Shown: positions 1-64,000 of the stretch, one piece after another
How the letters are laid out: each line of letters begins with the position of its first letter
Position numbering within the stretch: the stretch's first letter is position 1
Source of the DNA: Nitrospirota bacterium
Lineage (GTDB): Bacteria > JACPQY01
Direction: 5' to 3'
Assembly: GCA_016180645.1 (NCBI GenBank)
Contig: JACPAV010000002.1
Location: forward strand, 62,001-126,000
DNA length: 64,000 nt
The notes under the pieces: model-generated
Databases searched by the model: none
What the model saw: the letters and a program-made list of their open reading frames with translations, nothing else
Told to the model about the DNA's origin: nothing
Translations under genes and position numbers: made by a program

Positions 1-1481
1 GAGCGTTCGGCGGCCAGGGCATCGGTCACCCGAAGCGTGTAGTCGCCCGGTTCGATGTCGGCGGGCAGGGTGAACGGATGGGTCAATTCGCTTCGCCCCT
101 TCCTTCCCGCGCGAAGGACGATTTCCAGTGGAAGCTTTTCCCCCGCTCGCACGTCAGAACGAGGCATGCGGATTCGGTCCAGCACGGCCGACTGATCCCC
201 CTTGTTCGCCTGCACGTTCAGCTCGATTCCCTGCACGCGGAGGGGCTTGTAGGGGTTGCGGAGAAGCCAGCCGATGGTTTGGGAGACATCGCCGACGACA
301 TCGGTAAGCGCGAAGTCGCCCGACCGGAAGATTTCCACCGGCACCGCTTCTTCCCCCTCGATCCGAATCGCGCCGCGGGCGTCGATCGTGACGGGGCTCG
401 ACATCCCGGTGCTGAGCATGATGAGGTTCCCCACCGTCATCTGCAATAGCGCCGGGGTCAGCACGATGTGCTCCACGACGTCGAAATGGTAGGTCTGGCC
501 GCCGTTGACGGTGACCCGCACTTTCACCGTCGGCGCGGATCGCCGCAGGAGGCCGACGATGCCGGTCGACTGGTCCCGCGTCCACGCCCCGACCGTTTCA
601 CCGTCGGACGTAATCTTGTACGAAAGGGCCTGGCCGGGCACGACGGTGAGCACCCGCGAGGGGGCCAAGGGAAAATTGACGTCGCCACCCCACATGAACG
701 GATGGCCGAAGGCGAGAATTCGATCTTTGTCGATGAAGGTCAGCGTACCCGACGCGCTCATGCTGATGTCGCCGGAGACGAGCCGGGCCGAGATGGAGGA
801 ACCGGGTTCAAGATTCCCCCCCCCCGCGCCGTCCGACCCGGATCCGGCGAGCACCGGGTAGAAGCCGAGCCTCTCGAAATCACCACGGAACAACCGGAGA
901 ATTTCGGGGTGAAAGCCGCTCATCGCCAAGGGCGTTTCGATGGGAATCACGCCTCCCGGATCAAAGACCCCTTTTCCCGTGGCCGTCGCCGCGGGTGCGT
1001 TCCGCTCCTGGATTTCCTGGGGAGGCAGCGGCCGAATTAGCCCGGGAGTCGCAGTGGGCTCGGCGGCGCCCGGCTCGGCCATACCTTCAAACAGGTCCAG
1101 CATGTCCTGGATCGGTGTGATGCCGGCGATGGGCCTCCGGGGAAACGCCCCGAACCGATACGCGAGCGCGCCGACGAGCTTGCCCTCGATGTAGACCGGA
1201 CTGCCGCTCATGCCGGCGATGACCCCCGCTTCATCCACCGCCTTGCCGCTCACCTCGGCCAGAATCAAACTGCGTTTGGGAGCGTAGTTTCGAAGAACAT
1301 CGATCACTTCGACTTGGAATTCCTCGATGGCGGTGCCTTTGAAAACGGTTTTGCCCACCCCCTTCATGCCGGGTTTGACTTGGTCGAGCGGAAAAATGGG
1401 CTCGGCGGTGCCAGCCCAAGCGGAAAGCCATGAGCCATGAGCCAGGAAGACACAGAGACACGCGATCCACTTGTACCTCAT
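1..1481 (-). CDS. SpoIVB-type peptidase S55 family protein, C-terminus beyond window
   Basis: The minus-strand frame opens at the ATG at 1481 and runs off the left edge, giving about 493 residues. It begins with a signal peptide (MRYKWIACLCVFL..., likely cut after SAWA). The motif GMSGSPVYIEGKLVGALAY near residue 87 is the serine-nucleophile signature of the S55 family (SpoIVB is its type member), followed by FPRRPIAGITPI. Further on, ILAFGHPFMWGG matches the conserved histidine-containing FGHPF block of bacterial S55 proteins. It probably acts in the periplasm on an unknown substrate. The stretch is absent from a simple complete-ORF list because it has no stop in the window. Part of the signal peptide is encoded by a heptamer repeat (1427-1444), and a run of ten G lies at 816-825. 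It is divergent from mnmG. Family assignment is firm, function is not. Confidence 0.85.
   Translation of the reverse strand, partial: MRYKWIACLCVFLAHGSWLSAWAGTAEPIFPLDQVKPGMKGVGKTVFKGTAIEEFQVEVIDVLRNYAPKRSLILAEVSGKAVDEAGVIAGMSGSPVYIEGKLVGALAYRFGAFPRRPIAGITPIQDMLDLFEGMAEPGAAEPTATPGLIRPLPPQEIQERNAPAATATGKGVFDPGGVIPIETPLAMSGFHPEILRLFRGDFERLGFYPVLAGSGSDGAGGGNLEPGSSISARLVSGDISMSASGTLTFIDKDRILAFGHPFMWGGDVNFPLAPSRVLTVVPGQALSYKITSDGETVGAWTRDQSTGIVGLLRRSAPTVKVRVTVNGGQTYHFDVVEHIVLTPALLQMTVGNLIMLSTGMSSPVTIDARGAIRIEGEEAVPVEIFRSGDFALTDVVGDVSQTIGWLLRNPYKPLRVQGIELNVQANKGDQSAVLDRIRMPRSDVRAGEKLPLEIVLRAGRKGRSELTHPFTLPADIEPGDYTLRVTDALAAER
1427..1444. repeat. heptamer tandem repeat in signal-peptide codons
   Basis: The 7-bp unit GCCATGA is repeated about 2.5 times. 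It falls inside the signal-peptide region of the S55-family protein and encodes part of its hydrophobic core (the AHGSWLSA segment). Confidence 0.7.
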
Positions 1482-1528
1482 CGCTTTTTCCTCATCGCTA
1501 CCAAGAGCCTCTGACAGAATGCCGATTC

Positions 1529-1587
1529 GTAGGGGAGCATCTTCAGATGCTCCCTCTTGTCGGGAGGGTCTGAAGACCCTCCCCTAC
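1529..1587. repeat. bipartite palindromic REP-like element, copy 1
   Basis: The element is bounded by GTAGGGG and CCCCTAC and contains two hairpins. The first has arms agcatc/gatgct around TTCA, and the second has arms gagggtc/gaccctc around TGAA. It sits in the 139-bp gap between the divergent S55 and mnmG genes, flanked by the inverted words CAGAATG and CATTCTG. The same architecture recurs at 20169, 33621 and 45324, with a single-hairpin form at 31437. Confidence 0.85.
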
Positions 1588-1620
1588 GCATTCTGTTAGA
1601 CATGTAGAATCCGCCCTTCG

Positions 1621-3618
1621 ATGGCTTACGATGTGATCGTTGTTGGGGCCGGGCACGCCGGGTGCGAAGCCGCGCTTGCGGCGGCGCGAATGGACTGCTC
1701 CACGCTGCTGGTAACGCTCTCGCGGGAGGCCATCGCCCGGATGAGCTGCAACCCGTCCATCGGCGGAATCGGAAAAGGCCACCTCGTGAAGGAAATCGAC
1801 GCGTTGGGCGGCGAGATGGGCCGGAACACGGACAAGGCCGGGATTCAGTTCCGGCGGCTCAACATGAGCAAAGGCCCCGCCGTTCGCGGCACCCGCGCGC
1901 AGTGCGACCGCGGTCTCTATCACCTCTTCATGCGCCGGACGATCGAATCCCAGCCCGGGCTGACCGTGGTCGAGACTTCCGCCGAAGGTTTCCTCTTGCG
2001 AGCCACGAGCCACGAGCCACGGGCCACGATATGCGGAATCCGCTGCTCCAACGGCGCCGAGTACGAGGCAAAAGCCGTCGTCGTCACGACCGGTACTTTC
2101 CTTTCGGGACTCATTCACGTCGGCATGAAAAACTGGTCGGCGGGGCGATGGAACGAGCCCCCTTCAATGGGTCTCTCGGCCGCTCTCGCACGGGCGGGCT
2201 ATCGCCTCGGCCGATTCAAGACGGGCACCCCCCCGAGGATCGACGCCCGGACGATCGATTTTTCCCGGCTGGAGGTTCAGGCGGGTGACGAACCACCGCC
2301 GCCGTTTTCACTCGCCACCGAGCGCATTGAGCAGCCTCAAGTGCCGTGCTGGATCACCTCCACTCACGGCGGCACGCACGACATCATCCGGCGCAATCTG
2401 GACGTGTCGCCGTTGTATCGCGGCATCATCCAGGGGCTCGGCCCCCGATACTGCCCCTCCATCGAAGACAAAATCCACAAGTTTCCCGATCGGACCCGTC
2501 ACCAGATCTTTCTCGAGCCCGAGGGCTACGACACATTCTTCCCCGCCGAATCCCAATCCGGAATTTCAAATCTGAAATCCGAAATTCCCGGTTCGTCTTC
2601 ATCTCAAATCTCAAATCTCAAATCTGAAATCCCCTTGATCTATCCGAACGGCATATCCACGAGTTTGCCGGAAGAGGTGCAGCGGGAGTTCGTCCACACG
2701 ATCCCCGGACTCGAAGAGGCGAGACTGGCCCGTCCCGGCTACGCCATCGAATACGACTACGTCGATCCCACCCAGCTCTGGCCGACACTCCAGGGCAAAC
2801 TCACGGAAGGGCTGTTCCTGGCGGGCCAGATCAACGGCACCACGGGATATGAAGAGGCGGGAGCGCTCGGCCTCGTCGCCGGCATCAATGCCGCGCTCAA
2901 GGCGCAGGCGCTCCAATCGTGGGTACCTCGTCGGGACCAGTCGTACATCGGCGTGCTCGTGGACGATCTCGTCACCAAGGGAACGAACGAACCTTATAGG
3001 ATGTTCACCTCCCGCGCCGAGAACCGTCTGGCCCTCAGAGAATCCAACGCCGACCTCCGTCTCCGCGAAACCGGCCATCGGCTCGGACTCGTTTCGAACG
3101 AGGAATTCGCCGGCTATCAGGAGAAGGTCCGGGGAATCGAATTCGGCCTGGCCGCCTTGCGCGAAACGCGGGTTACACCGTCGGCCGATGTCAACAACCG
3201 CCTTCGCTCCCAAGGGTGGCCGCCCATCGACAAAGTGACCACACTCGAAGAACTCCTCCGCCGCCCCGAAGTGACTCTGGATCGGCTGTTGGCCTTCTTC
3301 TCTGAGTTTTCTCCCGCCTCCCACCTCTCACCTCCCGCCTCCCACCTTGAAATCGAACTCCGGACGAAATACGACGGCTACCTTCGCCGTGAATCCCAGC
3401 TTAATGAACAGGCCCGCGCGTGGGAATCCCATCCCATCCCCGAGGCATTCGGCTTCCGCGGACTGAATGGGCTTTCGCGCGAAATGGTCGAAAAACTCGA
3501 CCGGGTCCGGCCCCGCACGCTCGCCCAGGCCTCGCGCATACCGGGTGTCACCCCCGCCGCGGTTGCGGTCCTCATGGTCCACCTCAAACGTTTCCCTATC
3601 GAGGCCAAGCCTCTATAG
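1621..3618 (+). CDS. mnmG: tRNA uridine-5-carboxymethylaminomethyl modification enzyme MnmG (GidA)
   Basis: This FAD-dependent enzyme works with MnmE to install the (carboxymethyl)aminomethyl group at C5 of wobble U34 in tRNAs, in the cytoplasm. The N-terminal Rossmann motif [18 protein letters not shown], the block [43 protein letters not shown] and the C-terminal helical domain ([25 protein letters not shown]) are all family hallmarks. At 665 residues it is longer than the usual 620-630. The excess is three low-complexity insertions at surface-loop positions: around 2000-2028, 2562-2633 (between [11 protein letters not shown] and [10 protein letters not shown], normally contiguous) and 3311-3348. 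Each is built of short tandem repeats kept in frame. The last codons and stop lie in a 23-bp palindrome. mnmE is 28 kb away in this window. Confidence 0.97.
2000..2028. repeat. heptamer repeat inserted in mnmG (1)
   Basis: About four copies of a GAGCCAC-type heptamer, encoding ATSHEPRAT between conserved MnmG segments. The reading frame stays open. Confidence 0.75.
2562..2633. repeat. heptamer repeat inserted in mnmG (2)
   Basis: Two arrays of a CAAATCT/GAAATCC heptamer, partly inverted relative to each other. They encode two ISNLKSEIP copies that separate [11 protein letters not shown] from [10 protein letters not shown], which adjoin in typical MnmG proteins. The insert is about 30 residues and in frame. 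Confidence 0.8.
3311..3348. repeat. heptamer repeat inserted in mnmG (3)
   Basis: A CCTCCCA/CCTCTCA heptamer array encoding [12 protein letters not shown], placed just before the conserved KYDGYLRRE segment. It is in frame. Confidence 0.75.
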
Positions 3619-3655
3619 CGTGATTCTTCTACTATAGAGGTTTAACCTCGATAGT
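3596..3655. repeat. pair of related 23-25 bp palindromes at mnmG stop and debranching-enzyme start
   Basis: The palindrome at 3596-3618 (arms CTATcGAGG / CCTCtATAG) contains the mnmG stop codon. A second at 3631-3655 (arms ACTATaGAGG / CCTCgATAGT) ends directly before the ATG at 3656. The two are reverse-complement variants of one sequence with different centres. The second covers the only purine-rich ribosome-binding candidate (GAGG at 3637-3640), so folding in the mRNA could mask initiation. Confidence 0.7.
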
Positions 3656-5797
3656 ATGAGATTCGAGGACAAGTCGATCCTGGTTTTCGGACCCCTCATG
3701 TTCGTATCCGACCGTTACGGCGATGCGTCCGATTCCCTGACCGAGCCGAAAGGGCTTTTCTGGTACGACACGAGATGTGTTCGCTCGCTGGACCTGCGCA
3801 TCAACGGAGAAGTCCCCAATCTGCTGACCACCGATGAGGACGCGGTCGACCGCCGCCGCTTCGGCCTCACGTTGACCGATGTTGAAACCGCGGGGCTCTT
3901 CCAGCATCCACGGCATTTCGTCTTCATCACGAGAACGCAACTTCTCGATCCTCACGGTTTCATCGATGCGCTGGACATCCGAAGTTTCACGCCGCGGAGA
4001 TACCCGCTCGACATCACGTTCCGCTGGGGATTGGACTTCGCGGACGTTTCCGAGATCCGTCACCCCGGTCTGAAACCGGTGATCCACCGTGCCATCGTCG
4101 CGAGGCGGAGCGCGCGGTCGATGGAGTTTGTTTACCGGGGTCGGGACCGCCGCCGCTACTCCTGTCTCATTCAGTCGAGCCTTTCGGCCGGGCGCCTCTC
4201 GCCGGAAGGGTTTCGCGTTCGCATCACTCTTCCTCCCCGGGCTTCTCTTCAGTTCTCCATCGGCATCATTCCCGAGGTGCAACCCTGGGCGGCCGCTTCT
4301 CCGAGCACCCGCCGCTCCAAGCCTGCCACCCGTCCGGCCCGTTTGAGTCTCACCCCCTTGATACGCCGCCAGGAACGCTCCAGAACGCGCTGGCTCGCCG
4401 CGGGAGCCGCCATCCTCTCTGACGATCCCGCATTCGACCGCCGCATCCGCCACGCCTGGGACGACCTTCGATGTTTGGAACTTCCCATCGGACGCCACTC
4501 CGTTCCTTCCGCCGGAGTCCCGTTCTTTCACGCCCCGTTCGGGCGCGACATGATCATCACGGCGTTCTCCCTCCTGCCCTTTCGGCCGCAGGTCGCCGAG
4601 CAAACGCTTCGATTCCTTGCCCGGTGGCAGGGCCGTGTCCGAAACGTCTATCGGGAAGAAGAACCCGGAAAAATCCTCCACGAACTTCGTGTGGGGGAAC
4701 GCGCGCGCACCGGTCGCGTGCCCCATTCCCCCTATTACGGCAGCAGCGACGTTACCCTCCTGTTCGCCACTCTGCTACACGAGTACTTTCTGTGGAGCGG
4801 CGACGTGGGATTCGTTCGTGAAATGGCGCCTTCCCTTTCGGCTGCGCTGCGGTGGGCCGAAGCCTACGGGGACGCGGATGGCGACAGTTGGATCGAATAT
4901 GACGCCGTTCCGGGACGCGGTCTCATTCACAAGGGCTGGAAGGATAGCCGGGACAGCCTGATGGATGACCGGGGCAACCCGCCCCACCCGCCCCTCCGCC
5001 TGGTGGAAATTCAGGGCTATTGGGCGGACGCCCTCGAACGATCATCGCAAGTTTTCGAGGCGATCAAGGATCACCCGCAAGCCGCCCTCTGCTCACAACG
5101 AGCGCGCGTGCTCAAGTCCAGAATCGAAAAACAGTTCTGGGTCCCCTCGCGACGCAGCTTTGCCCTCGCGCTCGACGGACACCGCCGCCCGATCCGGTCC
5201 GTCACCTCCAACGCGGGCCACCTGCTCTTCTCCGGCGCCGTGACCGCCGCCGTCGCCCGCCGGATTCGGAACCGTCTGTTCGCAAACGACATGCACTCAG
5301 GATGGGGGATTCGAACGCTTTCCTCGCTCGATCCGGCCTATCACCCCCTGCACTATCATCGAGGCACGGTCTGGCCGCATGACAATGCCGTCATCGCCTT
5401 CGGTTTGGCCCGGTACGGAATGACCTCCGATGCCGCCTCGCTCCTTCACTCACTCGGAGGGGCATTCGCACGCCTCCCCAGCCGCCGCTGGCCGGAACTC
5501 TTCGCCGGTTTCAGCAGGGCCGAACATCCTGCGCCGGTTCCCTATCCTTTGGCCTGTGCCCCGCAGGCGTGGTCCGCCGCCGCCCTGTTTCTCCTGCTCC
5601 GCTCTTCGCTCGGCCTCTTCGCAAACGCCCCCGCCGGAAGGGTCGAACTCCGGAACCCCGTTCTCCCGGCGGGCGTCCGTCGGCTGGAAATCAAGAACCT
5701 CCGCGTGGGCCGCACGGTCGGAGATCTCCTGCTGGCGCCCGATGATTCGAGATGGACGCTTCGCTCAGGCCCGCGCGTGATCCTTCGCTCGCACTGA
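3656..5797 (+). CDS. amylo-alpha-1,6-glucosidase / glycogen-debranching N-terminal domain protein
   Basis: A 713-residue protein of the bacterial 'glycogen debranching N-terminal domain' type. Residues 5-200 form the beta-rich N-terminal domain (SILVFGPLMFVSDRYGD, EPKGLFWYDTRCVRSLDL). Residues 280-650 form an (alpha/alpha)6-barrel glycosidase-like domain with FFHAPFGRDMIITAFSLL, YYGSSDVTLLFATLLHEYF and HRGTVWPHDNAVIAFGLARYG. Relatives act on alpha-glucans or storage oligosaccharides in the cytoplasm, and no signal peptide is visible. Its 3' end overlaps the otsB gene by 33 bp, tail to tail. Proximity to trehalose synthesis suggests a shared role in alpha-glucan/trehalose metabolism, which is an inference. 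A hairpin precedes its start codon. Confidence 0.85.
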   Translation: MRFEDKSILVFGPLMFVSDRYGDASDSLTEPKGLFWYDTRCVRSLDLRINGEVPNLLTTDEDAVDRRRFGLTLTDVETAGLFQHPRHFVFITRTQLLDPHGFIDALDIRSFTPRRYPLDITFRWGLDFADVSEIRHPGLKPVIHRAIVARRSARSMEFVYRGRDRRRYSCLIQSSLSAGRLSPEGFRVRITLPPRASLQFSIGIIPEVQPWAAASPSTRRSKPATRPARLSLTPLIRRQERSRTRWLAAGAAILSDDPAFDRRIRHAWDDLRCLELPIGRHSVPSAGVPFFHAPFGRDMIITAFSLLPFRPQVAEQTLRFLARWQGRVRNVYREEEPGKILHELRVGERARTGRVPHSPYYGSSDVTLLFATLLHEYFLWSGDVGFVREMAPSLSAALRWAEAYGDADGDSWIEYDAVPGRGLIHKGWKDSRDSLMDDRGNPPHPPLRLVEIQGYWADALERSSQVFEAIKDHPQAALCSQRARVLKSRIEKQFWVPSRRSFALALDGHRRPIRSVTSNAGHLLFSGAVTAAVARRIRNRLFANDMHSGWGIRTLSSLDPAYHPLHYHRGTVWPHDNAVIAFGLARYGMTSDAASLLHSLGGAFARLPSRRWPELFAGFSRAEHPAPVPYPLACAPQAWSAAALFLLLRSSLGLFANAPAGRVELRNPVLPAGVRRLEIKNLRVGRTVGDLLLAPDDSRWTLRSGPRVILRSH

Positions 5798-6586
5798 CCG
5801 ACCTGCGGCAACCATCCCTTCCAAGAACCGAAGGACGCGGTCGGGATTGGCCAGCCGGTACCGCGCGGCGGTGGCTCTCGGCCTGCCCACTCGGATGGTA
5901 ATTCCTTCGCGCCGGAGGGCCTTGAACGCCGGCTCGTCACTCCGGTCGTCCCCGATGTAGACCACCAGCGGATTTCGCTCCAGTCCATTCCGGCCCAGCA
6001 GGGCCTCGGAAACCGCCCACCCCTTGTCGATACCCCGCGCGCCAATCTCCAGCCCGTAGGCGTTCTCGGTCAGGTGGAGCGAACGGGCCTGATCCACGAT
6101 CTTCATCCGCCGCCGGGCCATATCGAGCACTTCCCGCCGACGGCCGGCCGGCAGCGTCCGCGCCTGGATCCCCACGCACCCCCATTTGTCTTCGAGGATG
6201 AGCTCCGGATGACGCCGGAGGTCTTTCCGAAGCAGCGCGTGAAGGTGGGCGATCGCGGGACGCAACGATCGAATCCTCGGGTGCCAGGCGGGTTTTCGGC
6301 CGGGGCGTTTGATCTGCGCCCCGTAGGCGCCGAAGTAGGTCAGCCCGCGGATGGGCAGCATCTTGGAGAGTTGGCTCGCGCTTCGTCCGCTGACCATCAC
6401 CAATCGGATCCCCGGCGTTTCCACCAGGGCGCGAAGAAGGCAAACAAGCCTTTCCGACGGCCTGGCCTTCGCAGGCCGATCCTGAAGTTCCACCAGCGTC
6501 CCGTCATAATCCAGAAGGAGAATGAGCCCGCCGCTGAAGTCTCTCGCCCGCCGCACCAGCGCGGCCACCCGTTTCAGGTGCGCCAT
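5765..6586 (-). CDS. otsB: trehalose-6-phosphate phosphatase
   Basis: A HAD-superfamily phosphatase of 273 residues, converting trehalose-6-phosphate to trehalose and phosphate in the cytoplasm. Motif I LLLDYDGTLVE lies near residue 25, motif II is VMVSGRS, and motif IV VVYIGDDRSDEPAF lies near residue 218. Length is normal for stand-alone OtsB. It starts 3 bp after the otsA stop, so the two are co-transcribed. Its end overlaps the convergent debranching-type gene. Confidence 0.93.
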   Translation of the reverse strand: MAHLKRVAALVRRARDFSGGLILLLDYDGTLVELQDRPAKARPSERLVCLLRALVETPGIRLVMVSGRSASQLSKMLPIRGLTYFGAYGAQIKRPGRKPAWHPRIRSLRPAIAHLHALLRKDLRRHPELILEDKWGCVGIQARTLPAGRRREVLDMARRRMKIVDQARSLHLTENAYGLEIGARGIDKGWAVSEALLGRNGLERNPLVVYIGDDRSDEPAFKALRREGITIRVGRPRATAARYRLANPDRVLRFLEGMVAAGRSVRAKDHARA

Positions 6587-6589
6587 GAA

Positions 6590-7999
6590 TCAGGAGATAG
6601 AGGAAAGGCAGGACTCCGCCCAGTGCTTCAAATCCTGCTCCAGCACGTGCTCCCGGAGTTTCCTCATCCGTTTGCGCTGCTCGCGCAGGGGCAGGGCCAG
6701 GGCCCAGGCGAGGCCACGGGCCACCTCCTGCGGATTGTACGGATTCACGATGATGGCATCCGACATCGCCTCGGCGGCGCCCGCGAATTCGCTCAGGATC
6801 AGCACACCCCGTTCATCCGGGTGGCACGCCACGTACTCCTTGGCCACGAGGTTCATGCCGTCCCTCAACGGAGTGACGAGGGCAACGTCCGCCGCGCCGT
6901 AGTAGGCCACAAGAGAGGGCAGCGCCATCATTCGATAGAAATAATGGATCGGCACCCAGCCGCCGCGCGAAAAGCGCCCGTTGATCCGGCCGATCGAACG
7001 ATCGATCTCCTCCTTCATTTTCCGGTACTCCTCGACTCGGGTCCGGCTCGGCACCATGATCTGGAGGAACACGAACTTCTCATGATAGGCCGGATATTGT
7101 TCCAGGAACAATTCGACCGCTTCAAGCCGCTCCAACACGCCTTTCGTGTAGTCCAATCGATCCACCGCCAGGGCCAGATGGCGCGCACGGAAGTAACGCC
7201 TCAAATCGCGCACGTTCTGTTTCACCTCTTTCGACGCAGCCAGCCGCTGAAGCTCACCCACATCCACGCCCATCGGGAAAGACCTGACGCGCACGCGGTG
7301 ATTCGCCATCCTTACGATCCCCTTCTTGCGAAGGACCTTCAGTTCCAGAACTTTGTTGACACACTGGAGGAAATTGCGGGCGTAGCCGTCGGTGTGGAAC
7401 CCGATGACGTTGCTTTCGAGCAGCCCGGCCAGGAGCTCCTTGCGCCAGGGAAAAACGGTGAAGACTTCCCGCGCCGGAAAAGGGACGTGCCAGAAGAAAA
7501 GGATCTTCGCGCGCTTCCTCCGCTCGCGGATCAGCCGGGGTACGAGCGCAAGCTGGTAATCGTGAACCCAGACGAGATCCCCGGGCCGAACCTCGTCCGA
7601 TACCGCCCGGGCGATCTTCTGGTTCACTTTCACAAACGTTTCCCACTCGTCCGCGCTGAAGCGGCAGCGCCCGACGAAATAGTGCGCGAGGGGCCACAAA
7701 CCATTGTTCGACAGCCCCGAGTAGAAATCGCTAACTTCTCGTTCCGTGAGATGAACGAGCTTGAGTGAATAGCGGGGCTTGTCGATGGGAACTTCCACAC
7801 GACGGATTCTGCGGCGTTCACTCCCCGTGTCGCCCCAAGCCACCCACAGTCCGCCTCTCGCCTGCATCACCGGATCCAGCCCGGCGACCAGCCCACCGAC
7901 AGCTCTTTCTGCTTTCAGCTCGGTCGGGGTCCCTCGGATGCTGTACGGCGCCCGGCTCGAGACAACGATGACTCTAGAATTCTCCGGGGACGCCCGCAT
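6590..7999 (-). CDS. otsA: alpha,alpha-trehalose-phosphate synthase (GT20)
   Basis: A GT20 glycosyltransferase of 469 residues, the usual size, which couples UDP-glucose to glucose-6-phosphate to give trehalose-6-phosphate. Diagnostic blocks in order: VIVVSSRAPYSI and AVGGLVAGLDPVM (N-terminal donor/acceptor loop), VWVHDYQLALVPRLIRERR, FFWHVPFPAREVF, FHTDGYARNF, FPMGVDV, VDRLDYTKGVLERLEA and TPLRDGMNLVAKEYVA. It heads an otsA-otsB pair downstream of transport and channel genes on the same strand, consistent with osmotic-stress expression. UDP-glucose could come from galU at 45434. Confidence 0.95.
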   Translation of the reverse strand: MRASPENSRVIVVSSRAPYSIRGTPTELKAERAVGGLVAGLDPVMQARGGLWVAWGDTGSERRRIRRVEVPIDKPRYSLKLVHLTEREVSDFYSGLSNNGLWPLAHYFVGRCRFSADEWETFVKVNQKIARAVSDEVRPGDLVWVHDYQLALVPRLIRERRKRAKILFFWHVPFPAREVFTVFPWRKELLAGLLESNVIGFHTDGYARNFLQCVNKVLELKVLRKKGIVRMANHRVRVRSFPMGVDVGELQRLAASKEVKQNVRDLRRYFRARHLALAVDRLDYTKGVLERLEAVELFLEQYPAYHEKFVFLQIMVPSRTRVEEYRKMKEEIDRSIGRINGRFSRGGWVPIHYFYRMMALPSLVAYYGAADVALVTPLRDGMNLVAKEYVACHPDERGVLILSEFAGAAEAMSDAIIVNPYNPQEVARGLAWALALPLREQRKRMRKLREHVLEQDLKHWAESCLSSIS

Positions 8000-8077
8000 T
8001 CCTCTCCCAACGGCCGCGGCATTTCAAGCACAGGATCGACCCGGCGCCGTGCCATGGACAAAGTTTCTCCTCGAGGC

Positions 8078-9346
8078 TCATGGCCTCCCTACCGGATGCC
8101 CCACGTCCGCGGGCACCGACGGACTCTTCTGAACCGCAATCACCTGGCTAGGATACACGCTCCGGTGGCCGGAGACCACAAAGCTGACGACCGAGGCGAG
8201 GGCGGCGAACGGGGCGACACGTGGCCCGAACATTTCGACGGCCAGAACGGAAGCCGCGATGGGAGTGTTGGCGCAGCCGGCCAGAACGGCGCAGAATCCC
8301 ATGGCGGCATATACAGCCGCATCGCCGGAAGCCGTCATCGCGTCGAACAGATGTCCCGCGGAGGCTCCGACGAAGAATATCGGCGTAATCACTCCGCCGC
8401 TGCCGCCGCCGGCCAGCGTAATCGCCGTGGACAGACTCTTCCAGAAAAAGGCCGTGGCGGGGACCGTTTGGCCTTCCAGCATGCTTTGCAGCGTTTGCAA
8501 GCCCAGGCCCAGGTACGCGGGCGACACCAGCCAACCCACCAGAACGAGCAAGACCCCTCCGAAACAGGCCCGAACCGGCCACCCACCCGGGAGTTGACGA
8601 AACCCTCGATGAACCATTCTCACCATTTCGATCAGGAAGACGGAAATGAGTCCGCAGAACAGACCGAAAATGACCGTTTTGAGGAGCATCCCCTCCGTCA
8701 TGGGCCTGAGAGCGGCGATCTCATGGTGGAAGTACGCTGCGCCGAGCAGGCGGGTCACGTAGTAACCGGTGAGGCCGGACACAAACGCGGGGAACAGGGT
8801 GTCATAGACGATCTGCCCCAGGAACAATACCTCGACGCCAAAGAGGGCTCCCGCGATCGGGGTGCCGAAAACCGAAGCAAAGCCGGCGCTGATTCCGCAA
8901 ATCACGATCTTTCGCCGGTCCACATCCTTGGCGCGCAGAAGAGACGAGATTGCAGAAGCCAATCCCGCCCCAATCTGCGCGCACGGGCCTTCCTTGCCCA
9001 CGGAGCCTCCGGTGGCCATCGTGAGCACGGAGGTGACAGCTTTCACGGGTGCCACGCGCCAATCGATCCGGCCGGATCGAAGATGTACGGCTTCGATCAC
9101 CTTCTCGGTGCCGTGGCCTTCGGCGTCCGGGGCCAGTCGGCGAGTAAGATAGGCGGCCGCAAGCAAGCTGCCCGGGAGAACGACGAAATAGGCCGGATGG
9201 GCCGACGCTCTCCCGGTGGCCCACGTCAGCAGGTAGAGGAAACCGCTCGTGCTCAGGCCGACGACGCCTCCCACCACGGATGCGTACGCCATCCACTTGG
9301 CCAGGCTCCCCATCAGGGTGACCTCTTCAAGGATTTTCTTCGTCAT
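8078..9346 (-). CDS. ClC-family chloride channel or H+/Cl- antiporter
   Basis: A 422-residue polytopic membrane protein. The anion-selectivity motifs are present: GSVGKEGPCAQIGAGLAS (GxEGP with the gating glutamate, near residue 118) and GSGGVITPIFFVGASAGHLF (GxxxP region, near residue 318). The retained gating glutamate suits either a transporter or a gated channel. No cytoplasmic CBS domains follow. It lies between mscS and otsA on the same strand (47 and 78 bp gaps), suggesting a joint role in osmotic or acid adaptation. Confidence 0.92.
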   Translation of the reverse strand: MTKKILEEVTLMGSLAKWMAYASVVGGVVGLSTSGFLYLLTWATGRASAHPAYFVVLPGSLLAAAYLTRRLAPDAEGHGTEKVIEAVHLRSGRIDWRVAPVKAVTSVLTMATGGSVGKEGPCAQIGAGLASAISSLLRAKDVDRRKIVICGISAGFASVFGTPIAGALFGVEVLFLGQIVYDTLFPAFVSGLTGYYVTRLLGAAYFHHEIAALRPMTEGMLLKTVIFGLFCGLISVFLIEMVRMVHRGFRQLPGGWPVRACFGGVLLVLVGWLVSPAYLGLGLQTLQSMLEGQTVPATAFFWKSLSTAITLAGGGSGGVITPIFFVGASAGHLFDAMTASGDAAVYAAMGFCAVLAGCANTPIAASVLAVEMFGPRVAPFAALASVVSFVVSGHRSVYPSQVIAVQKSPSVPADVGHPVGRP

Positions 9347-9393
9347 GTGAAGTCAGACATTCTAGGCAGGCCAGGATGCGGGAGCAAGCCGTC

Positions 9394-10437
9394 TCAGTCC
9401 GCTCCTCGCGGAGACATCAGCACCGTCCGCACCGGGAAAGGAATCTCGATCCCCTCCTGGCGATAGCGTTTGTGGAGCCGCTTGATGAATTCGTGTTTGA
9501 TGACATGCTGCGACACAAAGTCCTTCCCGCGGAGAATCACGGTGAAATTCACACTGAAATCGCCGAACGTGTGGAAACGAATGAAGGGGTCGAAGGTTGC
9601 AACCCCGCCCTCCACGCCCCGCATGATTTCCCGTCCAGCCTCGCACGTCACCCGCTCGACCTTGTCCAGGTCGGAGCCGTAGGCCACGCCCACCTGAACG
9701 AGGACCGCGAGGTCGGGCTGGGGCAGGGCGTAGTTCGTCACGACGGCCTGCGAAAGTTTCCCGTTGGGGACCACGACAATGTTTCCGGGCAGCGTCCGGA
9801 TCGTCGTCTCGCGCCATCCGATGTCTTCGACGTAGCCCTCGTCCCCCGTGTCGACTCGAACAAAATCCCCGGGCCGGAGCTTGCGAGCCAACGTCAGATA
9901 GAACCCCGCGAAGAAATTGGTCAACGTATCCTGAAGAGCCAGCGCCACGGCCAGGCCGCCGACGCCCAAGGCGGTCAACATCGGCGTGATGGAAATCCCG
10001 AGATGATTCAGAATCATCAGGGCGCCCACCCCGATCACAAAGCCGTTCGCGACATACGTGAGGAGCGACGTCTTGGGGAAATTGGGTATTTTGGAGGCGT
10101 ATTCCCGGATCAGGCCGGTTACGATCCTGACGCCGGCCACCACGAGAGTCACAATGAAGATGGGAATGAGGATCTTGTCGGTTGTGGAGACAGCTACCGG
10201 CGGCAAGTCCGCCACCCTCACCGCCACATAGGCCGCCGCAATCCCAACCCAAACCCACCCGGGGCCTTTGACGGCCTCTACGAGCACATCATCCCATCTC
10301 CACCGGGACCGTCCGGCCCACAGGGAGAGCCGCGCCAGTCCTACGCGAAAGAGGACCGCGCCGGCCAGAACAAGGGCGGCGAACATCCCCACCGCTCGGA
10401 ACGGGGCGGATTCCGCCAAGGCGTGAACCCATTTCAT
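9394..10437 (-). CDS. small-conductance mechanosensitive channel, MscS family
   Basis: About 347 residues with four predicted N-terminal membrane segments, then the MscS core: the pore-lining helix ALGVGGLAVALALQDTLTNF, the beta domain LRPGDFVRVDTGDEGYVEDIGWRETTIRT, VVVPNGKLSQAVVTNY, and a C-terminal alpha/beta domain. It releases solutes on hypo-osmotic shock. The ATG at 10437 is chosen because it follows the preceding lipoprotein stop by 4 bp. An upstream in-frame start at 10491 would overlap that gene by 50 bp. Confidence 0.93.
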   Translation of the reverse strand: MKWVHALAESAPFRAVGMFAALVLAGAVLFRVGLARLSLWAGRSRWRWDDVLVEAVKGPGWVWVGIAAAYVAVRVADLPPVAVSTTDKILIPIFIVTLVVAGVRIVTGLIREYASKIPNFPKTSLLTYVANGFVIGVGALMILNHLGISITPMLTALGVGGLAVALALQDTLTNFFAGFYLTLARKLRPGDFVRVDTGDEGYVEDIGWRETTIRTLPGNIVVVPNGKLSQAVVTNYALPQPDLAVLVQVGVAYGSDLDKVERVTCEAGREIMRGVEGGVATFDPFIRFHTFGDFSVNFTVILRGKDFVSQHVIKHEFIKRLHKRYRQEGIEIPFPVRTVLMSPRGAD

Positions 10438-10441
10438 GATG

Positions 10442-11233
10442 TCAGGGGAATGGGTTGACGGCGCCGCCGCCTGGATGCCTCGCCGGGTCAAGATCTGCGG
10501 CTGGAGATTCGATGGAGCTCAGAACGAATTGCACCCGTCGATTCCACCGCCAGACATCCTCGCCCTCACCCTCCTTCAGGGGGAGTTCCTCGCCGAAGCT
10601 GATCACCCGCAGCCGGTTCGGATCGATGCCGAGGGCTTCCCAGTATTGGCGAACGGCCACCGCCCTTCGTTCACCCAGCGCCAGATTGTATTCGTTTGTT
10701 CCGCGCTCGTCGCAGTGGCCCTGAACATCCAATGAGACAGCCGGGTGATTGAGCATCCAAGCCGCGGCCCGCTTCAGGCTGTCCCGTGCATCATCGCGCA
10801 AGGCAAAGTCGTTGAAATCAAAGTAGACCCGTGGGAGGGCAAGCTCGGAATCGGGTTTTCCAAGGTTATTGGAGGTCAGTAGGACCGTCTCGAAGTCCGG
10901 TTCCGGGGCCGGGCTTTTCTCAACCTCATTCTGCGTTTCCGGTCGAGGGGACACCGGGGGAATACGGTCCAGCCAGGATTTCGCCTCGATAGCCAGGGAA
11001 CGCGCTTCCTCATATTTCTTGTCTCGCATTTTTTGTAGGGCCTGATCGAGGAGGGCTTCCGCTTTTCCGTATTCCTCCCCGTGCGAGGTCTCGGCGCCCC
11101 TCTCCCTCGCCGACTTCAGGGCGGCCTGGGCATCCGCCATTTCCTGGAGGGGGGATTTCGGGCCGCACGAGGAGAGCAGGAAGAGGAGCACAAAAGCCGC
11201 GATCATGAACAGATAGGGGAGGATCTTCTCCAT
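10442..11233 (-). CDS. Pal-like OmpA-family lipoprotein with N-terminal DUF4398-type helical region
   Basis: About 263 residues from MEKILPYLFM, chosen because AGGA lies 8 bp upstream. The lipobox LLSSC predicts acylation and envelope location. Residues 25-90 are a helical region, ADAQAALKSARERGAETSHGEEY..., typical of DUF4398 lipoproteins. The C-terminal OmpA/Pal peptidoglycan-binding domain contains QGHCDERGTNEYNLALGERRA and NRLRVISFGEELP. It likely tethers the outer membrane to peptidoglycan. A close paralogue lies at 23922-24707. It is first or second in the minus-strand osmotic-stress group. Confidence 0.88.
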   Translation of the reverse strand: MEKILPYLFMIAAFVLLFLLSSCGPKSPLQEMADAQAALKSARERGAETSHGEEYGKAEALLDQALQKMRDKKYEEARSLAIEAKSWLDRIPPVSPRPETQNEVEKSPAPEPDFETVLLTSNNLGKPDSELALPRVYFDFNDFALRDDARDSLKRAAAWMLNHPAVSLDVQGHCDERGTNEYNLALGERRAVAVRQYWEALGIDPNRLRVISFGEELPLKEGEGEDVWRWNRRVQFVLSSIESPAADLDPARHPGGGAVNPFP

Positions 11234-11278
11234 CGGATGGTCCTGTTTCCGCTCCCTCATCGCATCCCCCCCACCCGA

Positions 11279-11581
11279 TCAAGATTCATCGGAATTCGAA
11301 TCTTCTCCGCCGGTCTGCCAATACAGGGACATGGCCATGGTCATGATGGAGAACGTCGACCCCACGTCGGACCCGAGGAGCGTACACCATTGGGCCAGCA
11401 TCGACGGCCCTGGCACGCGTTGGCCGGTTTCGACCAACCCAACATATCTGACGGATACCCCGACCGCTTCGGCGACGGCTTTCTTCGAGTAGCCCTGCGC
11501 GATCCGTCTATCCCGGAGTATTCCTCCGATGCGGTTGGCCACTTCCCGGCGCGTCAAAACCGTGGTGCTCGGCGTTCCCAT
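11279..11581 (-). CDS. XRE-family helix-turn-helix regulator
   Basis: A 100-residue DNA-binding protein. Residues 10-65 form a Cro/C1-type HTH (ANRIGGILRDRRIAQGYSKK, AEAVGVSVRYVGLVETGQR). It is 45 bp upstream of the Pal-like gene on the same strand and may control the envelope/trehalose group below it. Target and signal are unknown. Confidence 0.8.
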   Translation of the reverse strand: MGTPSTTVLTRREVANRIGGILRDRRIAQGYSKKAVAEAVGVSVRYVGLVETGQRVPGPSMLAQWCTLLGSDVGSTFSIMTMAMSLYWQTGGEDSNSDES

Positions 11582-11658
11582 GACTCCAGTCTGCGCGAAG
11601 CGGCGTCATGCGACTTTGCGGAAACGCAAAGAATGAAAAAGCTCCGGACCCGTGGCGG

Positions 11659-12399
11659 TCAGGAGACCGGGAGGCCCGGGAGAAATCGATCGACGAAATC
11701 TTTGGGTTGGTGCGGCGCGGCGAGCATCACACGTCCACGTCCGATTCGGACGAAGCCCTTTCCCTTCCATTGATTCAGAATCCGGCTGACCGTGAAAAGA
11801 GTGGTTCCCGCCATCTCGGCCAACTCCTGGCGAGTGAGCGGCAGGTTGATGACAATGCCGGCTTGCACGGGCTTGCCGTGCTCCTCCGCGAGCCTGGCGA
11901 GCACGCGCGCCAGGCGCAATTCCACCCGCTCGGTGGCCATGTAACGGTACTTCTTCTGCATTTCCTCGAGTCGACCGAGTACGATCCGAAGCGCGTTCAT
12001 CGCGATGGGAGGAAAGCGATTCATGAGCCGGATCACCTGGGCACTGTCCCATTCCCATGCGGTTGTAGCCGTGAGGGCCTGGGCGGAAAACGGATAGGTC
12101 TCGTCCCCCAGGATGGCCATCGAACCCAGGACCTGACCCGGACCGATGATTTTGAGTGTCACCTGGCGACCCGCCGAATTCGCCTGGCAGAATTTCACTT
12201 TTCCTTCCCGGAGAATCAGCAATCTCCGGGCGGGGTCTCCTTGGTGGAAGTAGAAGACGCCCCGCGCAATTCTGCGCTGCTTGGCCGGGCGGATGACGGC
12301 TTCCATCGCGGTCTCGCCGACACCCCGGAAAAGACCGACTCTCGGAATGAACCCCGACTTGACCTTTTCCGTGACACGTGCGCCCATGTGCCCGTTCAT
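11659..12399 (-). CDS. Crp/Fnr-family transcriptional regulator
   Basis: A cyclic-nucleotide-binding fold (GVFYFHQGDPARRLLILREGKVKF, IGPGQVLGSMAILGDETYP) is followed by a C-terminal winged HTH (LTRQELAEMAGTTLFTVSRI). About 246 residues from the ATG at 12399; further ATGs lie at 12387 and 12486. The N-terminus lacks the Fnr cysteine cluster, so direct oxygen sensing by an Fe-S cluster is unlikely. It is divergent from the GGDEF gene at 12568, and the 168-bp gap should hold both promoters. Confidence 0.9.
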   Translation of the reverse strand: MNGHMGARVTEKVKSGFIPRVGLFRGVGETAMEAVIRPAKQRRIARGVFYFHQGDPARRLLILREGKVKFCQANSAGRQVTLKIIGPGQVLGSMAILGDETYPFSAQALTATTAWEWDSAQVIRLMNRFPPIAMNALRIVLGRLEEMQKKYRYMATERVELRLARVLARLAEEHGKPVQAGIVINLPLTRQELAEMAGTTLFTVSRILNQWKGKGFVRIGRGRVMLAAPHQPKDFVDRFLPGLPVS

Positions 12400-12567
12400 C
12401 CTACCTGCCCGGAATCGGGTTGCAAGAGGGAGGCGGGGTTTTACGGGGTTCGCTGTTTTGCCGGAACCCGTTTTCGGATGACCCACGGTAACTTGATCGG
12501 GCGCAAAGACATGCCAGGACGTCCGGACTAGCCTTCACGGCGAGGGCAATTCCGAAGGGAGGTCTCC

Positions 12568-13485
12568 ATGAAGCATGTTCTGATCGTTGGGCAAAGTGAA
12601 AACATTTCTCCCTCGTCGAACCGAGTATTCCTTGAGTCGGGGATCCAGGTGTCCAGGGCAATGGACGGGGCCGACGCATTGCGTCTTCTTTACGAGCGCT
12701 CCTTTGACGCAATGCTCCTGCACTTGGGGAGTCCCGAGGACGGCCTGAAAACACTCCGCATGATCCGTCGGGATCTCCGGATTGATCCAATGCCGATCAT
12801 CATTCTCGGCCCGAGTACCGATGGGCACCTCATCCAGAGGGCTCTGTCCGAGGGCGCGGATGGCTTTGTTGGGGGCGTCTGTCCACCCGAAGAGATGTCA
12901 CAGCGGATACGGGGACGCATCCGGCGCAATCGGATGCTGGCCGACCTGAACCCTCTGACGAAGCTGCCGGGAAATGTGGCCATCCTGCGCGAGATTCAAA
13001 AACGGTTGCGGGGAGGTCACCCCTTCGTTGTTGCCGCCTCGGATCTCAAACACTTCAAGGCCGTCAACGATTCCTTTGGGATTCCCTGTGGAGATGCCGT
13101 GATCTGCCAAACGGCCTCCGTCCTGTCCAATTGCCTTCAAGACTACGATGGCCCCTCTGGATTCGTAGGGCACATCGGTGGGGACGATTTCGTGTTTCTG
13201 GCCGACCCCGGTCGCGCGGAGAAGATCGCGGAAGCTATCATCTCATCCTTCACCCAGACGATCGGTAATGTGTTGCTGGGTGTACCCAGACGGATTCTGC
13301 GCGGTCGCGCCGGGGAACTTATCAGCTCTCCGTTTGTCACGATTCACTTGGGTCTTGTTACGAACCGGAACAAGGAGCCGGACCCCCAGGATCTTTTGAC
13401 CCACGCATGCGAGTGGCGCTCCAAGGCGAAGAAGTCCAAGAGCAGCCACTGGGTGGCGGACTGGACATCGTCCTTGGTGCCGTAG
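12568..13485 (+). CDS. pseudo-receiver / GGDEF-domain protein
   Basis: 305 residues. A strong ribosome-binding site (GGGAGG) precedes the ATG by 6 bp. Residues 1-120 have the receiver fold, but the acidic pocket is gone (VLIVGQSEN instead of VDDE), the phospho-acceptor aspartate is replaced (AMLLHLGSP), and the conserved lysine is absent (VGGVCPP). Residues 130-300 are a diguanylate-cyclase-type domain with SDLKHFKAVNDSFG and active-site variant HIGGDDFVFL (GGDDF). A conservative Glu-to-Asp change may leave weak activity or c-di-GMP/GTP binding. It may serve as a phosphorylation-independent c-di-GMP protein. Confidence 0.82.
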   Translation: MKHVLIVGQSENISPSSNRVFLESGIQVSRAMDGADALRLLYERSFDAMLLHLGSPEDGLKTLRMIRRDLRIDPMPIIILGPSTDGHLIQRALSEGADGFVGGVCPPEEMSQRIRGRIRRNRMLADLNPLTKLPGNVAILREIQKRLRGGHPFVVAASDLKHFKAVNDSFGIPCGDAVICQTASVLSNCLQDYDGPSGFVGHIGGDDFVFLADPGRAEKIAEAIISSFTQTIGNVLLGVPRRILRGRAGELISSPFVTIHLGLVTNRNKEPDPQDLLTHACEWRSKAKKSKSSHWVADWTSSLVP

Positions 13486-13674
13486 AATCCACACCCAGCG
13501 GCCGGCATTCTGCCAGGGCCGCCCCGGTCAGAGGACTTCACCGCACCCCGTCGGGTAGGGTTGGGGAAGCGCGGGCCGACTGCACGTCGGATCAGACGGT
13601 CCGGGGCTGGATCGTGATCAAGGCCGGCGGGGGCAGGGCAGAATGAGGTCCGCTACCGGTGCGGGTTACGGGGA

Positions 13675-14322
13675 TCAGCGCGCCATGCGGCCCTTTTCGC
13701 CGCCGGGACGATAGGCAATATCATCCTCGGTCCCGGGCTGCCCGTCCTTCCCCGCGCTGGACAGCCGGAATCCATCCGCCCACGCCTGATAAAGAAACGG
13801 CCGACCCCACGAATCGAGTATCTTCTTCATTTCCATCGGGTCCGACGGGTTGATGAGCGCCTCGATGGATTTCGGATAGGCACCCTTTTCCTGATGGTAG
13901 TTGCGGATCATTTCGACCACCCCTTCCGGGTTCTTGTCGGACCCCGGCTGGGATTTGAATCCTCTCTGAACGAGAAAAGCGCCCGCCGTTACGGCGACGA
14001 ACAGGGCGATGCCCGCCGGGATGGCGACATAGGGCAGCACCGCGCGGAGGTCCACGTGTGGGAGCTTGAACCGAGAGGCGTCGATTACCCGTCCACCGGG
14101 AGGTGCGAAGCCTATCTCGGTATGTTTGGCGATCCGGTAAGCGTCCACCGCACTCCAGATCCACACCCCTAACGAGATGAGAGTTCCCAAGGGTGGGAAA
14201 AGAAGCGCGGAGAGCAGGGCGCCGGCCATGAACGAAAGGCCTCTTCCCCATCGGCGACAGTAGAGTTGGCCGAGACCTGGAATGAGGGCCGAGAGAATCG
14301 CGGCAAGAGTAGGATCTTTCAC
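13675..14322 (-). CDS. TM2-like membrane protein fused to a GspG-type pseudopilin C-terminal domain
   Basis: 215 residues from a GTG at 14322, 2 bp after the lemA stop. Residues 1-60 contain paired hydrophobic helices (LSALIPGLGQLYCRRWGRGL, FPPLGTLISLGVWIW) of the TM2/DUF5683 kind. A further membrane segment lies near residue 105. The last 85 residues match the globular end of type II secretion major pseudopilins: GVVEMIRNYHQEKGAYPKSIEAL, DSWGRPFLYQ, AGKDGQPGTEDDI. No prepilin peptidase site is visible. Role unknown; co-occurrence with LemA and TPM proteins suggests a membrane-associated function. Confidence 0.72.
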   Translation of the reverse strand: MKDPTLAAILSALIPGLGQLYCRRWGRGLSFMAGALLSALLFPPLGTLISLGVWIWSAVDAYRIAKHTEIGFAPPGGRVIDASRFKLPHVDLRAVLPYVAIPAGIALFVAVTAGAFLVQRGFKSQPGSDKNPEGVVEMIRNYHQEKGAYPKSIEALINPSDPMEMKKILDSWGRPFLYQAWADGFRLSSAGKDGQPGTEDDIAYRPGGEKGRMAR

Positions 14323-14324
14323 GG

Positions 14325-14903
14325 CTACTGGAATTTGACTTCGGGGACTTCCTTCTTCGCCTCCGGAACTTCGTAATACGGGTATGGACCCAGCCCGATG
14401 GAAGAGGCGATCACGTTCCCCGGGAAGCGGCGAAGGCCGGCGTTATACTCTCTGACGCCGTCGTTGTATCGCTTGCGCTCGACGGCGATTCGGTTCTCGG
14501 TTCCCGCCAATTCGTCCTGTAAGGCCATGAAGTTCTGGTTCGCCTTGAGGTCAGGGTAACGCTCAACCACGACGAGGAGACGCGACAGAAAGGAAGACAT
14601 CTCGTTCGCGGCCTTGATTTTCCGGTCGATGGTTCCCGCGCCGCCCAGCTTGGCGCGCGACTCGGCAATGCCGGTAAAGATCTCTTTCTCGTGCGTGGCG
14701 TATCCCTTCACGGTATTGACCAGATTGGGGATCAGATCGCTTCGCCGTTGAAGCACGTTCTCGACCTGCGCCCACTGGCCCTTCACGCCCTCTTCCATGG
14801 TGACGAACCGATTGCGAGTCGATATGACATAACTGCAACTCCCGATGCCCATGACGGCCAGGAGCCCCAATGTGATCCCCGCGACAATCCACCCTTTTTT
14901 CAT
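14325..14903 (-). CDS. lemA: LemA family protein
   Basis: 192 residues from the ATG at 14903, chosen for the AGGAGG 6 bp upstream. One N-terminal membrane anchor (WIVAGITLGLLAVMGIGSCSY) precedes a long helical domain: GVKGQWAQVENVLQRRSDLIPNLVNTVKGY, NQNFMALQDELAGTENRI, RYNDGVREYNAGLRRFPGN. Relatives are membrane-associated proteins of uncertain function, often paired with TPM-domain genes as here. Confidence 0.93.
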   Translation of the reverse strand: MKKGWIVAGITLGLLAVMGIGSCSYVISTRNRFVTMEEGVKGQWAQVENVLQRRSDLIPNLVNTVKGYATHEKEIFTGIAESRAKLGGAGTIDRKIKAANEMSSFLSRLLVVVERYPDLKANQNFMALQDELAGTENRIAVERKRYNDGVREYNAGLRRFPGNVIASSIGLGPYPYYEVPEAKKEVPEVKFQ

Positions 14904-14957
14904 CACTTCCTCCTTCCTACTGTAACCTCTCGAATGAGAAACCACCCATCGATCTTA

Positions 14958-15752
14958 TTACCAGCGTCCACCGGCTCCTCCGCCTCCGAAGCCTCCTCCA
15001 AGACCCCCTCCGAATCCGCCCCCAAATCCGCCGCTCCCGAATCCTCCACCGAATCCACCGCGCGTCAGGGATCCCATCATGAAAAATGGGAGGAGACCGA
15101 ATCGCCCCCGGCCAAGCAGTAGGGGCAACAAGACGAAAAGGAGAAGCGGCAGCCCCCCCATGAGGCCGAATCCTCTCCGTCGTGGCCGTCTTTGAGACTG
15201 GAGATCCCGCGTCGACGCAAGACTCTCGAGCGAGATACCCCTGGCCCCGGCGATCTCCCCGGCCAGTAGAAGGGTCCCGTTTACGATCCCGGCCGCGAAG
15301 TCGCCCCGTCGAAAATACGGCAGGATCTCCTGATCGCGTATGCGGCCCACTTTGCCGTCCGGAAGAATCTCCTCCACGCCGTATCCCGTGGCAATGAACA
15401 TCTCACGGTCCTTCAGCGCCGCCAGGAAAACGATCCCATTGTCTTTCCCCTTTTTCCCCACGCCCCACTTCTGCCCGAACTCGACGGCATAATCCGCGGC
15501 CGGGACGCCGTCTGTGGAATCGATGACGACGACGGCCACTTGGGCTCCCGTCTTCTGCTCGAGGCCCTGCAACAGGGAATCGAGTTGCCGTCGGACCGAC
15601 TCGGGCACGACGCCCGTGTAATCGCTCACATAGTTCTTGAACGGCACGACATCCGCCCGGGATGGACCGGAGGTGACGCACAGGGCTGAAAGGAGAATCC
15701 CGACGGACAACCCGAACGCGGGCAACGGCGCTCTTTTCCGTCTTCCGCTCAC
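14958..15752 (-). CDS. TPM-domain (YgcG-type) secreted/membrane protein
   Basis: 264 residues. A signal peptide ends near residue 33. A TPM domain follows (VSDYTGVVPESVRRQLDSLL, QVAVVVIDSTDGVPAADYA, GKKGKDNGIVFLAALKDRE, TGYGVEEILPDGKVGRI). Then come one membrane segment (GGLPLLLFVLLPLLLG) and a glycine-rich tail. Its start overlaps the nucleotidyltransferase stop by 4 bp (ATGA), indicating translational coupling. Confidence 0.9.
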   Translation of the reverse strand: MSGRRKRAPLPAFGLSVGILLSALCVTSGPSRADVVPFKNYVSDYTGVVPESVRRQLDSLLQGLEQKTGAQVAVVVIDSTDGVPAADYAVEFGQKWGVGKKGKDNGIVFLAALKDREMFIATGYGVEEILPDGKVGRIRDQEILPYFRRGDFAAGIVNGTLLLAGEIAGARGISLESLASTRDLQSQRRPRRRGFGLMGGLPLLLFVLLPLLLGRGRFGLLPFFMMGSLTRGGFGGGFGSGGFGGGFGGGLGGGFGGGGAGGRW

Positions 15753-16489
15753 TCCACCACCAGGCGATCCAGGTGCTTGACGAGCGTCATCACCTCCGCG
15801 AGATAGGCCTCGAACAACATCGGAATATCCCCGCGTTCCGGATCGTACTCGCCGCCACGCATGGCCCTGACCTTTTCAATGGCGGTGAACCCCAAATGCT
15901 CCGACTCCTGCAACGCAGCCATCAGTTCGCGTCCTTGAGGCGGCGCGCCGGTTCCCCGGAGAAAGAGAAGGTATCGGGCGATACGGAGGAAGGAGGGGAC
16001 GGACAGGATCATGGCTTGCCGAAGCTTCCGGGGCCTCAGGGCCGTTTCGAGCAGAATTTGCCGCAGGTGCAGAAGTTTTCCCCGGGCCTCCCGCTCGCAC
16101 TGGGCACGGACGGCGGCCTTCGATGGCTTCACCTCCGCCAACACATCCATGCCGTACAGAACCCTCCGATGGGCTTGCATCTCGAGAATCTCAATCGGGT
16201 AGACATCCAGGGAGGTTTCAATGTATTCGGGACTCATAACGAGCGGCGTAGCTATCCTGTGTCGCCTCCATTTCGAAACGTGGGGGGCCAGCCGTCCCAA
16301 CTGCCGGTATTCCACCTGATCCAAGACAATCAGTGTGTCCAGAAGCGATCGTTTCGTATCGAACTCTCCTCGCGCGGCGCTGCCGTAGAGGACGATGCTC
16401 TTCAGGTCCTTCTCCAGCAAGCTCCGAACTTGGAGGACGAAGCCGTTCAGCCCTTGCTCCAATTTGGAAGGAAGTCGCCCGATCACCAT
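15749..16489 (-). CDS. nucleotidyltransferase-fold protein, possibly catalytically altered
   Basis: About 246 residues from the ATG at 16489. The start of an NTP_transf_2 domain is seen (SIVLYGSAARGEF). The usual SDxDL acidic pair reads SLLDTLIVL, so the first catalytic aspartate appears lost. The helical C-terminal half (residues 130-240) resembles HEPN-like partner domains, an inference from helix content. It is first in the TPM-LemA-TM2/GspG operon. Its start codon overlaps one possible start of the divergent C25 protease. Confidence 0.7.
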   Translation of the reverse strand: MVIGRLPSKLEQGLNGFVLQVRSLLEKDLKSIVLYGSAARGEFDTKRSLLDTLIVLDQVEYRQLGRLAPHVSKWRRHRIATPLVMSPEYIETSLDVYPIEILEMQAHRRVLYGMDVLAEVKPSKAAVRAQCEREARGKLLHLRQILLETALRPRKLRQAMILSVPSFLRIARYLLFLRGTGAPPQGRELMAALQESEHLGFTAIEKVRAMRGGEYDPERGDIPMLFEAYLAEVMTLVKHLDRLVVE

Positions 16490-19400
16490 GATGGACCTAT
16501 ACCAAACGCAACCAGGCCACAACTTGCGCCAGCGCAAAGACGGAACGGCGGAAAGGAAGCACCTTCATGACGTGGAGGAGTGCATCGTCCGTCACTCTCC
16601 GTCCCGGCGTCGATGGGCCACGGCAGCCGCCGCGGCCGTCGGGTGGATCGAGGCCATCGTGTCCCTCGGAGGTGGTTCTGCATGGGCCCTCGATGGAGCC
16701 GCGTTGTACGGCCAGAGCGGGAGCGCCGTGCCCCAGAGGAAAGCCTACACAGGTTCCAGCTCCACCTTTGGAGCGACGGCGGCGAACAGCGCGAACTCCA
16801 CGGCCACCAATCTCCAGTGGGTCGTCCTGCGGGACGCTCCGCTGCGCAACGAGAAAATGCTCGGGACGCTGTCGTCGGACGGAACGCTGATTCTCCAGGA
16901 ATTCAATGGCACGTCCTCCACGTGGACGACGCGACGAACGTGCACCACGTGTCTCTCCGGCGGCACGAACGACAACTACCGCGCTTTGGACATTGCCTAT
17001 GAGGATTCGAGCAGCGATGCGCTGATCATCTACGAGAACACCTCCACGACCAATACGACGGTTTCCTTTGCCACCTGGGACGGAACGACTTTCACCGATA
17101 ATGTTGGCGGGCTCACGCTCTGGGCGGGTGCGACCATCACGCGCTGGGTCCAACTCGTTCCTCGCCCGGGGTTCGACACCATCATGCTGATCGCCATGAG
17201 CAATGGCGGTGTGGTCCGGGCGGCCGAGTGGAACGGAACGGGATGGGGAAGCGTTCAGGAACTCACCAATGCCGGTATCACGAACGCGCCGGGCAAGCCG
17301 TTCGGCTTCGCCTATGAAGGTTCTTCCGGAGACGGTCTCGCCGCGTACGGAACCGGGACTACTCTGGAACACTGGACGTATGTCGCGTCCACCTGGGCCG
17401 GCCCAACGACGAATTCCCCGTTCAATGGCGGTGCGGCGGTGGACGAAATCCAGATGGCTTCCGACCCGAGCTCGGACACCATCGCCTACATTCAGAGGGA
17501 TGCCGGGGCCGACTGCAACGCGTTTGTCTGGGACGGCACCGCGTGGGAGGCAGGCAATCCGACCGAAGACGCCGCCATGGAGCGACCCTCCACCACTCTC
17601 CCCAGCCGCACCGTTGACGTCGCGTGGGGGAAATCGAACGCCACCGCCCTTTTCGTCTACGTGGACGCAAACGGGCTCAACCCGGAGTATTTCACCTACA
17701 TCCGTGGATCCGGCTGGAGCGTCACGAGCATCGCGACCAATACCGCCAACACAGGCTCGGCATGGCCGGACGACGTCGAAATGGTGCAGCTCACGCCCAA
17801 TCCCAACTCGGATGAGATCATGCTCCTGGGAACCAGCCTGCCCACAGGCGGCAATCAATTGGAGGCGCGACTCTGGAACGGCTCTTCGTGGAGCGTCCCG
17901 GTGAACTCCCCCCTCGAAACGTCGCCGTCCGACGACAATTTCGAAACGGCCATGTTCGCCTGGAGCGCGCCGCTCCCGCGTCTGGAACAAATCGGTTACA
18001 AAGTGTGCGACAACACCGACGCCGTTCAACCCTCGACCTGCGACGCTCGGGACACGGCACGAACGGGAACCGACTGGGAAGGCGTCGTTCGCATTCGCAT
18101 CGGCGTGAAGGCCATCGGAGACAATCTGACCAGTGGGACGTACAAGCTACAATACGGTGAGACTTCTTCAACGTGCGCCTCCGCTTCCGGATGGACCGAT
18201 GTCGGCTCACCTTCCGCCGTCGCCGTGGCGTGGCGTGGATACGGCAACTCGCCGGCCGACGGCGCGGCGATTACCGCCAACCTCCTGACGGAGTCTCCCG
18301 CGGCCACCATTCTGGAAACCTACGAGGAGGACGCCGCCATCTCCGCCCTCAACGCCACAATTTCCGCGGGCGCCATCGGGGAGTGGGATTTCGTCGTGGA
18401 GAACTACAATGCGGGACCCGGCCAAACGTACTGCTTCCGGATGGCCCGCACGGATGGAAGCACCTTCAACACGTACTCCCAGTATCCGGAGATCACTCCG
18501 ACCGCCGGTACCGCCGGAGGCATGGTCCTTTACGATGACAATACGGCGGATGGACAGCCCATCCGGCGACTTTGGAGCACGGGCACACAGGACTTCGGCG
18601 GCGCCGGAAACCTTGCCAACGCCGGTAACGCCTCCAACATTCAGTTCATCGTTGCAAAGTCCCTCCAGCAGGACACCGATGGGGGGGCTCTCCAGCCGGC
18701 CGGTCGCAACTCGGGTGAGGTTCTCGCCGGCACACAGCATCTGGACGGTTCTCTCCTCGTGCAGCGATGGGATGGAACCACATGGAACAATTGGACACCC
18801 GGCATCGCCAGCATCGTGCCCACCGCCAATGCCGACGCGGCCCGGGCCTTCGACCTCGGTTACGAGCCGAACACCGGTGACGCGATGGTTGTGCACGAAA
18901 ACAATGCCACGGACCAATGTTTCACGTATTCGATTTGGGACGGAACAAGCTGGTCCACGACCGACGTGGACTATACCGCCGCCGGCTCAGCCTCCGGTTG
19001 CGGAGCCAGCCCTCAAGTGCTGACCTGCGGGGGGACTCCGGCTTCCGGAGATATTCGTTGGATGAAATTGCGCCCGAAATCCCAATCGGAGGAAATGATC
19101 CTGATGTTCGAATCGGCGGAAGGGGCCGCGGAAGCCCTCTACGCGGCGCACTGGAACGGCAGTTCGTGGGACAACTGCGTGGCGCTCGTGGATACGACGT
19201 CGTGCAGCGGCGCCATCCGCGAGTGTTTTGATTTCGCCTGGGAGAGGCTCTCCGGGGGCCCCAACAGCGGCGGAGTCATGGTGTATGACAACGGCACGGA
19301 CATCGCCTGGAGGGAGTTCGTATTCAGCACGGGATGGGGAGGCGAAACTGCGGCCGCCCCGTGCAACAACACCGTGGGGGGCGGCACCGTCCAGCGGGTC

Positions 19401-22400
19401 CAGATGGCGGCAGACCCGACTTCGAATGATTTGGCCGTGGCCGTGATGTATGGCGCGGCACCCTCTGACCTTTGCGTGGATATTTGGAACGGGACGGCCT
19501 GGCAGGGAAACGGACCTTCTCCGGAAGTGGGAATCGAGTCCGGGGTGGCGCTCGGATCCCGGCCCTTTGATGTGGCCTGGGAACTCAGCACGGGAAAGGC
19601 CGTGTTCGTCTACACGGAGGCCAACTCGCCCAACGTGGAGTATTTCACGTACGACCGTCCCACCGATACGTTCAGCGTGTCCAGCATCGATTCCAATACG
19701 ACCCTCGCCGCCAATTCGTGGCCGGATGACGTGTACCACCTGTCTCTCCATCCCAGCCCGAACGGGAGCCAGATCTTGCTTTTGGGGATCGGTCCCGAAT
19801 CCGGCCTCGCCGCTCCGGGCGACATTCGCATGGTGCTTTGGAACGGCGGGACGTGGGCGGAGCCGGCCACCACCCTGGTCGAAACCAGCCCCTCCGATTT
19901 CGACTCTCAAGCGGCGGCCTTCGTGTGGACCCGCAAGGACCCAACCTTGGTGAAGCTGATCTCATTCCGGGCCATCGGCCTCGCGGACCGCGTTGCCCTC
20001 GAATGGGACACAGCCGCGGAACGGTCCAATGCGGGATTCAATCTCTATCGCAGCGAGTCGCAGGACGCCGGACGCAGGACGCAAGTCAATGCGAAGATGA
20101 TCCGGGGATTGGGAACGAGCGCCCGCGGCAAGAAATATGTCGTCGTAGACTCCGATCTTTCGATCTGCGTAGGGGCGGGTCTTCAGACCCGCCCAGAGGG
20201 AGCATCTAAAGATGCTCCCCTACGAAAAGAGGCGTGCACCCTTTCATACTGGCTTGAGAATGTCGAATTCACCGGCCGCCGAACCCTGCACGGCCCAGTG
20301 ATCGCCCACGTCGGCCTCGACACCGACGGCGATGGTATGACCGACGATTGGGAACGGGCGTGGTGCACGCGTGACCCCGTCAATCGTGAACCCGTGAACC
20401 AGAATGACCTGCCGGATCACGGAATCACGGGATCACGGGATCACGACCCCAAGTGCCTGGACCCGAACGTGGCTGACGGCGATGGCGACGCCGATGCCGA
20501 CGGCCTCTCGAACCTCGTGGAGTACCTGAACGGAACAATGCCCAATGCGGTCGAGGCAGGCGTCTGGTTGACCGATCCGGGCCGGCTGAGAGATCGGGGA
20601 AGGGTGCCTCCGCCGGACCCGCGTCTCTCCACCGGATTCCCCCCCCCCGGCTGGAGGGTGCTGAAGGAGGACGCAACAGGGGTTGACTTGGAGCTCTTCA
20701 CGCCCTCTTCCAGCGCGTGGAAGAAAAAGAGCGCCATCCTGGTCGTTCCGAGCCAGGGACAATTCTCCATCCATTCTGAACCGCCCGCAGGGGCAGAGCG
20801 GGGTGATCGACCATCCGACCGCGAAGCGCCGGCGATCACATGGAAAACGGGCGACGGCTGGGTTTATCGCGAAGAGCACCTCGCCAGAATAACGGGTGAC
20901 CCGTTCTACGACGGGAAATTCCACGACCGATTGCAGGCGCGAATCGATTTTCCCTCCGGCCTCCCGGCTCGTCGCAGAATGCGGCCGGCGCCTCCCGGCC
21001 TCGGTGGAGCGCCCTCCGACTCCTCCGGGCTCGTGAACCGCCTCCTGGATTGGGTTGCCCTCAACGGATCTCGCTTTGCAAGCAACCATCGAGGCGTTCG
21101 GCGGGCTTTCCCCTCCACAATCCCGGGCCATGGGATCAAAGTCGCCGCGGCGGAAACCGGAGTCGTCCGCCTCGGCTTCGAAACGATCCTTGAAGGAGGC
21201 CTGGACCCATCGGCCTTCAATCCGGCGTTGTGGCGGGCTTTCTCGCCCGGCCGGTCCACAAGTTTCGGTGTGCGATTAAGGGAAGTCCCTCTACAGGTCG
21301 CTGGAGAGGCGGATGGACGGTTCGATAAGGACGACACGATCCTCCTCCCCGCCTCTCCGCGACCAAGGAAGTATTCCCCGTATGAGACCTACTGGCTGAC
21401 CCCGAGTTCCGAACCGGGACTCAGAACCGATCTTTCGGAGGAATTGCAGGCGCCCGCCGAACCTCGGATGAAAACCATTCGGGTGGAGCGGAATGAGATC
21501 TATTTTGCCGAGGTGCCGGGGCCGAACGACATGGAACGCTGGTACTTCGCTCCGATCCTGCGCGACGGGGACACGAAGGACGTGGAAGTCCATCTGGGCG
21601 AGATCGACCGCGGAATGGGAGAGGCTAGACTGCGAATCCGGTTTGCCGGCTTGATCGACCTCGGTCCCCGCCTCGATCACCGGGTGGGCTTCTCCGCAAA
21701 TGGGGATAGCCTGGGAGAGGCCGCCTGGGGAGGCGCGGGAATCCACACGATAAATCTCACGTTCGCCTCCTCGCTTCTCCACCCGGGAATCAACACCGTC
21801 ACACTCGCGCCGTTGCTGCCGGAAGGGATGCCCTTCGACCAACTTCTGCTCGACTCCCTTGAGTTGACGTACCTCGAGACGGGGGCTCCAAGCCTGACCT
21901 TGGTCGAACCCGCTTCGGTGGACGTACCCGCGCCCACGGAATTGTCCGACCCACGGAATCGCGCGGACTACATCATGATCCTTCCCGCGGCATCCTGCGG
22001 GGAACAAGGTGAGCCGTGCGACGACTTCTCGGCGGCCCTTGAACCGCTCAGATCCCATCACGAAGGCCGCGGGCTGGCCGTGAAAGTCGTCACCCTCGAC
22101 CGGATCTACGATGAATTCGGCGCCGGCCTCGAGACACCCTACGCCGTCAAGTCATTCCTTCGCTACGCCTTAACGGCCTGGGAGGCCCCGCGACCGACCT
22201 ACGTCCTCCTCGTGGGTGATGCGTCCTACGACCCCAAGGGCTTCGTCGAATCTCCGGATTCGCCGAGGCCGGCCGGCCGGATCCCGACGTACTTCTTCTA
22301 CTCCAATGAGGGCGGTGCGATCCCGTCCGACGGCTGGTTCGTTTCCTTCGACGGTCCGCGGGGACCGAACGAGACGGAGGCGACGGGAACCACGATGGAC

Positions 22401-23330
22401 CTCTTCCCCGACATGGCGATTGGACGCCTGCCCGCGCGGACGCCCGACGAGCTTCGCGCCATGGTGGACAAAATCCTGCACTACGCAGACGACTCGCCCG
22501 AAGCGGACTGGCGCCGAAACGTCCTCCTGGTCGCGGACAATATTCAGCCGGAATTCGAAGGCATCTCCGAGGATGTCTTCGCTCTCGCGCCATCCAGCCT
22601 GTTCCTGACCCGGGCCTATCTCGCGCTTTTTCCTTCGGCCGCCGGCCTCTCCGGGGCGCTTGAATCCGAGCTGAACGAGGGCGCGTCCGTCGTGAATTAT
22701 GTCGGCCATGGCTCGGTCCAAGCGTGGGCCGCGGAAAAGCTGCTCGGAACCTCCTCGCTGTCGCGCATCGAGAATTCCGGACGATACCCCTTCATCACGG
22801 CCCTGACTTGCATTAACGGGTACTTCGTCTTCCCGCCGGAGGCGGAATTCGAATCGATGGCTGAAGAGTTCGTTCGTGCCCCGGGAAAGGGAGCCGTGGC
22901 GTTCTTTGCCCCCACGGGTCAGTCGGCCCCACCCGTGCAGGCTGCCGTAAGTCAGGCCTTGTACAAGGCAATCCTGCAAGACCGCATCAACCCCATTGGA
23001 GCCGCGATCCAAAAAGCGTTCCTGGAGGTCGCGGCCGCCTACCCGGCAGGCCCGCTCCAATTCGTGCCCCAGATGTTCGTCCTCTTCGGCGATCCCGCCA
23101 TGGACCTTCTGATCCCGGCGAGTGAGCCGTCTCCCTCCATGCGAGACCCCCAAGGCGGGTGCGCCTGCGCGACGATCGGCCGGCCAACTCCCGATGCCAC
23201 GTCGCGGCTGGCCACGAGCCTGGGGGGGTTGGTCGCCGTCTACCTGATTTGTCGGGTCAGGAGGCGGCGTACCTCGAAACCCCGAAACGGCAAGAAGTCG
23301 GCAGCGAATAGGGATTCGTCTCGATCGTAG
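16488..23330 (+). CDS. giant secreted C25 (gingipain-like) cysteine protease with repeats and C-terminal sorting-type tail
   Basis: About 2280 residues from the ATG at 16488. A GTG at 16572 is an alternative start giving a compact signal peptide (SPSRRRWATAAAAAVGW..., cut near SAWA). Two blocks of roughly 400 residues carry recurring WDGTxW/WNGTxW motifs, as in beta-propeller-like repeats. Then come an FnIII-like segment (VALEWDTAAERSNAGFNLYR) and calcium-type repeats (DTDGDGMTDDWE, DGDGDADADGLSNLVEYLNG). A C25 protease domain (about 21960-23115) has catalytic His in NYVGHGS (22707) and Cys in ALTCINGYF (22809). The end, GGCACAT plus a hydrophobic stretch plus RVRRRR, resembles MYXO-CTERM-type sorting signals. 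It is probably an extracellular or surface protease. It contains in-frame repeat inserts at 20169-20223 and 20368-20445 and a C10 tract at 20639. Confidence 0.85.
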   Translation: MMDLYQTQPGHNLRQRKDGTAERKHLHDVEECIVRHSPSRRRWATAAAAAVGWIEAIVSLGGGSAWALDGAALYGQSGSAVPQRKAYTGSSSTFGATAANSANSTATNLQWVVLRDAPLRNEKMLGTLSSDGTLILQEFNGTSSTWTTRRTCTTCLSGGTNDNYRALDIAYEDSSSDALIIYENTSTTNTTVSFATWDGTTFTDNVGGLTLWAGATITRWVQLVPRPGFDTIMLIAMSNGGVVRAAEWNGTGWGSVQELTNAGITNAPGKPFGFAYEGSSGDGLAAYGTGTTLEHWTYVASTWAGPTTNSPFNGGAAVDEIQMASDPSSDTIAYIQRDAGADCNAFVWDGTAWEAGNPTEDAAMERPSTTLPSRTVDVAWGKSNATALFVYVDANGLNPEYFTYIRGSGWSVTSIATNTANTGSAWPDDVEMVQLTPNPNSDEIMLLGTSLPTGGNQLEARLWNGSSWSVPVNSPLETSPSDDNFETAMFAWSAPLPRLEQIGYKVCDNTDAVQPSTCDARDTARTGTDWEGVVRIRIGVKAIGDNLTSGTYKLQYGETSSTCASASGWTDVGSPSAVAVAWRGYGNSPADGAAITANLLTESPAATILETYEEDAAISALNATISAGAIGEWDFVVENYNAGPGQTYCFRMARTDGSTFNTYSQYPEITPTAGTAGGMVLYDDNTADGQPIRRLWSTGTQDFGGAGNLANAGNASNIQFIVAKSLQQDTDGGALQPAGRNSGEVLAGTQHLDGSLLVQRWDGTTWNNWTPGIASIVPTANADAARAFDLGYEPNTGDAMVVHENNATDQCFTYSIWDGTSWSTTDVDYTAAGSASGCGASPQVLTCGGTPASGDIRWMKLRPKSQSEEMILMFESAEGAAEALYAAHWNGSSWDNCVALVDTTSCSGAIRECFDFAWERLSGGPNSGGVMVYDNGTDIAWREFVFSTGWGGETAAAPCNNTVGGGTVQRVQMAADPTSNDLAVAVMYGAAPSDLCVDIWNGTAWQGNGPSPEVGIESGVALGSRPFDVAWELSTGKAVFVYTEANSPNVEYFTYDRPTDTFSVSSIDSNTTLAANSWPDDVYHLSLHPSPNGSQILLLGIGPESGLAAPGDIRMVLWNGGTWAEPATTLVETSPSDFDSQAAAFVWTRKDPTLVKLISFRAIGLADRVALEWDTAAERSNAGFNLYRSESQDAGRRTQVNAKMIRGLGTSARGKKYVVVDSDLSICVGAGLQTRPEGASKDAPLRKEACTLSYWLENVEFTGRRTLHGPVIAHVGLDTDGDGMTDDWERAWCTRDPVNREPVNQNDLPDHGITGSRDHDPKCLDPNVADGDGDADADGLSNLVEYLNGTMPNAVEAGVWLTDPGRLRDRGRVPPPDPRLSTGFPPPGWRVLKEDATGVDLELFTPSSSAWKKKSAILVVPSQGQFSIHSEPPAGAERGDRPSDREAPAITWKTGDGWVYREEHLARITGDPFYDGKFHDRLQARIDFPSGLPARRRMRPAPPGLGGAPSDSSGLVNRLLDWVALNGSRFASNHRGVRRAFPSTIPGHGIKVAAAETGVVRLGFETILEGGLDPSAFNPALWRAFSPGRSTSFGVRLREVPLQVAGEADGRFDKDDTILLPASPRPRKYSPYETYWLTPSSEPGLRTDLSEELQAPAEPRMKTIRVERNEIYFAEVPGPNDMERWYFAPILRDGDTKDVEVHLGEIDRGMGEARLRIRFAGLIDLGPRLDHRVGFSANGDSLGEAAWGGAGIHTINLTFASSLLHPGINTVTLAPLLPEGMPFDQLLLDSLELTYLETGAPSLTLVEPASVDVPAPTELSDPRNRADYIMILPAASCGEQGEPCDDFSAALEPLRSHHEGRGLAVKVVTLDRIYDEFGAGLETPYAVKSFLRYALTAWEAPRPTYVLLVGDASYDPKGFVESPDSPRPAGRIPTYFFYSNEGGAIPSDGWFVSFDGPRGPNETEATGTTMDLFPDMAIGRLPARTPDELRAMVDKILHYADDSPEADWRRNVLLVADNIQPEFEGISEDVFALAPSSLFLTRAYLALFPSAAGLSGALESELNEGASVVNYVGHGSVQAWAAEKLLGTSSLSRIENSGRYPFITALTCINGYFVFPPEAEFESMAEEFVRAPGKGAVAFFAPTGQSAPPVQAAVSQALYKAILQDRINPIGAAIQKAFLEVAAAYPAGPLQFVPQMFVLFGDPAMDLLIPASEPSPSMRDPQGGCACATIGRPTPDATSRLATSLGGLVAVYLICRVRRRRTSKPRNGKKSAANRDSSRS
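20169..20223. repeat. bipartite palindromic REP-like element, copy 2 (inside the C25 protease gene)
   Basis: Same plan as the 1529 copy: GTAGGGG, hairpin cgggtc/gacccg, hairpin agcatc/gatgct around TAAA, CCCCTAC. It lies within the coding frame and supplies the residues VGAGLQTRPEGASKDAPL between the FnIII-like segment and the next conserved part. Confidence 0.85.
20368..20445. repeat. 7-8 bp tandem repeats inside the C25 protease gene
   Basis: GTGAACCC-type and GGATCACG-type octamers, about two and four copies. They encode DPVNREPVNQ and DHGITGSRDHD between two calcium-repeat motifs. In frame. Confidence 0.7.
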
Positions 23331-23345
23331 CGAGCTGGAATTGAC

Positions 23346-23378
23346 GGCGCCCCGGCCCATCACTGAGCACGGGGCGCC
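23346..23378. terminator. hairpin between convergent genes, possible bidirectional terminator
   Basis: A perfect 9-bp stem (GGCGCCCCG/CGGGGCGCC) with a 15-nt loop lies 16 bp after the protease stop and before the converging lipoprotein gene. There is no clear U-tract on either strand, so termination is inferred from position. Confidence 0.45.
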
Positions 23379-23454
23379 TACCCTTTACGAAGGGCCACAT
23401 GAATTTTGCAGGGCCGGCCGGGCCTCCGTGCCCCACCGTCCCCTCGGGTTGCCG

Positions 23455-23880
23455 CTACTTCTTCTTCGGCTTGGGCTTCGATTCCTGCGCCTTCTTGGGG
23501 GGATCCGGCTGTTTCTTCGGGCTCTGAGCCGGTTCGGCTCGAAGGGATCTCTCCGTTGCATCCTTCGCGATCGCGACGGCCTGTTCGCACCGCGATTGAG
23601 CATTCCGGAAGTCCTCCATCTCCTTGAACGCGGCGCATTGCCGCCGGGATTCTCTCGCCTCTTTCAGCAAGGCGGGCGCGTATTGCTCGGCCCCTTTTTT
23701 CGACGCTTCGGCTATGGAGTCATCCGCCCGCATCATCAGGGTTTCGAGTTCGGCCACACCCATTCGCGGTGAGGCGGAGCCGTTCGTTCCCCCGTCCGAA
23801 GCGGTGGTCTGCCGTTTCGCGCAAGCGGCGGCCATGGCCGCCACAAGAACAAAGACTGCTGCGCGGCACAGCCGGTCCAT
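23455..23880 (-). CDS. small lipoprotein with charged helical body and Lys/Pro-rich tail
   Basis: About 141 residues from MDRLCRAAVFVL. The lipobox is AAMAAAC. The body (MGVAELETLMMRADDSIAEASK...) is alpha-helical and resembles DUF4398-type lipoproteins without an OmpA domain. The C-terminus is a PKKxPDPPKK repeat-like basic tail. It lies 41 bp downstream of the Pal-like gene on the same strand and probably shares its transcript. Function unknown; an envelope stabiliser role is inferred. Confidence 0.7.
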   Translation of the reverse strand: MDRLCRAAVFVLVAAMAAACAKRQTTASDGGTNGSASPRMGVAELETLMMRADDSIAEASKKGAEQYAPALLKEARESRRQCAAFKEMEDFRNAQSRCEQAVAIAKDATERSLRAEPAQSPKKQPDPPKKAQESKPKPKKK

Positions 23881-23921
23881 CGGACGGTTGCCTGACACCT
23901 TCGTCATCTACAATCCTCCTG

Positions 23922-24707
23922 TCAAAGTTGATCGGTCCATCGCACAAACTGGACCCTACGGTTCCTGGCCCACGCCTCCTCGGTGTGGCCCTCATCAAGG
24001 GGGATCTCTTCCCCATAGGAAACGATCCGCAGCCTGGCTGGCGCGATCCCCAAGGCCACCAAGTAGTCTCTCGTGCGTTCAGCCCTCCTCTCCCCCAGGG
24101 CCAGGTTGTACTCATTCGTTCCGCGCTCATCGCAATGCCCTTCGATCAGGATGGTCAGATCGGGATGTCTCGACAACCACTCGGCGTTCTTCCGCGCGAC
24201 CTCGACGGCCTCATCGGTCAAGCTGTACTCGTCAAATCGGAAGTAAATTCGTTTGAGCGCCAGACGTTCGTCGGGCACGTATGAATTTCCGGGTCCAAGA
24301 ATCTCACCGGCATCACCGAGGGAGCCCGGATCCAGCGCAAGATCTCCCTCGCCCGAAGGGGTCGCGTCCGACCTCCACCTCGTGGCCATCAGTTTCGCGA
24401 GGAGATCTTCCGCCTTCCGCTTCGCATCGGCCGCAAGGGTTCTGGATTCCGGATATTTCTTGTCCCTCAGATTCTTGAGAGCTTCAGCGAGAAGGTCCTC
24501 CGCTGCCCGATACTCCGGGGAGGAAGTATCGGCGCCGGCCTCGCGGGCCGCTCTCAGAGCCGACTGGGCATCCGCCAGTTCCTGCGTCGGCGCCTTCGCC
24601 GCGCAACCCGAAAGGGTGGTCTCCACGAGCAGGCCGTTGAGGAGAAGGAGGGTAGCGAGACCGGCGCTCCTGCTTGGAACGGCAAGAAATGTCCACCGGG
24701 TTCCCAT
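23922..24707 (-). CDS. Pal-like OmpA-family lipoprotein with DUF4398-type region, paralogue
   Basis: 261 residues. Signal peptide with lipobox TTLSGC. Residues 40-105 are the helical DUF4398-like region (ADAQSALRAAREAGADTSSPEYRAAE). An OmpA/Pal domain follows, with YFRFDEYSL, IEGHCDERGTNEYNLALGER and RLRIVSYGEEIPLDEGHTEE. Domain order and motif wording match 10442-11233, so the two are paralogues. This copy heads a two-gene unit with the small lipoprotein. Confidence 0.88.
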   Translation of the reverse strand: MGTRWTFLAVPSRSAGLATLLLLNGLLVETTLSGCAAKAPTQELADAQSALRAAREAGADTSSPEYRAAEDLLAEALKNLRDKKYPESRTLAADAKRKAEDLLAKLMATRWRSDATPSGEGDLALDPGSLGDAGEILGPGNSYVPDERLALKRIYFRFDEYSLTDEAVEVARKNAEWLSRHPDLTILIEGHCDERGTNEYNLALGERRAERTRDYLVALGIAPARLRIVSYGEEIPLDEGHTEEAWARNRRVQFVRWTDQL

Positions 24708-24797
24708 TGCGAAATCAGACTACACATCGCCACGGCAGGCTGACAATCCCATGTTTGCGGTATTCGAGCGAAAAACCCTGGATCGCGGGGGGATCGG

Positions 24798-25454
24798 CTA
24801 CTGCCGATGGGCGAGCCCGAAAACCTTGGTAACGGCCTCGATTTTCGTCGTCACTTGCAACTTCTGGTAGATATTCTTGATGTGGGTCTGGACCGTGCCG
24901 AAGGCGATGCCGAGTCCTTCAGCCACTTCCTTGTAGGCATAGCCTTTGGCCAGAAGATCGAGAATCTCCCTCTCGCGCACGGTCAGTCCCTCGGTCGCCT
25001 CTCTGGTCCCACGGTCTTTCTGGAGTTCCTGAAGAACACGCCGGGCGATCGTGGGCGACATCGGGGCCCCTTTCTGAGAAACGAGGAGGTCCAGCGCCTC
25101 CAGGATCTCCTCCGGCGTTGAATCCTTCAACAAATACCCCGAGGCGCCTGCCTTGATGGATTGGAACACCGCGTCGTCCGTGTCGAAAATGGTGAGGATG
25201 AGAATCTCCACCTGGGGGGATTGGTCTCTGAACTTGCGGATCGCCTCGATGCCGCTCATTCCGGGCAGTCCAAGGTCCAGCAGAACCACATTCGGTTTGA
25301 GTTGGGACACCATGGGCATCGCGTCCTCCGCCGTACCGGCCGCACCCACCACCGAGTAGCAAGAGTGCCGGCCGATCATCCGGGCGAGCGAATCGCGGGC
25401 AACCTTCTGGTCCTCCACAATCAATACCCGGCACAAGGAATCCGGATCCGTCAT
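24798..25454 (-). CDS. NarL/LuxR-type response regulator
   Basis: 218 residues. The receiver domain (1-120) has the acidic pair in LIVEDQK, phospho-acceptor in VVLLDLGLPGMSG and lysine in GYLLKDSTP, so it is intact. The C-terminal LuxR HTH (150-215) has LTVREREILDLLAKGYAYKE and GIAFGTVQTHIKNIYQKL. Its gene follows the histidine kinase at 25516 on the same strand with a 61-bp gap, making a cognate pair. Confidence 0.94.
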   Translation of the reverse strand: MTDPDSLCRVLIVEDQKVARDSLARMIGRHSCYSVVGAAGTAEDAMPMVSQLKPNVVLLDLGLPGMSGIEAIRKFRDQSPQVEILILTIFDTDDAVFQSIKAGASGYLLKDSTPEEILEALDLLVSQKGAPMSPTIARRVLQELQKDRGTREATEGLTVREREILDLLAKGYAYKEVAEGLGIAFGTVQTHIKNIYQKLQVTTKIEAVTKVFGLAHRQ

Positions 25455-25515
25455 GGAGGAAGCGTATCGTCAAGGGATCGGAAGAGGCAATCCCGCATCC
25501 ATGGGAGGCATGTCC

Positions 25516-28002
25516 TCAAGTTCGCACCGCCGGAGCCAATCCAGGCGAATGGGGCAGAAAGATTTCGATCCGCACACCCGTCCCGATCCCGGACCGAATC
25601 TCGCAACCGGCGCCGAGAATCTGCGCCCTTCGTCGAAGGTTGACCAGTCCCGTGGACTCCCCACCGGCCCCCTGCGGATTGAATCCCTTCCCGTTGTCCT
25701 CGACAGCCATGAGAATGCCTCCAGCGTCATGTCTCCACTGGATGGACACCCTTGATGCCTTCGAATGGCGGACGACATTCGAAAGAATCTCCTGAAACAT
25801 CCGGAAGAAGTGCAATTGCTGTTCCGGCGGGATCATGAAGTCGCCGGGCAACGAGGGCCTTTCAATACTGAATTCCATGCTCGAGCCGAGTGGCCCGACT
25901 ACGTCCGTGGCATACCTCCTGAGCCGGCCGAGGAAATCCTCCTCCTTCTCGGATGCCCGGAGTGCCCATGCGGCGGTTCGAACCTCCTGCAAGGCCGACC
26001 GCGCCCGCGTCTCAAGCTGTTCAAGCAACCGGCCGGATTCCACCGCGCCATCCTCCCCTTGGCCCTTCCTCAGCGTCTGCGAAAGAAGGATCACATTGGT
26101 CAGTTCCGCCCCGACGTTGTCGTGGATCTCCCGCCCCATCCGTTCCCGCTCCTGCTGCTCCAACAGCAGGCCTTGCTCGTATCGCTCCCTCGCCGCGAAG
26201 AGTTCGAGCAGGAGTCCCGCCTTCGTGACGAGGAGCCCGAGATAAGACATGCATTCCTGATCGTATAGCCGCCTCTCGGGCCTGGGTCCGAGACAGACCA
26301 TCCCCGTGGGGTAGCCCCGGCCATCCAGGATCGGCGCCAACACTCCATCGAGGAACTTCCGGTCGGGTACACGGCGAAGCCCGGCGATCTCCGCCAACAG
26401 GACGGGGCGCCCGCCCGCGCCAAGCGTCTTTTCAAAGATCCCCCGGTTGCCGGTGATAAACCCCTCAACGGAATCCTGTTCCACGTCGGACGCCCGAAGG
26501 GTAATCTCCGGCGGGCCGGCCACGCCTTTCCAACTGAGCGCCAACCAGGCGGGCTGGAACAATTCCTCCAGTGCCTCCCCGATGATGTGCAAGACGTCTC
26601 CGGAATGCTTGGCCGAAAAAAGCCTCAGCCGTGCCTGCTCAACCGCCTCACCGAGGTTCTGGCCCGCCCCGCGCAGCAGCCGCCTCACCGCCGACCGCAA
26701 CTGTTCCCGCTGCGTGAACAGGAGGGCCACCACCACACCGCTCGAAACCAACCCCGAAGCGAGGACGGACTTCCTATAAAGCACGACCGGAATGTGGGAG
26801 AGTACGAAGAACAGGGCCACGTACATGCCCGCAACAAGCAGCAGGGCGACTGAAAAAGCGACGGCCGATTCAAGGAACCGGCTCACGTCGGCCAGCCTCC
26901 ACGATTCCACGGCCAGGGCCATGGCCACGGGAATCGGAACCACACACGCGAGGATCAATCCGTTGTGAAGGTACTGCGAACGATCCAGCAGGGAGAGGGG
27001 CACGTACAGGAATAAGCCCAGGGTCAGGGACGCAATGATCCCGACAAAGATCCACTGCATCCGGCTCCGGTTGACCGCAAGGCGGGCGCGAAGATAACCG
27101 TCCGCAAGGAGAAGACCCGCCGCCGGAAGACCCAGCGTCCACAACCCCCACATGGGCAGGGGCGCCGTGCCCATCCCGATGGAGAGCGCCGAAAGCACAG
27201 CCAACGCCTTCAGTCCGAGATGGAAGTGGGGAAACCGTTCGGCGTAAAACCTTCGTCGAGGAAAAACGCTGAAGAAGTGGACCATCCAGGCGATGGTCCC
27301 CGCCGCGGCCAGATTGCCCACCCCGAAAACAAGGTGGAACAATCTCGGCTCGGGCAGAACATCATCCGCGAACGTCGGCCACCACGTCATCGTGAGGATC
27401 GCGGCCGATCCCATGAACCCTTGGAACGCGCGTCGCTCCTCCTGCGCCGGTTCACGCCGGAGAACAAGCAGCCCCACCACAAAAAAAACCGCGGCAAGAA
27501 AAATTCGCGCGAAATAGCCGGGGTGCAGGATCTCGCCCCACTCCAGATGGCGGGGAGAAACCTGCATCGTAAGGGTCTCACCCATACGGTCGATTCTCAC
27601 CTCAACCGTCCCTTTTTGCCGCGCCTGGCGGTACGTGGCCGCCTGTTCATCCAACCAGCGGTCAAGCTCGGAGCCGGACAGGAAATGCACCAATTGGCCG
27701 CCGAACGGGAACGAGAGCTCGCCTGCCGATCTGCCATCCACTTCCTTGAGGGTGTCGCCGCTGCGCAGACCTGCCAACTGCGCCGGCGAGCGCGACTCCA
27801 CGGAATCGAGAACCCAGAAGGCAGCCCTCCTTCCCGGCGCCTCGACAAGCGTGAATGAGGCCCCGAGCGTGTAGGACGTCCGGTGAAGGGTCAGCCCGAG
27901 GATGGCCGACAAGGCGAAAATGGCGGTCCAGGCGGCGAACCGCAGACCGGCGGTCATGCCTTTCTTGCCGGACGGAGGATCCTGGAACAAGCTCTCTGAC
28001 AT
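25516..28002 (-). CDS. membrane histidine kinase (HisKA_3) with extracytoplasmic PDZ-like domain
   Basis: About 828 residues from the ATG at 28002 (an in-frame TTG lies at 28041). Order: one membrane helix; a PDZ-like domain (VESRSPAQLAGLRSGDTLKEVDG); about eight further membrane helices (residues 150-420); a GAF-like cytoplasmic region; HisKA_3 with phospho-acceptor His in MGREIHDNVGAELTNVILL; and HATPase with EILSNVVRHSK and VEDNGKGFNPQGAGG. It autophosphorylates and passes phosphate to the NarL-type partner. The PDZ domain suggests sensing of exposed protein C-termini or envelope stress, which is inferred. It is divergent from the 1015-residue lipoprotein, a plausible target. Confidence 0.88.
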   Translation of the reverse strand: MSESLFQDPPSGKKGMTAGLRFAAWTAIFALSAILGLTLHRTSYTLGASFTLVEAPGRRAAFWVLDSVESRSPAQLAGLRSGDTLKEVDGRSAGELSFPFGGQLVHFLSGSELDRWLDEQAATYRQARQKGTVEVRIDRMGETLTMQVSPRHLEWGEILHPGYFARIFLAAVFFVVGLLVLRREPAQEERRAFQGFMGSAAILTMTWWPTFADDVLPEPRLFHLVFGVGNLAAAGTIAWMVHFFSVFPRRRFYAERFPHFHLGLKALAVLSALSIGMGTAPLPMWGLWTLGLPAAGLLLADGYLRARLAVNRSRMQWIFVGIIASLTLGLFLYVPLSLLDRSQYLHNGLILACVVPIPVAMALAVESWRLADVSRFLESAVAFSVALLLVAGMYVALFFVLSHIPVVLYRKSVLASGLVSSGVVVALLFTQREQLRSAVRRLLRGAGQNLGEAVEQARLRLFSAKHSGDVLHIIGEALEELFQPAWLALSWKGVAGPPEITLRASDVEQDSVEGFITGNRGIFEKTLGAGGRPVLLAEIAGLRRVPDRKFLDGVLAPILDGRGYPTGMVCLGPRPERRLYDQECMSYLGLLVTKAGLLLELFAARERYEQGLLLEQQERERMGREIHDNVGAELTNVILLSQTLRKGQGEDGAVESGRLLEQLETRARSALQEVRTAAWALRASEKEEDFLGRLRRYATDVVGPLGSSMEFSIERPSLPGDFMIPPEQQLHFFRMFQEILSNVVRHSKASRVSIQWRHDAGGILMAVEDNGKGFNPQGAGGESTGLVNLRRRAQILGAGCEIRSGIGTGVRIEIFLPHSPGLAPAVRT

Positions 28003-28034
28003 CGCGGGTTGGATGTTATCGACCGACCTCCCAC

Positions 28035-28063
28035 TTGACAAATACGGGGGGGTTCTTCAGAAT
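28035..28063 (+). promoter_or_regulatory. putative sigma-70 promoter for the large lipoprotein
   Basis: TTGACA (28035-28040), a 17-bp spacer and CAGAAT (28058-28063), the latter matching four of six -10 positions. It would give a leader of about 110 nt before the ATG at 28181 and lies in the gap to the divergent kinase gene. Confidence 0.45.
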
Positions 28064-28180
28064 CGCCCAGTTTTGTCGGAGGCTGAGAATTTCGCAATGA
28101 TTTCGATCAAGAGAATCCCTCTACGGGAAAGCTATGCCTCTACCCAAAACGCAGCCCTTTCATGCCAAAGGAGGATCCAC

Positions 28181-31100
28181 ATGGATCACAAGAAAATGTT
28201 CGGAAAATTGTTCGTGACCCTCGCCACGGCGCTGCTTATCGCGGCCTGTGCGAAGAAGGAAGAAACCGCCAAGGTCGGCGGAACCCCCGTCGGCGGGAAA
28301 TGCCCTGCGGGACAGGAACTGAGCGTCGGCGGCACATGCCTGTCGGTTGCGGCCGGCGCGGAAGCCTGCACAGCCGGGCAGATCCGCAATGCCGAAGGCA
28401 AATGCGAACTGAACGCAGACAGCCCGCAGGCCAAAGTGGCCGGAACGGGCGGCGCAGACGCGGCGAAGTCCGTTTCCAACGTCAGCAAAGTGACCACGAA
28501 CCTCGGCGATGCCGGCGCACAAGCGGGCGGTGTCCGGGGTGCTGAAGCCTCCGGCGTGCGCGGCGGCGTCCGCGGCGCGGAACAGGGCGGCGTGCGAGGC
28601 GGCGTGAGAGGCGGAGTCCGAGGCGCGATCGCCCGGGCCAAGAACGCCGCGCCCCGATTGGCAACCGTCTGGGGAGCCCCCAAGCGGCATGCCACCATTT
28701 TCGACTACAAGTATAACGAAACGGACGACAGCGGCACGATCCTCTATTCCGAACAAACCTCCTGCGTTCACGACGACGCGGCCAATACGGTGAAGGAAAC
28801 CTATAAGTACACCGACACCGACCTGACCGAGGAAACGACAACCGTGTACGGCGTGGCCGGCAAGGGCGCGGATTGCGAGCTCAATCGGAATTATGAGACC
28901 AATCCGGACAGCCTGACCTGCGTGGCGGACGACGACGATGTTGCGGCCGTCTACTCGGGCACGACACCGGAATGCCAGCCCATGTTCACCGTCCAAGGAT
29001 TCGATACGGGCGGCGGGGTGGTGTGCTACGGCGAAGCGCCCGTCCGGGGCGCCCGGAAAGCGGCGGCACTGCGCCGGCAGTCCGAAGCGTGCATCAACGG
29101 AGTCACAACCTGCGCGGGCAGCTACTCGGATGCCGCAACGGCCTGTGCCACATCGACCGATCCTCTTACCTGTGCATGCGACGCCGCAGATGACTATGTT
29201 TTCTGTCTCAGCGGCGCCGGCTGCGATGACACCATCATCGGCCCAACAACGGACAGTTTGACGGCCGCCTGTTCCGGTGGAACCATCGACACCGGATCCC
29301 TTGGGGACCTCACGACGGACCTCGGTATCGACACCTCCGATGCAACGTACCTAACCTGCGGTGATCAGTACTGCGACGAGATCGAGGACGACGTGAACTG
29401 CCCCAGCGACTGCGACAATACGACCTGCGGCGACGACGTCTGCGAAATCGACGAATCCTCGAAAAGCTGCTCCTCCGATTGTTCGGCGGGAGAGTCATCC
29501 GTGCTTCCGGAAGGATGCTACGAAGCCGAGGCCTGCGATCCCTTGGGCGACGGAGGCACCGGCGTCTACGGCGACGTCTGCGATCCGCTCATGGCCAGTT
29601 CCTCCTGCAATTGCCAACCCGAAGTCGACACGTCCGACGATGAACACGATGACTTCCTCAAGGTTCAGAGCCACAGCACCAAGACCACCTACGCAGGCGG
29701 GGAATCGGAAGAATTCATCTTCAAGAAGGACGGCGCGGGCGCGGGGACATACTCCCTCGATACCGAGTACACCGATCCAACAGCCACAGGCGACTTCGTG
29801 AAGGAAGACGACGCCGGCATCGACATTAAGGTCGTTGGCACGATGGACTTCCTGTTCGAGCAGGCCGTGGATGAGGTCATGGGCCGAATCCTGGCCGTCT
29901 GCTACGATCCCGATCTGGCGACTCTCAAGAGCGTCGTCTCCAAGGCCTGCACGGCCCTCTCGGCCATCGACACCGTACCGGATGATGCCATCATGAGCTA
30001 CGTGGACGGCTTGATCGACGCCTACTGCGCGGTCTCTACGCTTTCCGATACGAATGATTTCTGCACCGCGTGGAAAGGGGACGGCGAAGACCTCGTGCTC
30101 GGCACGGACGAGCACACCTTGTACGCGGACGGAACCGACATTCTCGAGGAATGGGATCCGGAAAAACCGTGCGCGGACGATCCGGCCTCAGCGGCGTCCT
30201 GCGACACGGTCGGCGGAAAGCAATCCGAGACGATCAAGTTCCCCGCGAACGATCCCAGCGGGCTGACGGAGAGCGTCGAAACCATTTCGTACACCCAAGA
30301 CTCTACCGGCAAGAATGGGTCCGATACCTGGGTGGAATCCCTCAAGTATGCGGACGGCAGCTCCAGCAGCGAAAAGCAAACCCAGTCCTGGGAGCTGATC
30401 AAGAAAGTGAAGTTCCGGGAGATCACCAAAGGGTCCGGCAGCTCCTCCGAATCTCACAAGGACGCGAAGGGCCTTGAGGACAAGGAATGCTCGGTCTACT
30501 CGTGGGACGAGGAGAAGGGCGAAGGCTCCGTCAAAGGCGCGGACAAGTATGCCAACGGCGCCGTCGAGGAGGAGTCCTACTCTGACCAACCCGCAAAGAA
30601 GGAGAGCTCCTACTCCTCCAAGCAGTATTCAAAGGGAGAGGTCGACCTCGACAAGTGCACCGTCACCGTCGCCCCAGGCGACATCCTCGAAGGCAACTCC
30701 TCCGCCCTGAAGGCCACCGAGGTCACCATCGAGGGCAAGAAGCGCCCCGCCGCGGAGGTCTCGTACTCCAACCTCACCAAAGGCGGTGTGGAGAAGGACA
30801 AAGGCACGTTCACCAGCGCCTGCGCCTGCTCCGACCCGAAAGAGGACAAGACCTGCAAGGAGAAACGCAATCCGCCTCCGGGAGCCAAGAGCTGCACCGT
30901 TCTGAACGAAGGCAGCGGCAAAGACACGGACGGCAGCACCTACAGCTTCAAGGAGACGAAGAAAGCGGACAAGACCTCAGAACTTGAAGGCACCTGGAAA
31001 TCGGCCAGTGGTTCCGATTCCGCCACCTACAAGCTCTCGGTCGACCCCCAAGGCAATACCAGAGGCACGGTGACCCAGGGAAGCCTGGAGCTTGAGGTCA

Positions 31101-31228
31101 ATATCAAGAAAGACGGCACCGGCACCCTCACGATCAAGGCACCGGGTGATTCCGGGATGGCCGTCGGCGATGTGATCCAACTGAATCCCGGCGACTTCGC
31201 GAAGGCCTCCGCCCGGCGCCGCGCCTAG
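28181..31228 (+). CDS. large Asp/Ser/Cys-rich secreted lipoprotein of unknown function
   Basis: 1015 residues from the ATG at 28181, which has AAAGGAGG 6 bp upstream; longer upstream starts are not supported. Lipobox TALLIAAC. Residues 30-100 contain an EGF-like Cys/Gly region (CPAGQELSVGGTCLSV, CTAGQIRNAEGKCEL). Residues 115-150 hold a VRGG/VRGA repeat. At 29350-29480 are Cys-rich units (CGDQYCDEIEDDVNCPSDC, CGDDVCEIDESSKSCSSDC) of a type common in secreted proteins. The C-terminal third is Ser/Lys/Asp-rich with lipid- or polymer-like beta segments (SATYKLSVDPQGNTRGTVTQ). A good terminator follows. It is divergent from a PDZ sensor kinase. No enzyme signature seen; I do not recognise the family. 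Confidence 0.85.
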   Translation: MDHKKMFGKLFVTLATALLIAACAKKEETAKVGGTPVGGKCPAGQELSVGGTCLSVAAGAEACTAGQIRNAEGKCELNADSPQAKVAGTGGADAAKSVSNVSKVTTNLGDAGAQAGGVRGAEASGVRGGVRGAEQGGVRGGVRGGVRGAIARAKNAAPRLATVWGAPKRHATIFDYKYNETDDSGTILYSEQTSCVHDDAANTVKETYKYTDTDLTEETTTVYGVAGKGADCELNRNYETNPDSLTCVADDDDVAAVYSGTTPECQPMFTVQGFDTGGGVVCYGEAPVRGARKAAALRRQSEACINGVTTCAGSYSDAATACATSTDPLTCACDAADDYVFCLSGAGCDDTIIGPTTDSLTAACSGGTIDTGSLGDLTTDLGIDTSDATYLTCGDQYCDEIEDDVNCPSDCDNTTCGDDVCEIDESSKSCSSDCSAGESSVLPEGCYEAEACDPLGDGGTGVYGDVCDPLMASSSCNCQPEVDTSDDEHDDFLKVQSHSTKTTYAGGESEEFIFKKDGAGAGTYSLDTEYTDPTATGDFVKEDDAGIDIKVVGTMDFLFEQAVDEVMGRILAVCYDPDLATLKSVVSKACTALSAIDTVPDDAIMSYVDGLIDAYCAVSTLSDTNDFCTAWKGDGEDLVLGTDEHTLYADGTDILEEWDPEKPCADDPASAASCDTVGGKQSETIKFPANDPSGLTESVETISYTQDSTGKNGSDTWVESLKYADGSSSSEKQTQSWELIKKVKFREITKGSGSSSESHKDAKGLEDKECSVYSWDEEKGEGSVKGADKYANGAVEEESYSDQPAKKESSYSSKQYSKGEVDLDKCTVTVAPGDILEGNSSALKATEVTIEGKKRPAAEVSYSNLTKGGVEKDKGTFTSACACSDPKEDKTCKEKRNPPPGAKSCTVLNEGSGKDTDGSTYSFKETKKADKTSELEGTWKSASGSDSATYKLSVDPQGNTRGTVTQGSLELEVNIKKDGTGTLTIKAPGDSGMAVGDVIQLNPGDFAKASARRRA

Positions 31229-31254
31229 ACGCTGCCTCTGAGAGAATCACAAAT

Positions 31255-31293
31255 CCCTCGATTCGGCTTCGGTCGGATCGGGGGGTTTTTTTT
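31255..31293 (+). terminator. Rho-independent terminator
   Basis: A 13-bp stem (including two G-T wobble pairs) with a TTCG tetraloop, followed by eight T. It sits 27 bp after the stop of the large lipoprotein and before mnmE. Confidence 0.88.
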
Positions 31294-31321
31294 CACCCCT
31301 GTCTGTACTAAGCTTCGGCCC

Positions 31322-32740
31322 GTGCGAAACGACACGATCGTGGCCATCTCAACTCCCCCCGGAATCGGCGCCCTCGGCATCGTGCGTCTCAGCGGACCGG
31401 AGGCATTGGATATCGCAGCAAGATCCTTCGATCCCGTTGGGGCGAGGCATGCCTCGCCCCTACAGCCCCGCCACGCCCACTTCGGCCGCCTCGTCGATCA
31501 TGACACGGGTGAAACCGTCGACGAGGGCATTCTAACCTGGTTCCCCGCCCCCAACTCCTACACGGGGGAAGACGTCGTGGAAATGTCTCTCCACGGAAAT
31601 CCCCTCATTCTCGAAAAGGCCGTCGGTCTCCTCTGCCGACTCGGTGCCCGATCCGCCTCACCCGGTGAATTCACCCGTCGGGCCTTCTTGAACGGCAAGA
31701 TCGATCTGGCGCAGTCTGAGGCCGTGGCCGATATCATCGGGGCGTCCAGCGAAGCAGCCCTGCGGGCGGCGCGACGCGTGAAACAGGGGGATCTCTCCCG
31801 CGAGGTCGCCAACTTGAGGGAAGAGATCATCGCCGCGCTCGGATATACCGAAGCCGTGATCGATTTCGCCGAGGAACCGGACGTGCAGGAACACGCACGG
31901 GTCGATATCGAAACTCGACTGAAGAAGTGCGAATCGATGATTACTGGACTCCTCGCGCTCCACGGAAAGGCGCGACGACTCAGGGAGGGATCCATCGCCC
32001 TCCTGGCCGGAGAACCCAACGTGGGGAAATCCAGCCTCATGAACCGCCTCACGGGTCGCGACGTCTCCATCGTCCATCCGACTCCCGGGACCACCCGTGA
32101 TGTGGTGCGAGAATGGATTGAGATGGACGGCTTCCCCGTCGAACTCCACGACACCGCCGGCCTCCGCCCCACCTCCCACCTCTCGCCTCTCACCTCTCAC
32201 GACGAGATCGAATCCCAAGGGATCGCCAGGACGAAAGACCTCTTCGATCAGGCCGACCTCATCGTCTGGGTGCTGGACGCCAGTGCGCCAAGAGGCGTTC
32301 GTTCCGTCGAGGAATTCGCCCAATGGATGAACCAGGCCAACGGCTCGCTCGCCCGAAGCATTTTCGTATTGAATAAGTCGGATCTGGGCAGCACCGTCGA
32401 TCTCTCATGGCTCCCCTCGCCGTCCACAGACGTCGTCCGCGTTTCCGCACTCACCGGCGAAGGTGTCGGAAACCTGCGGAGGGCCTTGGGGGAGAAGCTG
32501 GCCTCCGGAATTCAGTCCAACTCCGAGATGCTCCTTCTGCGACCCCGGCATGTCCAGTCCCTGGAGATGGCCCGTGCCTCCATCCAGGAATGCCGGAACC
32601 GGCCTCTCGGCGAAACCGCGCCGGACCTCCTCGCCATCGACCTGCGCGAAGCGGTGGCACACCTCGACGAAATCACCGGCACGATCTCCACCGAAGATCT
32701 TCTGGACCGTGTATTCTCCGATTTCTGCGTGGGCAAGTGA
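31322..32740 (+). CDS. mnmE: tRNA modification GTPase MnmE (TrmE)
   Basis: 472 residues from a GTG. MnmE forms the U34-modifying complex with MnmG. The N-terminal tetrahydrofolate-binding domain (TIVAISTPPGIGALGIVRLSG), a helical domain (EAVADIIGASSEAALRAARR) and a G domain are present, with G1 GEPNVGKSS, G3 DTAG, G4 NKSD, and the C-terminal CVGK (family C[IV]GK). Two inserts occur. GARHASPLQPR comes from a REP-like hairpin at 31437-31463. PTSHLSPLTSH comes from a heptamer array at 32168-32200, directly after DTAGLR in the switch II region. The second is unusual because switch II moves during GTP hydrolysis. Confidence 0.96.
   Translation: MRNDTIVAISTPPGIGALGIVRLSGPEALDIAARSFDPVGARHASPLQPRHAHFGRLVDHDTGETVDEGILTWFPAPNSYTGEDVVEMSLHGNPLILEKAVGLLCRLGARSASPGEFTRRAFLNGKIDLAQSEAVADIIGASSEAALRAARRVKQGDLSREVANLREEIIAALGYTEAVIDFAEEPDVQEHARVDIETRLKKCESMITGLLALHGKARRLREGSIALLAGEPNVGKSSLMNRLTGRDVSIVHPTPGTTRDVVREWIEMDGFPVELHDTAGLRPTSHLSPLTSHDEIESQGIARTKDLFDQADLIVWVLDASAPRGVRSVEEFAQWMNQANGSLARSIFVLNKSDLGSTVDLSWLPSPSTDVVRVSALTGEGVGNLRRALGEKLASGIQSNSEMLLLRPRHVQSLEMARASIQECRNRPLGETAPDLLAIDLREAVAHLDEITGTISTEDLLDRVFSDFCVGK
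31437..31463. repeat. single-hairpin REP-like element in mnmE
   Basis: GTTGGGG, a perfect hairpin gcgaggc/gcctcgc, CCCCTAC. A one-hairpin variant of the 1529-type element, in frame within the N-terminal part of mnmE. Confidence 0.7.
32168..32200. repeat. heptamer repeat in the mnmE switch II region
   Basis: Between four and five copies of CCTCCCA/CCTCTCA, the same heptamer as in mnmG at 3311. In frame, encoding PTSHLSPLTSH. Confidence 0.75.
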
Positions 32741-32783
32741 GGAGCGTGAACCCGTGAACCGGACGGGATCGCACGATCATGCG

Positions 32784-33590
32784 ATGGCGCGTTCCAGGTC
32801 TTTCGGTCTCACAGGCTCACGGGCTCACGGGCTCACGTGCATCCTACTGTTCACTGTTCACTGTTCACTGTTCACTTCCTCCTGCGCCTGGTCGAGGAAG
32901 AGTACCCGCGATGGCTCAGGGCCTGCCGCGGAATCCAGCCCCGAGCCGGCCGCTCCCCGGCGCGCCCTCGTGGTCGATTTCGAAGCCGACCCCCGGGAAC
33001 GTGAGGCAGTCCTGGCTTCCTTGAAATCGATCCAAGGCCTCCAAATTGAAGAGATCAAGTCCTCCAGCCTGTCGGATCGGACGCTCCTGTACTTCAAGCC
33101 CGATTCGAAAGACGATGCCGGTCGACTCATGGCCCGCACCAAGGGCGCCATGGCCATCGACTCCATGCCCTGGGGAGGGCCTTACGACATGGTCGTCTTC
33201 CTAAGGAGCAAAGGCTCGGCCGCGGCCAAACCCGATATCCCGCCGCCCGCGCCCAAGCCCGCGCCTCCAAGCTCGGAAGTCGTGTACTACGTCACGGCAC
33301 AAAAGTACTTCCGGATCGCCCAGCATCAGGCCACCCCGGAAGGAACCGTCACGCTCACCATCGAAAAATCCGGGGACAGCCAGAAATGCTTTCCCAAGGT
33401 GACCCTCCGGGCCATGACGGAAGACCGGCAGGTTGTTTCCGAGGACACGATCAAGGCAGAATCCTTCCTGACCGCCCTCGTGGGCTACCGGGAAGATCTC
33501 AAGCTCTCCTACCCGCCCGAGCCGCGGGTGAAAAACCTGCAAATCGAAATCAAGGCATACGACGAGAAGGGTTCGATCATCCTGAACTGA
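32784..33590 (+). CDS. putative exported protein with repeat-derived signal peptide
   Basis: 268 residues from the ATG at 32784. The hydrophobic N-terminus (LTCILLFTVHCSLFTSSC) is encoded by tandem TGTTCAC heptamers. A cysteine after TSS could be a weak lipobox. The body starts with RRALVVDFEADPREREAVLASLKSIQG (possible small alpha/beta domain, residues 55-150), then a proline linker (PPPAPKPAPPSSE). The C-terminal beta-rich region (VVYYVTAQKYFRIAQHQA, VTLTIEKSGDSQKCFPKVTL) resembles an Ig-like fold. No known family recognised. It lies 43 bp downstream of mnmE and may be co-transcribed with it. Confidence 0.65.
   Translation: MARSRSFGLTGSRAHGLTCILLFTVHCSLFTSSCAWSRKSTRDGSGPAAESSPEPAAPRRALVVDFEADPREREAVLASLKSIQGLQIEEIKSSSLSDRTLLYFKPDSKDDAGRLMARTKGAMAIDSMPWGGPYDMVVFLRSKGSAAAKPDIPPPAPKPAPPSSEVVYYVTAQKYFRIAQHQATPEGTVTLTIEKSGDSQKCFPKVTLRAMTEDRQVVSEDTIKAESFLTALVGYREDLKLSYPPEPRVKNLQIEIKAYDEKGSIILN
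32807..32876. repeat. two tandem-repeat arrays encoding a signal peptide
   Basis: About three copies of the octamer GGCTCACG followed by four copies of the heptamer TGTTCAC. Three heptamers span 21 bp, or seven codons, so the array codes for a repeating hydrophobic peptide. Confidence 0.8.
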
Positions 33591-33620
33591 GCGGTCAGCA
33601 CTCTGCCTTCAGCAATCAGC

Positions 33621-33746
33621 TTGGGAGCAGCTAAAGCTGCTCCCCTACGGGTTGCCGCCGAATGCTCCGTAGGGGAGGACCTTTAGGTCCTCCCTTCTGC
33701 TCCCCTACACGCCCAGGCTGAAAGCTGATTGCTGATGGCTGAAAGC
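33621..33746. repeat. REP-like hairpin cluster with heptamers between convergent genes
   Basis: A single unit at 33621-33648 (agcagc/gctgct around TAAA, ending CCCCTAC) and a second at 33669-33708 (GTAGGGG, gagggacc-type stem around TTTA, CCCCTAC). At 33716-33746 there are four GCTGAAA/GCTGATT heptamers, with inverted copies at 33601-33620. The cluster fills the 155-bp gap between the exported protein gene and sppA. Confidence 0.8.
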
Positions 33747-36355
33747 TATTCCAGCCCTACCGGTCCTAGGAAGAAAAACGGCCCTGCCTCAAAGTCAAGA
33801 TTCAATAGAGAGGCCGGAGCGGCCACCAGAGTCTTGAGGAAGCTGCGCAACGCCTTCGGACGCGGCCACTCCACCACGCGAAGATCCGCATCCTCCGGGA
33901 TTCCGGCCTTTTCACGCGCCAGATCCAGGCTTTCGAGCAGTCCCCCCTCCCGGTCCACGAGCCCGCGCTCGCGGGCCTGCCGCCCCGTCCACACCCGGCC
34001 CCCGGCCAAACCTTCCAGCGCCCCGGCTTCGAGGCCGCGGCCCTCCCGAACTTTGTCCAGAAATACCCCGTACCACGCATCCACGCCCTTCTGAACCTCC
34101 TTCACCTGCTCCGGCGTGAGAAGCGTCACATCCGACTCGACATCGGCATGACGCCCCCGCTTGAGAATCTGCTTTGTGATGCCCAATTTCTCATACAATC
34201 CCTTGAGCACGAACTTCCCGTAGAACACTCCGATGGATCCGGTGATCGTCGCGCCGTCCGCGAGGACCGGCCGGGCGCCCATCGACAAATAGTACGCACC
34301 GGACGCACCAACGCTCCCCATGGAGACGACCACCGGCTTTTTCTGCGAAAGCCGCCGAACCGCCGCCCAGATCTGATCGGAGGCGAAAACATCCCCTCCG
34401 GGACTGTTCACGCGGAGCACCACCGCCCGCACGCTCCTCGCGCCTTCCAATCTCCGGAGCACCGCCACCATCGAATCCGCGAAGGTCGCCGCCGATGTGA
34501 AGAACGGGAATCTCCCTCCTTCGCCTCGGGCCAAGACTCCTGAGACATAAACCACGGCGATGGTTTCCGGGGCGGCCCAACTTTCGCCCGATTCGTACTC
34601 CGCCTTCACCCGGGCTTCATCCCAAACGCGCGATCGGCTTCCGACACCCTGCCGCACCTGCTGCTGGGCCTCCTCCCATGTGGACGTCCCGTCGACAAGA
34701 CCTTCGTCCACGGCCTCCTGCGCGCTCAGAAAACCCCGGTCCACCAACGCTGCGACTTTTTCGCGGGACAGCCTTCGCCCCTCGGCAATTCCCTCCACCA
34801 TCTGGTCGAACAGGTCCCCCAGCATGGAGTCGAGGTTCTCCCTATGCTTGGGTGAAAACTCCTTTTCGGTGAACTGTTCCGGCGCCCCTTTGTATTCGCC
34901 CGCGCGCACGAACTGGGGCACCACGCCCAGCCAGTCCAACGTGCCCTTGAAAAACATCCCTTCGATTTTCAATCCCAGTAGCTCCAAGTGCCCGTGGGGA
35001 TAGAGGAGGATTCGGTCCGCCGCCGTCGCCAGGTAGTACTCCTTCAAGGCGAACGCTTCGAGATACGCCACGACGGTCTTCCCTTTCTTCCTCAGCGCTC
35101 CCATGAGCGAGCGGATTTCCTGTAGCCGCCCCAGGTCCACGTTGAGGGAGCGAATTCGGAGAAGTACAGTGTGGACTTCCTCATTCTCCGCCAAGCGCCT
35201 GATCCGCGCCGCGAACTCGAGAAAATGGTCCCGTTCATCGAAGAGAAACGAGACCGCGCGCTGGTCGGGCAGTTCGGAGGGGACGAGAATCTCCGCCACC
35301 GCATTCTTCTCAAAGAGGGAATCCTCATGGGCCGCGCCGTGCAGATGGAGCATCGCCAACGCGGGAGTGATCGCCGTCTCGGAACCTCCCGGACCCGAGG
35401 CGGCCGTCGCCATCGCCTGGTAGCCGACACGCGCATGACGGGTCTTCAGAAGAAAACCCAACAACATGGTCTTGCGTTCAAGACCGTCGTCCGTTCGGAA
35501 TCCGGATTGGAGATGCACTCCGGGCTTGAGAACCTGGTCCCAGCCGAGGTCGAGGACCCCGATCGACGACCGTGCACCCTTCACGCCGGTGAACATCTGT
35601 TGCCAATCCGCCGTCACCGTGGTGAGGCTCTTGAAGGGCCGGACCCCCACGCCGATCCTAGGGCTGACCTCGATCGGTTGTTTCGGGTACTCGTCTTTCG
35701 TGTTGGCAAGCCTGAAGTTTGAATCGGCGCGATCGATCGGGACCAACCCCCGGCCGTTCTGACTGCCGAGGTTATAAAGCGCGAGGCCGACGGACACACG
35801 AGGCGCGCGGTAGAGGACACCCAAGTCCACCAACCCCAATCGATCAAGGCCATGGCCGGTCCCGCCGTCCACGGCATGGAACGACAAGCCATAGTGAAAC
35901 CGATTGGCTCCGAAGCCAAGACCGATTGAACCTTTGATCAATGAGTTGGGCAAGTCCCCCGAGGATCCGGTTTCGGGCGCCCCCCCCTCCTCCGGCTGAG
36001 AAACTTCAGTTCCACCGCCAGGCAGATCCGCCGTCGATCTGTCCATCCTCTGCGCGGAAACTCCCAGGGGACCGCTGTGCATCAGGAGACCGAACCGATT
36101 CCCTCCGCCCTCCGCGGGTGGCCGATTATAGAAGAAGGATGTATTCCATCCCGGCCCCACGCCCAGGCCCGCCGGGTTCATTTCGAGGAGATTCGACGCC
36201 TCCGGATAGGCCACCGACGCGGGGAAAAACATCGCGCCCTCACTCCGGGGATCCAGCGGAGCTGCCCGCACGGGCACCGTGATGAGTGAACAGTGAAGTG
36301 TGATGAGAAAAATCAGGATCCGCAATTCTCGCCGGGGTTTCACTTCACTCTTCAC
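33746..36355 (-). CDS. signal peptide peptidase SppA-type serine protease with N-terminal outer-membrane-like domain
   Basis: 869 residues, compared with about 600 for E. coli SppA. A signal peptide (ILIFLITLHCSLITVPVRA) is partly encoded by heptamers. Residues 32-330 look like a PorV/UPF0164-type beta-barrel module (ASVAYPEASNLLEMNPAGLGVGPGWNTSFF, GLGFGANRFHYGLSFHAVDGG, VGLALYNLGSQNGRG). Residues 345-860 are a tandem SppA module. The putative Lys lies in RAGEYKGAPEQF (equivalent to the E. coli VGTYKSAVEP lysine), and the nucleophile Ser in VSMGSVGASGAYYLS, with RVNSPGGDVFASDQ. It probably cleaves peptides in the periplasm or near the outer membrane. The fusion is notable; similar long SppA proteins are known in myxobacteria, as far as I recall. 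Confidence 0.85.
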   Translation of the reverse strand: MKSEVKPRRELRILIFLITLHCSLITVPVRAAPLDPRSEGAMFFPASVAYPEASNLLEMNPAGLGVGPGWNTSFFYNRPPAEGGGNRFGLLMHSGPLGVSAQRMDRSTADLPGGGTEVSQPEEGGAPETGSSGDLPNSLIKGSIGLGFGANRFHYGLSFHAVDGGTGHGLDRLGLVDLGVLYRAPRVSVGLALYNLGSQNGRGLVPIDRADSNFRLANTKDEYPKQPIEVSPRIGVGVRPFKSLTTVTADWQQMFTGVKGARSSIGVLDLGWDQVLKPGVHLQSGFRTDDGLERKTMLLGFLLKTRHARVGYQAMATAASGPGGSETAITPALAMLHLHGAAHEDSLFEKNAVAEILVPSELPDQRAVSFLFDERDHFLEFAARIRRLAENEEVHTVLLRIRSLNVDLGRLQEIRSLMGALRKKGKTVVAYLEAFALKEYYLATAADRILLYPHGHLELLGLKIEGMFFKGTLDWLGVVPQFVRAGEYKGAPEQFTEKEFSPKHRENLDSMLGDLFDQMVEGIAEGRRLSREKVAALVDRGFLSAQEAVDEGLVDGTSTWEEAQQQVRQGVGSRSRVWDEARVKAEYESGESWAAPETIAVVYVSGVLARGEGGRFPFFTSAATFADSMVAVLRRLEGARSVRAVVLRVNSPGGDVFASDQIWAAVRRLSQKKPVVVSMGSVGASGAYYLSMGARPVLADGATITGSIGVFYGKFVLKGLYEKLGITKQILKRGRHADVESDVTLLTPEQVKEVQKGVDAWYGVFLDKVREGRGLEAGALEGLAGGRVWTGRQARERGLVDREGGLLESLDLAREKAGIPEDADLRVVEWPRPKALRSFLKTLVAAPASLLNLDFEAGPFFFLGPVGLE
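36280..36307. repeat. heptamers within the SppA-type signal peptide codons
   Basis: Units such as TGAGTGA, ACAGTGA and AGTGTGA encode LITLHCSLITV in the signal peptide. Related words continue in the 5' leader to 36366. Confidence 0.6.
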
Positions 36356-36372
36356 CCATCACTCCTCACAAC

Positions 36373-37140
36373 CTACAGCGCCCTCGCCACGGTGACGGCC
36401 TCCACGCGAGCCGCCCCGGCAGCCTTCAACGTCCTCGCGCACTCCGAGAGCGTGGCGCCCGTCGTCATCACGTCGTCCACCATCAATATCCGCCGACCGT
36501 CGAAACGACCACGCTCCGCTTGGAAGGCCCCGCGCAGGCTGCGCTCCCGTTCTTCGCGAGGGAGGGAGGATTGCGGCGGGGTTCGTCGGACCTTTCTCAA
36601 CCCGGTTCGCTCCACCCGGACTCCAACGGCTCGGGAAAGTTCTTCGGCCAGGAGGGCCGTCTGGTTGTACCCCCGCTCGATCAGCTTGAATCGATGCAGG
36701 GGAACCGGCACGATCGCGTCGAGGCGGCGCGGAGCCTCCGAGAGAATGTCGCTCTCCGTCAACAGCGTCTCGGAAAAGAAGAATCGCAGCCCGCTCCTGC
36801 CGTGGAACTTGAAATCAAGTATGGCGGACTGCACCGGTTCTTCGTAGACGAAAACAGATCGGACCCGGTCAAAGTGCGGTGGATCCTTCAGGCATCTCAT
36901 GCACCGATGTTCGGCCGATGCGCTGTCCGGAAAAGGCTGCCCGCACTGGATACACCTTGGCTCCGGCACGTGCCGCATGGCCGCGGTGCAGGTCGGACAG
37001 ATCCCGCCGCCGGAGTCCGCTTCGAGCAGCATCACGCAGACACCGCAACGCGGTGGGAAAAACAGGGCAATCAGGCTCCGCACCGATCGATCGACGCCTC
37101 CCCAGACTCCGGCGCGGGGGACCACAACCCCAAGTTCCAT
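36373..37140 (-). CDS. comF: ComF family phosphoribosyltransferase-like protein
   Basis: 255 residues. An N-terminal Cys-rich zinc-finger-like region (CGVCVMLL, CPTC, CIQCGQPF, CMRCL) is followed by a type I PRTase domain: VPVPLHRFKLIERGYNQTALLAEEL and the PRPP loop ILMVDDVMTTGATLSEC. ComFC-type proteins assist single-strand DNA handling during natural transformation in several bacteria. No other competence genes are visible nearby, so function here is inferred from family only. Confidence 0.92.
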   Translation of the reverse strand: MELGVVVPRAGVWGGVDRSVRSLIALFFPPRCGVCVMLLEADSGGGICPTCTAAMRHVPEPRCIQCGQPFPDSASAEHRCMRCLKDPPHFDRVRSVFVYEEPVQSAILDFKFHGRSGLRFFFSETLLTESDILSEAPRRLDAIVPVPLHRFKLIERGYNQTALLAEELSRAVGVRVERTGLRKVRRTPPQSSLPREERERSLRGAFQAERGRFDGRRILMVDDVMTTGATLSECARTLKAAGAARVEAVTVARAL

Positions 37141-37222
37141 GCCGCAGTGTTACCAAATGGAGGAATGGCTGGCAAACGGCTCTCTGCCCGCCGTCCGATG
37201 TGACGGCACACAGCCTTTTTTG

Positions 37223-37251
37223 TTGACACGTTGAACAAAAGGAAGTAAACT
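37223..37251 (+). promoter_or_regulatory. sigma-70 promoter of the export operon
   Basis: Perfect TTGACA at 37223-37228, a 17-bp spacer and TAAACT at 37246-37251 (four of six -10 positions). The expected transcript start (about 37258) nearly coincides with the GTG at 37260, suggesting a leaderless or very short-leader mRNA for the PqqD-like gene. Confidence 0.75.
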
Positions 37252-37259
37252 TAGAAAAT

Positions 37260-37538
37260 GTGAAGGGCTCTAAGCTCGGAAAAATCTCCTATCATCCAGA
37301 GATTGCGTTCAGAATCATCGACGGCGAGGCGGTTGTCATCACTCCGAAAGATGGTGTGATGCACACACTCAACCACGTAGGCACCGCGCTCTGGAAGATG
37401 CTGGAAAAGAAACCGACAAGGAATGATCTCGTGGACTCACTTGTCGAGGCGTACGAAGTCACCCCCGCTGCGGCGAGGAAGGATGTCGATGGCTTCGTCG
37501 CGGAGTTGATGTCGAAAGGATTGGTGCTGGTGGAGTGA
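37260..37538 (+). CDS. PqqD-family peptide-binding protein
   Basis: 92 residues from a GTG. PqqD fold: HPEIAFRIIDGEAVVITPKD, MHTLNHVGTALWKMLE, ..DLVDSLVEAYEVTPAAARKDVDGFVAELMSKGLV. Members bind precursor peptides (RiPP recognition element) or appear in polysaccharide/peptidase clusters. There is no PQQ or radical-SAM gene here. It is the first gene of the export operon. A 12-22 residue precursor peptide could be encoded outside the visible ORFs, but I found none. Confidence 0.85.
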   Translation: MKGSKLGKISYHPEIAFRIIDGEAVVITPKDGVMHTLNHVGTALWKMLEKKPTRNDLVDSLVEAYEVTPAAARKDVDGFVAELMSKGLVLVE

Positions 37539-37667
37539 CGAGGCAATCGTGTGCGTATCGATTCCTTTCCTCGCCCTTGGAGCGATGCGGAAAGGACGAT
37601 TGAGGGCGCAGATGGGTCGACGACAGGCGGCGGATCCTCGCCGCAATCGGGAGCAGGGCTAGGCCCC

Positions 37668-38489
37668 ATGTACAAAGACTACTGGGGTTTCAAGTTCTAC
37701 CCCTTTGAGAACGTGGTGGACCCGAAACTGTTCTTCCGGTCCAGCGTGCATCAAGAAGCCCTCATCCGGATCATGTATGCCATCAAGAACAACAAAGGCA
37801 TCGGAGTCCTTTCCGGCGAGGTGGGGAGCGGCAAGACCACGATTATCAGCTACGTGTGCGCCCTGATCGCCCGCTACGGGTACCAGATCATCAATTTTGA
37901 GGCACCCCTCTTCAGACGATGGGAATTCTACAAGGAGGTCGTCAATCAATTCGGGGCGGCGGTCCCGGTGGCGGCCGGCGGAAACGTCAGCCAGGTGGCC
38001 ATCATCGAGCAACTGCGGGATATCCTCCTGCGCCAAGTCCGCAACGGCGCGGGATCCGTCGTCTTCATCGATGAGATTCAGCTCGTGGAGGACGAAGGCG
38101 TCTTCGAAGAGATTCGGCTGCTCTCCAACTTGGTCTCGAACGGCCGGAACCTCGTCACGCAGATTCTCGTCGGACAGCCCCAGGTTCTCAAAAAGCTCGA
38201 GAGCATGCCCAATTTCCAGCAGCGCGTCGCCATTAACTACCATCTCACGCCGCTCAGTCACGGCGAAACGCTTCGCTACGTCCTCCACCGCATTGAGAAG
38301 GCCGGTGGCAAGGAAGAAATTCTGGACAAGCCTTGTTATGACCTGATCTTCCAGTACTCCCAGGGTCTCCCGCGCGTCATCAATACGCTGTGCGACCTCT
38401 CGTTGCTGGTCGCCGCGGGGGTGAAGGCGAAAAGCGTGGCCCCCGAGGTGGTGGACAAGATCGCATTCGACCAGGGGTTCAGGAAGTAG
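37668..38489 (+). CDS. ExeA/GspA-type AAA ATPase, PEP-CTERM-locus-like secretion ATPase
   Basis: About 273 residues from MYKDYWGFKFYPFENVVDP, the usual start of this family; an upstream in-frame GTG at 37551 would add 39 unconserved residues. Walker A GEVGSGKTT (residues 47-55), Walker B VVFIDEIQ (about 138), sensor region LVGQPQVLKKL and arginine-finger-type FQQRVAINYHLTPL. Related ATPases (ExeA, MshM, and the 'PEP-CTERM locus ATPase' subfamily) energise envelope assembly or export. Its gene abuts the HD-GYP gene directly. Confidence 0.85.
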   Translation: MYKDYWGFKFYPFENVVDPKLFFRSSVHQEALIRIMYAIKNNKGIGVLSGEVGSGKTTIISYVCALIARYGYQIINFEAPLFRRWEFYKEVVNQFGAAVPVAAGGNVSQVAIIEQLRDILLRQVRNGAGSVVFIDEIQLVEDEGVFEEIRLLSNLVSNGRNLVTQILVGQPQVLKKLESMPNFQQRVAINYHLTPLSHGETLRYVLHRIEKAGGKEEILDKPCYDLIFQYSQGLPRVINTLCDLSLLVAAGVKAKSVAPEVVDKIAFDQGFRK

Positions 38490-39722
38490 ATGGTCTCGAA
38501 GGACATCCCCTTGGACGCCGACTTGGAAGAACGGCCCTCCGCTCCCGGCGAGGGCCTTCGCTTCAGCGAGTTTTTCGAAGATCCCTTCGCGCAGATGAAG
38601 GAGATGCCGCCCAAGCCGGCCCCCCCCGCCGACCTTCGTCATGCTCCCCCCCCCCGACGGGACTCCAAGGTCCTCCCCTTCGAGGAGGTGGCGGAGGCGA
38701 AACCCGAAAAAGACGAAAAAGCCAAGGGGGACGAGGCGGCGGAGATGAAGATCGCGCAGATTACGGTCGCCAAGCAGTACCAGTCTCTCCGCAAGCAGCT
38801 CCACCGATTCTTCCAGGAAGTGGAGGAGAAGGGCGCAATCGTGGACATGGATGGCATCATCGCTCCGCTCACGGAAATTATGGCTCACCTCCAAGATCAC
38901 GAGGACTTCTATGTATACAGGGTCTTCTCCGTCTCCAAGGGGGACTACGAGGCCGACCCCCTGCTGTATCACTCGATTGACGTGAGTCTCCTCTCGGCAG
39001 TTCTGGCCTCTAGCCTGGGTTTTGCCTCCGCCGCCCAGATGCTCGAAATCGCCCTGAGCGCAATTCTGGCGGATGTGGGCATGTTGATTACGTGCAAGGA
39101 TCTCTGGTCCAAAACTGAAACCCTGACCGAAGAGGACCTGTCCAGACTGCATGAACATCCCATCGCCAGCTTCAAGCTCTTGAAACCCGTCAAGGGGCGC
39201 TTCCATTTTCTGGATCTCGTGGTCCTTCAAATTCACGAGCGGGAAGATGGAAGCGGGTATCCCAACCGCCTCACGTCGGCGCAAATCCATCCGTTCGCCA
39301 AGATCATCGGTCTGTGCGATATGGTCGAAAGCCTTACACATCCCCGCAGTTGGCGCGATGCGCACACGCCCTATGACATGGTGAAAATCCTGCTGGCCGA
39401 GGGAAGGAAGTTGTTCGATCCCAAGATTCTCAAGCGGTTCCTGCAGCGGATCACGCCCTTCCCACCGGGAACCCTCGTCCAACTCAACACCGGAGAGTTC
39501 GGCCACGTCATCCGGGTGAACCGCGACAATCCGCTCAGACCCGTCATTCACATCGGAGGAACCAAGCGCGGTGACGCCGGAATCGATCTCAAGAAATCCC
39601 CGTTGCTCTACGTCGTCAAATCGTTCAAGCCGGGAGAACCCCTGCCGGCCGCCAAACCCGCCGCTACCGCGGCGCCAGGATCTGATGTCGATTCATCTCG
39701 CCGTCCCCGGAGCATTGCGTAG
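38490..39722 (+). CDS. degenerate HD-GYP domain protein
   Basis: 410 residues. Residues 1-110 are a low-complexity Pro/Lys/Glu-rich linker containing C8 and C10 runs. Residues 150-320 form an HD-GYP-like helical domain. It keeps HSIDVSLL, HEHPIASFKLL, HEREDGSGYP and IIGLCDMVESL, but HDIGK reads ADVGM and the HHE of the family reads IHE. Two metal-ligand histidines are therefore missing, and phosphodiesterase activity against c-di-GMP is doubtful. A C-terminal beta region (PPGTLVQLNTGEFGHVIRV) is common after HD-GYP domains. The final residues are encoded by the first unit of a tandem array. It probably acts as a c-di-GMP-linked or structural regulator of the export genes. Confidence 0.78.
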   Translation: MVSKDIPLDADLEERPSAPGEGLRFSEFFEDPFAQMKEMPPKPAPPADLRHAPPPRRDSKVLPFEEVAEAKPEKDEKAKGDEAAEMKIAQITVAKQYQSLRKQLHRFFQEVEEKGAIVDMDGIIAPLTEIMAHLQDHEDFYVYRVFSVSKGDYEADPLLYHSIDVSLLSAVLASSLGFASAAQMLEIALSAILADVGMLITCKDLWSKTETLTEEDLSRLHEHPIASFKLLKPVKGRFHFLDLVVLQIHEREDGSGYPNRLTSAQIHPFAKIIGLCDMVESLTHPRSWRDAHTPYDMVKILLAEGRKLFDPKILKRFLQRITPFPPGTLVQLNTGEFGHVIRVNRDNPLRPVIHIGGTKRGDAGIDLKKSPLLYVVKSFKPGEPLPAAKPAATAAPGSDVDSSRRPRSIA

Positions 39723-39851
39723 GGGGCGGCGCCAGGATCTCATGTTGATTCATCTCGCCGTCCCCGAAGCGAAGCGGAGTGGGGCGGCGCCAGGATCTCA
39801 TGTTGATTCATCTCGCCGTCCCCGAAGCGAAGCGGAGTGGGACGGCGCCCT
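39671..39851. repeat. tandem array of 57-58 bp units
   Basis: Units start at GGCGCC: 39671, 39728, 39786, with a truncated fourth at 39844. Spacings are 57, 58 and 58 bp. Each unit holds an imperfect hairpin (CGCCGTCCCC ... GGGGCGGCG). The first unit encodes the last residues of the HD-GYP protein; the other two lie in the gap before the fusion gene. Confidence 0.9.
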
Positions 39852-39898
39852 GATGTTTCAGCAAGGATGCACTCTTCGTCCATGCAAGGAGGTGGGAA

Positions 39899-42415
39899 AT
39901 GACTGAATATCCCCGATTGCGCATGATGCTCGCCGCGCTCCTTTTTGCGGCGTGCGCGAAACAACCGCTGATCAAAAAAGACGCCCCCGGATGGTCCCTC
40001 GTGCGGGGCATTTTCGAGACGAACGGTTTCTTCCGCGATGTGGCCGTCGGCGACGTCAACAACGATGGGTATCTGGACGTCATCGGAGGCAACTCCAAGG
40101 TGGGAGGCATCAACGTTTGGCTGAGCTCGGCGGAGGGATCCCGCCTGGACCTCTCCATGCTGATTCGGAAGAATCTGCTCGTGGACACGATTGAGATCGG
40201 CGATGTGAATAGCGATGGTTGGAACGACATCGTCGCCTCCCCCAGCGGCCGAGGGATCGAGGTCCTCCTCAACGGTCGGGACGGAACCTGGTATTCCGCC
40301 GGGATGCTGGCCCAAGGCGGTTCGTATTCCACCCTTCGAATGACGGACCTGAATGGCGACGGCGCGGTGGACCTTGTGGGATGCAACTTCCAATATCGCG
40401 ACCAAATCGCCGGGATCCAGGTGTGGTTGAATACCGGCAAGGGCAAGTTCGATACGGACACGGGCCCTCGCTCGGAAGGCCAGTGCCGAGATGTCATCGT
40501 CACCGACTTCGATGGAGACAACAAGCCGGACATCGTCGCCGCCTTCTGGGGCCCCACAAGCTCCGTGCGAATCTGGCGAGGAGACGGTCGAGGGGGCTGG
40601 TGGGCCTACCCCATGTCCCCCCAAATGAAGCAAGGCATCTGGAGTGTTGGGGTGGCCGACGTGGACAAGGACGGACTTAAGGATCTCCTCGTGGCGCTGT
40701 ATCCCAACAGGGGCGTCTCCGTGATCCGCAACAAAGGGGAGGACGGCTGGGAGAAACCCAAGCCGATCTTCAAACGGGGCAATTTCTGGAAGATCTGGGT
40801 CGGCGACCTCAATGGCAACGGCCAGCTGGACTTGGTGGGGGCCTCGCACACCGGAGCCGGCATGCAATGGTGGCAACAGGATGGATCGTGGCAGATTCAG
40901 GATGTCGGGCTTCCCATTCGAGGTGATTATTACGGCTTCCGGGTCGGCGATCTCAACGGCGATGGAACACCTGAGATCGTCGCCGCTTCCTACGGCGAAG
41001 GTATCCGCCTCTGGTCCACGGGGAACGCCGGAAAGCTTTTCGGTAGCGCGAAAACCGGAATACTCCCGGTGGGCACGACCCCTCTGGAATTGGATTCGAC
41101 GTCGGAAACCGGCAATTATCGCCGGGCGCCCCTCGAGACGACCATCGTCATCTACTTCGACCATTCCCAAATCGCCCTTTCGGCCCAGGCCAAATCCGCG
41201 CTCGAATACGTCGTGGCCTTCATCAAGAAACATCCGGGCGCCACGGTCGAATTGGTGGGCCACGCCGAGCCGGACGCGCAACTCCCACCCGCGATTGAGA
41301 ACTTGGAGAAACTCTCGCGGATCCGCGCCGAGTCCGTTGGAGATTATCTGTCCGAGCTGGGGGTGAACAAGAGCCTCATCACCTTCAGCGCGCTGGGCGA
41401 AACCGCTCCCCTCTCCCCCGTCCCAGAGGCCAATCGAGCTGTGGAAGTGGTCATCAAGCTGCCCGAAGCCGAGCTGCCACAGTCGGCGTCTCAGGCAGCC
41501 GCCGGAACCGAGATCCCGCCGCCACCGCGGTTTGTCGAAGAAAGGCCGTATGTCATCGGGCCGGGGGACGTTCTGGCGATCACACTTTGGCAGAGAGGCA
41601 AACCCGAAGCCTATGTCGTGAATGTCCGGTCCGATGGAACCATCTCCTTCCTTTTTCTTCGGGATGTCATGATCGCAGGCAATAGTGTGAAGGACGCCAT
41701 CGCCGCCCTCGAAAACGAATTGAAGCGATACTACAAGGAGCCGCTGGTCGATGTCGTCGTCAAAGAGTTCAACAGCCAGCGGGTTCTCGTGATCGGCGCC
41801 ATCGGAGGAACGACTGCTGCCGCGGGATCACGCGTCGTGCCGCTCTCCAAGCCCACCCGCATCGTGGAGGTAATCGCCGCCGCCGGGGGGCCGAACATCG
41901 ATGCGGATCTGAAAAACGTCTCCATCGCCAATCCGCAGGGGCAGACGCAGTACATCAACATGTTCCGGGTTCTCTTCGAAGGCGACCAATCCCAGAACAT
42001 CTACGTGTCGCCCGGAGAGGTCGTCTTCGTCCCCTCCCTGCAGCAGTCGGTCAACCGCATCTACGTATTCGGCGAAGTCCTGCAACCCGGCGCCTTTCCT
42101 CTTCGCGACGGGGCCACCATTCTGGATGTGATCGCGGATGCAGGGGGCTACTCCCTCCAAGCCAAAATCAGCGGCGTGGGAATCCTCAGGCCCGGCCTGG
42201 AGCGACCTGAAATTCTCACCGTCAACCTTGAACGATTGGTCAAGAAGGGAGACAGCACCCAGAATATTCCGATTCAAAACCGCGACATCATCTACGTGCC
42301 CCGACACGCCATCTACACGATCAACCAATGGGTGGCCGCGTACACTCAGTTGGCGGGAAGCGTCTTGCTTCCCTTGAACTTGGTGACCCAGATCAACGCC
42401 CTTCAGAAGCAGTGA
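39899..42415 (+). CDS. beta-propeller / OmpA-like / polysaccharide-export (Wza-type) three-part fusion lipoprotein
   Basis: 838 residues, with AGGAGG 7 bp before the ATG. Lipobox LLFAAC. Residues 35-370 contain seven FG-GAP/VCBS-like blades, each with a DxNxDGxxD calcium-type loop (GDVNNDGYLDVIGG, GDVNSDGWNDIVA, DLNGDGAVDLVG, DFDGDNKPDIVAA, DVDKDGLKDLLVA, DLNGNGQLDLVGA, DLNGDGTPEIVAA). Residues 410-520 are OmpA-C-like (TIVIYFDHSQIALSAQAKS, VELVGHAEPDAQLPPAI). Residues 545-830 are a polysaccharide-export domain (YVIGPGDVLAITLWQRG) plus SLBB repeats (VFGEVLQPGAFPL). It probably sits at the outer membrane as an export pore bound to peptidoglycan. This architecture is unusual in my knowledge. Confidence 0.88.
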   Translation: MTEYPRLRMMLAALLFAACAKQPLIKKDAPGWSLVRGIFETNGFFRDVAVGDVNNDGYLDVIGGNSKVGGINVWLSSAEGSRLDLSMLIRKNLLVDTIEIGDVNSDGWNDIVASPSGRGIEVLLNGRDGTWYSAGMLAQGGSYSTLRMTDLNGDGAVDLVGCNFQYRDQIAGIQVWLNTGKGKFDTDTGPRSEGQCRDVIVTDFDGDNKPDIVAAFWGPTSSVRIWRGDGRGGWWAYPMSPQMKQGIWSVGVADVDKDGLKDLLVALYPNRGVSVIRNKGEDGWEKPKPIFKRGNFWKIWVGDLNGNGQLDLVGASHTGAGMQWWQQDGSWQIQDVGLPIRGDYYGFRVGDLNGDGTPEIVAASYGEGIRLWSTGNAGKLFGSAKTGILPVGTTPLELDSTSETGNYRRAPLETTIVIYFDHSQIALSAQAKSALEYVVAFIKKHPGATVELVGHAEPDAQLPPAIENLEKLSRIRAESVGDYLSELGVNKSLITFSALGETAPLSPVPEANRAVEVVIKLPEAELPQSASQAAAGTEIPPPPRFVEERPYVIGPGDVLAITLWQRGKPEAYVVNVRSDGTISFLFLRDVMIAGNSVKDAIAALENELKRYYKEPLVDVVVKEFNSQRVLVIGAIGGTTAAAGSRVVPLSKPTRIVEVIAAAGGPNIDADLKNVSIANPQGQTQYINMFRVLFEGDQSQNIYVSPGEVVFVPSLQQSVNRIYVFGEVLQPGAFPLRDGATILDVIADAGGYSLQAKISGVGILRPGLERPEILTVNLERLVKKGDSTQNIPIQNRDIIYVPRHAIYTINQWVAAYTQLAGSVLLPLNLVTQINALQKQ

Positions 42416-42428
42416 GAGGAGAGCCCGG

Positions 42429-42611
42429 ATGCAGAGACTGAGCCCTTTCGTTCTTTACCTCGGAATCGTGAGCACCCTCGCCGGCGGAATCCTGAGGGTG
42501 GGGGAGGCGCATATCCACGGTGTTGGGCCCAAGTCATTCGCCGCCTTGGCCGGGCTCTGCTTCCTCTACTCGATCGCCGCGTCTCTCCTGCCGAAGAAAT
42601 CGGATTCATGA
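42429..42611 (+). CDS. small two-helix membrane protein
   Basis: 60 residues with two membrane helices (SPFVLYLGIVSTLAGGILRV and SFAALAGLCFLYSIAASLL). GAGGAG lies 9 bp upstream. It starts 13 bp after the fusion gene and overlaps the next gene by 4 bp (ATGA), so it is translated as part of the operon. Function unknown; possibly an inner-membrane partner of the export apparatus. Confidence 0.8.
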   Translation: MQRLSPFVLYLGIVSTLAGGILRVGEAHIHGVGPKSFAALAGLCFLYSIAASLLPKKSDS

Positions 42612-43063
42612 ATACGGGTGCCACGCGCTCGGCCCTCCACGACGAGCTGGCCCGGGACCATCTGGTGTCCACTTTGAAGGCGGGGAGGCCCGTGTCGTTC
42701 CGCGTCCGGGGCGGCAGCATGGAGCCTTGGATCCACGATGGAGACATCGTGGAAGTCGAGCCCGATTCGGTTCTCGAAAAGGGAGACGTGGCCCTGGTGG
42801 AAGATGCGCGAATCCTTCGGGTTCATCGCGTCATTGACGCCGGGACGGACGGGATTCGAACGGCCGGCGACCGCCTCAAGAGAGCCGATCCTCCGGCGGC
42901 GTGGAAGCGGGTCCTGGGCCGGGTGAAACGCGTAACGAGAAACGGTCGAACGGTCCACCTGGCGCTCCACCCGGCCATCGGTCGCGTGTGGGCGGCCCTC
43001 TTTCCACTTCGACCCCGCCTGTTTCCCATCCTGCGCACAATCAAGCGTCTTGCCCAAGCCTAG
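42608..43063 (+). CDS. S24/S26-family (signal-peptidase-like) serine peptidase
   Basis: 151 residues. Nucleophile motif FRVRGGSMEPWIHDGDIVEVEP (SMxP...GD) near residues 33-45, then KGDVALVEDARILRVHRVI. The second catalytic element reads HRV, as in S26B/archaeal-eukaryotic signal peptidases and LexA-like relatives, rather than the bacterial lysine motif. A C-terminal hydrophobic and basic tail (VWAALFPLRPRLFPILRTI) could be a membrane anchor. It ends the PqqD-ATPase-export operon and may process an exported substrate or tag. Confidence 0.85.
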   Translation: MNTGATRSALHDELARDHLVSTLKAGRPVSFRVRGGSMEPWIHDGDIVEVEPDSVLEKGDVALVEDARILRVHRVIDAGTDGIRTAGDRLKRADPPAAWKRVLGRVKRVTRNGRTVHLALHPAIGRVWAALFPLRPRLFPILRTIKRLAQA

Positions 43064-43155
43064 TGCGGCGTTGAATATGTCCTGCAAGAGATCCCTGACT
43101 TACGCGCCGCACGGTAGCCCCGCTCTCAACCCGTGATACTCAATAAAGGCGGGGC
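43063..43155. other. two inverted repeats between the peptidase gene and pgsA
   Basis: IR1: GTGCGGCG (43063-43070) and CGCCGCAC (43105-43112). IR2: GCCCCGC (43117-43123) and GCGGGGC (43149-43155). The first arm overlaps the peptidase stop codon. There is no U-tract. They may be transcript-end or regulatory structures. Confidence 0.4.
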
Positions 43156-43201
43156 GTATGTACCTTGTTGCCGGAGCATCACTCGCTCCTGATCGACTCC
43201 A

Positions 43202-43777
43202 ATGCCAATGCAACATGGTGCTAAGATTCTGAATTGGCCGAACGTCGTCACGTTCTGCAGGATCCTGTCCATCCCGGCGATCCTCTATCTGACGTGGCTC
43301 GACACCACCTCCACCTGCTTTCTGGGCGCCCTGCTCTTCACCATCGCCTCGTTCTCCGATCTCCTGGATGGATGGCTGGCGCGTCGTCTGGGACAGGTCA
43401 GCCCCATGGGGAAGCTCGTCGACCCGCTCGCGGACAAGCTGCTCATCATGACGTGCCTTATCCTTCTGGTGTCCGTGGAGGACCGACTGAATCCCTGGAT
43501 GGCCATGGTTATCGTGGGACGGGAACTTGCCGTGACGACTCTTCGCGGTGTGGCCACCACCCAAGGCGTGGTTATCGCGGCTTCAAGCACCGGAAAGCGA
43601 AAAACACTTTTTCAGAACATTGCTACGGGCCTGCTGATTCTCGATCGGCCCTATTTCGGGCTTCGGGCGCACGACGTGGGTATGGTCTTCATGTGGATTG
43701 CGCTCGTCTACACCGTCTGGTCGGGTTTCGACTACTTCCGAAAATATCTGCGCAGCGCGCTGGGGGAAACGCGCTGA
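43202..43777 (+). CDS. pgsA: CDP-diacylglycerol-glycerol-3-phosphate 3-phosphatidyltransferase
   Basis: 191 residues, polytopic. CDP-alcohol phosphotransferase signature DLLDGWLARRLGQVSPMGKLVDPLADK (D-x2-DG-x2-AR-x8-G-x3-D-x3-D) at residues 59-86. N-terminal LNWPNVVTFCRILSIP is typical of PgsA. It makes phosphatidylglycerol-phosphate at the inner membrane. It is followed 15 bp later by glpK, linking glycerol phosphate supply and phospholipid synthesis. Confidence 0.93.
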   Translation: MPMQHGAKILNWPNVVTFCRILSIPAILYLTWLDTTSTCFLGALLFTIASFSDLLDGWLARRLGQVSPMGKLVDPLADKLLIMTCLILLVSVEDRLNPWMAMVIVGRELAVTTLRGVATTQGVVIAASSTGKRKTLFQNIATGLLILDRPYFGLRAHDVGMVFMWIALVYTVWSGFDYFRKYLRSALGETR

Positions 43778-43792
43778 AGCGAAAGGAGCACT

Positions 43793-45271
43793 ATGTCCAA
43801 GTACGTTCTGGCCATTGATCAGGGCACCACCGGTACCACCGTCCTCCTGATCGGCAAAGATCTCCAAGTGTACGGACGGGGTTACAAGGAAATCCGCCAG
43901 ATCTACCCCCAACCGGGTTGGGTGGAGCACAATCCTTCCGATATCTGGGCCTCGGTTGGACAGGCCGTCCAAAAGGCCTTGGCCGATGCAAAAGCCAAAG
44001 GCAAGGACATCGCGGCCATCGGCATCACCAATCAGCGCGAGACATGCCTGTTCTGGGATCGAAAGGACGGTCGAACGCCCCACAATGCCATCGTCTGGCA
44101 ATGCCGAAGAACCTCCGAACGATGCGAGCGCCTGAAGTCCCTCGGCAAGGAGCCCCTCATTCAACAGCGCACCGGGCTGGTCATCGATCCCTACTTCTCC
44201 GCCACCAAGATCCAGTGGCTGATCGAAAACGTGAAGGTCGTTCGAAACAAGATCGCAGACGGCCAGTGGCTCGCGGGAACGATCGACAGCTTCCTCCTCT
44301 GGAAGTTGAGCGGAGGCAAGGTGCACGCAACCGACCCGAGCAACGCTTCCCGAACCAGCCTCATGAACCTGCGAACGTTGCGCTGGGAACCCGAACTGCT
44401 CGGGCTGTTCAACATTCCCTCGCACATCCTTCCGGACATCCGGCCCACATCCGATGTGTACGGAACAACAAAAGGTCTTTCCTACCTTCCGGACGGTATC
44501 CCGATCGGAGCGCTCGTGGGCGATCAGCAGGCTGCGCTCTTCGGCCAGATGTGCGTAAACCAGGGCGAGGCCAAGTGCACTTACGGAACCGGGGCTTTCC
44601 TGTTGATGAACACCGGACTTCAACCCGTGATTTCCCGTCACCGGCTTCTCTCCTCCGTGGCGTGGCAACGGGGAATGGACGTCTCCTACGCTCTCGAAGG
44701 AAGCGTTTTCGTTTCCGGCGCAGCCGTGCAATGGCTGCGGGACGGCCTGGGCTTCATCAAGAAATCCGAGGAAATCACTCCTCTCGCGCAAAGCGTGAAG
44801 GACAGCGGCGGTGTGGTGTTCATCCCTGCCTTCGTTGGACTCGGCGCGCCCTATTGGAAGTCAAGCGCCCGCGGCGCGCTGGTCGGACTGACGCGCGGCA
44901 CGACGCGCGGCCACATCGCGCGCGCCACTCTGGAGGCCATGGCCTTCCAGGTGTGCGACATCATGAAGACCACGGAGGAAGACTCCGGGGTGCGCGTCAC
45001 GTCCCTCAAGGTGGACGGCGGCGCCGCCCGAAATGATCTTCTCCTCCAATTTCAGGCCGATCTCCTCGAGGTAGAGGTGATCCGGCCGAAGGTGATCGAA
45101 ACGACGGCGCTGGGCGCCGCCCTGCTCGCCGGCTTGGCCGTGAACTTTTGGAAGAGCATCGGAGCGGTAAAGGACGCCTGGAAGGAAGAAAGACGCTTCC
45201 GGCCGAAGATGAAGCCCGAAGAGCGCGTCGTCCACCTCAAACGTTGGCGCGACGCCATCGCCAAGATATAA
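43793..45271 (+). CDS. glpK: glycerol kinase
   Basis: 492 residues, with an AAAGGAG ribosome-binding site. FGGY-family kinase: N-terminal VLAIDQGTTGTTVLLIG, NQRETCLFWDRK, TGLVIDPYFSATKIQWLIENV, GDQQAALFGQMC and C-terminal VDGGAARNDLLLQFQADLL. It phosphorylates glycerol to glycerol-3-phosphate. It probably forms a unit with pgsA upstream. No glycerol facilitator gene is in the window. Confidence 0.95.
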   Translation: MSKYVLAIDQGTTGTTVLLIGKDLQVYGRGYKEIRQIYPQPGWVEHNPSDIWASVGQAVQKALADAKAKGKDIAAIGITNQRETCLFWDRKDGRTPHNAIVWQCRRTSERCERLKSLGKEPLIQQRTGLVIDPYFSATKIQWLIENVKVVRNKIADGQWLAGTIDSFLLWKLSGGKVHATDPSNASRTSLMNLRTLRWEPELLGLFNIPSHILPDIRPTSDVYGTTKGLSYLPDGIPIGALVGDQQAALFGQMCVNQGEAKCTYGTGAFLLMNTGLQPVISRHRLLSSVAWQRGMDVSYALEGSVFVSGAAVQWLRDGLGFIKKSEEITPLAQSVKDSGGVVFIPAFVGLGAPYWKSSARGALVGLTRGTTRGHIARATLEAMAFQVCDIMKTTEEDSGVRVTSLKVDGGAARNDLLLQFQADLLEVEVIRPKVIETTALGAALLAGLAVNFWKSIGAVKDAWKEERRFRPKMKPEERVVHLKRWRDAIAKI

Positions 45272-45323
45272 GCGCTCGCTCCCCTTTCCCATCCTTTGGG
45301 CCTATCCCAACACCCCCAAACAT

Positions 45324-45382
45324 GTAGGGGAGCATCTTCAGATGCTCCCTCTTCATGGAAGCAGCTAAAGCTGCTCCCCTAC
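45324..45382. repeat. bipartite palindromic REP-like element, copy 4
   Basis: GTAGGGG, hairpin agcatc/gatgct around TTCA, spacer, hairpin agcagc/gctgct around TAAA, CCCCTAC. It is in the 162-bp gap between glpK and galU, with the same plan as the 1529 and 20169 copies. Confidence 0.85.
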
Positions 45383-45433
45383 ACGCTTACCCACCTCCCT
45401 CTCGCCGAGCGCGAAGGGATGGGGTGAGGATTC

Positions 45434-46294
45434 GTGCAAATCCGCAAAGCTGTCATCCCCGCCGCCGGCGTCGGCACCCGTCTCCTCCCCGTGACCAAGG
45501 CCGTCCCGAAAGAACTCCTGCCCATCATCGATCGGCCCTCCATTCAGTATGTGATCCAGGAGGCCGTGGACTCCGGCATCCGCGAAATCGCTCTTGTGGT
45601 TTCCCCAGGGAAGGAGGCGCTCATCGACTACTTCCGCCCCTCTCCCCATCTGGAAAAGTGGCTTCGAAACAAGGGCAAGCCGGACCTTGCACGAGAACTG
45701 GAGCAGATCTCCCGCATGGTGAAGATCACAAAGATCGTTCAACGTGAACCGCTGGGGTTGGGCCACGCCGTCCTTTGCGCTGAAAGGTTCATTGGACGGG
45801 AGCCGTTCGCGGTTCTCCTGCCGGACGACATTTTCGACTCTACCCCCCCATGCCTGAAACAGATGATCCGCCGCTGGAAGAAAGTCCATGCGCCTCTCGT
45901 GGTCCTCGATCGGGTGGATCCGTTGAAAACGGCATCCTATGGGATCGTTCGCGGGCGTCTCGTTTCGAATAGGCTCATTCGCGTGGAGGATTTGGTCGAG
46001 AAACCCGGACCCAAGAATGCCCCATCGCGGCTGGCCGTCATCGGCCGGTACATCCTTACCCCAGCGATTTTCGACGCCCTACGGAAGACACGCCCCGGCT
46101 GGGGTGGCGAGATCCAGCTCACGGACGGGCTCCGATTTCTCGCCCGTACAGGCCCCTTTTACGGCCACATCTTCAGCGGTCGGCGGCTCGACATGGGCAG
46201 CCGCGCCGGCGTCGTCGAAGCCATCCTCCACTTCGCCCTCAAACGCAAAGATCTCAAAGCCTCCGTCCGACGCCTCCTGAACACCTCAAAGTAG
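45434..46294 (+). CDS. galU: UTP-glucose-1-phosphate uridylyltransferase
   Basis: 286 residues from a GTG. Nucleotidyltransferase signature KAVIPAAGVGTRLLPVTKAVPKELLPI at the N-terminus, IQYVIQEAVDSGI, LGHAVLCAE, VLLPDDIF, GRYILTPAIFDAL and a C-terminal sugar-binding region (LDMGSRAGVVEAILHFAL). It produces UDP-glucose for polysaccharides and for trehalose synthesis by OtsA. Confidence 0.95.
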   Translation: MQIRKAVIPAAGVGTRLLPVTKAVPKELLPIIDRPSIQYVIQEAVDSGIREIALVVSPGKEALIDYFRPSPHLEKWLRNKGKPDLARELEQISRMVKITKIVQREPLGLGHAVLCAERFIGREPFAVLLPDDIFDSTPPCLKQMIRRWKKVHAPLVVLDRVDPLKTASYGIVRGRLVSNRLIRVEDLVEKPGPKNAPSRLAVIGRYILTPAIFDALRKTRPGWGGEIQLTDGLRFLARTGPFYGHIFSGRRLDMGSRAGVVEAILHFALKRKDLKASVRRLLNTSK

Positions 46295-46328
46295 CCCCGC
46301 CCCTCGAAAAAGGGTATACAAGCCGCCT

Positions 46329-48011
46329 ATGCCGGAAGCCAGCGGACAGGTCATTTTCTCGATGCGCGAGGTCGGGAGGGTCTTTCTCAAGAAACCCGTC
46401 CTCAAAGACATCTCGCTCGGCTTCTATTACGGCGCGAAGATCGGCGTCCTCGGCCTGAACGGCTCGGGCAAGAGCACCCTCCTCCGAATCATGGCCGGGG
46501 TGGACACGGAGCACACCGGTGAGGTGGCCCTGTCGAGAGGATACTCCGTCGGCCTCCTCGAACAGGAACCCAAACTGGACAAGTCGAAGTCCGTCCGTGG
46601 GGCCGTCGAAGAAGGCGTCGCCGATACCACCAAGTTGCTCCGCGACTACGAAGCCGTCAGCGCAAAGCTCGGAGAAGACATCTCTCCGGAGGAGATGGAA
46701 AAGCTTCTTGAAAAGCAAGGCGCCCTTCAGGAGAAAATCGATGCCGCCGGCGGATGGGAGCTCGACAGCAAGCTGGACCTTGCCATGGATGCTCTGCGAT
46801 GCCCCCCCCCGGACGTGAACGTGGCTCAACTCTCCGGCGGCGAGCGGCGGCGCGTCGCCCTCTGCCGGCTGCTCCTTCAGGAACCCGACATCCTTCTACT
46901 GGACGAGCCGACGAACCACCTCGATGCCGAATCGGTCCAGTGGCTGGAGCAACATCTCCGACAATACAAGGGCACGGTCGTCGCCGTCACCCATGACCGG
47001 TATTTCCTCGATAACGTCGCCGAATGGATTCTCGAACTGGACCGCGGTGAAGGGATCCCCTGGAAGGGCAACTACTCCTCCTGGCTCGAACAGAAACAAC
47101 GCCGGCTGGCTCTCCAGGAGAGGACGGAGGCTCAACGCCAAAAGACCCTCGAACGAGAACTGGAATGGATTCGCATGGCACCCAGGGCGCGGCACGCCAA
47201 GAGCAAAGCGCGCATCTCAGCTTATGAAAAACTCCTCAGCGAGGAGCAGGAGGGACGGCAGGAAGATCTGGAAATCTACATTCCCGCGGGCCCCCGCCTC
47301 GGAAACCACGTCATAGAAGCCCGGCAGGTGTCAAAGGCCTTCGCGGACCGCGTCCTCCTTGAGAACCTGAGCTTCAAACTTCAGCCCGGAAGCGTGGTCG
47401 GCATCATCGGCGCCAATGGGGCTGGGAAGACGACACTGTTCAAGATGATCGTGGGCAGGGAGAAACCCGATTCCGGCCAGTTCTCACTCGGCGAAACCGT
47501 GAAACTGGGCTACGTGGACCAGGATCGGGACGCGCTGGTGGCCGAGAAAACAGTCTGGGAGGAGATCTCCGGAGGATACGATGCGGTCGAGCTCGGCAAG
47601 CGCACCGTCAACTCGCGGGCCTACGTCGCCCGGTTCAATTTCTCGGGACAGGACCAGCAGAAGCGCGTGGGAGACCTCTCCGGCGGCGAGCGCAATCGCG
47701 TACACATGGCCAAAATGCTCAAGAGCGGGGCGAATGTGCTGCTCCTCGACGAACCGGCGAACGATCTGGACGTAAACACGCTCCGCGCCCTCGAAGACGC
47801 GATCGCCAATTTCGCCGGTTGCGTCCTCGTCATCAGCCACGACCGATGGTTCCTGGACCGAGTGTCCACTCATATTCTGGCCTTCGAAGGCGAAAGCAGC
47901 GTCGTCTTCTTCGACGGAAACTACACCGAGTACATGGAAGATCTCCACAAGCGCCTCGGTCCCGCCGCCGACCGCCCTCACCGCATCAAGTACAAGAAGC
48001 TCACGCGTTGA
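46329..48011 (+). CDS. ettA: energy-dependent translational throttle protein EttA (ABC-F)
   Basis: 560 residues with two ABC domains and no membrane segments. Walker A GLNGSGKSTLL and GANGAGKTTLF; signatures LSGGERRRVALC and LSGGERNRVHMA; EttA-specific LLLDEPANDLDVNTLRALE; the interdomain linker has EWIRMAPRARHAKSKARISAYEKL. It binds the ribosomal E site and modulates entry into elongation according to ATP/ADP. A run of nine C at 46802-46810 sits in the first domain without breaking the frame. Confidence 0.95.
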   Translation: MPEASGQVIFSMREVGRVFLKKPVLKDISLGFYYGAKIGVLGLNGSGKSTLLRIMAGVDTEHTGEVALSRGYSVGLLEQEPKLDKSKSVRGAVEEGVADTTKLLRDYEAVSAKLGEDISPEEMEKLLEKQGALQEKIDAAGGWELDSKLDLAMDALRCPPPDVNVAQLSGGERRRVALCRLLLQEPDILLLDEPTNHLDAESVQWLEQHLRQYKGTVVAVTHDRYFLDNVAEWILELDRGEGIPWKGNYSSWLEQKQRRLALQERTEAQRQKTLERELEWIRMAPRARHAKSKARISAYEKLLSEEQEGRQEDLEIYIPAGPRLGNHVIEARQVSKAFADRVLLENLSFKLQPGSVVGIIGANGAGKTTLFKMIVGREKPDSGQFSLGETVKLGYVDQDRDALVAEKTVWEEISGGYDAVELGKRTVNSRAYVARFNFSGQDQQKRVGDLSGGERNRVHMAKMLKSGANVLLLDEPANDLDVNTLRALEDAIANFAGCVLVISHDRWFLDRVSTHILAFEGESSVVFFDGNYTEYMEDLHKRLGPAADRPHRIKYKKLTR

Positions 48012-48042
48012 CGCTCTCCTCCCGAGGGCGTAGCATTCAGCC

Positions 48043-48933
48043 ATGGGGCCTTCCACCGGCCGTGGGTTGATCGCTGCCTTCACTTCTCTTTTTCTGCTTC
48101 TGGACGCACCCTCGTACGGCATTTCAGAGAACGCGGACGAAAGAAAAGCGCCCGACTCCTCGGAGTCACCGCTTGAGAAGATAGGGGCGGAATACGGAGT
48201 CAAACCGGGGAGAAGGGACCCGCCTCCCCGAAGCTTTCCTGCCGCCCCCAAGGAGAAGGAGCCTGGAACCTCGGGCCAAGGTTCCGATGCAGGAGGCTGG
48301 GTTGAGCTTGTAGGCAAAGTCTTGGAGGAGGTCACCGATTCCAAGGAATCCGAGGAAGAAAGCCATGGTGGCCGGGAAGAACCCTCCTCGAAGAAAGTAT
48401 CATCCTCCGGTGTGTTCAAGTTCAACAAGACCTATCGCCATCCTTGGCGGAGAGACCTGAGGGCCGAGGCCCTTTCTTCCTCAAGGATCTCGGGCGTGGG
48501 TGTCTCCGCCGCAGTCAGAAAGATCGGAGGGTTCGGAATCGAGGCGGAATCGTTCAGCTTGGCAGATCGGGGGCCGGGATCCCAAAGCGAGCTGCTCCTT
48601 CTGGGAGCACATCCGTTCGCTTCCCTATCACCCCACCGGTTCGTCGAGGTCCTGGTCGGCGCCGGGTTCTACAATGGCAGCAAGACGCTGTCGGGAAAAG
48701 ACAGCCGGACCGGGCCGAGCGCCCTATTTCGTCTGATCGCCCTGCCCTACACACCATGGACGTTGGAGGCCGGGCTGGAATCCAGCCGAATCGGCGGGAG
48801 ATTTCTTTATGAACCGAAACTCAATCTGGGCGTGAAGCTCTTTCCCTTCTCTGTAAGCGCCACCTCGCGAAATCTGTTGACCCCTTCCCAGAATATTCAC
48901 CTGCTCGGCGTCACATTCGGCACTTCATTCTGA
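48043..48933 (+). CDS. exported protein with disordered linker and beta-rich C-terminus
   Basis: 296 residues. Signal peptide (LIAAFTSLFLLLDAPSYG). Residues 30-120 are Pro/Ser/Glu/Lys-rich and probably disordered. Residues 125-296 alternate short beta strands (VSAAVRKIGGFGIEAESFSL, PWTLEAGLESSRIGGRFLY, LNLGVKLFPFSVSATSRNLL) and end in phenylalanine, as outer-membrane barrels do. No family recognised. It is convergent with 48946-49566. Confidence 0.7.
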   Translation: MGPSTGRGLIAAFTSLFLLLDAPSYGISENADERKAPDSSESPLEKIGAEYGVKPGRRDPPPRSFPAAPKEKEPGTSGQGSDAGGWVELVGKVLEEVTDSKESEEESHGGREEPSSKKVSSSGVFKFNKTYRHPWRRDLRAEALSSSRISGVGVSAAVRKIGGFGIEAESFSLADRGPGSQSELLLLGAHPFASLSPHRFVEVLVGAGFYNGSKTLSGKDSRTGPSALFRLIALPYTPWTLEAGLESSRIGGRFLYEPKLNLGVKLFPFSVSATSRNLLTPSQNIHLLGVTFGTSF

Positions 48934-48945
48934 TTTCCTCTCGGG

Positions 48946-49566
48946 TCACCGGTCTATCGGGCGGGGCTTGGCGTCCCACCATTCGTTGAGCTTGCGGATC
49001 GGATCAAACAGGATCGACAGAGGAAGCTTGACCGGCTGGGGCAGGCCGCTGCGTTCGACCAGTAGACTGGTTTGGTGGAACCCTTCTCCGAGCACCGCGC
49101 CGGCCACACCCGTCACGATCATGTCATTCGCGCTCACTCGGTCGGTGAACTCTCCCACGTACTCCCAAAGGAGACTCCCGCCAAACGAGAAGCCCAACGA
49201 ACCGAGCGGCCCGAAACCATTGGATCGGCCGATCTGGTAGTACAGGACCCCGTCGTAAACGTGTCCCAACGAATTCACGACGAAGGTATTCGTGTCGAAT
49301 TCCCACCCTCCCCTGATCTTTCCCTTCAGGCCATCCCAAGTGGGCGGGTAGACAAACTTGCTTCGGTTGTTCTCGCGTTTCGAATAGTGAATCACCGTAC
49401 CTGTTCCAATGAGGGCCGAGAGCTCGGCAACCGCCCGCCCCGTGCGCCTCCCTCCCTCCCCCACGAGGGGTTCTACCGATATGGGATCGGCCGGCTCGGC
49501 CGACGCTACGGGCGCGGCTTCAAGCGTGAGGGTGAACGATAGGAGGGCTGGAAACCAATGTCTCAC
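48946..49566 (-). CDS. DUF3943 family envelope protein
   Basis: 206 residues. Signal peptide (FPALLSFTLTLEAAPVASA). Conserved DUF3943 blocks: WEFDTNTFVVNSLGHVYDGVLYYQIGRSNGF and FSFGGSLLWEYVGEFTDRVSANDMIVTGVAGAVLGE. These proteins resemble outer-membrane lipid-A-modifying or barrel-associated proteins; no activity is established. The start overlaps the CcdA-TlpA stop by 4 bp (ATGA), so translation is coupled. Confidence 0.8.
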   Translation of the reverse strand: MRHWFPALLSFTLTLEAAPVASAEPADPISVEPLVGEGGRRTGRAVAELSALIGTGTVIHYSKRENNRSKFVYPPTWDGLKGKIRGGWEFDTNTFVVNSLGHVYDGVLYYQIGRSNGFGPLGSLGFSFGGSLLWEYVGEFTDRVSANDMIVTGVAGAVLGEGFHQTSLLVERSGLPQPVKLPLSILFDPIRKLNEWWDAKPRPIDR

Positions 49567-50810
49567 TGAGAGGTGGGAATCAATCCGGCGGGCGGGGGTT
49601 CACCCCTTGGAAGCGCCTTCTCAATCGCACGCTCAAGGTCATTCTCACGAACCTGCCCTGGCCACAATCTGAGGATCGTTCCCTTCTCGTCCACAAGATA
49701 GCTCGCGGGAAGACCGATCAGGCCGAGCTTGTCTCCCACCTTGCCTTCCTTGTCGACCACTACGGGATAGCTGATGTCAAACTCCTCGATGAAATTCTCG
49801 ATTTCCTCCATCTCGCTGTCTTCGGCAATCGCCACCACGGAGAACCCTCTCTCCCGGTACTTCTCGTACAACTTCACAAGCTCCGGAGTTTCCAACCGGC
49901 AGGGTCCACACCACGTGGCGAAGAAATTGAACAACGTCAGCCGTCCGGCCAAATCGCTCGCCCGCACCGCTTGGCCCTCCAAGGTGTAAAATGTTTGGGA
50001 CAAGTCAAACTTCTCTTTTCTCACAGCCGCTGTCCCGTCCGCCCCCTCCGGCCCGGCGGCCAGCCCCGGGTTGAACCGCTCCACCACCGAATTCAGGAAT
50101 TCCAGCTTCGAGGAAATCCGTCCGAACTGGTTGGTTACGAGGAGAGCCCCAAAAAGCAGGAGCAAGATTCCCGAGCCGATCTCGACGGCGCGCAGGTACC
50201 CCTTGGCCTTCCTGAAGAATCCCAGGAACCTTCGGAAGAAGACGGCCGACAAGAGCAGAGGAACACCCAATCCGGCGCTGAAAAGAAGGAGCAAGATCAC
50301 CCCCTGGCGAACGGTTTCCTTCTGGGAAGCGAGGGCCAACACTCCGGCAAGTAGGGGGCCGATGCAGGGCGACCACGCGATTCCAAAAAGGCCGCCCGCA
50401 AACAAAATCCAAACGAGCCCCGACCGCTTCCGACCCACTTGAAACTTGCGTTCGGTGAGGAGGAAGGGGATCTTGATCAGGCCGGTCATCTGGAGGCCCA
50501 GCAGGCCCAGCACCCCGCCGGCAACGATCCGGAGGAGATCCTGGTGGCTCCGCAGCGCCTGGCCGACGGCCGTCGCCGAGGCCCCCATGATCGTAAAGAT
50601 GGCGGAGAACCCCACGACAAATACCGCGACCCTGAAGACCAGATTCGCAAGGGCGCGACGATCCTCGCCTCCCTCTGAATGGATCTCCAGCACCGACATG
50701 CCCGCGATGAATGAAAGAAAGCCCGGCAAGATCGGGAGGAAACATGGGGAGACAAACGACAGAAAGCCCATGAGAACTGCCGAGCCCGCGTCGACCATAC
50801 TGACACCCAT
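49563..50810 (-). CDS. CcdA/DsbD-like membrane domain fused to a TlpA-like thioredoxin
   Basis: 415 residues. Residues 1-235 are a six-helix CcdA-type transporter of reducing equivalents, with redox cysteines in VSPCFLPILPGF and IAWSPCIGPLLAG. Residues 270-400 are a thioredoxin-like domain with NFFATWCGPCRLETPEL and cis-proline in IGLPASYLVDEKG. It would move electrons from cytoplasmic thioredoxin to a periplasmic thiol, as in cytochrome c maturation. The two-in-one arrangement resembles a shortened DsbD. The cytochrome c at 54855 is a plausible client. Confidence 0.9.
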   Translation of the reverse strand: MGVSMVDAGSAVLMGFLSFVSPCFLPILPGFLSFIAGMSVLEIHSEGGEDRRALANLVFRVAVFVVGFSAIFTIMGASATAVGQALRSHQDLLRIVAGGVLGLLGLQMTGLIKIPFLLTERKFQVGRKRSGLVWILFAGGLFGIAWSPCIGPLLAGVLALASQKETVRQGVILLLLFSAGLGVPLLLSAVFFRRFLGFFRKAKGYLRAVEIGSGILLLLFGALLVTNQFGRISSKLEFLNSVVERFNPGLAAGPEGADGTAAVRKEKFDLSQTFYTLEGQAVRASDLAGRLTLFNFFATWCGPCRLETPELVKLYEKYRERGFSVVAIAEDSEMEEIENFIEEFDISYPVVVDKEGKVGDKLGLIGLPASYLVDEKGTILRLWPGQVRENDLERAIEKALPRGEPPPAGLIPTSQ

Positions 50811-50910
50811 CAGAGAATGGTATCAAATCGGCTCTGCTGAGCCAAAAGCCGCCTCAAAATGGAGCGGGGCCACCCGGCCCCGCTCGACCTGCTATCTCGA
50901 TGGCTGTTCC

Positions 50911-51894
50911 CTACTGCTGCGCCTTCAGGCTCTTGAACTTCTCCGTCAGCTCCGGAATCACCTTGAAGGCATCTCCGACGATGCCGTAGTCGGCCACCTC
51001 GAAGATCGGCGCATCGCCGTCCCGATTGACCGCCACGATGACCTTCGAGTCCTTCATTCCGGCCACATGCTGGATCGCTCCGGAAATGCCGAACGCGATG
51101 TAAAGCGTTGGAGCCACGGTCTTGCCCGTCTGGCCGACCTGCCAATCGTTCGGCACCCAGCCTGCATCCACCACTGCGCGCGTCGCACCTATCGCGGCGC
51201 CGAGGACGTCGGCCAACGGTTCCATCAGCTTCTTGAAATCTTCCGGAGTCTTGAGCCCCCGTCCGCCGGAGACCACGACACCGGCATCCACGAGTTCGGG
51301 GCGCTCACTCTTGATCGCCTGGAACTCTTTGAACGATGCCCCGTTCGACGCGGGGGAACCCGGATCCGACTTCTCCACGGGGGCCTTCGATCCGGCTTTT
51401 CCCGGCGCGGCAAAGGCTGTGGTTCGAACCGTCAGGAGGACGGGTTGACCCTCGAGCTGAACGGTAGCGATCACATTTCCAGCGTACATCGGTCGCTTGA
51501 ACACCTTCCCCGACTGGCCGGACACCACTTCCATCACTTCCGTAGCCAGAGGGGCCTTTAGCTTCGTCGCCACTCGCGGCAGGCAATCCTTCCCAAACGA
51601 ATCGGCCGGCGCGATCAGCGCCTTAGCGCCGGTCTTCTTGACCAGTTCGCCCAGCGCCGAGGCATACGCCTCTCCAAGATAGTCCTTCAATGAGGGGCCA
51701 TCTACAGCCACAACCTTGGAGGGTCCGAACCCGGCCAGCTCATCCGCGGCACCCGAGATATTCGAGCCCATGACCACGCCCACCGCCGGCACGCCCAGTT
51801 CCTTGGCCAGGATCTGAGCGGCCCCCAACGCAGAGAGCGTCGATTTCTTCAGTTTTCCATCCTGCTGACCTACAACGGCTAGTACGCACGACAT
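50911..51894 (-). CDS. etfA: electron transfer flavoprotein alpha subunit
   Basis: 327 residues from [17 protein letters not shown], 2 bp after the etfB stop; longer upstream starts overlap etfB and lack conservation. The C-terminal FAD domain has [39 protein letters not shown] and [16 protein letters not shown]. It carries electrons from acyl-CoA dehydrogenases, here plausibly the methylsuccinyl-CoA dehydrogenase at 62445, to the quinone pool. Confidence 0.95.
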
Positions 51895-51896
51895 GG

Positions 51897-52652
51897 TTAA
51901 ATCACCCTCGCTTCGTTCTTGAGTTTGTCGATGAGCTGATCCACCGATTCCAGCTTCACGCCCCCCTTCCGTTTCGGAGGGGCTTCCATCTTGAGGACCT
52001 TGACTTTCGGGGCGAGGGAAATCCCCAACCCTGAAATGTTCAACTCCTGGATCGGCTTGCTGCGCGCCTTCATGATACCGGGAAGCGAAGCGTACCTCGG
52101 CTGATTCAGTCGCAGGTCCGCGGTGATCACGGCCGGGAGCTGGATCACCTTGACCTCCAAGCCGCCATCCACCTCGCGCGTGACCGTGGCCGACTTCGCA
52201 TCCGCCGCGACCTCGACCTTTGACGCGAAACACGCCTGAGGATAGCCAAGGTACTCGGCCAGCGATTGCGCCACCTGATTGGAGTCGTCGTCAATCGCCT
52301 GCTTGCCCATGACGATCAGGTCCGGCTTCTCATTCTGAACGACCTTCTGGAGGATCTGGGCCACACTATCCGGATCGAGAGGCGATTCCTCCACCACCAG
52401 GATGCCGCGGTCGGCCCCCATGGCGAGCCCCGTGCGGATCTGCTCCGTGGAGACCTTCGGGCCGACGCTGACGAGAACGATTTCCGAACCCGACACCTTT
52501 TCCTTGATCCGGATGGATTCCTCGATGGCGATCTCGTCGAATGGATTGATGACGAACTTGACGTTCTCCGTGACGATCCCCGAACCGTCCGGCTTGACCT
52601 TGATCTTGGTTTCGGGGTCCGGGACCCGCTTCACCGTTGTGAGTATCTTCAC
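51897..52652 (-). CDS. etfB: electron transfer flavoprotein beta subunit
   Basis: 251 residues from a GTG at 52652. MKILTTVKRVPDPETKIKV, INPFDEIAIEESIRIKEK, LAMGADRGILV, KQAIDDDSNQVAQSLAEYLGYP (AMP/dehydrogenase-recognition region) and GLEVKVIQLPAVITADLRLNQPRYASLPGIMKA are standard. Forms the ETF dimer with etfA. Confidence 0.95.
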   Translation of the reverse strand: MKILTTVKRVPDPETKIKVKPDGSGIVTENVKFVINPFDEIAIEESIRIKEKVSGSEIVLVSVGPKVSTEQIRTGLAMGADRGILVVEESPLDPDSVAQILQKVVQNEKPDLIVMGKQAIDDDSNQVAQSLAEYLGYPQACFASKVEVAADAKSATVTREVDGGLEVKVIQLPAVITADLRLNQPRYASLPGIMKARSKPIQELNISGLGISLAPKVKVLKMEAPPKRKGGVKLESVDQLIDKLKNEARVI

Positions 52653-53007
52653 ATTGCACCTACCCTTTCAGCATACTCGCCGCCTGGTACGAACCGGCTT
52701 CCACCGCTCTACGAGACCCCCCTCATCGAGCGTGCGGTTTCGTCCCGGCGCGATGCCGTTGCCACCTTGCTCGCAGGCCCTGCCCGCCTGCTCTTCTTTC
52801 GTGGCACCATGACGCATTCCCTTGGTGCATTCCCTTGGTGCCGGGCCGACTTTTACCAAAACCCCCGGCAGCTTGCAAGGGCGGGTCTCGGTCGGTCCCG
52901 AGTTGGAGCTTGAACTTTTTTTCACACCTCCCTAGACTCCATCGGAGGATGGGCTGTTCAAGAACCTTGGGACACAAGATCCTCCCCCACGCTGCGGGGC
53001 ATGCCCG
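52653..53007. other. 355-bp gap between divergent genes, possible gene relic
   Basis: Promoters for etfBA and the PIG-L gene must lie here. The plus-strand frame at about 52700-52810 reads PPLYETPLIERAVSSRRDAV and TLLAGPARLLFFRGT, which resembles the N-terminal domain of NudC-type NADH pyrophosphatases, but it has no start and soon breaks up. A 13-bp direct repeat (CATTCCCTTGGTG) occurs twice at about 52816-52842. Nothing else recognised. Confidence 0.3.
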
Positions 53008-53619
53008 ATGAAGCTCCTCGCCATCGGAGCACACCCGGACGACATCGAGTTCGGCTGCGCCGGCGCCCTCATCAAGTTCCGGAAGCAGCAGGAGGCCGAA
53101 GTCTACCTCATGATCATGACGGCCGGAGAGAAGGGCGGCAACGCGGATATCCGCAAGAAGGAGCAGATGGAAGCCGCCCGCATCATCGGCGCGAAAGAAG
53201 TCTTCTGGGGTGATTTTCACGACACGGAGGTCACGAACAGCCGCGAGGCCATCGGCACGATCGAGAACGTCATCCGGGAGGTGAAACCCGATTGGGTCTT
53301 CACCAACCATCCGAACGATACGCATCAAGATCACCGAAACCTGGCGCTCAACATGGTGACCGCCACCCGCTTTATTCCGCGCGTGCTGTTCTTTGAAAGT
53401 ATGACGAGCGTGGAATTCAGTCCGACGGTGTTCGTGGACCTCGAATCCACCATCGAAGAGAAGCTCAAAGCGCTGGGCGCCCATCGCTCGCAGGTGGAGC
53501 GGACGAATATCGCCGGACTCTCCGCCATCGAGATCTCCCGTTCGACCGCCGTGTCGAGAGGCATCCAAGGCCGCAGCCGATTCGCGGAAGGCTTCGTTCC
53601 GCTCCGGTATGTTCTCTAG
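53008..53619 (+). CDS. PIG-L/LmbE family deacetylase
   Basis: 203 residues. Zinc motif AHPDDIEFGCAG at the N-terminus and HPNDTHQDHRNLA (residues 109-121) provide the metal ligands. It resembles BshB-type enzymes that deacetylate GlcNAc-malate in bacillithiol synthesis, or other GlcNAc deacetylases. It is 21 bp upstream of a WecA-like transferase gene, so a role in surface-glycan precursor modification is equally possible. Confidence 0.88.
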   Translation: MKLLAIGAHPDDIEFGCAGALIKFRKQQEAEVYLMIMTAGEKGGNADIRKKEQMEAARIIGAKEVFWGDFHDTEVTNSREAIGTIENVIREVKPDWVFTNHPNDTHQDHRNLALNMVTATRFIPRVLFFESMTSVEFSPTVFVDLESTIEEKLKALGAHRSQVERTNIAGLSAIEISRSTAVSRGIQGRSRFAEGFVPLRYVL

Positions 53620-53640
53620 CCCTCACACCGCCGCCTCATC

Positions 53641-54858
53641 GTGACGCGACTGACCGGCCGGATCTCCGTCCTCATCCAACCCGCGATGATCGTTGTGATG
53701 GGGATGCTCCTGCCCTATTGGCTGAGAGAGCTTACGGATCCCTCGGGCTGGCAGCGGGCGACCATCATTTTCGCCTTTGCCTTCGCCTGCACGGTGCTTC
53801 TGGTCCCCATGGTGAAACTCGTCGCCGACCGCCTCCATGTGGTCGACGAGCCAGACGAACGCAAAGTCCACACCGTCTCCACTCCGCTTTGGGGCGGCTT
53901 CGCCATCTATGTCGCCATGATCGCCGCCATCTATCTCGTGGGGATCTACTACCCCCGCATCCGATGGCTCATCATGGCCCTCACCCTCCTCACGTTCACA
54001 GGCATGCTGGATGACTACCGGGGCGTTTCCGCGCTGACTCGGCTGATCGTGCAAGGCCTGGCGACCGCTCTGGTGATCCACGGTGATGTGGTCCTCACCT
54101 TCCTTCCCAACACGTGGTGGGGAGTGAGCTTGGAATATGCCTTGACAGCCCTGTGGATCATCGGGCTTACCAACGCGTTTAATTTCCTCGACGGGTACGA
54201 CGGGCTAGCCGCCGGCCTGACGCTCGTAGCCGCCTTCGCCATGGGAGCCATCGGGCTGAAAGTCGGGTCTCTCGGCTACGCGCAGATTGCCTTCGCTCTC
54301 GCCGGAGGCTGTCTCGGATTCCTGCTGTTCAACTTCAAAATGCGCAGCCGGGCCGAGATTTTCCTGGGCGATGGAGGCAGCACGCTTCTCGGCTTCTCCA
54401 TCGCCTCCCTGGCCGTGATGGGGTCCTGGGCTGAGGATCAGTGGGTCTCGCTCAGCATTCCGCTGATCATTCTTTTTGCCCCGATCTACGACATGTTTCT
54501 CATTACGGTCGGGCGGATCTATTCCGGGAAGGTCCATTCGTTCAGGGAGTGGATCGAGTACACCGGAAAAGATCACTTCCACCACCGAGTCGTCAACCTT
54601 CTTGGAAATGCGCGCCGGGGCGTCACCGCCATCTGGCTCCTGACCGCACTGGTCGGCATCGACGGCTACATTCTGATTGATTCGCCGCTCTCGGACGCCT
54701 TGTTGATCGTGGGCAAGTATGTTATGGTCTTCGCCGTTCTGACGTGGGTTTTCATCCTGCGTGAGAGACATGAGAAGGCGGTTGCTGCCCTAGGCGAAAA
54801 GCAGACCCCATCCGTACGATTGATTGCGGGAAGGGGTGTGCGGAAGGAGGCCAAATGA
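53641..54858 (+). CDS. undecaprenyl-phosphate sugar-1-phosphate transferase, WecA/TagO family
   Basis: 405 residues from a GTG, about 11 membrane helices. Conserved loops: DEPDERKVHTVSTPLWGG, GMLDDYRG, NAFNFLDGYDGLAAG, KMRSRAEIFLGDGGSTLLGF and HFHHRVVNLLG (HIHH-type). It starts glycan assembly by moving a HexNAc-1-phosphate from UDP-HexNAc to undecaprenyl phosphate at the inner membrane. It could prime the polymer exported by the fusion protein at 39899; this is an inference. The cytochrome c gene overlaps its stop by 4 bp. Confidence 0.92.
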   Translation: MTRLTGRISVLIQPAMIVVMGMLLPYWLRELTDPSGWQRATIIFAFAFACTVLLVPMVKLVADRLHVVDEPDERKVHTVSTPLWGGFAIYVAMIAAIYLVGIYYPRIRWLIMALTLLTFTGMLDDYRGVSALTRLIVQGLATALVIHGDVVLTFLPNTWWGVSLEYALTALWIIGLTNAFNFLDGYDGLAAGLTLVAAFAMGAIGLKVGSLGYAQIAFALAGGCLGFLLFNFKMRSRAEIFLGDGGSTLLGFSIASLAVMGSWAEDQWVSLSIPLIILFAPIYDMFLITVGRIYSGKVHSFREWIEYTGKDHFHHRVVNLLGNARRGVTAIWLLTALVGIDGYILIDSPLSDALLIVGKYVMVFAVLTWVFILRERHEKAVAALGEKQTPSVRLIAGRGVRKEAK

Positions 54859-55280
54859 AAAATATTGGAAAGTTCTTGTTGACTGTGGGAGCGATATTGA
54901 CTCCCGCGATCGCAAACGCAGCGGACAAGAAGGGCAACGTCGAAGAAGGAAAGAAACTCTACGCGCAATTCTGCTCAAATTGTCATGGCGCGATGGGGAA
55001 AGGCGACGGGCCGGCGGCTGCGGTCCTCAATCCCAAGCCGGCCGATCACAGCGATGCAGCTAAGATGTGCGAGATCACCGATGATATTCTCTTCAAGGTG
55101 ATCAAGGATGGAGGCGCTTCCATAGGCAAGTCCCCCGTAATGCCCGCCTGGGGCCCCCAACTCAAGGACGATCAGAAAGTTCAGGACCTCGTCGCATTCG
55201 TCCGGAGCCTTAATGTGAAAGGCTGCAAGGGCAAGGCCGGCGGGGGCGACAAGAAGAAAGAGCCCGAGAAGAAGAAATAG
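54855..55280 (+). CDS. c-type cytochrome, periplasmic
   Basis: 141 residues with a cleaved signal peptide (GAILTPAIANAA). One heme site CSNCH (residues 40-44) and a distal methionine in KSPVMPAWGPQL. A Lys/Glu tail (KKKEPEKKK) follows. A class I monoheme cytochrome for periplasmic electron transfer. ATGA overlap with the WecA-like gene indicates coupling, an odd pairing of glycan and redox functions. Confidence 0.92.
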   Translation: MKNIGKFLLTVGAILTPAIANAADKKGNVEEGKKLYAQFCSNCHGAMGKGDGPAAAVLNPKPADHSDAAKMCEITDDILFKVIKDGGASIGKSPVMPAWGPQLKDDQKVQDLVAFVRSLNVKGCKGKAGGGDKKKEPEKKK

Positions 55281-55311
55281 TCCTCCCCCCGTTCACCGCG
55301 AAAGTCCGCTC

Positions 55312-55545
55312 TTGCCGCAGTACGCCGTAATCGTACATGGGGGCTGCGGCTCAATTCCCCCGGAAGAAAAGGCCCGCCGACAGCCCGTCCTGGAATCGGC
55401 CGCCGAGGCGGCCGGGCGGGTTCTGCAGCGAGGCCGGTCCTCAACTGAAGCCGTTCTCCGCGCCGTTTCGATCCTCGAAGATCATCCCTTGTCCAATGCG
55501 GCGCGGTCTTTCGGTCCCGGCGCCCTGTATGGATGTGGCAGTCGG
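55312..55545 (+). pseudogene. truncated isoaspartyl peptidase / L-asparaginase family gene
   Basis: From a TTG at 55312 about 78 residues match the N-terminus of Ntn-type asparaginases: AVIVHGGCGSIPPEE, AAGRVLQRGRSSTEAVLRAV, ILEDHPLSNAA. Similarity stops near 55545, before the catalytic threonine, and the frame runs into the tRNA. The rest of the gene (over 200 residues) is missing. Likely cut by deletion or an insertion event at the tRNA. Confidence 0.6.
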
Positions 55546-55582
55546 GAGAGGGTAAGATCGAACCGCTCTCGTGAAGGTTGCT

Positions 55583-55654
55583 CCGGGAGTAGCGCAGCGG
55601 TAGCGCACCTGCTTTGGGAGCAGGGGGTCCCGGGTTCAAATCCCGGCTCCCGGA
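55583..55654 (+). tRNA. tRNA-Pro (anticodon UGG)
   Basis: 72-nt cloverleaf: acceptor CCGGGAG/CTCCCGG, D stem GCGC/GCGC, anticodon stem CCTGC/GCAGG with loop TTTGGGA (UGG), T stem CCGGG/CCCGG with loop TTCAAAT, discriminator A. CCA is not encoded. It follows the truncated asparaginase gene closely. Confidence 0.95.
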
Positions 55655-55849
55655 CATGCGAGTCTTCGAGCAGGTCAGGGAGATCCGAATCGGAGCACAG
55701 GACGTGCGACTACACTGGGATTGCACGGAGCGTCAGGATGACGACCGTGAAATCCCGGCTCCAGGATGGAGCCGTACTTGCCCTTCAACGGCGACCATGG
55801 ATGGTCGACGAGCCATGGCAAGTGCGGCTCCCGGACTGCGACGAAAAGG
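55655..55849. other. tRNA-flanking scar with partial copy of the tRNA 3' end
   Basis: The 13-mer AAATCCCGGCTCC of the tRNA T-loop/acceptor (55638-55650) recurs at 55750-55762, 112 bp away. GCGGCTCCCGGACTGCGAC-like text appears again near 55825. No gene is recognisable. The pattern resembles a leftover attachment site after loss of an integrated element. Confidence 0.4.
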
Positions 55850-56332
55850 CTACTTCTTCGCCCACTGACCGGGGAGCGATTCGCGGGCGGCCAGCACCAT
55901 CCACTTCCCGTCTTTCTTGGCCACAATCGACGAAACAATCAATCTCTGGGGAACGAGTGGCTTTCCATCGAGTGAAAACATTCCGGCCACGGTCGCGTCG
56001 CCATCAACCAAGGCCAGATCCGGCTTCAAGAAGCGTATATTCGGAACGACCATGATCATCCGCGTGTCTTTGAGGACGGTCGCCTGTTCATCGGCAAAGA
56101 GGGTCTCCAGAGCATTTCGCCCCTTGGCCGTGCGTCCCTGAAAATTCGTGATGTCGCCGTCTTCACTCCAAATGGCAGTCATGTTTTTCGGGATGCGCAT
56201 GTTGAACGCCACCGTATAGTCCGACCACGCCTTGCGGATGGCATCCTCATCCGCCTTCCGGCCTCCCTTCTCCTCAGCCAGGGCGATTGAGGCCATCCCG
56301 AGAATACACGCCAGCAAAACAATCTTCTTCAT
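55850..56332 (-). CDS. secreted SnoaL/DUF4440-like (NTF2-fold) protein
   Basis: 160 residues, AAAGGAGG 8 bp before the ATG. Signal peptide (IVLLACILGMASIALA). NTF2-like fold: DEDAIRKAWSDYTVAFNMRI, MTAIWSEDGDITNFQGRTAKG, MFSLDGKPLVPQRLIVSSIVAKKDGKWMVLA. Related to SgcJ/EcaC-type proteins with no settled activity. Located downstream of the ethylmalonyl-CoA mutase gene on the same strand, 57 bp away. Confidence 0.82.
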   Translation of the reverse strand: MKKIVLLACILGMASIALAEEKGGRKADEDAIRKAWSDYTVAFNMRIPKNMTAIWSEDGDITNFQGRTAKGRNALETLFADEQATVLKDTRMIMVVPNIRFLKPDLALVDGDATVAGMFSLDGKPLVPQRLIVSSIVAKKDGKWMVLAARESLPGQWAKK

Positions 56333-56389
56333 GCAATTCCTCCTTTGGTGGATTTCTTAGACGGAGTCGCGGTGATTTTCAAGCACCGT

Positions 56390-58369
56390 TCAGGTCGTCG
56401 GAAGCCTCCGGGCCTCCCCGGCCAGTTCGATGAGGTCCAGCATGATGGAGTTCAGCTCGAAATCCTTGGGCGTGTAGATCCGTTTGACGCCAAGACCCAG
56501 GAGAACGGTGTGGTCCGAGGCCGGGATGATTCCGCCCACCACCACGGGCTTCTCCTGAAGCCCTTCCTGCTTCATGAGGGACATGATGTCGCCCACCAAC
56601 TCCACGTGAGATCCCGACAGAATGCTCAGGCCCACCAGATCGACGCCCTCCTGCAAGGCCGAGGCGACGATCTGTCCCGGTGTGAGTCGTATTCCGGCGT
56701 AAATCACCTCCATGCCCGCGTCCCGTGCACGGACGGCGATCTGCTCCGCTCCATTGCTGTGACCGTCCAATCCGGGCTTGCCGACCAGAATCCTTATCTT
56801 GTGTCCGAGACGCTGCTGGATCTCGCGCATCCTCTCCCGCACCCCGGCAAGGCCGTTCGATGCGGCGGCACCCACGCTGGGCGCCACTCCTGTGGGAGCA
56901 CGGTACTCCCCGAACACTTCACGCAGCACCCCCGCCCACTCGCCGGTGGTCACCCCCGCTTCGGCGGCTTCGATCGACGCCGACATGAGGTTCGTCCCCT
57001 CGATGGCCGACCGGCGGAGCGCCGACAACGCCGCTTCCACACGGCGGCGATCCCGCTTCCGCCTGAATGTATGGAGACGTTGAATCTGGTCCTTCTCGGC
57101 CTGCGGGTCCACTCGGAAAAATTGTTCTTTCGATTCGGCCGTGAGGGGCGACACTTCGGATTCCTGAAACTTGTTCACCCCTACCACAATCTGATCACCG
57201 GACTCGATGGCCCGCACACGCGTCGAATTGGATTCGACTAGTCTCTGCTTCACGTACCCCGTCTCCACGGCCCGCAGGATTCCACCCATGGTATCGATCC
57301 GGTCCATCTCGGCCCGAGTGTCCTTCTTGAGTTCTTCCACCTTGGCCCGGACCACCGGCGATCCGTCGAACAGATCCGGGTATTCGAGAAGATCCGTTTC
57401 GTGCGCCAGGATCTGCTGAAGCCGGAGCGAAAGTTGTTGGTCCCAGGGCCGGGGCAGTCCGAGCGCTTCGTTCCAAGCGGGAAGCTGTAGAGACCGCGCG
57501 CGGGCATTTTTCGACAAGGTCACTCCGAGGGCTTCATAGGCGATCCGCACAATGTTATTTTCCGCCTGGCGCTCGGTGAGCCCCAAAGAGTTGACTTGTA
57601 CGCCGTACCGGAATCGCCGCTCCTTCGGATCCTTCACGCCGTAGCGGGAACTCGCAATCTCATCCCACATCTCCGTGAACGCCCTCATTTTGCACATTTC
57701 CTCGACAAACCGGAGGCCGGCATTGACAAAGAAGGAAATGCGGCCGACGGAAGCGGACAGCTCGGCCCCGACGAATCCGCGTGACTTCACGCTGTCCAAT
57801 ACCGCAATCGCGTTGCACAAGGAGTAGGCGAGCTCCTGCATCGGTGTCGCTCCCGCCTCCTGGAGGTGGTAGCTGCAAATGTTGATCGGATTCCATTTGG
57901 GCACGTTTTCCACCGCGTACACGATCGTGTCGGTGATGAGCCGCATGGAAGGGCCCGGAGGAAAGCTGTAGGTCCCCCTTGAAAGATACTCCTTCACAAT
58001 GTCGTTCTGCGTCGTGCCCTGCAACAGTTTCGGATCGACCCCGCGCTTCTTCGCCAAGGCGATGTAGAGGGCCAGGAGCCAGGCCGCCGTCGCATTGATC
58101 GTCATGGACGTGTTCATCCGATCGAGCGGAATGCCGTCCAGGAGACGGTCGAGGTCTTCCAAGTTGGAGATCGGCACCCCGACTTTTCCGACCTCACCTT
58201 TAGCCAGCGGATGGTCCGGGTCGTATCCGATTTGTGTGGGCAGATCGAATGCGATGCTCAGCCCGGTCTGACCCTTGGCGAGATTGGCGCGGTAGAGCTT
58301 GTTGGACGCCTCGGCGGACGAATGTCCCGCGTACGTCCGCATGATCCACGGCTGATCTTTGACCGCCAT
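56390..58369 (-). CDS. ecm: coenzyme B12-dependent acyl-CoA mutase, probably ethylmalonyl-CoA mutase (MeaA-type)
   Basis: 659 residues. N-terminal TIM-barrel (WIMRTYAGHSSAEASNKLYR, GLSIAFDLPTQIGYDPDHPL, MNTSMTINATAAWLLALYI, QNDIVKEYLSRGTYSFPPGP, LQLPAWNEALGLPRPWDQ) matches Ecm/MeaA better than methylmalonyl-CoA mutase alpha. The C-terminal B12 domain has VGKPGLDGHSNGAEQIA (DxHxxG) and GLSILSGSHVELVGDIM. It converts ethylmalonyl-CoA to methylsuccinyl-CoA. Enzymes for the preceding and following steps lie at 59972-64000, supporting Ecm over Mcm. Confidence 0.88.
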   Translation of the reverse strand: MAVKDQPWIMRTYAGHSSAEASNKLYRANLAKGQTGLSIAFDLPTQIGYDPDHPLAKGEVGKVGVPISNLEDLDRLLDGIPLDRMNTSMTINATAAWLLALYIALAKKRGVDPKLLQGTTQNDIVKEYLSRGTYSFPPGPSMRLITDTIVYAVENVPKWNPINICSYHLQEAGATPMQELAYSLCNAIAVLDSVKSRGFVGAELSASVGRISFFVNAGLRFVEEMCKMRAFTEMWDEIASSRYGVKDPKERRFRYGVQVNSLGLTERQAENNIVRIAYEALGVTLSKNARARSLQLPAWNEALGLPRPWDQQLSLRLQQILAHETDLLEYPDLFDGSPVVRAKVEELKKDTRAEMDRIDTMGGILRAVETGYVKQRLVESNSTRVRAIESGDQIVVGVNKFQESEVSPLTAESKEQFFRVDPQAEKDQIQRLHTFRRKRDRRRVEAALSALRRSAIEGTNLMSASIEAAEAGVTTGEWAGVLREVFGEYRAPTGVAPSVGAAASNGLAGVRERMREIQQRLGHKIRILVGKPGLDGHSNGAEQIAVRARDAGMEVIYAGIRLTPGQIVASALQEGVDLVGLSILSGSHVELVGDIMSLMKQEGLQEKPVVVGGIIPASDHTVLLGLGVKRIYTPKDFELNSIMLDLIELAGEARRLPTT

Positions 58370-58449
58370 GATCCCATTTTACCCGCCCACTCCCCACCGA
58401 ACAAGACCGCCGCAGGGTCAGCCCTTTTTCAATGCATATGATCGGGATG

Positions 58450-58528
58450 ATCGGTGACAGTATACTCTATTACAATAATAGGTGACAGAATACTTTATTA
58501 GAGAGAATAATAGTATACTGTCACCGAT
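58450..58528. repeat. AT-rich inverted-repeat element (MITE/REP-like)
   Basis: Perfect 17-bp terminal inverted repeats, ATCGGTGACAGTATACT (58450-58466) and its complement (58512-58528), with a third, direct GGTGACAGNATACT copy at 58481-58494. The 79-bp element is strikingly AT-rich in a GC-rich region and has no coding content. It lies in the 195-bp gap between the 184-residue-type gene and ecm. Confidence 0.8.
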
Positions 58529-58564
58529 TATCCATCCGCTGACGTCGTCCCCTTTTAACCAGCG

Positions 58565-59077
58565 TCAGTCGCTGGCGCCGCCGAGAATAAGCCCGCCCCA
58601 CTTCCACGTGTTCCCCTCGGAAGGGACAGTGGTAGGTCCAAAATAACAGCCATAGATAGATTGAAAGGGAAGTCCTGAGATCGCTGGGACATCAGTATCG
58701 AAATACATGGTGCCCGCTTGTGATGCGTCGCACGGAAAGGGGGCCGTAGCAGAACGATGAAGCTGCAGGGCACCACCTTCAATAGTCAGCTTGTTTGCCG
58801 GGCTCGCCGTCCCAATCCCCACGTTACCTTCGGTGTAGATGGCGTTCGCACTGCTCTTGGTCCAGTTCGGAAGGCCCTCGATGGCCTTCTTGAGGTTGCC
58901 GAGCGAAGTGTTGAGGTCGTCCGCGACCAGCGCCTCGCCGGTCGTCCAAGTCTTGACCGTTCCCACCGTCACGGCCAAGGCAACCGTCGCAATAATACCC
59001 ACGGTTATTCCCGCGCCGAGCAGCAGACCTTTTACGAACACTTGAATTCTCTTTGGACACCTCCTCGATTTCATCAT
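58565..59077 (-). CDS. membrane-anchored protein with tail-fibre-like GNVGIGT repeat motif
   Basis: About 170 residues from the ATG at 59077, which overlaps the upstream stop by 4 bp (ATGA). One membrane anchor (GLLLGAGITVGIIATVALAV), then helical region, then the phage tail-fibre/collar-like motif GNVGIGTASPANKLTIEGG and a beta-rich end. Probably surface-exposed and coupled to the fibronectin-III lipoprotein gene. Function unknown. Confidence 0.7.
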   Translation of the reverse strand: MMKSRRCPKRIQVFVKGLLLGAGITVGIIATVALAVTVGTVKTWTTGEALVADDLNTSLGNLKKAIEGLPNWTKSSANAIYTEGNVGIGTASPANKLTIEGGALQLHRSATAPFPCDASQAGTMYFDTDVPAISGLPFQSIYGCYFGPTTVPSEGNTWKWGGLILGGASD

Positions 59078-59899
59078 CCCAGGATGCACGAGCCGATCTT
59101 GGACGACCCTACAATGCACGTGGATCTTGCATCCGGTTGGGACGGCTGCGCCGGGACGTCCGGCGTGGGGGGCTTGTCCGACAAATCCACCAACGGAGTC
59201 GCCGACACCTCACCCGACCTTTCGCTCTCGCTCTTGGAATTGAGGGCTGAGACAGCAAAGAAGTAAACCTGACCGTTGTTGAGACCCGTCAGCCTCGCAT
59301 TCAACGCACCCGTTATGCTCACCGGCGAGGCACCCTCCTTCGCTTCCTTGCCCTCGTAGGGTCCGCCCGTCTTCGCGCCATAGTAGATCCGGTACTCGGC
59401 TGCTCCCGCCGACGCTTCCCATGACAGGGCCACGGAGGCGTTTCCCGTTCGCGCTTGAAGGTTCCTGGGCGGCTCAGGCGCCGCCGTGATCGCCCCAAGC
59501 GCAACGCTGATTTCCGGGGAGGCCGGCCCTTCCCCATCGGGTGCGGTCGCAGAAACCTCGAAAAAGTACGTGAGGCTCGGTTCCAAGCCGTCGATCAAGA
59601 CCCTCGACACATTCCCAACGTCGGCCGGTGAATTCCCGATTGAAAGCCCCTTGCCCTTGCGCGCGGCGCTTTTCGTGTCGTGGTAAACCAGGTACCCGCG
59701 GGCCCCCGCCACGAGGTCCCACGAAAGCGTCACATTGTTCTCGCCGATGACGGATCGGACGTTCTGCGGCGCAGGCAACCCCTCAAGGAGCCTTTTCTCA
59801 GCTTCCGCGGAGCAGGCGCTGAGGATCAGCGCGAGCGGGAGGACGATTCTAGGGTATGACTGTGAGTGAGTGAGTGAGTGAGTGCAAGATTCTCACCAT
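59074..59899 (-). CDS. fibronectin type III lipoprotein gene, out of frame at its 5' end (putative phase-OFF)
   Basis: Two FnIII domains (PAPQNVRSVIGENNVTLSW; EPPRNLQARTGNASVALSW) and a Cys-containing tail. The open frame encodes a good lipoprotein leader ending LPLALILSAC but has no start codon, being closed upstream by TGA. An ATG at 59899 begins MVRILHS and hits TAG after 16 codons because of five TGAG units at 59863-59882. Removing one unit (or adding two) joins it in frame to a complete lipoprotein signal peptide. Without that, only an internal TTG (59778) remains, lacking export signal. It likely encodes a surface adhesin-type protein. Confidence 0.75.
59861..59884. repeat. tetranucleotide tract (TGAG)5 in the leader of the FnIII lipoprotein
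   Basis: Five TGAG units with TG on each side, in signal-peptide codons. Slippage by one unit changes the frame. No other tract of this kind was seen in the window. Confidence 0.9.
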
Positions 59900-59971
59900 G
59901 CCGGCTGAAACCTACTCCCGCCCTTCCTCCAAGTCAAACGTCCACCCTGGGGATCTGGGGCTTCCAAACAC

Positions 59972-61237
59972 TCACGGCAGATCGGTGAGGCCGGGCTTGG
60001 GGGAGCCGACGAGGGCGGCCATGTTGCCGCTGGGGTGCTTGTTCTCGTGCATGAGCTGGTGGGCCAAAGGGATCTCGTCGAATTTGAACGTCCGCGAAAG
60101 ACACGGGCCCACCATGCCCTGAGCCACCATGTGATTCAGCGCCGCGCACTGCTCGTCGTTCGCAAAATGGGAGCCCTGAAATCGCTTCTGACGCATCCAG
60201 AGGTATCGAAGATCCGCTACGGCGTTGTATCCGCTCGTGCCCGCGCAAATCACGACCATGCCACCCGTATCGCAAACGAAAATCGACGTAGGCACCGTGT
60301 CCTCTCCGGGATGATCGAAAACAATCCGAGGATTCTTCCGTTCGCCCACCCCGTCCCAGAGAGCTTTCCCAAAAGCCCGGGCGCCCTGGAGCCATTCGCC
60401 ATATGACTTCTCATCCTTCCAGTGCGGGAGCATGCCCCAATGGTTGAAGTTTCTGCGGTTGATGACGCCCTTCGCACCGAGTTTCTTGCAAAACTCAGCC
60501 TTGTCGTCGCTCGAAACGACGGCCACCGGAATTCCACCAAACGCTTTCACGATTTGGATGGCCATGCTTCCGAGACCGCCCGCCCCGCCCCAGATGAGGA
60601 CGACGTCGCCCTTCTGAACCGTTTGTGGCGGCCAGCCCTTGAGCATCCGATACGCGGTGGCTCCGACGAGCATGTAGGCCGCGGCCGCTTCCCACGTCAG
60701 TTGCTTCGGCTTGGGGAGGCACTGGTGGTCCTGAACAATCGTGTACTGCGCGAAACTTCCCCAGTTCGTCTCGTATCCCCAGATCAGTTGCGTGGAACTG
60801 AACATCGGATCGCCGCCCTTCACGATGAACGGATCCTTCCGGTCCCAAACGCCGCAGTGAACGACAACGTGATCCCCCACTTTTACATTGCGCACACCGC
60901 TCCCCACCGCCCACACGATTCCCGACGCATCGCTTCCACCGATGTGAAAGTCGTAGGGATCGCCCTGTTTCTGCCGCGCCTTGATCACGTCCACTGGAAT
61001 TCCCCGCGCGGCCCAAACATTGTTGTAGTTGATCCCGGCCGCCATGACGTAAACGAGGACCTCGTCTTCTTTGAGCGGCCGGATGGGAATCCGTTCGAGC
61101 TGGAAGGCGGTCTTCGGTTCGCCGAAACGCGCGGCACGGATCACCTGGGCGTACATTTCGCCCGGAACCACGCCGAGCGGCGGCAGATCCGCGACCTCAA
61201 AGATCTCCTTTCCAGCCATCACGCGTTGTGCGGACAT
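59972..61237 (-). CDS. ccr: crotonyl-CoA carboxylase/reductase
   Basis: 421 residues, MDR superfamily. Family blocks: [93 protein letters not shown] loop [21 protein letters not shown] and [13 protein letters not shown]. It reductively carboxylates crotonyl-CoA to ethylmalonyl-CoA and is the key enzyme of the ethylmalonyl-CoA pathway. Starts 15 bp from the MaoC-type gene on the same strand. Confidence 0.93.
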
Positions 61238-61252
61238 TCCAGCACTTTCGCC

Positions 61253-62443
61253 CTATGAGACGGAGGATCTCTTCTTGATCAGGAGCCGGCGCTCAATCTC
61301 GAAAATCTTTTCGGCGATCTTCTCCTTGCCGAGATCCTTCTTGTCGTTTTCTTTAAGAAAAAGATCCGCACCGTATTTTTCGAGAGCATCCTTCGACTTG
61401 ATCCCCTTCACGCCGATGAGCTGAAACGTGACGACTCCCTCCGGGAGCTCTGCGGGGCCGTCTTGCTTGTGGAGGACTCTCGACAGTGCATACACGGTGT
61501 CACCCGACACCGATGGCTGAGTATGATACCCCTCCGTGTACCCAAAATCCCACAGCGCGTTCTCGGAGACATCCCGACTCGCGAGACCCGCAAGCCAATT
61601 GAAGACCAGACCTCCGTAGACCACCGGCTCACCCGAAAGGGGACCCCCGCGGCCCCCCGTGTAGATCTTGTCGTAGTGGAGCGGATGCGTATTGCCGGTC
61701 TTATACGTCCAGTTGTAGTGCTCGTCCGTAATGGTTCGACCGTTCGCGTGGACGATGATCTCTCCCACGTTGAAATCTTCGAAGTAGGTATTCGGTGCCG
61801 TCAGATTCGAGGGATACTTCCCGACCGGTTGAGGAATGTGCATGACCGGTTTCTCAAGGTCAGGGAAGCGGGTTGCCCCCGCCCCCTTGGGTGCCGATCC
61901 CCCCGCGGATTTCCCTCGCGGCGGGATCATGACCTTTCGGTCGTACTGCACGACGACCTCGTTCCGCTGGTTCAATCCGATCGTGCGAAGTTCCGCGATC
62001 CCGGGCTTGCCCTCGCCCCGCTCCTTGCGTCCCAACACTTTCGTAAGGGAACGGATAGTGTCCCCGGCGTAGGCCGGACGCAGGAACAGAACATCGTAAT
62101 ACCCGAGATGCGCAATCGCCTTTTCAGAATCGTTCTGCACGCCCTGGCTAAGCGCAAGATTGAGAAGCATAAGGGGCGAAGCAGGGCGTCGCTCGAAGCC
62201 GTGTGCTTTGGCGAACTCCTCATTGAGATAGAGCGGATTGGCCTCCATGAACGACGTGGCGAAATCGAGCATGAAGGCCTCCGAGAGGGTAAATCCCCTC
62301 GGGTGTTCGAACACTTCGCCCGCCACAAACTCCTCCAAGTAGCGACCGTACTGCGGCACCTTCACATTCGCCCCAAGTTGGACCGGCAGCGATGGCGCCT
62401 TCTCCGCCTGCTTTTCGCAGGCCACTTCGATACTCTTTCCCAA
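61253..62443 (-). CDS. mch: MaoC-type dehydratase, probably mesaconyl-CoA hydratase
   Basis: 396 residues with two hotdog halves. ASPLMLLNLALSQ, RPAYAGDTIRSLTKVLGRK, NAYFEDF-like NTYFEDFNVGEIIVHANGRTI, NWTYKTGNTHPLHYDKIYTGG and QPSVSGDTVYALSRVLHKQDG are typical. In the pathway it hydrates mesaconyl-C1-CoA to beta-methylmalyl-CoA. It lies 1 bp from the dehydrogenase gene. Position between ccr and mcd supports the assignment over a generic MaoC protein. Confidence 0.87.
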   Translation of the reverse strand: MGKSIEVACEKQAEKAPSLPVQLGANVKVPQYGRYLEEFVAGEVFEHPRGFTLSEAFMLDFATSFMEANPLYLNEEFAKAHGFERRPASPLMLLNLALSQGVQNDSEKAIAHLGYYDVLFLRPAYAGDTIRSLTKVLGRKERGEGKPGIAELRTIGLNQRNEVVVQYDRKVMIPPRGKSAGGSAPKGAGATRFPDLEKPVMHIPQPVGKYPSNLTAPNTYFEDFNVGEIIVHANGRTITDEHYNWTYKTGNTHPLHYDKIYTGGRGGPLSGEPVVYGGLVFNWLAGLASRDVSENALWDFGYTEGYHTQPSVSGDTVYALSRVLHKQDGPAELPEGVVTFQLIGVKGIKSKDALEKYGADLFLKENDKKDLGKEKIAEKIFEIERRLLIKKRSSVS

Positions 62444-62444
62444 G

Positions 62445-64000
62445 TTACTTCCCCTTCAACTGCTGTTCGACGAGCGACCGCGCAATAACGCGCAGGGCCA
62501 ATACTTCCTCCGCGCCCTCGAAAATCGAAAACACCCGTGAGTCCACATAATACCTCGATACATCATACTCCTCCGCGTAGCCCATGCCACCGTGGATCTG
62601 CAAGGCCTCCCGGGTCACCCACTCGGAAATCTTTCCCGCGAAGAACTTGACCATCGATCCTTCCATCTGGCCCTTCCCCTCATCGAACATCCGGGCCACG
62701 GCGTACGTGAACTGCCGTGACGCCTGAATCAGCATGGCCATCCGAGCCAGTTTGTACTGGGTGAGTTGATAATCAAAGATCGGCAGTCCGAAGACCTTTC
62801 GCTCCTGCGAATAGCTGAGCGCCTTCTCGAAGGCGGCCTGCATCACGCCGTTCGCCCGCGCAGCCGTCTGCAACCGGCCGCCGGAGAACCCCTCCATCTG
62901 GAGATAGAAACCTTTTCCGAGTCCGTCTTTCTCCCCGATCAGGTTTTCGTTCGGCACGAAGTAGTTATCGAAGTGGAGCTCATAGGAGTGCATGCCGCGA
63001 TAGCCGATCGTCCCGATGGCGCGGCCGGCCACTTTACCGCCGCCCTCCTGCTTGTACTCAAAGTTGTGACCGCTGAACGCCGGTTTTTCCGCCATCAGAA
63101 TGGAAAGCCCGCGATGCTTCTTGGACATGTCCGGATCCGTCCTCGCAAGAATCATCATGATTTCCGCTCGACCGGCAAACGTACACCACATCTTGGCGCC
63201 GTTGATGAGCCAGCCGCCCTTCGTCTGGGTCGCGGCGCATTTCATCGCGGCGACGTCCGATCCGTAGTCGGGCTCCGTCGCCCCGACCGCCACCATCTTC
63301 TCGCCCGAGGCCATCAGGGGCAGCCATTTCTTCTTCTGCGCTTCCGTGCCGCCCTTCAGGAGCGCTTTCGCCAGAATCTCCGGTCGCGTTATGAGACTTC
63401 CAGAGACGCCGAGCGAGCCGCGCGAGAGCTCTTCGGTTACAATCACCATCCCCATGTTGTCCGGTTTATCATCGCTCTGGAAGCCGCCGTACTTTTGCGG
63501 GATGGAGAGGCCGAAACATCCCATTTCAGCCAGCTCCTTGATGATCGGTTCCGGCGTCAATTCATCATGACGGTGCACCTTCTCGGCCACCGCACGAACC
63601 TTGGTATCGGCAAACTTCTTGAAGGCGTCCCGCATGAGCTGCTGCTCTTCCGAGAGACCGTAGCTTCCCCCGCCCCCCCTTTTCCGCAGTTCCTGGGAAA
63701 TCTCCTCATACCTCGACGGCGACTGGGCGGCTTGAAGCTCTTCCGACCTCGGACTCTGAAGGAGGGCGGAGCGTATTTGCGAGTCCGACAAACCAAATTC
63801 GGTGGGGCGCCGGGAAAGCGTCTGCCCGACATCGTGTACTACCTCGGCCGCGAACGTTTCGGCCAACAAGCCTTCGAGACGCCCATCCTCGGAACTCCTC
63901 TGAACGCGGTCGGCGTGTGTAAGGGTGTGCCGCGCGGCCTGAATCTCTGCGCACAGATAGGCAAGGTCGTAGGCGGTCACCTGGTGACGATCGAGCTTGG
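62445..64000 (-). CDS. mcd: acyl-CoA dehydrogenase, probably (2S)-methylsuccinyl-CoA dehydrogenase, N-terminus beyond window
   Basis: At least 518 residues; the frame stays open upstream of the GTG at 63980 (KLDRHQVTAYDLAYLCAE), so the true start lies past the right edge. The N-terminal helical extension of about 110 residues is typical of Mcd. The dehydrogenase core has GATEPDYGSDVAAMKCAA, FAGRAEIMMILARTDPD, GGRLQTAARANGVMQAAFE, IHGGMGYAEEYDVSRYYVDSRVFSIFEGAEEVLALRVIARSL. It oxidises methylsuccinyl-CoA to mesaconyl-CoA and passes electrons to ETF (50911-52652). Confidence 0.87.
   Translation of the reverse strand, partial: KLDRHQVTAYDLAYLCAEIQAARHTLTHADRVQRSSEDGRLEGLLAETFAAEVVHDVGQTLSRRPTEFGLSDSQIRSALLQSPRSEELQAAQSPSRYEEISQELRKRGGGGSYGLSEEQQLMRDAFKKFADTKVRAVAEKVHRHDELTPEPIIKELAEMGCFGLSIPQKYGGFQSDDKPDNMGMVIVTEELSRGSLGVSGSLITRPEILAKALLKGGTEAQKKKWLPLMASGEKMVAVGATEPDYGSDVAAMKCAATQTKGGWLINGAKMWCTFAGRAEIMMILARTDPDMSKKHRGLSILMAEKPAFSGHNFEYKQEGGGKVAGRAIGTIGYRGMHSYELHFDNYFVPNENLIGEKDGLGKGFYLQMEGFSGGRLQTAARANGVMQAAFEKALSYSQERKVFGLPIFDYQLTQYKLARMAMLIQASRQFTYAVARMFDEGKGQMEGSMVKFFAGKISEWVTREALQIHGGMGYAEEYDVSRYYVDSRVFSIFEGAEEVLALRVIARSLVEQQLKGK

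Follow-up and report, generated by a model that had tools for sequence, protein, structure and literature searches.

A probable peptidoglycan-tethered polysaccharide exporter encoded with an ExeA-like ATPase and a degenerate HD-GYP protein in a Nitrospirota bacterium

The known ways in which c-di-GMP controls polysaccharides involve PilZ, degenerate GGDEF/EAL and comparable domains. How surface polysaccharide export through Wza-type pores is switched is, to our knowledge, largely open outside a few models. The described systems closest to the locus studied here are Wza-type (OPX) exporters, recognised by the combination of Poly_export and SLBB domains, HD-GYP phosphodiesterases, whose catalytic residues comprise HD, the lysine of HDxGK and the metal-binding residues of HHE, the ATPases of XrtA/PEP-CTERM loci, and a cassette named HPr-rel-A in NCBIfam (PqqD, HprK-related kinase, nucleotidyltransferase and S24 peptidase), a term absent from the papers listed by our search. 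We analysed a stretch of 64,000 nucleotides (the window) from a Nitrospirota genome (G000, 97% complete). Judged from domains and neighbourhoods, a six-gene row in it probably encodes a polysaccharide exporter tethered to peptidoglycan, whose control would lie with an ATPase and a degenerate HD-GYP protein and whose Wzc-type partners would be provided in trans.

Reading frames and profile searches bear out the gene order given by a first-pass annotation, i.e., PqqD-like protein, ATPase, degenerate HD-GYP protein, fusion exporter, small protein and peptidase, all on the same strand. The frames are separated by 12 bp (from pqqD to a GTG at 37551), 0, 176 and 13 bp, and the last two overlap by 4 bp. 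The stated gaps of 0-13 bp outside a repeat array do not hold throughout: a gap of 129 bp after pqqD is more likely because the ATPase homologues align only from about residue 40 (ATG 37668). The array itself is real: a 58-bp unit in 3.1 tandem copies (39669-39849) overlaps the 3' end of the HD gene and leaves the 176 bp ahead of the fusion gene, a gap that could separate transcripts. The unit resembles a dispersed family, with 16 matches in the genome (at most three mismatches) versus 0 in a reversed control, where the dispersed copies match part of the 58 bp. With regard to transcription, a strong promoter had been placed before the operon. The candidate sigma-70 site TTGACA-17-TAAACT (37223-37251, forward strand) is weak, with 10/12 consensus matches, and is no better than chance allows, given two sites with at least 9/12 matches in 6.4 kb vs 1.5 expected from shuffled sequence. 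It is plausible by position only and, if real, would leave the pqqD GTG at 37260 nearly leaderless.

The fourth gene (39899-42415, forward strand) encodes an 838-aa fusion for which all Pfam scores exceed the cut-offs (FG-GAP_3 132.7, OmpA 37.9, Poly_export 54.7, SLBB 62.0 bits). It comprises six FG-GAP stretches, OmpA at aa 419-507, Poly_export at aa 548-621 and two SLBB domains, i.e., it carries the domain pair of Wza-type exporters. By eye, its N-terminus is lipoprotein-like (LLFAAC). Residues 542-765 align with the solved Wza structure 2j58 (E 2.8e-22), and the score against TIGR03027 (123.1 bits) stays below the cut-off of 180. The fusion is kept in another phylum: locus L159 of genome G093 encodes a homologue over residues 9-828 (33% identity, E 1e-145), in which the Pfam domains follow one another in the same order and whose gene is immediately followed by Wzc and Wzy-like genes. 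Because the exporter is of Wza type and its full-length homologue precedes such genes, we favour a system for polysaccharide export that is unusual in how it is controlled and anchored. Matches to the fusion were found in 6/8 genomes of G093's phylum. Partial versions combine Poly_export with FG-GAP (G215) or with OmpA (G074 and G197), and the cluster of G286 has OmpA-LysM as a separate gene. A scan of named genomes returned only FG-GAP proteins from Bacteroidota and Verrucomicrobia relatives and no exporter.

The preceding gene (38490-39722, forward strand) encodes a 410-aa protein (HD_5 76.7 bits, cut-off 27.2) that was rightly called a degenerate HD-GYP protein. It reads ADVGM for HDxGK (A194, M198) and IHE for HHE (I248), i.e., it lacks catalytic residues of the phosphodiesterases, while the GYP motif (within DGSGYP) and RxxR are retained. 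The replaced residues presumably include metal ligands of PmGH that can also hold ligand, and given these mutated positions c-di-GMP binding may be lost. The protein is possibly a c-di-GMP receptor.

In a tree of 86 HD domains, the protein falls inside a clade of 29 members (support 0.949). A homologous ATPase, Wza or Wzc is encoded on the same strand within 1.5 kb for 27 of them (exceptions are L180 and L188), compared to 0/57 HD domains outside the clade, among which L129 has the ATPase on the opposite strand. The respective Fisher value of 2.5e-20 is overstated since the tips are not independent. An ATPase gene adjoins 14/29 clade HD genes. The first histidine of HHE is lost in 27/29 members, while the GYP tyrosine and R..[RK] are each retained in 28/29. 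The HDxGK lysine is absent from all 29; its loss was rejected as a clade marker, since it is unspecific (absent also in 29/57 outsiders). Eleven members stem from the window's genome and its same-family genome G001. The remaining 18 are spread over 14 genomes, each of a different family. Loci were sampled by HD similarity and not by context, except for flanks fetched for paralogues. The tree excluded duplicates and HD domains below 60 bits or 150 aa, and many weaker HD matches lie outside the sample. Contexts were counted by six-frame HMM search because a codon-based gene caller sometimes chose antisense frames (e.g., at the HD gene of L076 and L179), and the motif-by-context table excluded the window and loci without a read motif. 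As far as sequences tell, the clade is a widespread set of inactive-looking signalling proteins found almost only beside export genes.

The ATPase (37668-38489, forward strand, counted from the start of its conserved part) scores 63.5 bits with AAA_22 (Pfam cut-off 27). Its best curated match, over full length, is TIGR03015, the ATPase family of XrtA/PEP-CTERM loci, with which it had been compared earlier; the 180.8 bits lie below the family's cut-off of 324.5. The ATPase gene adjoins the HD gene in 13 distant genomes from 13 different families, and many of these pairs have Wza, Wzc, Wzy-like, ABC-2 exporter or glycosyltransferase genes beside them. We observe the orders ATPase-HD-Wza-Wzc-Wzy_C (G043), ATPase-HD-Wza-Wzc-ABC-2 (G088) and Wza-ATPase-HD-Wzc (G086), and in G286 one gene lies between HD and Wza. 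The proposed check for a conserved neighbour set thus leaves standing a core of ATPase, HD protein and Wza-type exporter. Wzc, Wzy or glycosyltransferase genes were not recognised in the window's operon. Wzc-like genes are found elsewhere in the genome, with Wza-Wzc pairs on contig C48 and HD-Wzc pairs on contigs C5, C21, C33 and C40, and in relatives Wzc and Wzy genes adjoin the exporter.

The first gene (37260-37538, forward strand, GTG start) encodes a PqqD-like protein of 92 aa (PF05402 65.3 bits, cut-off 23.4), which by family membership should have the fold of a RiPP recognition element. None of the curated NCBIfam PqqD subfamilies exceeds its own cut-off (e.g., TIGR04353, the HPr-rel-A PqqD, 24.0 vs 35 bits). 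PqqD is a recurrent yet minority neighbour of ATPase-HD loci, present in the fetched flanks of 4/11 mapped distant loci (G049, G146, G215, G286). At the other end of the row, a 60-aa protein (42429-42611, forward strand), apparently a membrane protein by reading, has no Pfam or NCBIfam match. It is followed by a peptidase of 151 aa (42608-43063, forward strand), whose SMEP serine and VHRVI histidine align with homologues. It scores above the cut-off of the S24 family model PF00717 (29.6 bits, cut-off 23.3), while the S26 signal peptidase models stay below their cut-offs (PF10502 15.4/22.9, TIGR02228 29.5/51.85). In G001, the sole same-family genome, the order exporter, small protein (65% identical) and pgsA is kept. 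The peptidase is absent from that place and is thus no fixed part of the operon. The G001 contig ends inside the exporter gene, so that any pqqD, ATPase and HD region would lie beyond it, and the best ATPase of that genome is just 32% identical to the window's. G001 thus offers a view from the exporter onward and no proof that the family keeps the operon as a whole.

Could the ATPase and exporter instead serve an exosortase, i.e., an XrtA/PEP-CTERM-type system for surface sorting of tagged proteins along with a polysaccharide? Their best NCBIfam matches, TIGR03015 and TIGR03027, point there, and exosortases occur in 3/13 genomes tested (G043, G088, G093); but both proteins score far under these curated cut-offs, 9/12 other genomes tested have no exosortase, and PF09721 has no match in the window's genome. 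We thus reject this highly improbable explanation as largely refuted; the suggested export of a tagged protein is not supported. A RiPP-like pathway, in which a precursor presented by PqqD is trimmed by the S24/S26 peptidase and leaves through the fusion, is quite unlikely as well. PqqD is accompanied by radical SAM, HprK-like, NTP_transf_5 and sometimes S24 genes near the ATPase/HD or exporter genes of G049, G146 and G286 (in G215 without adjacent PqqD), and on contig C5 of the window's genome a lasso-type cluster adjoins an HD-Wzc pair and a radical SAM gene follows PqqD. The exporter, on the other hand, belongs to a polysaccharide class, PqqD is found at a minority of the distant loci, and neither a precursor (sought by reading alone) nor a cyclase was recognised in the operon, nor any radical SAM protein in Pfam and NCBIfam scans of its six and three flanking proteins. 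A literature search yielded no report of PqqD with HPr kinase and exosortase together. Peptide recognition and cleavage, as initially suggested, is not supported: PqqD and S24 do co-recur in relatives' cassettes, but G001 does not keep the peptidase.

A modest chance is left for a row of separate units without joint function, i.e., an ATPase-HD regulator pair, an exporter and the housekeeping gene pgsA. The 176-bp gap, the variable presence of the peptidase and ATPase-HD pairs beside genes outside polysaccharide export (e.g., a PALP enzyme gene in G093) would fit such a row, but the recurring ATPase-HD-Wza order (G043, G088), also with one intervening gene (G286) or with Wza first (G086), and the export/ATPase context of 27/29 clade members speak against it.

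For the tethered polysaccharide exporter that we prefer, the fusion would be a Wza-type lipoprotein whose Poly_export and SLBB domains form the outer-membrane channel, while its OmpA domain would anchor it in the peptidoglycan. In the periplasm, the FG-GAP propeller may serve as a scaffold or as a platform for ligand binding. On the cytoplasmic side, the degenerate HD-GYP protein would pair physically with the ATPase, and the two would switch polymer assembly or export on in response to a signal, for which c-di-GMP, bound but not cleaved, is the likeliest candidate. Wzc-type inner-membrane partners encoded on other contigs would act in trans. PqqD, in this lineage together with the peptidase, may have been taken over as an accessory from a PqqD/radical-SAM cassette, a frequent companion of such loci. 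The first-pass annotation had proposed an undescribed export or surface-assembly system; its export role is supported, while "undescribed" in a strong sense is not. More tentatively, and with some doubt, the clade may form a new class of cyclic-dinucleotide receptors for polysaccharide export, which would bind c-di-GMP or a relative uncut and, with the ExeA-like ATPase, remodel or gate Wzc/Wza across many unrelated families. With its members nearly confined to the vicinity of exporters, Wzc or a partner ATPase, the degenerate HD-GYP clade would provide a new control element that can be tested, and a propeller exporter anchored in peptidoglycan would be a new kind of pore. Our searches of open-licence full texts found neither combination (subscription papers were outside the scope), and the passages of PMC12943098 (c-di-GMP in Leptospira) covered here mention neither polysaccharide nor Wza.

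Compared to the HPr-rel-A cassette, the locus shares PqqD and S24, and relatives' loci contain the other members, but the window's operon has no recognised HprK, NTP_transf_5 or radical SAM gene and its PqqD stays below the subfamily cut-off. The ATPase resembles that of XrtA/PEP-CTERM loci in its best curated match, but scores below that cut-off, comes from a genome without recognised exosortase and has an HD protein as partner instead. With regard to HD-GYP phosphodiesterases (PmGH, 4mcw; PA4781, 4r8z), aa 136-322 align with 4mcw (E 2.4e-10) and GYP is kept, but the HD histidine, the HDxGK lysine and the first HHE histidine are replaced and the protein sits in export loci. The exporter shares with E. 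coli Wza the Poly_export and SLBB domains and the lipoprotein-like N-terminus. It differs from known Wza/OPX exporters in lying without an adjacent Wzc and in carrying two additional modules on the same chain, a propeller of FG-GAP type at the N-terminus and an OmpA domain for peptidoglycan binding.

The six genes between 37260 and 43063 lie on one strand, as the first-pass annotation had described, in the order PqqD-like protein, ExeA-like AAA ATPase, degenerate HD-GYP protein (HD), 838-aa FG-GAP/OmpA/Poly_export/SLBB fusion, 60-aa protein without family and 151-aa S24/S26-like protein. A ComF-like gene is found upstream on the opposite strand, while pgsA and then glpK, galU and ABC-F genes (the latter three named by reading) follow downstream. 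The initially proposed gaps of 0-13 bp (repeat array aside) do not all hold. Since the ATPase family homology starts at residue 40 of the ORF, i.e., at the conserved start ATG 37668, the distance to pqqD is probably 129 bp, and the HD and fusion genes are 176 bp apart with a 58-bp repeat between them. Nor does the strong promoter proposed in front of the genes stand out, being one of 2 matches found vs. 1.5 expected. The tandem repeat (39669-39849) crosses the HD stop codon and so encodes the C-terminus of the HD protein. Copies of the repeat core are scattered over the window's own 4.7-Mb, 97% complete genome (G000), with 16 found there (at most 3 mismatches) and none in the control. The window itself corresponds to positions 62001-126000 of contig C2 in G000.

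Using the HD protein as query, we found matches in 149 of 290 genomes. A homologous ATPase adjoins the HD gene in 12/30 automatically fetched loci (window included) compared to 0/20 lower-ranked control loci (within 2.1 kb, centre to centre); the control locus L129 has an ATPase within 1.5 kb, but on the opposite strand. Within a midpoint-rooted tree of 86 HD domains, for which 20 further loci and paralogues were added before building, the window's domain falls into a clade of 29 (support 0.949). A same-strand ATPase, Wza or Wzc gene is located within 1.5 kb for 27/29 clade members vs. 0/57 domains outside (Fisher value 2.5e-20, which disregards relatedness and is a guide only). Partners are ATPase (14/29), Wza (8/29) and Wzc (13/29); clade members L180 and L188 lack all of these. 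Eleven tips stem from G000 and G001, the only same-family genome compared (all others are related at domain level only), and 10 of these, i.e., all except the window's, are paired with a Wzc-type gene and not an ATPase. The remaining 18 tips cover 14 genomes from 14 families.

Pfam scans of the neighbours identified Wzz/GNVR/AAA_31 Wzc-type proteins (G049, G088, G043), O-antigen-ligase-type Wzy_C proteins (G049, G043), ABC-2 exporters (G088, G286, G093) and a family-4 glycosyltransferase (G146). Wzc-type proteins also adjoin the paralogous HD genes of G000 and G001. Some neighbours do not fit this pattern, namely a PALP enzyme in G093 and MoeA in G043. Two FecR-type/Wza/Wzc sets are arranged divergently, back to back, on another G000 contig (C48; L032 5717-16735).

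The HDxGK lysine is lost in 29/29 clade members but also in 29/57 outside domains, so its loss is not specific to the clade. The first His of HHE is lost in 27/29 members vs. 4/57 outside, while the Tyr of GYP and R..[RK] are each retained in 28/29. Aligned with the solved PmGH (4mcw), the window's protein has A in place of H, M in place of K and I in place of H at what we take, from the PmGH literature, to be metal and catalytic residues; the R..K pair presumably contacts the ligand. For a putative receptor, one would expect just this combination of lost catalysis and retained residues on the ligand side.

With the OmpA-to-Wza part of the fusion as query, 103/290 genomes show matches, nearly all restricted to the Wza part. 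A full-length homologue in G093 (841 aa, residues 9-828, 33%) has the same domain order, immediately precedes Wzc and a Wzy-like gene, and is matched in 6/8 genomes of its phylum, two matches being split by contig ends. Partial versions combine FG-GAP and Poly_export without an OmpA match (G215) or OmpA and Poly_export (G074, G197), and the G286 cluster has a separate OmpA-LysM gene. The fusion is thus an architecture that recurs in polysaccharide loci rather than an accident of assembly. Elsewhere (L073 6602-8962), an FtsH-like protease carries a C-terminal OmpA domain.

In G001, the contig stops within the exporter gene. The remaining order is exporter (62% identical to the window's), 60-aa protein (65%) and pgsA (71%), then glpK- and galU-like genes. 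No S24/S26 gene lies between the 60-aa protein and pgsA there. A close ATPase orthologue was not found (best match 32% identity), though this assembly, 84% complete, may miss it. The sole PqqD match of G001 (contig C86; L106 8265-14000) lies with an asparagine synthase, divergent from an HD-Wzc pair.

PqqD occurs in the fetched flanks of 4/11 mapped distant ATPase-HD loci (G049, G146, G286 and, about 6 kb from ATPase-HD, G215). It is followed by radical SAM, HprK-like and NTP_transf_5 genes in G146 and likewise in G286, there with S24 fused to NTP_transf_5. Separate contigs carry HprK-like, S24, PqqD and radical SAM genes (G088) or, in a row, NTP_transf_5, a radical-SAM-like gene, FG-GAP-Wza, Wzc and a Wzy-like gene (G215), and G000 contig C5 has NTP_transf_5 and a PqqD-radical SAM pair near an HD-Wzc pair. 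Of this PqqD/radical SAM/HprK-like/NTP_transf_5/S24 cassette, the window operon thus has two pieces. None of the PqqD or HprK-like proteins scored reached a curated NCBIfam cut-off. G000 also holds a lasso-peptide-like cluster (L105 14535-19096 on C5; L076 1248-10276), in which a small ORF (57 aa) that reads like a precursor accompanies genes for an ABC transporter, a transglutaminase-like protein, PqqD and asparagine synthase. Nearby lie another asparagine synthase together with PqqD, radical SAM and an HD-Wzc pair.

Most likely, the operon provides a peptidoglycan-tethered Wza-type channel, with the ATPase and HD protein as a cytoplasmic control pair and Wzc-type partners, encoded elsewhere, working with both. 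This is based on sequence families, motif loss and conserved context; the polymer's identity, the ATPase-HD pairing, the link to c-di-GMP and an accessory role of PqqD and peptidase are what we infer. In our searches of the open-licence literature, we found no paper that ties HD-GYP proteins to an ATPase-Wza-Wzc context or describes the FG-GAP/OmpA/Poly_export/SLBB fusion. The components of the operon are themselves of known kinds.

Follow-up and report, generated by a model that had tools for sequence, protein, structure and literature searches.

Is the short tetranucleotide tract in the first codons of a lipoprotein gene in this window (the whole 64,000-nt stretch of DNA that was analysed) a slipped-strand on/off switch, or has the gene simply been broken there by a frameshift? 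The elements concerned are as follows.

59897–59899, minus strand: ATG start codon of the start frame, aligned with the GTG start of a paralogue (see below).
59862–59884, minus strand: tetranucleotide tract (CACT)5CAC, off-frame with five units.
59849–59851, minus strand: TAG stop that closes the start frame after 16 codons.
59074–59850, minus strand: lipoprotein frame, with the rest of the signal (RIVLPLALILSAC), two FnIII domains and the C-terminus STCIVGSSKIGSCILG.
58565–59077, minus strand: second gene of the cassette, for a secreted, possibly fibre-like protein (P0002), whose ATG overlaps the lipoprotein stop.
58445–58533, no strand assigned: REP-like palindromic element with 22-nt arms (GGTGACAGTATACT...AGTATACTGTCACC), directly downstream of the cassette.

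On the minus strand the tract lies in the context ATGGTGAGAATCTTG-(CACT)5-CAC-AGTCATACCCTAG and starts 15 nt within the ORF that begins at ATG 59899; seen on the plus strand, it is an uninterrupted run of 5.75 copies of GTGA/TGAG (59862–59884, 100% matches). From this ATG up to the tract the codons are ATG GTG AGA ATC TTG (MVRIL). At five units the product is MVRILHSLTHSLTVIP, followed by TAG at 59851–59849, which bears out the five TGAG units and the stop after 16 codons described in the sequence-only reading of this DNA. That reading had also stated that the downstream lipoprotein frame has no start, and this holds: the frame is open over 258 codons in the window copy, a TGA lies immediately 5' of the tract, and the first ATG, GTG or TTG is TTG 59778, located behind the lipobox cysteine.

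The CACT unit, being 4 nt long, is not a multiple of three and is situated in the 5' coding region. When the products for 1 to 10 units were tabulated, the two frames were found to be joined at 1, 4, 7 and 10 units, giving full-length products of 269–281 aa; at 2, 3, 5, 6, 8 and 9 units the off-frames terminate early, with products of 12–29 aa. The loss of one unit or the gain of two, proposed earlier to restore the protein, leads to four and seven units, both of which join the frames.

The signal of the joined frame, MVRILHSLTHSQSYPR-IVLPLALI-LSAC, comprises a charged n-region, a hydrophobic core and a lipobox. It was judged by inspection, using the lipobox pattern [LVI][ASTVI][GAS]C and no predictor. 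Pfam matched fn3 (PF00041) twice in the lipoprotein frame (61.2 bits against a cut-off of 25; 1.1e-16). The lipoprotein signal and the two FnIII domains previously assigned to this gene are thus upheld, the former by inspection and the latter by Pfam. The product is presumably located at the surface. A role as an adhesin, which had also been suggested, is unsupported, there being nothing past the lipoprotein signal and the FnIII domains to speak for it; no adhesin family was among the Pfam results and no match was obtained with NCBIfam. A scan of the genome contig collection with the lipoprotein as query returned no relatives of it. When the same query was compared with sixty relatives, similarity outside G001, a genome from another genus of the same family, was confined to the FnIII domains.

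The tract is beyond chance. Sampling 0.90 Mb of the genome yielded four tetranucleotide tracts that are 15 nt or longer, against none in a second-order Markov control. Counts of simple sequence repeats (SSRs) cover 1.69 Mb of the 4.7-Mb genome, where three tetranucleotide tracts reach at least 19 nt, namely the window tract, the tract of the paralogue and a (CCTG)12. The 15-mer CACTCACTCACTCAC occurs in the whole 4.7-Mb genome solely in the window gene and its paralogue.

This paralogue belongs to a second copy of the two-gene cassette, which a search of the own genome located on contig C31 (G000:C31). Its lipoprotein matches that of the window in two pieces with 76% and 67% identity; the second gene comes next, in a copy of 82% identity. 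At the DNA level the similarity extends from about the start codon to inside the second gene, and the genomic place is unrelated. The C31 tract is (CACT)4CAC, and here the ORF MRTNSLVVRFLHSLTHSQSYPRFLLLLFALTFAACSAEAEKRL.. passes through the tract into the lipobox, reading PRFLLLLFALTFAAC. A relative with another unit number and a preserved downstream frame, the check called for by the sequence-only reading, therefore exists within the same genome, although this copy carries a frameshift of its own further down: a separate 1-nt deletion in the first FnIII domain, with a TGA after it. Given this deletion and the five units of the window copy, the assembly is without any intact copy of the full lipoprotein gene.

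The C31 codons that precede the tract, counted from its GTG start, are GTG GTT CGC TTC TTG (VVRFL). Over codons 2–5, four of 12 bases differ between the copies, and V-R-[I/F]-L is kept in the ATG frame; in one copy the alternative frame is interrupted by a stop. This retention despite the base differences, together with the stop in the other frame, indicates that the pre-tract frame is coding. Save for one unit, no base differs between the copies in the tract or in the stretch behind it through CCTAGA. Behind the tract, the lipoprotein frame shows a dN/dS of 0.226 against the paralogue (dS 0.35), whereas the two wrong frames give 1.5–1.9; it has evolved under purifying selection. Both frames have thus been kept as coding sequence, on the strength of the V-R-[I/F]-L retention and the dN/dS, and they join only at particular unit numbers. 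From the paralogue comparison, the dN/dS and the restriction of the CACT tract to these two genes, we infer that the tract is coding, old and changed by one unit; the window copy is most simply explained by a one-unit slippage change. In its anatomy the tract matches a slipped-strand contingency locus.

The second gene is tied to the first by the overlap GGATGATGA, which holds the lipoprotein stop and the ATG of the next gene, as had been noted. Its protein consists of an N-terminal part (VKTWTTGEAL...GNVGIGT) and a variable C-terminal part; over the 83 conserved codons dN/dS is 0.074, a sign of strong constraint, and the frame is open. In the C31 paralogue the gene starts at GGAGGTGTCCG-ATG, and SD-ATG starts are also present in G001. 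In the window the ancestral SD-ATG has become AAG (59053–59051); the frame extends upstream without a stop as far as the ATGATGA overlapping the lipoprotein stop, and no SD was seen there. Because its own SD-ATG is AAG, the window gene seems to depend on the overlapping start, although translation could instead begin at a GTG in the same frame, a few codons further in. The suggestion that an OFF state might lower translation of the next gene therefore has stronger support than was noted at the time, the SD-ATG lost here being present in both the paralogue and G001.

P0002 matched no family in Pfam or NCBIfam, and neither a Peptidase_S74 chaperone domain nor fibre repeats were found in it with these collections. 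A scan of the genome contig collection with the second gene returned G001 records and a Leptospiraceae MAG (L108) only. In the latter, two proteins share the N-terminal part of the second gene and carry Peptidase_S74 (2.1e-20), a domain of fibre proteins, which points to a surface fibre as the product of the second gene. Near its 3' end, the homologue of the second gene in G001 carries a poly-G run some 12–13 nt long (L060, ~6246–6259), where slippage could vary the C-terminus.

G001 (JACPQY01, Nitrospirae bacterium NC_groundwater_665) contains the cassette twice. The pair shares with the window the gene order, the FnIII pair, a Cys-containing C-terminus and a protein of the form VGT[VI]KTWT...PNWT. 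Unlike the window, neither copy has a CACT tract, the N-termini are different, and the two are separated by an antisense gene whose product is a small coiled-coil membrane protein. The copy on G001 contig C2 has a lipoprotein gene without the signal region; that on G001 contig C10 is intact.

The window cassette follows a crotonyl-CoA carboxylase/reductase gene (TIGR01751, 578 bits) at a distance of 72 nt and precedes a B12-dependent acyl-CoA mutase. With this match and this neighbour, the ethylmalonyl-CoA setting claimed for the locus is plausible. There is no sign that a switch serves that pathway, since the neighbours of the C31 copy are unrelated. No RNA family was found at the locus with Rfam, and no promoter-like or terminator-like site near the start of the cassette. 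The REP-like element downstream belongs to a family with about 30 similar places in the genome, many of them found on both strands, and is probably outside the switch.

We propose that (CACT)n turns a surface lipoprotein gene on and off as a slow slipped-strand switch, a reading to which we assign a probability of roughly 0.55. Strand slippage in replication would add or remove four bases at the tract. With one, four or seven units, the ATG frame would enter the lipoprotein signal and the FnIII protein would be made, the in-frame unit numbers altering only the length of the signal n-region; with other numbers, translation would end within 30 codons. The assembled window copy with its five units would then represent the OFF state, and slippage at the tract is likely to be reversible and ongoing. 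If the second gene starts at ATGATGA, without an SD, only ribosomes that have completed the lipoprotein should translate it, and the OFF state would silence it too through loss of translational coupling. The earlier designation as a contingency locus stands as far as the frames, the unit arithmetic and the difference in units between the paralogues are concerned; it is weakened by the disruption of both assembled copies and by a tract at the lower size limit. By the size criterion applied for phase variation (tetranucleotide, at least five units, uninterrupted), the window tract with 5.75 copies lies exactly at the limit and the paralogue tract with 4.75 copies below it. A further-reaching version is somewhat doubtful and offered tentatively: two paralogous surface cassettes, each with its own (CACT)n signal-peptide switch, of which the window switch couples two genes since the second has lost its own ribosome-binding start, would provide phase variation of the surface coat in a bacterium without a known host, from an uncultured groundwater-type lineage.

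The main rival to the switch is that the extra CACT is an ordinary slippage indel, which inactivated a dispensable gene of a family that is being lost; the tract would then be a mutable spot and not a selected switch. We regard this as a real possibility, at distinctly less than even odds. Three of the four known cassette copies are broken, each differently (the tract in the window, the 1-nt deletion in C31 and the loss of the signal in the G001 C2 copy), and the window second gene also lacks an SD-linked ATG. The broken copies in the own genome, the G001 copy without a signal region and the absence of the tract from G001 likewise weigh against the switch. On the other hand, the window lipoprotein frame is otherwise undamaged over its 258 codons, the second gene is open and constrained (dN/dS 0.074), and the lesion sits exactly in the sole tract whose unit changes undo it. 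A dN/dS of 0.226 since a duplication at dS 0.35 means, moreover, that any inactivation must be recent.

That the fifth unit is a sequencing or assembly error, the real genome having four, is improbable. The assembly is a draft of 65 contigs, probably from a metagenome, and four units do join the frames in the paralogue; but at 23 nt the tract falls well within the length of a usual read, it is some 122 kb inside a contig of 370 kb, and tetranucleotide indels are not a usual type of short-read error. We consider it more improbable still that the protein is made from another start, be it a rare start codon in the lipoprotein frame or, for a cytoplasmic form, TTG 59778, with the tract exerting no control. 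This TTG is in frame, but the form starting there would lose the signal and the lipobox, no ATG, GTG or TTG occurs between the in-frame TGA and the lipobox, and the start position and pre-tract codons are kept in the paralogue.

Programmed frameshifting at the tract was rejected, as no slippery heptamer was found by eye. A missing MutS as the cause of the tract was ruled out, MutS being present.

Most known SSR contingency loci come from host-adapted pathogens and commensals. In Neisseria opa, a pentamer tract is positioned in the signal-peptide codons; as in the window, the repeats thus fall within the signal of a multi-copy surface protein family. The opa product is an outer-membrane barrel, whereas in the window a tetramer occupies the n-region of a lipoprotein signal, ahead of FnIII domains. 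Some opa copies, with 1–4 units, are below the phase-variation cut-off (PMC5953494). The tetranucleotide contingency loci of Haemophilus influenzae (PMC2651432) resemble the window in that the tract is near the start codon and within the reading frame, unit changes toggle between full-length product and early stop, and the genes concern surface structures. Their tracts are usually longer, with 8–16 units cited at one locus (PMC2651432), and vary between strains, whereas the five and four units seen here are known from two paralogues of one assembly. Cut-offs for tetranucleotides differ, from at least three units in the H. influenzae survey (PMC2651432) to at least five in phasome surveys (PMC5953494, PMC6321876); those of the last-named survey admit tracts that perhaps mutate at less than 1e-5, too slowly for efficient switching (PMC6321876).

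The window locus is thus of known design throughout, and what is unusual is that it occurs in a barely sampled environmental lineage and is backed by a pair of paralogues. The paralogue comparison provides a clean argument, as both frames are constrained and are joined only at certain unit numbers. If well supported, the switch would suggest that stochastic switching of surface proteins is useful to free-living bacteria as well, perhaps against phages or grazers. If the gene is decaying, the locus is an ordinary frameshift.

Other repeats in this genome were recorded alongside. No tetranucleotide repeat in the 1.69 Mb sampled is longer than the (CCTG)12 at G000:C6:33395–33443 (L092:13395–13443). 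It precedes by about 170 nt the ATG of a lipoprotein-like gene (L092:13223, minus strand) with an FnIII-like part and a formylglycine-enzyme-type part, as read by eye, and is a better-sized candidate for phase variation, which would act via promoter or leader length.

Tandem heptamer arrays of 3–5 copies (ATCTCAA, ACTGTTC, CTTCACT, ACTCATC and others) are numerous, both at gene ends and within genes. Those in the window lie at 1999–2029, 2601–2631, 3311–3347, 32170–32200, 32846–32876 and 36343–36369; elsewhere they were found at L120:19407, L073:5876 and L077:3795. Several encode residues resembling signal peptides (ILLFTVHCSLFTSSC in the window, LKLITHHSSLITLAALILAASC in L120), and a change of a single unit shifts the frame. 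The heptamer arrays at gene 5' ends may mean that short tandem tracts are tolerated rather than selected.

G/C homopolymers of at least 10 nt numbered 34 in the 0.90-Mb sample, against one in the second-order Markov control. Most are exactly 10 long and lie within long ORFs (window positions 816, 20639 and 38646, and 31 other places). Among perfect arrays of short units in the sample, the longest is an 88-nt array of a 10-mer (GTTCTCCGGG, 8.8 copies) at L064:120–207 (G000:C31:120–207). Finally, a 58-nt unit is repeated 3.1 times with 92% identity at window positions 39669–39849, at the end of the gene at 38490–39722 and before that at 39899.
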